In this document: positions 1-22,956 of the stretch, piece after piece | How positions within the stretch are numbered: the stretch's first letter is position 1 | How the letters are laid out: each line of letters starts with the position of its first letter | Virus record (IMG/VR): IMGVR_UViG_3300017742_000130 | Location: 1-22,956 of that record | Length of the DNA: 22,956 bases | Direction: 5' to 3' (one strand) | From: a virus | Position numbers and translations under genes: made by a program | The notes under the pieces: generated by a model | What the model was told of the DNA's origin: nothing | What the model saw: only the letters and a program-made list of their open reading frames with translations | Database searches by the model: none

Positions 1-933
1 AACAAAGTATATGGTAAAGATTTTATTCCAACTTTTGGATGCATGCTAGCACAAGATGGCACTGAGAAAAACGAAAAATATAAAGAAGACTGTGTTGTCG
101 AATACAAGCTAGATGGTGTTCGATGCCTTGCAGTTATTGAAAACTCTGCATGTACTTTATATTCACGAACTGGTAAGATATTTGAAAACTTTCCTCATAT
201 CAATAAAGCATTAGCTAAAGAGCGTTACAATGGATTAGTATTTGACGGCGAACTGATGGGTAAAGATTTTCAACTATTAATGAAGAAAATCGGTAAAAAA
301 CACGGTTGGAAAGAAGAAAAAATTCATGAATACCTTGCAATCTTTGATGTTATTACAGTTGATGAATTTAAAGCTGGTATTAGCCATACAACTCAGTTAG
401 AACGTAAGCATAGACTTGATAAACTAATGCGGGCCGATGCTGATTTATTCTGGAATAAAGCTGTACATAGTGTAAATTATGATGTACTCAATTTAGCAAC
501 TGAATACGATAACGGCCATCTGCAAGGATTAGGTGCTAAAGCTAAAGAACTTGGTTTTGAAGGTTTAATGGTTAAACCATGTAATGGAATATACGAATCC
601 AAACGATCTGATGCTTGGCTAAAATTAAAACCATTCATTGAAGTGTCGATGAAACTAAAAGGTCTTGAAGAAGGTACAGGCAAAAACGAAGGCACACTTG
701 GCGCTATGCAATGTACCGGTACCGATAATGGTAAATTAATTAAAGTAAAAGTTGGATCAGGTATACGCGACGAAGATCGTGAAGCCATATGGAATAATCC
801 TGGCAAATACATAGGACGTATTGTAGAAATACGTGCAGATGCTATTACTAAAGCTGAAGATTCAGATCATTATAGCTTACGCTTTCCAAGATTTAAAGGT
901 TTCCGTGGAATTGATCCAGGCGAAAAACTATAA
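1..933 (+). CDS. ATP-dependent DNA ligase, 3' part (5' end outside window)
   Basis: Seals DNA nicks using ATP through a lysyl-AMP intermediate, as T4 gp30 does in replication and repair. The frame is open from base 1, so the N-terminal domain lies upstream; the ATG at 43 is internal. Ligase motifs appear in order: motif I KLDGVR (adenylated Lys codon at 106-108), motif III VFDGEL (codons near 235-252), IIIa YLAIFDV, motif IV EGLMVKP, motif V WLKLKP, then a C-terminal OB-fold region ending in RFPRFKGFRG. All nucleotidyltransferase residues needed for catalysis seem present. It has no capsid-targeting-like start visible here, and it is separated from the following cluster by a promoter region. 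Family assignment is secure; whether it is the orthologue of T4 gene 30 cannot be tested without the N-terminus. Confidence 0.93.
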   Translation, partial: NKVYGKDFIPTFGCMLAQDGTEKNEKYKEDCVVEYKLDGVRCLAVIENSACTLYSRTGKIFENFPHINKALAKERYNGLVFDGELMGKDFQLLMKKIGKKHGWKEEKIHEYLAIFDVITVDEFKAGISHTTQLERKHRLDKLMRADADLFWNKAVHSVNYDVLNLATEYDNGHLQGLGAKAKELGFEGLMVKPCNGIYESKRSDAWLKLKPFIEVSMKLKGLEEGTGKNEGTLGAMQCTGTDNGKLIKVKVGSGIRDEDREAIWNNPGKYIGRIVEIRADAITKAEDSDHYSLRFPRFKGFRGIDPGEKL

Positions 934-959
934 AAGCATAAATTAATTTAAATTTTAAG

Positions 960-988
960 TGTACAATTATTATAAATAGTTGTATAAT
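960..988 (+). promoter_or_regulatory. sigma70-like promoter upstream of the CTS-like cluster
   Basis: TGTACA (960-965), a 17-bp spacer and a perfect TATAAT (983-988) sit 32 bp before the ATG at 1021. The -35 hexamer is the same as in the promoter at 20393. The spacer contains a TATAAATA box, listed separately. Confidence 0.6.
971..978 (+). promoter_or_regulatory. possible T4-type late promoter box TATAAATA
   Basis: An exact match to the T4 late promoter element (recognised by gp55 in T4) lies in the 87-bp gap before the CTS-like cluster. Its product would be expected late, matching head proteins. The octamer also occurs by chance in AT-rich DNA, including inside genes of this window, so the position is the main support. 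Confidence 0.45.
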
Positions 989-1020
989 ATACACTGCATA
1001 AAGCAAAATAGGAAATTAAT

Positions 1021-2481
1021 ATGCTTGGTTTTAAACAATTTATTCCAGAGGATCTTCAGAATCTTCAATATAACGGAAACGATAATGCATTTGTATTGTC
1101 AGTTCTGTCAGATATCGACGATCAAATTGGATCTATTAATTCTGAAATTGAAATTGATGTAAGGCCAAGCAAGCAAAGCGGTGCTAAGTTAGGTATTAGT
1201 CAACTAATGCTTGACAAAGACCGTGTAAAGTTTTCTGCACTTGCTCGAGATATTATCGATAAGACTCCTGATCTAGAACTTAGAATGGATAAAGTTCCAG
1301 GTGCTCGTAAAGAAAAAGACTACGCATTTAAGCATAAGGATATGAAAAAATATGTGTATGTTAACGTCCGACCAAAAGGTGGCCGTGGTTCATTGGGTGA
1401 TGATCCTCATGAGTTAATGACTGCGGCACTTTGTCTTAAAGCATTCCCTAAAAAACATAAAATCGAAAACTCTGATCAGATGGATCAATTGATCGAACTT
1501 GTTAAAGGCCAATTAAAAAATGTAAAAGGCTATAAGCAAGGTCAGGTTGATTCACTTATTGGTGACTATTCTAATCTATGTAAAGCAGTATCTGCAGCAA
1601 ATGCAATTATTGATGCAGGATATGGTGGCGCCGATATGGTCTATCTTACTGGTCAAGCATGGGACAATGATGTAAAACAATTCCAAATGACAAAGCATGG
1701 AATGAAAGATTTTAACTCATCTGATTTTATAATTAGAAAAGGTAAAAACTTTGTCGGTATTTCGCTAAAGAAAAAGAAACGATCTACTGAAGCAGATCCA
1801 ACTCTTATCAACAAAGCATTTACTGGTTTATTAGCTGATAGAAAATTCGATAAGCTTAAGCAACAGATTGATGATGATGCAGGTGCTTTTTATGTGCATG
1901 TTATTAAAGTTGCTCAAAGACTTAAACTTCTTTCGCCTGACTTAATGGCAGATATTAAGAAAAGCAGACCAAGTAGAAAAAACTGGAAGCAATACATTCA
2001 GCGCATTCCAAATGACTTGGTTAACCGTGTTCTAAAAGGCAAGCGAACTTTGTTTAAGCGAATGGCTGATACAATCAATAAGAACAGTGATATGATTGCA
2101 GATCAGTTAGTTCAACTAATATTTAAGTCTGATCTAAAAGAACTAAAGAAAGTAAACTTTGATTTTGCTTTAGTTACAGGCGTTGGCGAATACGGTCCAA
2201 GAAAAGGTGTTGTTGTTGAAAAAGGTGAATATAAAGATATTGATACCACAACAACTGTTATCGATGAATTGTTTTCTAAGGGTAAGCCTAAAATGATTCT
2301 TACTCCTGGAGCATCACAAGCATTTGATCCTGGCGCAAAGGCTGCAAATATTAAATTCACCCTAATGATTGGTGATCAATCAATCGCTAATATCATACTA
2401 CGATATAAGGGTGACTTTAGAAGTGCACCAAACTTTAACGCAGAAATGACGCCAGAATTTAAAAAGTTATTTAAATCTTAG
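1021..2481 (+). CDS. CTS-tagged 486-aa protein, possible PD-(D/E)XK-like nuclease
   Basis: I do not recognise a named family. The N-terminus MLGFKQFIPE matches the layout of the T4 capsid targeting sequence MKTYQEFIAE, with an I-x-E site at residues 8-10, so the protein may be packaged in the head and trimmed after E10. The middle holds SSDFII (D235), then a strand and ISLKKKK (K250). That D...SxK spacing resembles a PD-(D/E)XK nuclease core with Ser in place of the usual Glu/Gln. E131 in a helix could be the extra acidic residue. The C-terminal third is mixed alpha/beta without clear motifs. The start has an SD-like AGGAAA (1010-1015) seven bases upstream region. It is the first gene after the promoter region and is followed after 8 bp by another tagged gene. 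The nuclease assignment is weak. Confidence 0.8.
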   Translation: MLGFKQFIPEDLQNLQYNGNDNAFVLSVLSDIDDQIGSINSEIEIDVRPSKQSGAKLGISQLMLDKDRVKFSALARDIIDKTPDLELRMDKVPGARKEKDYAFKHKDMKKYVYVNVRPKGGRGSLGDDPHELMTAALCLKAFPKKHKIENSDQMDQLIELVKGQLKNVKGYKQGQVDSLIGDYSNLCKAVSAANAIIDAGYGGADMVYLTGQAWDNDVKQFQMTKHGMKDFNSSDFIIRKGKNFVGISLKKKKRSTEADPTLINKAFTGLLADRKFDKLKQQIDDDAGAFYVHVIKVAQRLKLLSPDLMADIKKSRPSRKNWKQYIQRIPNDLVNRVLKGKRTLFKRMADTINKNSDMIADQLVQLIFKSDLKELKKVNFDFALVTGVGEYGPRKGVVVEKGEYKDIDTTTTVIDELFSKGKPKMILTPGASQAFDPGAKAANIKFTLMIGDQSIANIILRYKGDFRSAPNFNAEMTPEFKKLFKS

Positions 2482-2489
2482 GAAAAATT

Positions 2490-3734
2490 ATGTTAAAATT
2501 TAAGAATCACGTACCTCTACAAGAGGCCGCTAAGAACACTCACATGACTCATATCGAAGATCTTATCCTTGATGGTGGAGTCAAAGGTGCTCGTCAGGCA
2601 ATATTAGCCCTTAGATCTTTACGTGATATGTTATCTGGAAACGCAAAAGCGCCTGTCGATATTACTGTTAAGTGGGATGGTGCTCCTGCAGTATTTGCTG
2701 GTGAAGATCCAGAAACTGGTGAATTCTTTGTTGCTAAGAAGGGTATCTTTGCTAAAAATCCTAAGATATACAAGTCTCATGAAGATATTGATGCAGATAC
2801 TTCAGGTGATTTGTCTAAGAAATTAAAACTTGCATTTGATAATCTAAAAGATTTAGGAATTAAAGGAGTCATTCAAGGCGACTTTATGTTTGATCGTTCT
2901 GACCTAAAATCAGAAAAGATTGATGGTCAACGTATGACTGTATTCCATCCAAATACAATTGCATATGCAATCCCTAAAGGAACACCTTTAGAAAAAGAAA
3001 TTAGTTCAGCTAAAGTTGGTATTGTATGGCATACGTCATATAGTGGTGCAACATTTGAAACAATGAAGGCTGAGTTTGGTCGTGAAATTGTTCCTAAGCT
3101 AAAGAAGTCTAAGAACGTATGGATGCAAGATGCAACACTACCTGACTTATCTGGTACTGCAACATTAACTGCAAAGGAAACAGAAGAAGTAAATAAAAAT
3201 CTGTCTGCTGCAGGTAAAATATTCCAAAAGATTGCATCAACTACATTGAAAGAGATTGAGCAAAACAAAGAATTAAATCTTATTATCAACGTTTATAATA
3301 ATAGGAAAGTTCGTGAAGGTCAGCGTGTTAGTGATACTAAGAAGCATGCAACTGGTCTTATTATGTTTGTTCAAGATAGATATGCAAAAGAAATAACAAA
3401 GCGTAAATCTGAAAAAGGTAAACAAGCTCAAATTCAGAAGCGTGACGAATTACTAAAGTTTTTTGATAAAAAGAACCTAAAAAACTTACAATTAATTTTC
3501 GAATTACAAAATTATGTTATAAATAGTAAATTAATTATTATAAATAAATTAAACAAACTATCAAATATTGGTACATTTGTTAAGACTAAATCCGGATTTA
3601 AAGTAACCAACCCTGAAGGTTTTGTTGCTATAGATCGAATGGAAGGTGGTGCTGTTAAGTTAGTAGACCGTATGGAATTTTCTACTAATAACTTTAGCAA
3701 AGATATTATAAAAGGTTGGGACAATCCTAACTAA
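2490..3734 (+). CDS. CTS-tagged KxDG nucleotidyltransferase-like protein (RNA/DNA ligase fold)
   Basis: This 414-aa protein belongs to a type I recall in marine T4-like phages as an uncharacterised domain family (possibly DUF6267; not verified). The motifs suggest the covalent nucleotidyltransferase fold of ligases and capping enzymes. VKWDGAP at 60-66 fits motif I with K61 as the adenylated Lys; VAKKGIF (81-87) fits the next motif; QGDFMF (129-134) fits motif III; VFHPNTIAYAI (151-161) fits IIIa; PEGFVAID (375-382) fits motif IV; and GAVKLVDR (387-394) fits motif V. A charged helical insert of about 150 residues separates motifs IIIa and IV, unlike T4 Rnl1, Rnl2 or gp30. The N-terminus MLKFKNHVPLQEAA is CTS-like with an LQE site at 10-12. 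AGGA at 2480-2483 serves as SD. Substrate (RNA, DNA or other) is unknown. Confidence 0.85.
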   Translation: MLKFKNHVPLQEAAKNTHMTHIEDLILDGGVKGARQAILALRSLRDMLSGNAKAPVDITVKWDGAPAVFAGEDPETGEFFVAKKGIFAKNPKIYKSHEDIDADTSGDLSKKLKLAFDNLKDLGIKGVIQGDFMFDRSDLKSEKIDGQRMTVFHPNTIAYAIPKGTPLEKEISSAKVGIVWHTSYSGATFETMKAEFGREIVPKLKKSKNVWMQDATLPDLSGTATLTAKETEEVNKNLSAAGKIFQKIASTTLKEIEQNKELNLIINVYNNRKVREGQRVSDTKKHATGLIMFVQDRYAKEITKRKSEKGKQAQIQKRDELLKFFDKKNLKNLQLIFELQNYVINSKLIIINKLNKLSNIGTFVKTKSGFKVTNPEGFVAIDRMEGGAVKLVDRMEFSTNNFSKDIIKGWDNPN

Positions 3735-3755
3735 TATGGGTAACCGAGGATAAGC

Positions 3756-4115
3756 ATGTTAACATTTCAACAGTTTGAAGCACTCACGCCTGCGCAAAGA
3801 GCAAAGATGAAAATTGCTATGAAGCGTAATAAGGCTAAGATCGCACTTGGCCGTAAAAAGGCAGCCAAGAAACTCGCATCCCCAGAACAACTTAAAAAGC
3901 GTGCAAATAAAAAAGCTCGTGAGATTCTATTGAAAAAAATTCTCAAGGATCGTGGCAAAGAAGATTTATCGTTTAAGCAGCGCCAAGAGATTGAGAAGAA
4001 GCTAGACAAAAAGAAGGCAGCAATTAAGAAGATTGCCAAAAAGATATTGCCTCAAGTAAAAGCTAAAGATAGAGCAAAGAAACAAGTTAAGGGAGATGCG
4101 GGTAAAAATGATTAA
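3756..4115 (+). CDS. small Lys/Ala-rich basic protein, CTS-like start
   Basis: This 119-aa protein is extremely rich in lysine and arginine and predicted helical, with the pattern SPEQLKKRANKKAREILLKK followed by LSFKQRQEIEKKLDKKKAA. Similar small basic proteins are common in T4-like marine phages, where their function is not known. The N-terminus MLTFQQFEAL resembles the capsid tag but lacks a clean I/L-x-E site, so cleavage is doubtful. A basic, tagged protein would fit a DNA-condensing internal head protein, comparable in charge to the T4 internal proteins; this is inference. GAGGA at 3746-3750 is a good SD, five bases before the ATG. The end overlaps the next gene by eight bases. Confidence 0.8.
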   Translation: MLTFQQFEALTPAQRAKMKIAMKRNKAKIALGRKKAAKKLASPEQLKKRANKKAREILLKKILKDRGKEDLSFKQRQEIEKKLDKKKAAIKKIAKKILPQVKAKDRAKKQVKGDAGKND

Positions 4116-5391
4116 GAGTTTTAGCGATTATGTAACAGAGTCACGTGGTGACGTTACAATAGTATTCGGAAGATTTAATCCACCAACGAGTGGCCACGAG
4201 AAGCTATTTGACACTTTAAAGAAGGTGTCTCGCGGTGGTACATATAGAATATATGCGTCTAAATCTCAAGATTCCAAGAAGAATCCACTTCAATTCAAAG
4301 AAAAAGTCAAATTCTTACGTAAAATGTTCCCTAAGCATGCACGTAATATTATGGCTGATTCTGATACAAGAACAGTTATTGATGTTGCGGTTAAGCTATA
4401 CGACCAAGGGTTTACTAAACTAACCATGGTTGCTGGTTCAGACCGAATCAAAGAATTTGAATTACTACTAAACAAATATAACGGCGTTGAAGCACGTCAC
4501 GGTTTCTATCAGTTTGAAGGAGCTATCCGTGTTATTTCTGCAGGCGAAAGAGATCCAGACAGTGATGACGTATCAGGCATGTCTGCATCTAAACTAAGAG
4601 CTGCTGCAGAAGCTAATGATCTAAAACTATTCTCAAAAGGTATGCCTAAAGGCTATAAAGGTTCTATTGAATTATTTAATGCTGTACGTAAAGGTATGGG
4701 TTTAAAAGAATCTAAGTCATTTAGAAAGCATGTTGAATTACCTAAAGTATCTGAAACCAGAGAAAAGTTTATTGAAGGTAAACTATTTGCTGAAGGTGAT
4801 CAGGTTGAAATTATCGAAAGTGGTGAGATTGCTACTATAATTAATTGTGGCGCTAACTATCTAACGGTATCAGTATCTGGTGAAAAGAAAAGAGTTTGGC
4901 TTGATGCAGTAAAAGAAGCCGCTGAAGATCCAGATATAAAAGACAGAAAAGGTAAACAACCTGCTCCTTATTATAAAGGACTAAAATCAAAATCAACTAA
5001 AACAAAGCGAGCAGCGCATTTTGACAAGTATGCTAAGATGGACGATGATGATCCAAGAGCATATAAAAAAGCACCAGGCGATGCTACAGCCAAAACTAAG
5101 CCATCTAAGCATACAAAGAAATTCCAACAAATGTTCGGTGAATTATATTCCGAAGACTTTGGTGTACAAGAAGGTAATGTTAAAAAAGCACTATTGAAAA
5201 AAGCAGATAAGTCTGGTATGCCATATGCAATTCTTAAGAAAGTATTTGATAGAGGTGTTGCAGCATGGAGAACTGGTCATAGACCAGGCACTACTCCTAC
5301 ACAATGGGGTCTTGCAAGAGTTAATTCATTCGCAACTAAATCTCCTGGTACATGGGGTAAAGCTGATAAAGATTTAGCAGCTAAGGTTTAA
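4108..5391 (+). CDS. CTS-tagged TxGH nucleotidyltransferase fused to phage modules
   Basis: The first domain (about 13-195) is an adenylyl/cytidylyltransferase fold: IVFGRFNPPTSGHEKL (18-33) carries the T-x-G-H signature (T27-H30), as in phosphopantetheine adenylyltransferase, and SGMSASKLR (156-164) is the second signature ending in Arg. Family members transfer AMP or CMP to substrates such as NMN or phosphopantetheine; the substrate here is unknown. The middle (about 282-344) has PAPYYKGLKSKSTKTKRAAH and KTKPSKHTKKF, and the end (about 372-427) has AAWRTGHRPGTTPTQWGLAR, two modules I recall in other phage proteins without known function. I chose the ATG at 4108 over 4096 because it yields MIKSFSDYVTES, a CTS-like start with VTE at 9-11. 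It overlaps the previous stop by eight bases. The 427-aa length is far above a stand-alone nucleotidyltransferase. Confidence 0.88.
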   Translation: MIKSFSDYVTESRGDVTIVFGRFNPPTSGHEKLFDTLKKVSRGGTYRIYASKSQDSKKNPLQFKEKVKFLRKMFPKHARNIMADSDTRTVIDVAVKLYDQGFTKLTMVAGSDRIKEFELLLNKYNGVEARHGFYQFEGAIRVISAGERDPDSDDVSGMSASKLRAAAEANDLKLFSKGMPKGYKGSIELFNAVRKGMGLKESKSFRKHVELPKVSETREKFIEGKLFAEGDQVEIIESGEIATIINCGANYLTVSVSGEKKRVWLDAVKEAAEDPDIKDRKGKQPAPYYKGLKSKSTKTKRAAHFDKYAKMDDDDPRAYKKAPGDATAKTKPSKHTKKFQQMFGELYSEDFGVQEGNVKKALLKKADKSGMPYAILKKVFDRGVAAWRTGHRPGTTPTQWGLARVNSFATKSPGTWGKADKDLAAKV

Positions 5392-5393
5392 AC

Positions 5394-5693
5394 ATGAAAA
5401 GTTTTAAAGATCACATTAACGAAGCTAAGAAAATTAAGTGGAATAAAGTAAAAGCCGATTATAGTTACGGACCAAATAAGTACAAGTACGTATCGTCTGA
5501 TGGTAAGCTTGAGATTCAATACACTGGTTATGACACTACGCAGAAAACCAGAGATGGAAGGCAAAAGGCATTACCAACAGTAATTGATCTAAGTGATCGT
5601 ACACCGAGGAAACCAAATAAGTCATACAAGACCATAGCTGCAGCTAAAAAAGCAGCGCAAAAATGGGTCGATACGTTTTGGAACGAGAAATGA
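5394..5693 (+). CDS. CTS-tagged small basic protein, unknown function
   Basis: A 99-aa protein that starts MKSFKDHINEAKK, one of the closest matches to the T4 tag MKTYQEFIAEA, with the I-x-E site at residues 8-10 and Ala after it. The rest is lysine-rich with aromatic residues (YSYGPNKYKYVSS, KWVDTFW) and looks like a compact alpha/beta domain. No catalytic motif was seen. It follows the nucleotidyltransferase gene after two bases and its stop overlaps the start of the kinase gene (ATGA), so translation is probably coupled. A packaged internal protein is the best guess. Confidence 0.78.
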   Translation: MKSFKDHINEAKKIKWNKVKADYSYGPNKYKYVSSDGKLEIQYTGYDTTQKTRDGRQKALPTVIDLSDRTPRKPNKSYKTIAAAKKAAQKWVDTFWNEK

Positions 5694-6355
5694 ATTTTAA
5701 AGAACATAGTCAAATAATGGAAGGGGTAAATGACCCCGCAATATTTAAAGCAGTGTTCCTAGCAGGTGGACCAGGTTCTGGTAAATCATTTGTAGTAGGT
5801 AAAACTTCTTTAAAGGCATTAGGCTTTAGATTGATTAATTCTGATGATGCATTTGAAAAGGGATTAAAGAAAGCAGGATTGACTACTGATCCTGAAGATA
5901 TTGCATCTGCACAAGGACAGGCAGTAAGAGCTTCAGCTAAAGCTTTAACTGGCAAAATTATGGTTAGAGCTTTAGAAGGTAGAAACGGTATTGTTATTGA
6001 TGGTACTGGAAAAGATTTTAATAAGATTAAAAAGCAAGTTAATATGGTTCGTGAATTAGGTTATGCGGTTCATATGATTTTTGTTAATACTGATTTAGAA
6101 ACTGCGCAAGCTAGAAATAAAAAGCGAGACCGAAGCTTGCCAGAGAAAATGGTTGAAAAAATGTGGAAGGATGTTCAAAAGAACATAGGTAAGTTCCAAG
6201 CATTATTTAGAAACAGAATGACTATTGTAGACAATTCAGATGGATCTAATATCGAAAGAGCTACGATGGATGCGTATAAAACAATTGCAAAATGGTCAGC
6301 TAAACCACCTGAGAATTCAAAGGCGATTAAGTGGATAAAGGGTCAACAAAAATGA
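5690..6355 (+). CDS. CTS-tagged P-loop kinase, zeta-toxin-like
   Basis: A 221-aa P-loop kinase. Walker A is GGPGSGKS (26-33), preceded by the hydrophobic strand AVFLA. INSDDAFEK (49-57) supplies the acidic pair expected of zeta-type or polynucleotide-kinase-like enzymes; IVIDGTGKDF (101-110) is the second strand; GYAVHMIFVN (124-133) the third; and RNKKRDRSLPE (142-152) carries lid arginines as in zeta toxins. Zeta kinases phosphorylate UDP-amino sugars and related enzymes phosphorylate nucleic acids or metabolites; the substrate here is unknown. The start at 5690 is preferred over 5663 because it forms an ATGA overlap with the previous gene and yields MNFKEHSQIMEG, a CTS-like start with IME at 9-11. 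No antitoxin partner is seen, so a toxin-antitoxin role is unlikely. Confidence 0.86.
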   Translation: MNFKEHSQIMEGVNDPAIFKAVFLAGGPGSGKSFVVGKTSLKALGFRLINSDDAFEKGLKKAGLTTDPEDIASAQGQAVRASAKALTGKIMVRALEGRNGIVIDGTGKDFNKIKKQVNMVRELGYAVHMIFVNTDLETAQARNKKRDRSLPEKMVEKMWKDVQKNIGKFQALFRNRMTIVDNSDGSNIERATMDAYKTIAKWSAKPPENSKAIKWIKGQQK

Positions 6356-6558
6356 AAAATTTTAAAACAATGAGAGAAGCATTAAAGAATCCTTACAAAG
6401 GAAAACCAGAGCGTGATCTAAAGCGTAAGCTAGATTCTTTTAAAACGCAACTTGATGACTTGATTAAAAAAAGCCGTGGCCGTCAGCGAAAAGAAATTGA
6501 AGCTGAAATCCGAGATATGGAAACAAAGGTGCAACAAGTTAAGGCTGCATTAAAATGA
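6352..6558 (+). CDS. CTS-like small helical basic protein
   Basis: A 68-aa protein, predicted as a coiled coil (KRKLDSFKTQLDDLIKK, then RKEIEAEIRDMETKVQQV). I chose the ATG at 6352, which overlaps the kinase stop as ATGA and gives MKNFKTMREALKN, in line with its neighbours; an upstream GTG at 6331 would add seven residues inside the kinase gene. The tag is weaker, with MRE at 7-9. The stop overlaps the next start as ATGA. Function unknown. Confidence 0.75.
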   Translation: MKNFKTMREALKNPYKGKPERDLKRKLDSFKTQLDDLIKKSRGRQRKEIEAEIRDMETKVQQVKAALK

Positions 6559-6581
6559 AAACGTTTAAAGAACACTTAGAA
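6555..6581 (+). repeat. tag-coding direct repeat, copy 1
   Basis: 27 bases encoding MKTFKEHLE. They match the copy at 6799-6825 at 25 of 27 positions, and both differences are synonymous third-base changes (Thr and His codons). Confidence 0.85.
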
Positions 6582-6791
6582 GAGAAGAAAAGTGAATCAT
6601 GGGAAGATGGTTACGAACGCCGTGTCGTGAAAACCACTAAACCTGAACACAAAGAAAAAGGCTACAACTGGCGTATTAAGGGCAAAGAACGTCCTGAGAT
6701 TTCAATTAAGCTTTACAAGAATAAGCCCGACTTTGCAGAATTTAAAAAGCAAATGCGAAGAGTTGCTGGCCACGAATTTGGTACAAGATAG
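6555..6791 (+). CDS. CTS-tagged small basic protein, unknown function
   Basis: A 78-aa protein beginning MKTFKEHLEEKKSE, a near-copy of the T4 tag layout with LEE at 8-10. Its first nine codons nearly repeat those of the gene at 6799. The body is charged and basic (RVVKTTKPEHKEKGYNWRIK), with no catalytic motif. Starts by an ATGA overlap with the previous gene. It is likely an internal head protein if the tag works as in T4. Confidence 0.75.
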   Translation: MKTFKEHLEEKKSESWEDGYERRVVKTTKPEHKEKGYNWRIKGKERPEISIKLYKNKPDFAEFKKQMRRVAGHEFGTR

Positions 6792-6798
6792 GAATAAC

Positions 6799-6825
6799 AT
6801 GAAAACATTTAAAGAACATTTAGAA
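6799..6825 (+). repeat. tag-coding direct repeat, copy 2
   Basis: Second copy of the MKTFKEHLE coding segment at 6555-6581. Sequence similarity drops right after the tag, so the two genes share the tag and not the body. Confidence 0.85.
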
Positions 6826-7173
6826 GGTTTTGGTTTATATGAAGGCACATATGTTCCATTAGAAAAGCCATTGATTGAAATCGATGAGCAAGCTGAGCCC
6901 GAATTAAATAAACCTAAACGTTCTAGTGGTAAGAAAAAATATGTTGTTTATGTTAAGAATCCAAAAACGGGCAATATTAAGAAAATAGAATTCGGTGATG
7001 AAAAGGGTGGATTAACATCCAAGATCAACGATAGAGAAGCAGCCGCTAGTTTTGCAGCTAGGCATAGTTGCGATACTAAGACGGACAAATTAACGGCAGG
7101 ATATTGGGCTTGCAGGTTACCCAAATATGCCAGCGAATTGGGGCTTAAAGGTGGTGGAGATTACTTCTGGTAG
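6799..7173 (+). CDS. CTS-tagged conserved phage protein with RHSC...YWACR motif
   Basis: A 124-aa protein that starts MKTFKEHLEGFGLYEG. The first nine residues equal those of its upstream neighbour, but the site after H7 is LEG; the nearest I/L-x-E is LYE at 13-15. The C-terminal two thirds form a domain I know from many T4-like marine phages: KKYVVYVKNPKTGNIKKIEFG, then REAAASFAARHSC (about 76-88) and AGYWACRLPKYA. The two cysteines and the His could bind metal or form a disulfide; function is unknown. The start at 6799 is supported by an SD-like AGGAA at 6790-6794 and by the tag; an upstream ATG at 6733 would lie inside the previous gene. Confidence 0.82.
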   Translation: MKTFKEHLEGFGLYEGTYVPLEKPLIEIDEQAEPELNKPKRSSGKKKYVVYVKNPKTGNIKKIEFGDEKGGLTSKINDREAAASFAARHSCDTKTDKLTAGYWACRLPKYASELGLKGGGDYFW

Positions 7174-7447
7174 ACCATATACGGATGATGAAGATAATAT
7201 ACGGACGTTTGACCCATATGCAGACGATGCTGAATACGTTTGGCACCGCGATATGGAAGATAGAGAAATTGAAGTCTTAGACGGCGAAGGTTGGTGTTTT
7301 CAAGTGGATAAATGCCTACCATGGTTATTAAAAAAAGGTATGATATTTAATGTAAAAAAGTTTGAATATCATCGTTTAATCAAAGGCATTACGCCATTAA
7401 AATGTAGGGTAATAAAACATGTCATCGGCACAACAACAAAGAGCTGA
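7127..7447 (+). CDS. conserved small phage protein (EDRE..GEGWCFQ.D..LPWLL)
   Basis: A conserved type in marine T4-like phages, function unknown. It contains GRPYTDDEDNIRTFDPYADD, then EDREIEVLDGEGWCFQVDKC and FEYHRLIKGITPLK near the end. The acidic first half and the pattern of aromatic residues are typical of the family as I recall it. Start is uncertain: the ATG at 7127 overlaps the previous gene by 47 bases, while GTG codons at 7151 and 7154 would begin closer to the conserved part. No CTS-like start is present. Its end overlaps the next gene by 29 bases. Confidence 0.72.
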   Translation: MPANWGLKVVEITSGRPYTDDEDNIRTFDPYADDAEYVWHRDMEDREIEVLDGEGWCFQVDKCLPWLLKKGMIFNVKKFEYHRLIKGITPLKCRVIKHVIGTTTKS

Positions 7448-7718
7448 ACAATCTGCGCGCTTAGATCGAATAGAGCAAAAGATAGATCAACTGTCTGAAG
7501 CTATTATTGCCTTAGCACGCGCTGAAGAAAAGATAACCACCTTAACTGAATTTAATAAACAGCAAGGGGAACAACTATTAACTCTTATAAATAGAGTTGA
7601 TGGACTTGAAACTGTAGTTCGAGATAATGCTCAAACTGTTAATATTATAAACAAAATATTCTGGGTAATGATAGCTGCAGCAGCAACTGGTATTACTGGA
7701 ATGATATTTTATGCATAG
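7419..7718 (+). CDS. coiled-coil protein with C-terminal membrane segment (XhlA-like layout)
   Basis: A 99-aa protein with a long amphipathic coiled coil (RLDRIEQKIDQLSEAIIALA and onwards, about residues 14-70) and a single hydrophobic segment at the end (IFWVMIAAAATGITGMIFYA, 79-98). This layout resembles XhlA-type holin-associated proteins and also simple membrane tethers. A T4-type holin is larger and has an N-terminal membrane segment, so this is not gp t. The start at 7419 lies within the end of the preceding gene. Spanin-like and lipase genes are about 2 kb downstream, so a lysis role is possible but unproven. Confidence 0.75.
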   Translation: MSSAQQQRAEQSARLDRIEQKIDQLSEAIIALARAEEKITTLTEFNKQQGEQLLTLINRVDGLETVVRDNAQTVNIINKIFWVMIAAAATGITGMIFYA

Positions 7719-7727
7719 GAGATAAAC

Positions 7728-8369
7728 ATGCGCACATCAGACCAAGAAACTTTGAGCATTGCAGCAGTTGTTAGTGATGTAGTCGAAGGCAAAAAAGCTA
7801 CTGAGGAAGCCAAATATCCTCATAAAATGTATGATCCAAAAACTGGCGAAGAAGTATCAGTTAAGGATGAAGAAGAACATGAAAAATACAACAAGCTAGG
7901 TTGGGTTCATGACAAGCCAAAAATGGAATCACCTGAAGAGCCACGTGCTCAAGGCGAAAAAGATTTTAAAGATAAGCATACTGTAAAGAAATCGGGTGCT
8001 AAAGCTGATGGTACTATTGTTAAAGAAGAATCTATTGAAGAAGCTGCTGGCAAGTATACCAAGCGAGGCGATAAAGAAAAATACCAATGGGGCGACATCA
8101 ATAAAGCTATGACAGCTGCCGGTATGAATGCTCGTGATATTCTTAGTGTGCTGGGTAAGCTATCAGGTAAATCTCTGAAAGAAGAATCTATCGAAGAAGC
8201 TGCTGATGTTGATGAAGCTTCAGAAAAGCAAAAGAAGTATCAAGCATTCTTCCAGAAAGCATTGAAAAAGTATGGTGTTAAATCACCTGCTGAACTCGAT
8301 AAAGAGAAAAGAAAAGACTTCTTCGATTATGTCGATAAAAACTACGAAGCAGAGAACGAAACTGACTAA
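7728..8369 (+). CDS. charged head scaffold/core-like protein with duplicated protease-like sites
   Basis: A 213-aa, highly charged protein. It has YPHKMYDPKTGEEVSVKDEE (30-49) followed by HEKYNKLGWVH, a module seen in phage head-associated proteins as I recall, and ends in RKDFFDYVDKNYEAENETD, a tail common in T4-like marine phage proteins. The segment KEESIEEAA occurs twice (99-107 and 151-159) and the second is followed by DVDEAS. SIEE/AA and VDE/AS fit the T4 gp21 prohead protease rule (I/L/V-x-E, then a small residue), so the protein may be cut into peptides like T4 scaffold proteins. SD is AGGAG at 7718-7722. Function by analogy only. Confidence 0.78.
   Translation: MRTSDQETLSIAAVVSDVVEGKKATEEAKYPHKMYDPKTGEEVSVKDEEEHEKYNKLGWVHDKPKMESPEEPRAQGEKDFKDKHTVKKSGAKADGTIVKEESIEEAAGKYTKRGDKEKYQWGDINKAMTAAGMNARDILSVLGKLSGKSLKEESIEEAADVDEASEKQKKYQAFFQKALKKYGVKSPAELDKEKRKDFFDYVDKNYEAENETD
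8022..8048 (+). repeat. KEESIEEAA coding repeat, copy 1
   Basis: 27 bases encoding KEESIEEAA. They match the copy at 8178-8204 at 26 of 27 positions; the single change is synonymous. Confidence 0.85.
8178..8204 (+). repeat. KEESIEEAA coding repeat, copy 2
   Basis: Second copy of the putative protease-site segment, 52 codons after the first. Confidence 0.85.
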
Positions 8370-8395
8370 GCTATTGTAAGGCGTATATATAATTT

Positions 8396-8767
8396 ATGAT
8401 GAAAATATTTGATGAGTTGAATACTCGTAACTTTAAACTCTACGCGGCGCAGCACTATAATAATCCTGAGTGTACCGACGTTGTAGAGTTTAAAGAAGAT
8501 CTAAGCCGGTTTAAGTATATTAAGCGTTTACTAAGTCGTTATGAAGCCCATGGCGATTTACAGGAGCGCTTAATATTAAACCATTTAATTGTCATATATA
8601 ATGTTTTCGGCATTGAAGCGGCAAATCGAATGTTGTGGTATAAGGTAGAAAAAGACCACTGGACATACATAAAGCCGTTTTTAGTGTTTTTAAATTATCT
8701 ACCGATAGACGAAAAAGTCGAGATCCCGTTGGATCCGATAGTAATAGAGAGGTTAAGAAATCTATAA
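8396..8767 (+). CDS. conserved T4-like marine phage protein, unknown function
   Basis: A 123-aa protein (or 122 aa from the ATG at 8399) of a kind I recall as conserved in marine T4-like phages: MKIFDELNTRNFKLYAAQHY, RLLSRYEAHGDLQERLILNH and NVFGIEAANRMLWYKV. Mostly helical, no catalytic motif or membrane segment. No good SD precedes the start. Its stop overlaps the next ATG by one base (TAATG), so the two are probably translated together. Confidence 0.8.
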   Translation: MMKIFDELNTRNFKLYAAQHYNNPECTDVVEFKEDLSRFKYIKRLLSRYEAHGDLQERLILNHLIVIYNVFGIEAANRMLWYKVEKDHWTYIKPFLVFLNYLPIDEKVEIPLDPIVIERLRNL

Positions 8768-9348
8768 TGGGTACCGTATCAAAAACAGCAGATTTATTTT
8801 ATGCGTTTAGATTCCTTAGACTTCTTACTACGCCGTGGGAAAATACAACGGCATACGAATTAGGAATTATAGATGAGACTGGTAAGGTCCTTAAAAAGGC
8901 CAAAGAATTAACTACAGTTGAAGAAAAGTCTGCGTATAATGTATTCCACAGATTAGTTTTTAATCTAAAAAGATTATTAGGCAAATTGCCATTTGGCAAA
9001 ACCAAATTAGCTTCATATGCTGCTGCACTCTTTTTAATTAAAGAAAATACAGGTCTGAGCGAAGAAGAGATTAAAAAGGTCATGTCTGAAATACTAGATG
9101 ACATGGAAGACCTTGAAGAATCAACCTGGTTCCAAGAAGATAGTAAGCTTAAGCCAGGTAAGTATAAGTTAACCGAAGAAGTTGCTTCGCCAATTACAGG
9201 TGAAGTTATTGCGTATCCTAAGGATACAATAGAAGTAACAGAATTCAAAGAACCAGTTGCATGTTTATTTAATCAAAATATTTACGAAGTAACGCATTCT
9301 AAGACTGGTTTATTGATATATATTACTACTGGAGAAATAAAACGATGA
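8767..9348 (+). CDS. conserved T4-like marine phage protein (MGxVSKTADL type)
   Basis: A 193-aa protein with the N-terminal pattern MGTVSKTADLFYAFRFLRLL, which I recall from many marine T4-like phages without known function. The first 115 residues are helical and the last 65 look like a small beta domain (KPGKYKLTEEVASPITGEVI). LEE/S at 116-119, near the junction, would fit a gp21-type cleavage site, which would separate the two parts; this is speculative. Starts by TAATG coupling; its stop overlaps the next gene's start by four bases (ATGA). Confidence 0.78.
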   Translation: MGTVSKTADLFYAFRFLRLLTTPWENTTAYELGIIDETGKVLKKAKELTTVEEKSAYNVFHRLVFNLKRLLGKLPFGKTKLASYAAALFLIKENTGLSEEEIKKVMSEILDDMEDLEESTWFQEDSKLKPGKYKLTEEVASPITGEVIAYPKDTIEVTEFKEPVACLFNQNIYEVTHSKTGLLIYITTGEIKR

Positions 9349-9539
9349 AAGGTTTTAAGGATATTTGGGAAATTGCTGCAAATATGACAGGCCCAAACGT
9401 TTCTATGCCAGCTGACGTCACACATGCTAAAAAGAAGAAAAAGAAAGGTATGTACGATGGCCGGACAAAAGAAGGTCGTAAGTTTGTAGAAAGAATATTG
9501 GCACGTAGAAGAGCTGCGGAGGCCAAAAAGGAAAAGTAA
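9345..9539 (+). CDS. CTS-like small very basic protein
   Basis: A 64-aa protein starting MKGFKDIWEIAAN, with the IWE site at 7-9 followed two residues later by Ala-Ala. The rest has a KKKKKKG run and an arginine/lysine-rich tail (RKFVERILARRRAAEAKK). It may be an internal nucleic-acid-binding head protein, last in the series of tagged proteins. SD-like GGAG lies upstream; start overlaps the previous stop. Confidence 0.72.
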   Translation: MKGFKDIWEIAANMTGPNVSMPADVTHAKKKKKKGMYDGRTKEGRKFVERILARRRAAEAKKEK

Positions 9540-9543
9540 TTAT

Positions 9544-9912
9544 ATGGCTAAATTTTTAATTGGAATAATTTTTATTATGGCTGCTGGTGGCTGGTTCCTA
9601 TATAATAAAAATTTAGAATTAGTAGAATTAAACAATGCGTATGAGGTTAGGGATGTAGAACAGCGTGCAGCTATTCTTGCTATCCAGAACCAAATGGAAA
9701 CCACACAGCAGGCTATCCAAAACCTGCAAAGAAAAAACCAAGAGTACGAAACGCAGATGAATGAATACCTAGACGTATTCAGACGTCACAATGTGAGTAA
9801 GTTGGCATCTGCCAAGCCTGGTATGATAGAGAAAAGATTTAATGATGCAACCAAAGGAGTATTTGATGATATTGAAGAAATTAGCATTAGTATTTCTAGC
9901 CTTAACGATTAG
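9544..9912 (+). CDS. i-spanin-like membrane/coiled-coil protein
   Basis: A 122-aa protein with one N-terminal membrane segment (FLIGIIFIMAAGGWFLY, 4-20) and a periplasmic coiled coil (about 25-78, VEQRAAILAIQNQMETTQQA and following). This is the layout of Rz-type inner-membrane spanins, which fuse inner and outer membranes in the last step of lysis of Gram-negative hosts. The next gene begins out of frame inside this one and encodes a lipoprotein, as in Rz/Rz1 pairs. No sequence signature defines the family, so the call rests on topology and gene overlap. Confidence 0.75.
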   Translation: MAKFLIGIIFIMAAGGWFLYNKNLELVELNNAYEVRDVEQRAAILAIQNQMETTQQAIQNLQRKNQEYETQMNEYLDVFRRHNVSKLASAKPGMIEKRFNDATKGVFDDIEEISISISSLND

Positions 9913-10348
9913 TGCCTGTTCCTTAATTGGGCCTAAAGAGGTAGAAATAATCACAAAACCTGTACAAATTGATATTGTACAGCCAGTCTTACCGAGACCT
10001 ATCGATTTAAAAGACCCTAAATTCTATGTAGTGTCTGATGCAGTTATCATTGAAAATTGCCTAAAAGACCCTGCAACTGACAAGCCTAATTGTAAGTTAG
10101 GCAGAGAAGATATATATCCAGAGGGGTATACATATTTAGATCGTTTTATAGATGATATTAAAAAGAAGCATGGTGGTGATATTGTCTTTGTTGCAATGAC
10201 AGTTGATGACTATGAAATGATGGCGTATAATACGCAAGAGATCAAAAGATATATTAGTCAATTAGGTGAAGTTATTGTATATTATCGTAATGTCACAATT
10301 GGCGATAACGAGGCAGCTGCCGTAGAAATAAAGGTTGAGGAACAATGA
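9866..10348 (+). CDS. outer-membrane lipoprotein, o-spanin-like
   Basis: A 160-aa lipoprotein. The signal peptide MILKKLALVFLALTISAC ends in the lipobox I-S-A-C with C18 the lipidated residue. I chose the ATG at 9866 rather than 9842 because AAAGGAG (9853-9859) lies six bases before it and the signal peptide then begins at once. It overlaps the i-spanin-like gene by 47 bases in another frame, like Rz1. It is longer than classical Rz1; after a proline-rich stretch (QPVLPRPIDLKDP) it has an extra globular region (YTYLDRFIDDIKKKHG onwards). Two Cys at about 63 and 73 (ENCLKDPATDKPNCK) may form a disulfide. It may act in lysis with the upstream protein. Confidence 0.8.
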   Translation: MILKKLALVFLALTISACSLIGPKEVEIITKPVQIDIVQPVLPRPIDLKDPKFYVVSDAVIIENCLKDPATDKPNCKLGREDIYPEGYTYLDRFIDDIKKKHGGDIVFVAMTVDDYEMMAYNTQEIKRYISQLGEVIVYYRNVTIGDNEAAAVEIKVEEQ

Positions 10349-11100
10349 GCAAAAACGTAATAGGTAAGTGGGATGATGCATTAACTGCAGCAAGACTATC
10401 AGCACTAGCATATAAACAGAATGAAAATGTAATTATCGCTGAGGCCAAAAAATTGGGATTCCTCAACGCTAAATTGATTAGTAAAGATGGTGCAGAAGTA
10501 ATAGTTGTAAAGAATCGTCGTCAATTATGGTTTGCGTTTAGAGGCACTGAACCTTCTAAACTAAATGATGTCTTGGCTGATTTAAAACTTATTAAAAATG
10601 CTGCCGTTGCTGGTGGCAAAGTGCATGGTGGATTTCAACAAGAAGTCAATGACCTATGGTTAGATGTAGTAGCTGAATTAGAAGCTAATGATCAACTAAA
10701 AGGCCGACGTGATGTTTATTTCACTGGACACAGTTTAGGTGCAGCTATGGCTACTATTTCTGCTACCCGTTATTCACGCGGTAAGCACTTATTTACGTTT
10801 GGTTCACCAAGAGTAGGTGGCAAACGTTTTATTAGGCATATCGAGATTCCTCATTACAGATTCATGAATAACAATGATATTGTATGTAGAATACCACCAG
10901 CATTTTTAGGCTTTAGACACCATGGCCAAATGATCTATTTTGATCGTAATGGTAACCGTGCTGCTAAACCTACATGGACTGATCTAATCTTTGGTATTCT
11001 AAATTCATGGAAAAGATTCAAGTTCTTCGATGGGATTGTTGACCACGGCATTCCCAACTATGTAAAGGCAATCAATAAACTAAAAAAGGCTTACCCATAA
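10345..11100 (+). CDS. class 3 lipase (alpha/beta hydrolase)
   Basis: A 251-aa serine hydrolase of the lipase class 3 type. The nucleophile elbow is FTGHSLGAA (S130 in G128-H-S-L-G132); LWFAFRGTE (61-69) is the conserved oxyanion strand; D178 in NNNDIV and H234 in VDHGIPNY complete the likely triad. These lipases cut ester bonds in glycerolipids. No signal peptide or membrane segment is visible, so it acts in the cytoplasm or is released after membrane damage. It starts by ATGA overlap with the lipoprotein and ends by TAATG overlap with a membrane protein, so the group is likely co-translated; a role in lysis or host membrane change is inference. A virion or metabolic role is possible too. 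Confidence 0.88.
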   Translation: MSKNVIGKWDDALTAARLSALAYKQNENVIIAEAKKLGFLNAKLISKDGAEVIVVKNRRQLWFAFRGTEPSKLNDVLADLKLIKNAAVAGGKVHGGFQQEVNDLWLDVVAELEANDQLKGRRDVYFTGHSLGAAMATISATRYSRGKHLFTFGSPRVGGKRFIRHIEIPHYRFMNNNDIVCRIPPAFLGFRHHGQMIYFDRNGNRAAKPTWTDLIFGILNSWKRFKFFDGIVDHGIPNYVKAINKLKKAYP

Positions 11101-11390
11101 TGCATTGGTTAGTGATACTAGCATTAAAGTCAATACTTTCTAGTATTATTGGTTCCACCTTTTATCAGTGGTTTCAAGGTACTGCAGTTGGTATTTGGTT
11201 TCAAATGCAAGTCGATAGGTTCATGGAGTATTTCGCAGAGAAATATGAATTAGAACTTTTAAAGACTGATGCTAAATTCAGAAAGCAATTTCCTGTACAG
11301 GCAGCTAGGATAGATATTTTAGAAGAAAATCTAGCTGCTTTATGGAAATTAAAAGCTCAAGAAATCAGAAAAAACACCAAAAATAAGTAA
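11100..11390 (+). CDS. small membrane-associated protein, unknown function
   Basis: A 96-aa protein with a hydrophobic N-terminal half (MHWLVILALKSILSSIIGST and TAVGIWF) and a charged helical end. It could be one or two membrane segments and a cytoplasmic tail. A similar small protein is, as I recall, found in marine T4-like phages. Directly after the lipase (TAATG), so possibly part of the lysis group, for example a holin-like or accessory protein; no family motif confirms this. Confidence 0.72.
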   Translation: MHWLVILALKSILSSIIGSTFYQWFQGTAVGIWFQMQVDRFMEYFAEKYELELLKTDAKFRKQFPVQAARIDILEENLAALWKLKAQEIRKNTKNK

Positions 11391-11397
11391 AAAACTG

Positions 11398-11426
11398 TTT
11401 ACAATCAATGCTGATTGTGATATAAT
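11398..11426 (+). promoter_or_regulatory. sigma70-like promoter of the nrd operon
   Basis: TTTACA (11398-11403), 17-bp spacer, TATAAT (11421-11426), with TGA just before it (extended -10). Near-consensus. It lies in the 72-bp gap between the lysis-like group and nrdA, so the nrd genes are probably expressed early or in the middle phase by host polymerase. Confidence 0.78.
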
Positions 11427-11462
11427 ATATCCATTATTATAATTATGGACGGAACTAATACA

Positions 11463-13763
11463 ATGTCAATTAAAGTCACAAAGCGTGATGGAACGCTACA
11501 AGGCTTTGATTTGGAGAAAGTGCATAAAGTGCTTGAGTGGGCAGTTGAGGATATTGCCGGCGTATCCATTTCAGAGATAGAATTAAAAGCTAATATTCAA
11601 TTATACGATAAGATCCCAGCATATGATATACATGAATTGTTAATCAAATCTGCTGCTGAACTTATTTCAGATTATACACCAAATTATCAGTTTGTTGCTG
11701 CACGGCTTATTTCTTATAAGCTGCGTAAAGAAGTATATGGTGATTATACACCATGGCATCTAAATAAATTGATTGAAGAAAACATTAATCGTGGTGTATA
11801 TGATGCGTCTATTATTGAAAAGTATTCTTCAGATGAAATAGATGAATTGAATAATTATATTAAACATGATAGAGATGATACGTTTACGTTCGCCGGCATG
11901 GAACAGTTTCGCGGTAAGTATTTAGTACAAGATCGTAAATCAAAAACACATTATGAAACACCACAAGTTTTGTATATGATGGTTGCTGCAACACTCTTTA
12001 TTAATTATCCTGCAGAAACACGAATTAAATACGTTAAGGACTACTATGACGCAATATCTCAGTTTTATATTTCACTACCTACTCCAATCATGGCTGGTGT
12101 TCGTACGCCTACCCGTCAGTTTTCATCTTGTGTACTCATTGAATCTGGCGATAGTCTTGACAGTATTAATGCTACTGCTACGAGCATTGTCAAATATATA
12201 AGCAAGAAAGCCGGCATTGGCATTGGTGCTGGTTCTATTCGCGCTGACGGTGCACGTGTAGGTGATGGTTCTATTGTTCATACTGGTTTAATTCCGTTCT
12301 TAAAATACTTCCAGGCAGCAGTAAAATCGTGTTCACAAGGTGGTGTCCGTGGCGGCGCAGCTACAGTCTATCTACCAATTTGGCATTATGAGTTTGAAGA
12401 CTTAGTTGTATTGAAGAACAACAAAGGTACTGAAGAAACACGTGTACGTCATATGGACTATGCATTCCAACTAAACAAGTTAATGTATGAGCGCCTTTTG
12501 ACTGGTGGTGATATTACATTCTTCGATCCTAATGATGTTCCTGGTTTATATGAATCATTCTTTGATGATCAAGATAAGTTTAAAGAGCTATATGAAAAGT
12601 ATGAGCGTTCTCGTTCTATTCGTAAGAAAACATTGCCTGCACTTGATGCATTCCAAGCACTGTTAACTGAACGTAAAGATACAGGTCGAATCTATGTAAT
12701 GAATGTTGACCACGCAAATGATCATGGTTCGTTTATTGCTAAGAAAGCACCTATTCGTATGAGTAACTTATGTTGTGAGATTGATTTGCCAACTAAACCA
12801 CTAAACTCATCCAATGATACAGAAGGTGAAATCTCTTTATGTACTTTATCTGCAATCAACTGGGGTTTGATTAACGATCCTAAAGAGTTCAAGAAATACT
12901 GTAACTTATCTGTACGTGCTTTAGATGAACTACTTGACTATCAGTCATATCCTGTACCAGCCGCAGAGTTAGGTACTATGAATCGTCGTCCATTAGGTAT
13001 TGGTATTATTAACCTTGCATACTTCCTAGCAAAACGTGGATTAAAGTATGATGAGACTGCATTTGAAATTGTTGATGAATATGCAGAAGCCTGGTCATAT
13101 TATCTAATTAAAGCATCAGCTGAATTAGCCGTAGAAAAAGGCAAAATTCCTTTAAATAATGAGACAAAATATGCCGGTGGAGTTTTGCCGATTGATACAT
13201 ATAAAGGTGCAATAGATAATTTAATAGAGCATAAAGAGCGATTCGAGTGGGAAGAGTTGAGATCTCAACTTAAAGATACTGGTATCCGCAATAGTACGCT
13301 GATGGCCTTAATGCCGGCCGAAACATCTGCACAGATTTCTAACAGTACTAATGGTATCGAGCCACCTCGAGCATTAGTATCCTACAAACAAAGTAAGGAT
13401 GGTGTCTTAGCACAAGTTGTTCCTGGCTATCACCACCTGAAAAATAAGTACGACTTACTATGGGATCAAGAAAGTCCTGATGGTTATCTAAAAATTTGTG
13501 CAATCTTACAGAAATACATTGACCAAGGTATCTCAGTTAATACTTCTTATAATCCTGAGAAGTTTGATGATAACAAGATTCCTATGTCTGTGATGGTTTC
13601 TGATTTGGTTACTGCATACAAATATGGATTAAAGCAACTTTATTACTTTAACACCTTCGACGGTGCTGGAGAAATGAAAGAAGAATTGCCCTCGGCAGTT
13701 GACGATGCGGCAAACGTAATGTCCAACTATGATGATGAAGAGTGCGATAGTTGTACTATCTAA
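11463..13763 (+). CDS. nrdA: ribonucleoside-diphosphate reductase alpha subunit (class Ia)
   Basis: Reduces ribonucleoside diphosphates to deoxy forms with NrdB, feeding phage DNA synthesis. Strong similarity to T4 NrdA throughout, about 766 aa. An ATP-cone begins the protein (KVTKRDGTLQGFDLEKVHKV). The active site has C223 in QFSSCVLIESGDS, N435/C437/E439 in SNLCCEIDLPT, and the tyrosine pair 727-728 in KQLYYFNT. The tail ends in ECDSC (C761, C764), which passes electrons from glutaredoxin. SCSQGG and NSTNGIEPPRA are conserved stretches. I prefer the ATG at 11463, which matches the T4 start in length; an in-frame ATG at 11445 adds six residues. No intron or homing endonuclease interrupts it. 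Confidence 0.97.
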   Translation: MSIKVTKRDGTLQGFDLEKVHKVLEWAVEDIAGVSISEIELKANIQLYDKIPAYDIHELLIKSAAELISDYTPNYQFVAARLISYKLRKEVYGDYTPWHLNKLIEENINRGVYDASIIEKYSSDEIDELNNYIKHDRDDTFTFAGMEQFRGKYLVQDRKSKTHYETPQVLYMMVAATLFINYPAETRIKYVKDYYDAISQFYISLPTPIMAGVRTPTRQFSSCVLIESGDSLDSINATATSIVKYISKKAGIGIGAGSIRADGARVGDGSIVHTGLIPFLKYFQAAVKSCSQGGVRGGAATVYLPIWHYEFEDLVVLKNNKGTEETRVRHMDYAFQLNKLMYERLLTGGDITFFDPNDVPGLYESFFDDQDKFKELYEKYERSRSIRKKTLPALDAFQALLTERKDTGRIYVMNVDHANDHGSFIAKKAPIRMSNLCCEIDLPTKPLNSSNDTEGEISLCTLSAINWGLINDPKEFKKYCNLSVRALDELLDYQSYPVPAAELGTMNRRPLGIGIINLAYFLAKRGLKYDETAFEIVDEYAEAWSYYLIKASAELAVEKGKIPLNNETKYAGGVLPIDTYKGAIDNLIEHKERFEWEELRSQLKDTGIRNSTLMALMPAETSAQISNSTNGIEPPRALVSYKQSKDGVLAQVVPGYHHLKNKYDLLWDQESPDGYLKICAILQKYIDQGISVNTSYNPEKFDDNKIPMSVMVSDLVTAYKYGLKQLYYFNTFDGAGEMKEELPSAVDDAANVMSNYDDEECDSCTI

Positions 13764-13777
13764 CAAGAGGTAATATT

Positions 13778-13945
13778 ATGAAGAAACGACCAAAGATTAA
13801 ATTTAAGAGTAGTGGCGAATGGGATGCATTAACTTCTGCCAAGAAATTTTACTGCTATCTTACAAAACCAGGTATTTCTAAGCGAATAAAACGGATATAT
13901 AATAAACGCTTTAGAAAACTGGGCAAAGATGAGTGTGTCTTATGA
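13778..13945 (+). CDS. small basic protein between nrdA and nrdB
   Basis: A 55-aa basic protein, MKKRPKIKFKSSGEWDALTS then KRIKRIYNKRFRK. AAGAGG (13765-13770) seven bases upstream supports this start over the in-frame ATG at 13751, which would overlap nrdA. Its stop overlaps the next ATG (ATGA). Small proteins of this kind are, as I recall, found in other T4-like phages next to nrd genes; function unknown. Confidence 0.72.
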   Translation: MKKRPKIKFKSSGEWDALTSAKKFYCYLTKPGISKRIKRIYNKRFRKLGKDECVL

Positions 13946-14325
13946 AATGGTTAGCCGTAACACTAGCGTGTTTACTGTCGGGTACAGTAATGGCAAACGA
14001 AGCCCAAGAATCAATCTTACCTGAAACGTCTGAGTGGTTACCTTTAACTGCATCATGTAGTTTTAATGATCAAGGACCAATGCTAGAAGAACGGTATGGC
14101 GAAATCGCATTGGTTGGTGGCCGAATGGTCGTCGTTATACCAGGTGAAAGGCCACTTCCTGGTAAACTTAGATTTTATATTAATCAAGAAACAAGCTCCT
14201 TCACTATAGTACTTGTAGTTGAGGGAGAAAGAGATATTCATTGTATTATTGCCTCAGGTAAAGAACTAGAGCCACTAAAGTATAAAAGCATATTAAAAAA
14301 GAAATTAAAAGGAACATTAACGTAA
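13942..14325 (+). CDS. exported protein between nrdA and nrdB
   Basis: A 127-aa protein with a clear Sec signal peptide, MKWLAVTLACLLSGTVMA, cut before NEAQ. The mature part has C39 (TASCSF) and C101 (DIHCII), which could form a disulfide in the periplasm. The pattern RYGEIALVGGRMV, then FYINQETSSFTIV and CIIASG resembles a small secreted domain that I recall from marine phages and bacteria, of unknown function. The ATG at 13942 starts exactly at the signal peptide and overlaps the upstream stop. It sits inside the nrd operon although reductase is cytoplasmic, so the placement is odd. It ends immediately before nrdB. Confidence 0.82.
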   Translation: MKWLAVTLACLLSGTVMANEAQESILPETSEWLPLTASCSFNDQGPMLEERYGEIALVGGRMVVVIPGERPLPGKLRFYINQETSSFTIVLVVEGERDIHCIIASGKELEPLKYKSILKKKLKGTLT

Positions 14326-15402
14326 ATGGCAGTATTATCAAAAAGCAAGAAGTCACACCTAAAGAAAAAAATGTTTTTAGATGAACATGTTGATATTCAG
14401 CGGTTCGACGAAGTTAAGTACCCGGCGATTGAGAAGATCACCGAGAAGCAACTAGGATTCTTTTGGCGACCTGAAGAGGTAGATATTTCAAAAGACAAAA
14501 AGGACTTTAATGGCTTAACTGATCATGAGAAACATATTTTCACTTCAAACTTAAAGCGACAGATCTTGCTTGATTCTGTACAAGGCCGTGCTCCTAACTT
14601 GGCATTTTTGCCTATCTCATCTTTGCCAGAAGTTGAAAACTGGGTTGAAACATGGAGCTTCTTTGAGACTATTCATAGCCGTAGCTATACGCACATTATC
14701 AGAAATGTTTATCCTGATCCGTCGATTGTATTCGATGGTATGTTGAATATCAAAGAAATTATGGAGTGCGGTGATGATATTGCACGGTATTATGATGATC
14801 TAATCAAATATAACACTGATCCAACCGTTGATATTATGGAACATAAAAAAGCACTGTATATGTGTATGATGAGTGCTAATGCTTTAGAAGGTATTCGTTT
14901 TTATGTTTCGTTTGCATGTTCCTGGGCCTTTGCAGAACTGAAGAAAATGGAAGGCAATGCAAAGATTATTAAGTTTATTGCACGTGATGAAAATACTCAC
15001 TTAGCAGCAACTACTACTATAATCAAGAAAATGCTGCTAGAAGATAAAGACTTTGTTAAGATTGCTAAGGAATGCGAAGCAGAAGTTATTGAATTATTTA
15101 CCAATGTTATTGAGCAAGAAAAAGAATGGGCACATTACCTATTTAAAGATGGTTCAATGATTGGTCTAAACGAAGCTATTTTAAAAGAATATATAGAATG
15201 GATCGGTTGTAAAAGAATGAGAGCTCTAAGTATCCCATGCCCTTACACCGTACCACAAGCTAACCCACTGCCATGGACTGCAAAATGGATTGGTGGCGGT
15301 GACGTTCAGGTTGCACCACAAGAAACTGAGATTACTTCTTATGTAACTGGTGGCGTTAAGAAAGACGTAGATGATAATTTATTAAAAGGTTTAAGTTTAT
15401 GA
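14326..15402 (+). CDS. nrdB: ribonucleoside-diphosphate reductase beta subunit (class Ia)
   Basis: Provides the tyrosyl radical for NrdA. 358 aa, close to the E. coli and T4 subunits. The di-iron ligands can be placed by comparison with E. coli: D83 in LLDSVQGR, E114 and H117 in ETIHSRSYTH, E188 in NALEGIRFY, E222 and H225 in ARDENTHLAA. Y121 in the same SRSYTH stretch is the radical tyrosine, so this is the standard di-iron tyrosyl-radical type. The C-terminal peptide (VDDNLLKGLSL) should dock on NrdA. Start follows the previous stop directly and AAAAGGA lies upstream; the stop overlaps the glutaredoxin start (ATGA). Confidence 0.97.
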   Translation: MAVLSKSKKSHLKKKMFLDEHVDIQRFDEVKYPAIEKITEKQLGFFWRPEEVDISKDKKDFNGLTDHEKHIFTSNLKRQILLDSVQGRAPNLAFLPISSLPEVENWVETWSFFETIHSRSYTHIIRNVYPDPSIVFDGMLNIKEIMECGDDIARYYDDLIKYNTDPTVDIMEHKKALYMCMMSANALEGIRFYVSFACSWAFAELKKMEGNAKIIKFIARDENTHLAATTTIIKKMLLEDKDFVKIAKECEAEVIELFTNVIEQEKEWAHYLFKDGSMIGLNEAILKEYIEWIGCKRMRALSIPCPYTVPQANPLPWTAKWIGGGDVQVAPQETEITSYVTGGVKKDVDDNLLKGLSL

Positions 15403-15617
15403 TTGAGATTTATGGTAAGACTCAATGTCCATTTTGTACAATGGCCAAAGATCTAGTAAAACAAAAAGAATTACAATTTGAATATAAGGAGTTAGGAAAA
15501 GACTTCGACCGTGATGAAATGATTGCTACATTTCCAACTGCAAGAACATTTCCACAGATCATTCTCAATGGAGAAAAGATTGGTGGTTACCAAGAATTAA
15601 AAGCACATTTAGGTTAA
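15399..15617 (+). CDS. nrdC: glutaredoxin, electron donor to ribonucleotide reductase
   Basis: A 72-aa glutaredoxin with the redox site C10-P-F-C13 near the N-terminus, the cis-proline stretch TFPQI (P52) and the GG motif with following YQEL (62-67). It reduces disulfides in NrdA at the tail CxxC. It directly follows nrdB by ATGA overlap, so its job is very likely in the reductase cycle. The CPFC site differs from the CVYC of T4 NrdC, so the protein is closer to bacterial GrxC-like proteins; the symbol is by role. Confidence 0.93.
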   Translation: MIEIYGKTQCPFCTMAKDLVKQKELQFEYKELGKDFDRDEMIATFPTARTFPQIILNGEKIGGYQELKAHLG

Positions 15618-15630
15618 GGAGAAAACCCGT

Positions 15631-15774
15631 ATGTATGATTATTCACTAGAATGTGATACCTGTTTTTCATCATGCGAGATTATATTTGAAGGCACATATC
15701 CAGATATAATTTACTGTCCACATTGTGGGCATCCACATAGTCCCGAATTAGACGAATTAGATTTCGAAGAGTAA
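15631..15774 (+). CDS. small zinc-ribbon protein
   Basis: A 47-aa protein with two CxxC knuckles: C8-D-T-C11 and C29-P-H-C32, followed by GHPHS. This fits a single zinc ribbon; the end is acidic (PELDELDFEE). AAGGAG at 15616-15621 is a good SD nine bases before the ATG. The gene fills the space between nrdC and the GIY-YIG gene. Possible role in nucleic-acid or protein binding; nothing more can be said. Confidence 0.75.
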   Translation: MYDYSLECDTCFSSCEIIFEGTYPDIIYCPHCGHPHSPELDELDFEE

Positions 15775-15776
15775 TT

Positions 15777-16202
15777 ATGTCAGTATGGCAATATCAAGGC
15801 AAAAGGTACGACCCGCCCGAAGGGTTCAGTCACAAAGACGCGTATGGTTTCGTTTATCTAATAACGAACAAATCAACCGGACAGATGTATATAGGCAAGA
15901 AGTTCTTCTGGAGCAAGAAGACTCTACCGATAACGAAGACCCGGAAGCGGAAGCAAAAAATCCTAATTGAAAGCAATTGGCGTGATTACTACGGTTCCAA
16001 TAAGCATCTTCAAGAGGATGTTATAAAAATGGGCGAAGACTTATTTCATAGGGAAATACTACATATATGTAAAACTAAAGGTGAATGTGCATATATGGAA
16101 GCAAAGGAGCAGTTTGACCGTGAAGTATTATTAACGGATGATTACTACAATGGTATCATTCAAATAAAACTTGGTGGTAATGCAGTAAAAAGTTTAAAAT
16201 AA
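15777..16202 (+). CDS. GIY-YIG domain protein (endonuclease-like)
   Basis: A 141-aa protein with the GIY-YIG core GFVYLITNKSTGQMYIGKK (G24-F-V-Y27 and Y38-I-G40), then a basic stretch (TKTRKRKQK), NWRDYYGSN (68-75), HREIL (91-95) and a Glu in YMEAKEQF (E109) in the place expected for the metal-binding residue. GIY-YIG enzymes cut DNA once per active site; examples are the T4 Seg homing endonucleases and DenA. No intron or split gene is seen next to it, and I recall similar proteins as stable members of marine T4-like genomes. Substrate not known. Confidence 0.85.
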   Translation: MSVWQYQGKRYDPPEGFSHKDAYGFVYLITNKSTGQMYIGKKFFWSKKTLPITKTRKRKQKILIESNWRDYYGSNKHLQEDVIKMGEDLFHREILHICKTKGECAYMEAKEQFDREVLLTDDYYNGIIQIKLGGNAVKSLK

Positions 16203-16205
16203 GTG

Positions 16206-16234
16206 TTTACATTTATATTAATATGTGTTATAAT
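16206..16234 (+). promoter_or_regulatory. sigma70-like promoter upstream of rnh operon
   Basis: TTTACA (16206-16211), 17-bp spacer, TATAAT (16229-16234), with TGT before it (extended -10). It begins just after the stop of the GIY-YIG gene and is 35 bp before the ATG at 16269. Confidence 0.78.
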
Positions 16235-16268
16235 GTACCTATTATGGAAAAACTAACAAGCGTAGCGT

Positions 16269-16634
16269 ATGGGTAAATTAATAGATTTCGTTACAGGCAA
16301 AGTAATTGATCAAGTAAAGACCAATGAAGAAGTGGTAGATGAGATTGTAGATGGTTCAATAGAATTATCACAGCATCTTATTAATTGCTTAGAAGATGAG
16401 ATTGGTTACTTAGCCACTGAAAATCATGAAACGTGGTTAAAAGACTTTAACATGCGCAGCGAACAGCATGGTGAAGCACGTGACATGTACGTTATTATTA
16501 ATTTACTCCATGCAATACTACTACGTTATATTGGTTTAGAACATGAGTTACAACAAGATATGGATAACCTCTATATTAAATTGAAAACCTTAGAAGTGAA
16601 AATGAATTCAGGCAAAGATAATGATACTACTTGA
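16269..16634 (+). CDS. conserved hypothetical protein upstream of RNase H
   Basis: A 121-aa helical, acidic protein beginning MGKLIDFVTGKVIDQVKT. It contains NHETWLKDFNMRSEQHGEAR and a hydrophobic helix (VIINLLHAILLRYIGLEHEL) that may be a folded core more than a membrane segment. I do not recognise the function. It is the first gene after a strong promoter and its end overlaps the RNase H gene by 14 bases. Confidence 0.78.
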   Translation: MGKLIDFVTGKVIDQVKTNEEVVDEIVDGSIELSQHLINCLEDEIGYLATENHETWLKDFNMRSEQHGEARDMYVIINLLHAILLRYIGLEHELQQDMDNLYIKLKTLEVKMNSGKDNDTT

Positions 16635-17478
16635 TTATAGTCAAATTGCACTTAGCAATATTTTTATTCAAAAGCTGAACGATGAAAATATGATTCGGCA
16701 TATGATACTCAATAGCATCAGGATGTATAACAAACGTTACCGTGAAGAATACGGACAAATGGTTATATGTGTTGATAGCCCAAACAGTTGGCGTAAGCAA
16801 CTATATCCACATTACAAAGCTAATCGAAAAAAGAAGCGTGACGAAACCAGCAGCATGGATTGGCCTGAGATTTTTCGTATTCTATCTATGGTACAAGAAG
16901 AAATACAACAAAACCTACCATATAAAGTATTGAAGATCGATGGCTGTGAAGCTGATGATATTATTGGCACATTAGCACTACAAACGCAAGAGTTTGGTCA
17001 ACACGAACCTGTGATGATTATATCAGCAGATAAAGACTTTATTCAGTTGCAACGGTTTAAGAACGTAAAACAATTCTCACCTATGCAAAAGAAAATGGTT
17101 ACTGATAAGAACCCATTAACTTATATGTGGAATCATATTATGCGTGGAGATACTGGTGATGGTGTTCCTAATATCTTATCAGCTGATGATACGTTTGTCA
17201 CAGAATCAAAGCAAACACCATTGCGTCAAACACGTATTGATGAGTGGATTGCTAATTCCGATAAACTACGTGAAGTAATGCCACAAGAGATTTATCGTAA
17301 TTACCAACGTAATAAAAAATTAATAGATTTAACTGAAGCACCTAAAGAACTTCAGGAACAAATTATAAATACATTTAAAGAACAACGTATTCCAATGAAG
17401 ATGAAAGTTTTGAATTATTTAATTAAGAAAAGATGCAATCATTTGATTGAAGTAGTGGAGGAATTTTATAATGGCTGA
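16621..17478 (+). CDS. rnh: RNase H / 5'-3' exonuclease (T4 Rnh family)
   Basis: Removes RNA primers from lagging-strand fragments; FEN-1 family. A 285-aa protein similar to T4 RNase H along its length: LLDYSQIALS at the start (D5), VDSPNSWRKQLYPHYKANRK (D52), EADDII (E110, D112, D113), SADKDF (D137, D139) and RGDTGDGVPN (D177, D180), the full set of metal-binding acidic residues. It lacks about 15 residues at the N-terminus compared with T4, but begins right before the first catalytic strand. In T4 it works with gp32 and DNA ligase, the latter also encoded in this window. Confidence 0.93.
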   Translation: MILLDYSQIALSNIFIQKLNDENMIRHMILNSIRMYNKRYREEYGQMVICVDSPNSWRKQLYPHYKANRKKKRDETSSMDWPEIFRILSMVQEEIQQNLPYKVLKIDGCEADDIIGTLALQTQEFGQHEPVMIISADKDFIQLQRFKNVKQFSPMQKKMVTDKNPLTYMWNHIMRGDTGDGVPNILSADDTFVTESKQTPLRQTRIDEWIANSDKLREVMPQEIYRNYQRNKKLIDLTEAPKELQEQIINTFKEQRIPMKMKVLNYLIKKRCNHLIEVVEEFYNG

Positions 17479-17899
17479 TAAGAAGTCAGTAGTAAAAATA
17501 TTACGAGAAACGTCTAGGCTTAGAACTAGAGATGAGAGAATTGCAAATTTGCGCAAACACGAAAGTTGGCTACTCAAAGATATTATCAGAATGAATTTTG
17601 ATGAAGCAGTAGTCTGCATTCTGCCTGAAGGAATCCCTGAAGGTGTCGAATTAGTCAAAGATAAAGATGCTAAAGGTAGTATCGATAAACATTACGATAA
17701 TTTTAGATACTTCTTTAAAACCCGCTGGACAAATAAAATCAAAAACTTTGATAGACAAAATCGGTTTATTCGGCTATTGCAGGATGTCCCTGCTAGTGAG
17801 GCCGAAATGCTATGTAAGGCAAAAGACAAAAAACTGAATTACGTAGGCATTACCAAAAAGCTATGCCAGGAGGCCTTTCCTGGTTTAATAGTAAAGTAG
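17471..17899 (+). CDS. conserved T4-like marine phage protein next to RNase H
   Basis: A 142-aa protein that I believe belongs to a phage family of unknown function (possibly DUF6433; not verified). Typical stretches are LRKHESWLLKDIIRMNFDEA, a central LPEGIPEG, RFIRLLQDVPASEAEML and KKLNYVGITKKLCQEAFP near the end. It overlaps RNase H by eight bases and has a strong SD (GGAGG at 17458-17462). In related phages it lies beside replication genes, suggesting a DNA-related role; no catalytic motif is seen. Confidence 0.8.
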   Translation: MADKKSVVKILRETSRLRTRDERIANLRKHESWLLKDIIRMNFDEAVVCILPEGIPEGVELVKDKDAKGSIDKHYDNFRYFFKTRWTNKIKNFDRQNRFIRLLQDVPASEAEMLCKAKDKKLNYVGITKKLCQEAFPGLIVK

Positions 17900-17947
17900 G
17901 TCCCATATTATGGTAGTTAACTCATAACCAAAATAAGGAATGCATAT

Positions 17948-18112
17948 ATGAACTGTCAAGAAATTGAACGTTTAAAAAGAGATCGTAATGAGACTTTGAA
18001 CTATCGTAAAAAACTATTGAAAAAGGGGAAAGAGGTCCTCGCGTATAAGATGCAAAAGAAAGTTGATTATATTAACGAAACGATAAATTATTTGCAGGCC
18101 ACCGGAGGTTAA
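17948..18112 (+). CDS. small coiled-coil protein
   Basis: A 54-aa protein, MNCQEIERLKRDRNETLNYR and so on, predicted to be one long charged helix ending in YLQATGG. AAGGA (17935-17939) lies eight bases before the ATG, and the stop is followed directly by the hairpin and promoter at 18119. Too short to assign; the SD and place in an otherwise empty 280-bp space support that it is real. Confidence 0.6.
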   Translation: MNCQEIERLKRDRNETLNYRKKLLKKGKEVLAYKMQKKVDYINETINYLQATGG

Positions 18113-18118
18113 ACAGAG

Positions 18119-18151
18119 TAAACCCCTAATTTTTTTTAGATTAGGGGTTTA
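18119..18151 (+). terminator. perfect 12-bp hairpin between operons, overlapping next -35 box
   Basis: The arms taaacccctaat (18119-18130) and attaggggttta (18140-18151) are perfect complements with a 9-base loop that is mostly T. The T run lies in the loop and not after the stem, so it is not a textbook rho-independent terminator. The 3' arm includes the first four bases of the TTTACA -35 element. It may end transcription, act as an operator, or protect the 3' end of the upstream RNA. Confidence 0.6.
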
Positions 18152-18176
18152 CAATCCCTCCAAAATGTGATATAAT
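18148..18176 (+). promoter_or_regulatory. sigma70-like promoter of the Pyr_excise-PhoH-nuclease group
   Basis: TTTACA (18148-18153), 17-bp spacer, TATAAT (18171-18176), preceded by TGA (extended -10). The ATG of the next gene is only 7 bp after the -10 box, so a start site about 6-8 bp downstream would give an almost leaderless mRNA. Confidence 0.78.
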
Positions 18177-18183
18177 ACATATT

Positions 18184-18738
18184 ATGAATATATTTGTACT
18201 AGATAATGATCCCGTAAAAGCAGCACAACTTCAATGTGATAAACACATTCCAAAGATGGTTGTAGAGTCTGCTCAAATGCTATCCACCGTTCATCGCATG
18301 CTTGATGGTGTTGTGGAGATGCGTCCGTCTAAATCAGGTAAGCGTATGGTAAAATACTGGAAACTAGATGATTCCAGAGAAAATATTTTATATAATGCTG
18401 TACACATGAATCACCCTTGCACGGTTTGGACAAGAGAAAACTGTTGCAATTACAACTGGCATTACAAACACTTTATGGCGTTATGTAAAGAGTATACATA
18501 TCGCTATGGTAAGATGCACATGTCAGAAATTAAACTAGCGTTGATCTTACGTAACGCACCTTCAAACATCGAACATTCTAAAGATAAAAGCCCTTTCAAA
18601 TTAGCAATGGGCACTAATCCAGAATGTATGTTTGAAGATGCAGTTAAATCATACCGTGCTTTCTATCAAACAAAGCAAAGTAGATTTAAAATGAAATGGA
18701 CCAAACGTGCAGTCCCCGATTGGTTTCAATATATATAA
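18184..18738 (+). CDS. pyrimidine-dimer glycosylase-like (Pyr_excise) protein
   Basis: A 184-aa protein of a family common in marine T4-like phages and usually linked to the pyrimidine dimer DNA glycosylase domain. The first 30 residues hold the signature MNIFVLDNDPVKAAQLQCDK followed by HIPKMVVESAQMLST. Later parts have NHPCTVWTRENCCNYNWHY and the end has KMKWTKRAVPDWF. T4 DenV cuts at UV-induced dimers and is smaller (138 aa); similarity here is only of the family pattern, so activity is not certain. The start is 7 bp after the -10 box, leaving little or no leader for an SD. Confidence 0.78.
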   Translation: MNIFVLDNDPVKAAQLQCDKHIPKMVVESAQMLSTVHRMLDGVVEMRPSKSGKRMVKYWKLDDSRENILYNAVHMNHPCTVWTRENCCNYNWHYKHFMALCKEYTYRYGKMHMSEIKLALILRNAPSNIEHSKDKSPFKLAMGTNPECMFEDAVKSYRAFYQTKQSRFKMKWTKRAVPDWFQYI

Positions 18739-18758
18739 TATTTAAACTGGACATAACA

Positions 18759-19016
18759 ATGGATAATAAAATGGCATTATACGATTTCGAAAACATTGAA
18801 ACCGGAGAAGTAAAAGAATACTCAATTGGCATGGCAGAATATGACAATTTTGTAAAAGAAAACCCGCAACTAAAACGTGTGTTCTTAACAGCACCACCAA
18901 CAGTATCGGGTCATGGCAGTCTTCATTCCAGAACTGATGATGGTTGGAAGGAAGTACAGGACAAAATCAAATCGGGATTACCCCCTAGCCTCAAGGATAA
19001 TATTAGACAAAAATGA
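18759..19016 (+). CDS. small FmdB-like protein without zinc cysteines
   Basis: An 85-aa protein whose core (ALYDFENIETGEVKEYSIG, then EYDNFVKENPQLKRVF) resembles the FmdB/zinc-ribbon type found in many phages, but it has no cysteine at all. A second ATG at 18771 gives MALYDF, closer to the usual family start; which is used is not decided by SD. The C-terminal half (DDGWKEVQDKIKSGLPP) is typical of the phage versions as I recall. Its stop overlaps the PhoH start (ATGA). Function unknown. Confidence 0.72.
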   Translation: MDNKMALYDFENIETGEVKEYSIGMAEYDNFVKENPQLKRVFLTAPPTVSGHGSLHSRTDDGWKEVQDKIKSGLPPSLKDNIRQK

Positions 19017-19705
19017 ATGGACAAAAACCAAGTAAGTTACGTTTAGAGCATTTAGTTAAACTGCAACCATTAACTGCGAATCAGGGTAAAGCATTCGAAG
19101 CATATAAGGAAAATATGAACCTTGTGTTATCGGGTTCTGCCGGTACCGGTAAAACCTTTGTGGGTTCATATCTTGCATTAGAAGAAGTTATGGATAAGGA
19201 TACACCTTACGAAAAGTTAATTATAGTTCGTAGTGCTGTACCTACTCGAGATATGGGTTTTCTACCAGGTACTATGGAAGAAAAGGAAGATGCCTATACT
19301 GCACCATATAAAGCAATCATTAGTGATTTGTTTGAAGATAAAGGTGCATGGCTTAAGCTACAGCAAACTAGTAACTTAGAGTTCCTTACAACTTCATTTA
19401 TTAGGGGCTTAACAATTAAGAATGCTATCGTTCTAATTGATGAAGCACAAAACTGTAACTATCATGAGTTGTGTTCTGTAATTACACGACTGGGTGATAA
19501 TACAAAACTGATTGTATGCGGTGATTACTATCAATCAGATTTTAGACATGCCAATGACAAAAATGGTATTGGTGAATTTTTAACTATACTAAAACATATG
19601 AACTATTTCGAAACAATTGAATTTAATTGGGAAGATATTGTTCGTAGTGGATTGGTACGAAACTTCTTAATGACAAAAGAGTTGGTTGAATCAGGAAAAT
19701 TATAA
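19013..19705 (+). CDS. phoH: PhoH-like P-loop ATPase
   Basis: A 230-aa PhoH-family ATPase. Walker A is GSAGTGKT (41-48), Walker B is AIVLIDEAQN (138-147), with conserved IVRSAVPTRDMGFLPG (71-86) and VCGDYYQSD (168-176) between and after, the usual PhoH layout (SF1-like helicase relative). PhoH is a common gene of marine phages; its link to phosphate limitation is debated, and RNA-related roles have been proposed. Begins by ATGA overlap and ends by TAATG overlap with the nuclease gene, so co-expression with the nuclease is likely. Confidence 0.92.
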   Translation: MNGQKPSKLRLEHLVKLQPLTANQGKAFEAYKENMNLVLSGSAGTGKTFVGSYLALEEVMDKDTPYEKLIIVRSAVPTRDMGFLPGTMEEKEDAYTAPYKAIISDLFEDKGAWLKLQQTSNLEFLTTSFIRGLTIKNAIVLIDEAQNCNYHELCSVITRLGDNTKLIVCGDYYQSDFRHANDKNGIGEFLTILKHMNYFETIEFNWEDIVRSGLVRNFLMTKELVESGKL

Positions 19706-20385
19706 TGTTTAAACATGAACCAGTAGATTTAGGATACGGCGATTTAGATTGCGAAACATCAAATACCGGACGTAAATATATTTCACCTACGGGTAAAGCA
19801 TATCCGAGTATTACTACAGTTTTATCACTCTTATCACGTGATTCTATTGCTGCATGGCGTAAGCGTGTTGGCGAGGAAGAGGCAAATAAGATTTCTACTC
19901 GTGCCTCTACTCGTGGTACTGCAGTCCATGATCTATTGGAAAAGTATGTTAATAACGATCCTGATTTCGATAAGGGTGTAATGCCACATATAAAGCAATC
20001 GTTTTATGATGTCAAGCACATTCTAGATACTCGATTAAATAAAGTATATGCACAAGAAGCACCATTGTATTCTGATCATCTATGTCTTGCTGGTCGTGTT
20101 GACTGTGTAGGTGTATGGGATGGTAAAAACTCTATTATAGATTATAAAACTTCTCGTAAGCCTAAGAAGAAAGAATGGATTTCTAGTTACTTCATGCAGT
20201 GTTGTGCATATGCTATTATGTGGGAAGAACGTACTGGCGTTCCTATTACTCAATTAGTTGTAGTAGTTGCGGTTGATAATGATGATGCACAAGTCTTTGT
20301 TGAGCACCGTGATAACTGGACTGATAAATTATGGGATGCAATCAATAACTATCGTCGTGAGCAAATATTTGGCACTTTATTGTAA
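19705..20385 (+). CDS. PD-(D/E)XK exonuclease, RecB/Cas4-like
   Basis: A 226-aa nuclease. The motifs match the RecB-like nuclease set: H75 in RGTAVHDLLEKY, E118 in QEAPLYS, D133 in LAGRVDCVGVWDG, D146-Y-K148 in SIIDYKTS, and Q165/Y169 in FMQCCAYA. These enzymes usually act as 5'-3' or 3'-5' single-strand DNA exonucleases; MGME1 and phage proteins of this size are comparable. Next to PhoH, RNase H and a dimer-glycosylase-like protein, it fits replication or repair. All catalytic residues are present. No Fe-S cysteine cluster of the Cas4 type is seen. Confidence 0.9.
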   Translation: MFKHEPVDLGYGDLDCETSNTGRKYISPTGKAYPSITTVLSLLSRDSIAAWRKRVGEEEANKISTRASTRGTAVHDLLEKYVNNDPDFDKGVMPHIKQSFYDVKHILDTRLNKVYAQEAPLYSDHLCLAGRVDCVGVWDGKNSIIDYKTSRKPKKKEWISSYFMQCCAYAIMWEERTGVPITQLVVVVAVDNDDAQVFVEHRDNWTDKLWDAINNYRREQIFGTLL

Positions 20386-20392
20386 AAAAGTA

Positions 20393-20421
20393 TGTACATT
20401 GAATACTTTATGTGTTATAAT
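20393..20421 (+). promoter_or_regulatory. sigma70-like promoter upstream of the 5'-nucleotidase gene
   Basis: TGTACA (20393-20398), 17-bp spacer, TATAAT (20416-20421), with TGT before it (extended -10). Same -35 variant as at 960. It lies in the 66-bp gap before the ATG at 20452. Confidence 0.72.
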
Positions 20422-20451
20422 TATATCATAAATTGACTAAGGAACTAAATA

Positions 20452-21036
20452 ATGAAAGACAATATCATCTTAACTGACGTCGACGGCGTTTTGTGCGACT
20501 GGGAAGGTGCGTTTACCCGATGGATGAAAAACACTAAAAAGATCGCTATAAAGGATAGAAGCGAATATAATATTGGAAAGCGGTTTGGTATTTCAATAGA
20601 AGCTGGTAAGCAATTAGTTCATGAGTTTAATGATTCTTCTGCTATAGCATTCTTACCACCATTACGTGATGCAATCTATTATATGAAGCGATTGAATGAG
20701 TTACATGGATATAAGTTCCATTGTATCACTTCACTAAGCACTAACAAGTATGCACAGAAATTACGTATACAAAACTTAGAGTCGCTGTTTGGTGATAGCA
20801 TATTTGATGAGTATGTAATACTTGGTTGTGGAGATGATAAAGACGAAGCTCTTGCACCATATGCTGACAGTGAATGTTGGTGGATTGAAGATAAACCAGA
20901 AAATGCTGAAGTTGGTGCTAACTTAGGACTTAACTCTGTATTGATTGCTCATGAGCACAATTCATATTATAACGGAGATATTCCACGTTTTTGGAAATGG
21001 AAAGATTTATATAAGCATATAGCTGGAGAAGAATAA
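20452..21036 (+). CDS. HAD-family 5'(3')-deoxyribonucleotidase-like phosphatase
   Basis: A 194-aa HAD phosphatase. Motif I is LTDVDGVLCDW (nucleophile D9, acid/base D11); motif II is CITSLS (T93 or S94); K130 in GDDKDEAL is a likely motif III Lys; WIEDKPENA (E146, D147) is motif IV. This pattern is typical of the NT5C-like 5'-nucleotidases, which dephosphorylate (deoxy)nucleoside monophosphates. In phages they are thought to tune nucleotide pools. Own promoter and a good SD (AAGGAA upstream). Substrate not certain. Confidence 0.85.
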   Translation: MKDNIILTDVDGVLCDWEGAFTRWMKNTKKIAIKDRSEYNIGKRFGISIEAGKQLVHEFNDSSAIAFLPPLRDAIYYMKRLNELHGYKFHCITSLSTNKYAQKLRIQNLESLFGDSIFDEYVILGCGDDKDEALAPYADSECWWIEDKPENAEVGANLGLNSVLIAHEHNSYYNGDIPRFWKWKDLYKHIAGEE

Positions 21037-21204
21037 ATGTCACAGTGGCATGGAGGAAAGGGCTCTAAACGGCGCCCTGAAAACCAAAAGTCATTCTCAG
21101 ATAACTGGGATAGTATTTTTGGTAAGAAGAAAAAAGAGGGGAGTAAAGATGAAAAAGAAAACTCCAACAACACGGTACCACAGAGTACTGACAGACCACA
21201 ATAG
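21037..21204 (+). CDS. small MSQWHGGKGSKRR-type phage protein
   Basis: A 55-aa protein, basic then polar. It starts MSQWHGGKGSKRRPENQKSF and continues SDNWDSIFGKKKK, a pattern I recall in many phages as a conserved small protein of unknown function. It follows the nucleotidase stop directly. The last 56 bases overlap the next gene in another frame. Confidence 0.8.
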   Translation: MSQWHGGKGSKRRPENQKSFSDNWDSIFGKKKKEGSKDEKENSNNTVPQSTDRPQ

Positions 21205-21301
21205 TCCTTATAAAAGGCAGCAAGTCGTACCCGATAAAAAGAAACAAAATCGTAGAAAAGAGATTAAAAAGATTATAAATAAGACTATACACGAGGAATA
21301 A
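21149..21301 (+). CDS. small basic protein, overlapping the previous gene
   Basis: A 50-aa Lys/Arg-rich protein, MKKKTPTTRYHRVLTDHNSP then KRQQVVPDKKKQNRRKE. The ATG at 21149 has a strong SD (GAGGGGAG, 21136-21143) five bases upstream, favouring it over the in-frame ATG at 21050. It reads in another frame of the same DNA as the end of the upstream gene. The motif TRYHRVLTD...PYK is, as I recall, seen in other T4-like phages. Function unknown. Confidence 0.7.
   Translation: MKKKTPTTRYHRVLTDHNSPYKRQQVVPDKKKQNRRKEIKKIINKTIHEE
21274..21281 (+). promoter_or_regulatory. possible T4-type late promoter box TATAAATA
   Basis: Exact match to the T4 late box, 23 bp before the ATG at 21305, the first gene of a stretch that leads into a virion protein. 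It lies in the coding end of the upstream small gene. Position is well suited to late expression, though chance is possible in AT-rich DNA. Confidence 0.5.
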
Positions 21302-21304
21302 GTT

Positions 21305-21571
21305 ATGTCAAACAATCTTTTAGATTTCGATTTTGGGTTTACAGCGGTAGACGAAAATGAATTAGAAGCCGTACAATCTGTTAAGTCAGAGGCTTCTGAT
21401 GCATCTGCAACAGCCCAAGAATTAGAAGATAAGTTAAACAAGTTATATAATGCTATATTACCACTTCTTACTAATTTAAAAAAGAATCCGGAAAAAGAAT
21501 ATATTCTATGGCCTAATCGGGTTGAGAAAATAGAACAATTCGAGGATTTGATTACGAGGATAATCAAGTAA
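21305..21571 (+). CDS. small coiled-coil protein before virion gene
   Basis: An 88-aa acidic protein, MSNNLLDFDFGFTAVDENEL followed by a heptad-like helix (SASATAQELEDKL-type region around 33-57) and EYILWPNRVEKIEQF near the end. I recall a family with the same N-terminus in marine T4-like phages, usually beside structural genes; role unknown, perhaps assembly or chaperone. Its stop overlaps the next start by one base (TAATG). Confidence 0.78.
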   Translation: MSNNLLDFDFGFTAVDENELEAVQSVKSEASDASATAQELEDKLNKLYNAILPLLTNLKKNPEKEYILWPNRVEKIEQFEDLITRIIK

Positions 21572-22956
21572 TGGCTATTGTACCAGGCGATAATTCACGC
21601 TATCAAAAATTAAAAGATGATAATAAAATAGATCAGGTATCTGCAGTTACCATCCCTGTCGGAGGTTCTGCAACCGAAGAGCAAAAGCATCAAGTATCTT
21701 TAGGTGGCACTGCTTCGGGTGATTTGGTATATAAGCAGCAAGCGTATTTGATTGATAGACTTGTAAATTTTGGTTCAACATCATTAGGCATTGGTATAGC
21801 TTCTGAAGGGCCAAGTTCTCCAGGATCTAGTGGTAAATTCGCTGTTAAAGTTATTGGTGATGACATATACGGTTATTCAGAAGGATTTAGTCAGGGCACA
21901 AACACTACTCACCTTTACGATACTGGGGCCACTGTCACGACTAACGGTGGATCTGCGGCAACGATCCCAACTGGTTATGTCGAGACGCCTGATGGGACGA
22001 CGCCAACTAATAGAATTACAAAGCTATGGAGAGCAGACTCTGATTCTAAGCTTATACCGTATAACGCCGGTAGTGTTGATTACTATTGGGCCACCGATAT
22101 AGGTGCTACTTCTATTGGATCTCTTGATACAAATTCTCCAAATAGTACACGTGGTGCTAATCTTTCTTGGACCGGTTCGAACGGTCAAACATTCACTGTA
22201 ACCCAACTAGTCGGTTTTAAAAATGTTTTTACAGGACCTACGTTAGCTAACGGTAATTACTTCCCTAGCGCTGACCCATGGGGAGGCACCGACGGTGATT
22301 TAGCTGATGATAATGTTACTAATAATATTTTAGTAACGATTAGACGAGATCAAAGCACAGCATATGGTAGTATGGAGCATAGCCTCGAAGATGATCTTTG
22401 GAACATACAAGTTTTTTCTGGTACTGGAACTTCAGGCGGCGACTATGGTGTACCTAATGAACCACATCCGATGCATCCGCGCTTTGCATTGTATACTCAT
22501 GATAATCAATCAGCAACAACTAAAGTAATTAAATCAGTTGATATACATGAGATTACGTATAGATTTTATGACATTAGTGATTACCTTATGGGCTATTTTC
22601 TATCTACTGGTGCTAAAAGAATTAGACTTGTAGGCAAACCAGATCAAGATACATACCAAGACGGAATATCTGAAGAGTTTGGTGGTAATACAATAGCTCA
22701 AGTAAGCCTAAGTGACTATAGGAAGGGCGCTACATCCGGCAGAGTACCAGATGTATCTAGTATCTCTGGATTTGACCAGTATGAAACAGATATACCTAAC
22801 ACGAGTCAACAAGTAAGTTTTAGTGACTTTTACGGAGAGGGAGTAGTACCGCATGCAGTTGTTGGTGCATCAGGTGACTCTGGTTTTACCGGGTCCACTT
22901 TAGTAGGTGCTGCTATTCTTGGGTGGGATAGAACTGACATCACTCCAATTACTGCA
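21571..22956 (+). CDS. large virion (tail/fibre-type) protein, 3' end outside window
   Basis: The frame is open for 462 codons to the window edge. The protein is rich in Gly, Ser, Thr and Asp, with beta-type repeats typical of tail or fibre proteins. Near 383 and 422 it has the related stretches QVSLSDYRKGA and QVSFSDFYGEG; such V/I-S-L/F-S-D motifs recur in structural proteins of marine T4-like phages. The N-terminus (MAIVPGDNSRYQKLKDDNKI) has no signal peptide. GYVETPDGTTPTNRITKLWR and NEPHPMHPRFALYTHDNQS show no enzymatic motif. Baseplate, neck or fibre cannot be decided from this part. Confidence 0.82.
   Translation, partial: MAIVPGDNSRYQKLKDDNKIDQVSAVTIPVGGSATEEQKHQVSLGGTASGDLVYKQQAYLIDRLVNFGSTSLGIGIASEGPSSPGSSGKFAVKVIGDDIYGYSEGFSQGTNTTHLYDTGATVTTNGGSAATIPTGYVETPDGTTPTNRITKLWRADSDSKLIPYNAGSVDYYWATDIGATSIGSLDTNSPNSTRGANLSWTGSNGQTFTVTQLVGFKNVFTGPTLANGNYFPSADPWGGTDGDLADDNVTNNILVTIRRDQSTAYGSMEHSLEDDLWNIQVFSGTGTSGGDYGVPNEPHPMHPRFALYTHDNQSATTKVIKSVDIHEITYRFYDISDYLMGYFLSTGAKRIRLVGKPDQDTYQDGISEEFGGNTIAQVSLSDYRKGATSGRVPDVSSISGFDQYETDIPNTSQQVSFSDFYGEGVVPHAVVGASGDSGFTGSTLVGAAILGWDRTDITPITA

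Follow-up and report, generated by a model that had tools for sequence, protein, structure and literature searches.

Within the window, by which we mean the whole 22,956-nucleotide stretch of viral DNA analysed here (IMG/VR record IMGVR_UViG_3300017742_000130), which is a fragment of a T4-like phage, ten genes lying close together code for proteins that are unrelated but have a common N-terminal pattern. Nine of the ten genes are consecutive, and all ten open reading frames were found at the positions, and with the starts, given in a first-pass annotation of the sequence (Table 1).

Table 1 Tagged genes of the window and the promoter upstream of them.
Feature	Position	Strand	Tag and remarks
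T4-type late promoter TATAAATA	971..978	+	49 nt upstream of first tagged gene; followed by a sigma70-like TATAAT
1021 protein, 486 aa	1021..2481	+	tag MLGFKQFIPE at 1021-1050; phrog_3060, labelled unknown function
DUF6267 protein (2490), 414 aa	2490..3734	+	tag MLKFKNHVPLQE at 2490-2525; PF19782
3756 basic protein, 119 aa	3756..4115	+	start MLTFQQF at 3756-3776, without clean cleavage site
4108 cytidylyltransferase/NMNAT-like + DUF5824 fusion, 427 aa	4108..5391	+	tag MIKSFSDYVTE at 4108-4140; phrog_3041, PF19141
5394 small protein, 99 aa	5394..5693	+	tag MKSFKDHINE at 5394-5423
5690 P-loop kinase (zeta toxin/polynucleotide-kinase-like), 221 aa	5690..6355	+	tag MNFKEHSQIME at 5690-5722; PF13671, PF06414
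6352 basic protein, 68 aa	6352..6558	+	MKNFKTMRE at 6352-6378; sole site M-R-E
6555 small protein, 78 aa	6555..6791	+	tag MKTFKEHLEE at 6555-6584
6799 small protein, 124 aa	6799..7173	+	MKTFKEHLEGFGLYE at 6799-6843
9345 basic protein, 64 aa	9345..9539	+	MKGFKDIWE at 9345-9371; site I-W-E

The pattern consists of a Phe, followed three residues on by Phe, His or Tyr and then by a hydrophobic-x-Glu triplet. The start M-[K/L/I/N]-x-F proposed in the first-pass annotation holds for the eight proteins with Phe at residue 4, but this residue is at position 5 in 4108 and at position 3 in 5690. The proposal that most of the proteins carry I/L/V/M-x-E within residues 7 to 12 was borne out, the triplet being complete by residue 12 in 8/10 and by residue 16 in 9/10; the exceptions are 6799, where LYE comes later than in the other tags (residues 13-15), and 3756, in which no hydrophobic-x-E was found up to residue 16. 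Canonical cleavage sites are weak or missing in 3756, 6352 and 9345. In T4 IPIII, residues 4 and 7 serve head targeting and residues 8 and 10 processing by gp21 (PMC9026906). Around the targeting residues (approximately 4 and 7), M-x(1-3)-[FY]-x-x-[FYH] is fitted by eight of the ten proteins if His is counted as aromatic, and the +3 position departs from F/H/Y in two (M in 6352, I in 9345). The T4 ipI product starts with MKTFKEF and those of ipII and ipIII with MKTYQEFIAE; two window proteins start with MKTFKEH, against MKTFKEF in IPI.

We compared the tag regions across approximately 230 related loci (orthologues from IMG/VR). The tag sequences diverge among orthologues, but the pattern persists, and it is kept only by the ten tagged families and essentially never by the other families of the window. 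Orthologues of 9345 start with MKxFKD[MVI]WED, and those of 6799 also carry the tag. In the 5690 kinase family a Glu immediately precedes the conserved body in 62 of 62 contexts. In the DUF6267 family the tag Glu lies at most 6 residues from the body in all 73 contexts, with Leu or Ile at P3 in 70; together, the junction Glu and the P3 residue fit the (L/I)-x-E specificity of gp21. DUF6267 proteins of S-SZBM1 and S-CAM9 are untagged and start with MAKNTHLEH at the point where the body of the tagged form begins, indicating that the tag is a removable module.

ATAAATA is located 26-77 nt upstream of the orthologue of the first tagged gene in 18 out of 18 related loci, against a background of 0.05 per 120 nt. 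This position is the only informative promoter feature, the count of ATAAATA over the whole window being uninformative (6 found, 14 expected). The relatives (three large relative contigs and Melnitz) encode gp21, gp22 and gp23, and their gp23 propeptides contain FLSE, MISE, FIGE or FMTE, which are sites of the same kind as those in the tags. The window is a fragment without head genes; judging from these relatives, the phage itself probably encodes a gp21-type protease and a gp22-type scaffold.

The bodies of the tagged proteins fall into different families. Matches to enzyme families were obtained for three of the four large proteins among the ten; the claim of several enzymes among the tagged proteins is well supported. 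The 2490 protein looks like an uncharacterised RNA/DNA-ligase-type nucleotidyltransferase, a reading that we propose from motifs and a structural model. Motif I (KxDG) reads K[WF]DG in 38 of 38 DUF6267 sequences, and motif IV (EGFV) and the motif V Lys (K390) are likewise present in all 38. In fold comparison with VIA-align the best 12 rows were all RNA ligases, with Z scores of only 6.2-7.0, while plain Foldseek gave no significant match to the model and a profile search against sequences of solved structures, ligases included, gave no meaningful match. DUF6267 has motifs I and IV and the motif V Lys in common with RNA ligases (T4 Rnl1/Rnl2, Naegleria RNA ligase) and may share their fold; it differs from them by a long helical insertion (approximately 228-357) and by the lack of a detectable sequence match to solved ligases, and its ligase activity is putative. 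Three aligned phage DNA ligase sequences formed no sound family.

For the 1021 protein, residues 18-121 of the model (mean pLDDT 75) appear to resemble a pol-beta nucleotidyltransferase fold: all 50 rows listed by VIA-align belong to that superfamily (Z 8.4-9.8 over approximately 95 residues). Plain Foldseek returned no significant match for this model, the profile gave no meaningful match among sequences of solved structures, and visual inspection of the invariant alignment positions revealed no hG[GS]...DxD active-site motif. A PD-(D/E)XK motif common to 1021 and a tagged 333-aa protein of L068 was also considered and was unsupported by profile comparison. Searches of solved-structure sequences with the cytidylyltransferase (4108) and the kinase (5690) gave no meaningful match, and PADLOC, run on the ten tagged proteins, gave a single match (3756) that was weak and uninformative. 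The body of 6799 corresponds to a part of the Melnitz cytidylyltransferase, its C-terminal domain (530-650; 52.8% identity, E 2.7e-35); in the window this domain is encoded by a gene of its own, which carries a tag as well.

Published virion mass spectrometry places the 4108 orthologue, a cytidylyltransferase, in particles of S-SM1, S-SCSM1, S-SZBM1 and S-CREM2. All four of these proteins carry the tag (MKKFSAFLNE, MKSFLQFLKE, MRFRQFIIE and MKNFSSFLTE). In S-CREM2 the strict motif occurs in 6 of 219 proteins, of which four were detected in virions; ORFs 37 and 175 bear it too yet are absent from the virion detections. Among non-structural S-CREM2 proteins, tagged ones, with a SAM lyase and a kinase among them, are enriched in the virion-detected set (Fisher p=0.004), a test that is not blind because the strict motif was written after some S-CREM2 N-termini had been seen. 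Closer to blind is a profile trained only on the relatives of the window, which placed six virion proteins in its top 8 (p=0.0026). S-CREM2 ORF12 is annotated as Cas9; this has no Pfam support, and the tag-like stretch of the protein is internal (residues 17-26). In S-SCSM1, six other proteins of the cluster were detected in virions without a canonical tag, indicating that another packaging route exists. All these virion data come from relatives of the window phage, and the S-CREM2 authors caution that mass spectrometry of CsCl-purified phage does not separate head contents from co-purified protein.

We consider it highly probable that these N-termini act as capsid-targeting sequences like those of the T4 internal proteins, whose cargo is bound to the prohead core, mostly cleaved by a gp21-type protease and delivered with the DNA. 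Late in infection the tag (the Phe near residue 4 and the F/H/Y three residues on) would attach the proteins to the prohead core, most tags would be removed by the protease after the Glu of hydrophobic-x-E, and the freed proteins would stay inside the head together with the DNA and accompany it into the next host. The cargo would comprise the ligase-like DUF6267 protein, the NMNAT-like cytidylyltransferase, the zeta/polynucleotide-kinase-like kinase, the 486-aa protein and small basic proteins. What was observed directly is the pattern and its conservation, the Glu at the junction, a late promoter, the protease and scaffold genes of relatives and the detection of tagged orthologues in virions elsewhere; cleavage, head location and injection, and their occurrence in the window phage, we infer. 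Since tagged relatives are present in purified particles, the window phage probably packs this toolkit and delivers it with its DNA. The first-pass view of a tag common to unrelated proteins, several of them enzymes, that works like the T4 capsid-targeting sequence is well supported by the tagged 4108 orthologues in virions of four T4-like cyanophages, the conserved junction Glu and the late promoter. Its further claim, that this phage packages and injects the set, is a prediction, as are cleavage after the Glu and a location inside the head rather than elsewhere in the particle, and the poor cleavage sites of 3756, 6352 and 9345 count against cleavage in these three.

A different role of the tag would be to bind a scaffold or assembly partner for head assembly only, the core proteins then leaving or staying without being delivered to act in the host. 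T4 IPIII does influence head morphogenesis (PMC9026906), and several of the tagged window proteins are small and basic like the T4 internal proteins. Against it stand the four large proteins with their three enzyme-family matches, the tagged SAM lyase and kinase of S-CREM2, which make sense inside a host, and the T4 internal proteins, which enter the host by injection and there block restriction enzymes (PMC12373910). We regard a role limited to assembly as unlikely.

The common start might also have no targeting role and simply result from the way translation is initiated, or from base composition, the phage being rich in A+T. The window has 36% G+C, codons for K, F, N and I are common, and 3.4 window genes are expected by chance to match the loose MKxF-type core of the first-pass annotation. 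Against this, M-x(1-3)-[FY]-x-x-[FYH] is matched by 8 of the 38 genes in the window, each of them one of the ten tagged genes, where shuffled N-termini give 0.93 expected matches and none of 2000 shuffles reaches 8. The strict form with cleavage residues occurs in four window genes (1021, 4108, 5394 and 6555) against 0.06 expected, approximately 65 times the number obtained by shuffling the same residues. A search of the remaining window genes found no match to the tag pattern, their orthologues are also without it, and in the large relative contigs the tag frequency is near chance outside this cluster. The conserved part moreover includes the F/H/Y at +3 and the hydrophobic-x-E at the body junction, and the pattern is also found in S-CREM2, a phage of 47.9% G+C; in all, a by-product of composition is very improbable. 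Equally hard to credit is the idea that the ten genes are duplicates of one ancestor recognisable only at the N-terminus: the first 28 bases of 6555 and 6799 are nearly identical, which shows that tags can be copied, but the bodies have no detectable mutual similarity (all-versus-all BLASTP, E up to 0.1), as the first-pass annotation had maintained, they have different folds and families, and untagged homologues exist.

Virion proteomics of cyanophages has repeatedly met enzymes (cytidylyltransferase, kinases, SAM hydrolase/lyase) that the authors could not place and feared were contaminants. Capsid targeting, through the common tag and the conserved cleavage junction, supplies a mechanism for them; we found no publication that ties these detections to a capsid-targeting sequence. 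The tag also predicts which further hypothetical proteins are packaged, so that existing spectra could be re-read, and offers a sequence handle for the discovery of new counter-defence proteins. More broadly, it points to abundant ocean phages using ready-made enzymes to act on their hosts. A wider reading, which is to our mind evenly balanced, is that marine T4-like phages (Kyanoviridae and relatives) rely on a modular capsid tag to bring along a large and exchangeable kit of enzymes at the moment of infection, as a pre-formed repair and counter-defence set active in the host before phage gene expression. Such a kit would contain a nucleic-acid ligase-like enzyme, an NMNAT-like enzyme and a nucleic-acid or small-molecule kinase, with a SAM lyase in cyanophages.

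The tagged cluster is most probably a previously undescribed, enzyme-rich form of the T4 capsid-targeting system. It shares with the gp21-cleaved capsid-targeting sequences of T4 IPI, IPII, IPIII and Alt the aromatic residues at 4 and 7, the hydrophobic residue at 8 and the Glu at 10, and with the T4 internal proteins the use of one tag on unrelated bodies, the late-promoter context and, in relatives, the gp21-type protease and gp22 scaffold. It differs in that approximately ten tagged genes lie in one cluster, that several cargo proteins are likely enzymes of 220-490 aa, that the genome is that of a marine Kyanoviridae-like phage, that His often replaces Phe at +3 and that the tag varies in length; cleavage and injection, known in T4, are predictions in the window phage. 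The virion-associated cytidylyltransferase/NMNAT proteins, kinases and further non-structural proteins of S-SM1, S-SZBM1, S-SCSM1, S-CREM2 and S-CRM01 correspond to it through the 4108 orthologue, the syntenic cluster and the same tag, but where the cyanomyovirus reports list proteins as virion-associated and leave their entry unexplained, we propose a tag and a cleavage junction. The giant phages phiKZ and SPN3US also eject many head proteins whose N-terminal propeptides are cut by a gp21-like protease (PMC5694885); unlike the tags of the window phage, those propeptides are mostly longer than 100 residues and do not form a short common tag.

All ten genes of the tagged cluster, named here by their start coordinates, are present as the first-pass annotation described them. 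In T4 internal protein IPIII (MKTYQEFIAE), residues 4 and 7 serve head targeting and residues 8 and 10 processing (PMC9026906). The targeting pattern M-x(1-3)-[FY]-x-x-[FYH] was found in 8 of the 38 window genes (0.93 expected), all eight belonging to the ten, and the strict motif, which adds the processing residues, in four (0.06 expected). T4 ipI itself starts MKTFKEF and shares six residues of this stretch with window genes 6555 and 6799. The bodies of the ten are unrelated, which bears out the proposal of a shared tag on unrelated proteins. In the predicted models of 1021 and the DUF6267 protein (2490) the first 10-18 residues are disordered, as should be the case for a removable tag.

To compare orthologues we took about 230 related IMG/VR loci. 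Across the ten families the pattern is kept while its letters vary, as in the kinase (5690) tags MESFKTFIAE/GVNDP, MNFKEHSQIME/GVNDP and MLSFKTYLEE/GVNDP (slash, body start); it is virtually absent from the orthologues of other window gene families in these loci. A Glu directly precedes the conserved kinase body in 62/62 distinct contexts, nearly always as [LIVMF]-x-E, and lies at most six residues from the DUF6267 body in 73/73, of which 70 have L or I at P3. DUF6267 of S-SZBM1 and S-CAM9 has no tag and starts MAKNTHLEH, the body start of the tagged form; the S-CRM01 and S-SM1 copies also lack the tag. Protein 6799, which the window encodes as a stand-alone gene bearing a tag of its own, is homologous to the final 120 residues of the 650-aa cytidylyltransferase of Melnitz. 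The tag DNA of 6555 and 6799 is nearly identical, which points to recent copying. Scanning the related loci added three tagged families to which no function was assigned.

The closest annotated relatives of the cluster are Phage C48C1, Methylophilales phage Melnitz, Stenotrophomonas phage DLP6, Pelagibacter phage HTVC008M and many cyanomyoviruses, so that the window belongs to a T4-like, Kyanoviridae-type phage. Within this 22,956-base virus fragment no head genes were found; relatives reaching 100-120 kb encode gp20, the gp21 protease, the gp22 scaffold and gp23, whose propeptides contain FLSE, MISE, FIGE and FMTE, the same site type as the tag Glu sites. Strict tags are concentrated in the cluster region of three large relative contigs, of Melnitz and of part of C48C1, and occur elsewhere in them at about chance level. 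In 18/18 loci the T4-type late promoter core ATAAATA precedes the first tagged gene by 26-77 nt (0.05 expected per 120 nt). A sigma70-like TATAAT comes after it in many of these loci, which makes early expression possible too, and the promoter sequences would allow dual early/late control.

Features in the window and in the S-CREM2 (L008) and S-SCSM1 (L266) loci
Feature	Location	Observation
Late promoter core inside sigma70-like promoter	window 930-1000	TATAAATA then TATAAT; in many related loci
DUF6267 (PF19782) protein	window 2490-3734	ligase motifs I, IV, V; RNA-ligase-like predicted fold
Overlapping pair	window 9544-10348	short protein with N-terminal membrane helix; lipoprotein-like ORF
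Class 3 lipase (PF01764)	window 10345-11100	between spanin-like pair and ribonucleotide reductase
S-CREM2 ORF6, SAM lyase (PF23780)	L008 3837-5081	perfect capsid tag MKDFDSFLEE; in virions by published MS
S-CREM2 ORF12, annotated Cas9	L008 7704-10313	RWxxWxxG N-terminus, then tag-like LRFASFMAEAA
S-SCSM1 89-97, syntenic cluster	L266 1858-8807	several virion-annotated, without canonical tag

Published mass spectrometry detected orthologues of the 4108 cytidylyltransferase in virions of S-SM1 (PMC3037559), S-SZBM1 (PMC9146016), S-SCSM1 (PMC9602691) and S-CREM2 (PMC10665884). All four carry the tag, whose background frequency is 17 among 930 called genes. Four of the six strict-motif proteins of S-CREM2 are virion-detected (p=0.004 among non-structural proteins, a value that is not blind, the motif having been written after some S-CREM2 N-termini had been seen): a SAM hydrolase, a small protein, an APH/ChoK-like kinase and the cytidylyltransferase. 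A profile trained solely on the window's relatives placed six virion proteins in its S-CREM2 top eight (p=0.0026), and the S-CRM01 kinase, published as a virion protein, begins MISFDQFLSE. The S-CREM2 authors raised contamination as a possibility and mentioned no tag (PMC10665884); a literature search on capsid targeting in cyanophages found nothing beyond a review. As counter-evidence, S-SCSM1 proteins 89, 90, 92, 93, 95 and 97, encoded in this cluster, are virion-annotated without a canonical tag, which suggests a second route into the particle.

By Pfam the S-CREM2 SAM hydrolase is a SAM lyase; with its tag and its detection in virions, ORF6 is a candidate injected anti-restriction enzyme. 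ORF12 had no Pfam match; a similar N-terminal arrangement occurs in S-CRM01 and S-N03. In the window, 4108 has the nucleotidyltransferase motif GRFNPPTSGH and PHROG cytidyltransferase matches, and 5690 belongs to the P-loop kinases of zeta/AAA_33 type. In DUF6267, KxDG, EGFV and the motif V Lys are invariant (38/38 sequences). Its model (pLDDT 83), which holds a helical insertion, gave no significant match by Foldseek alone; in VIA, RNA ligases take the first twelve places at a modest Z of 6.2-7.0. Because motifs and predicted fold agree despite the modest Z, ligase-type chemistry is probable. Part of the 1021 model resembles pol-beta nucleotidyltransferases (Z 8.4-9.8); their active-site signature was not found in sequence alignments. 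Downstream, the overlapping pair resembles an inner/outer spanin pair.

To judge from its sequence, the window tag works like a T4 capsid-targeting sequence, whose sequence-testable features it shares. This part of the original proposal stands; the tag would then be processed and the cargo injected, steps that we infer. What is new is the scale and enzymatic nature of the cargo, its spread over marine T4-like phages, and the explanation that the tag offers of why published virion proteomes contain orphan enzymes.
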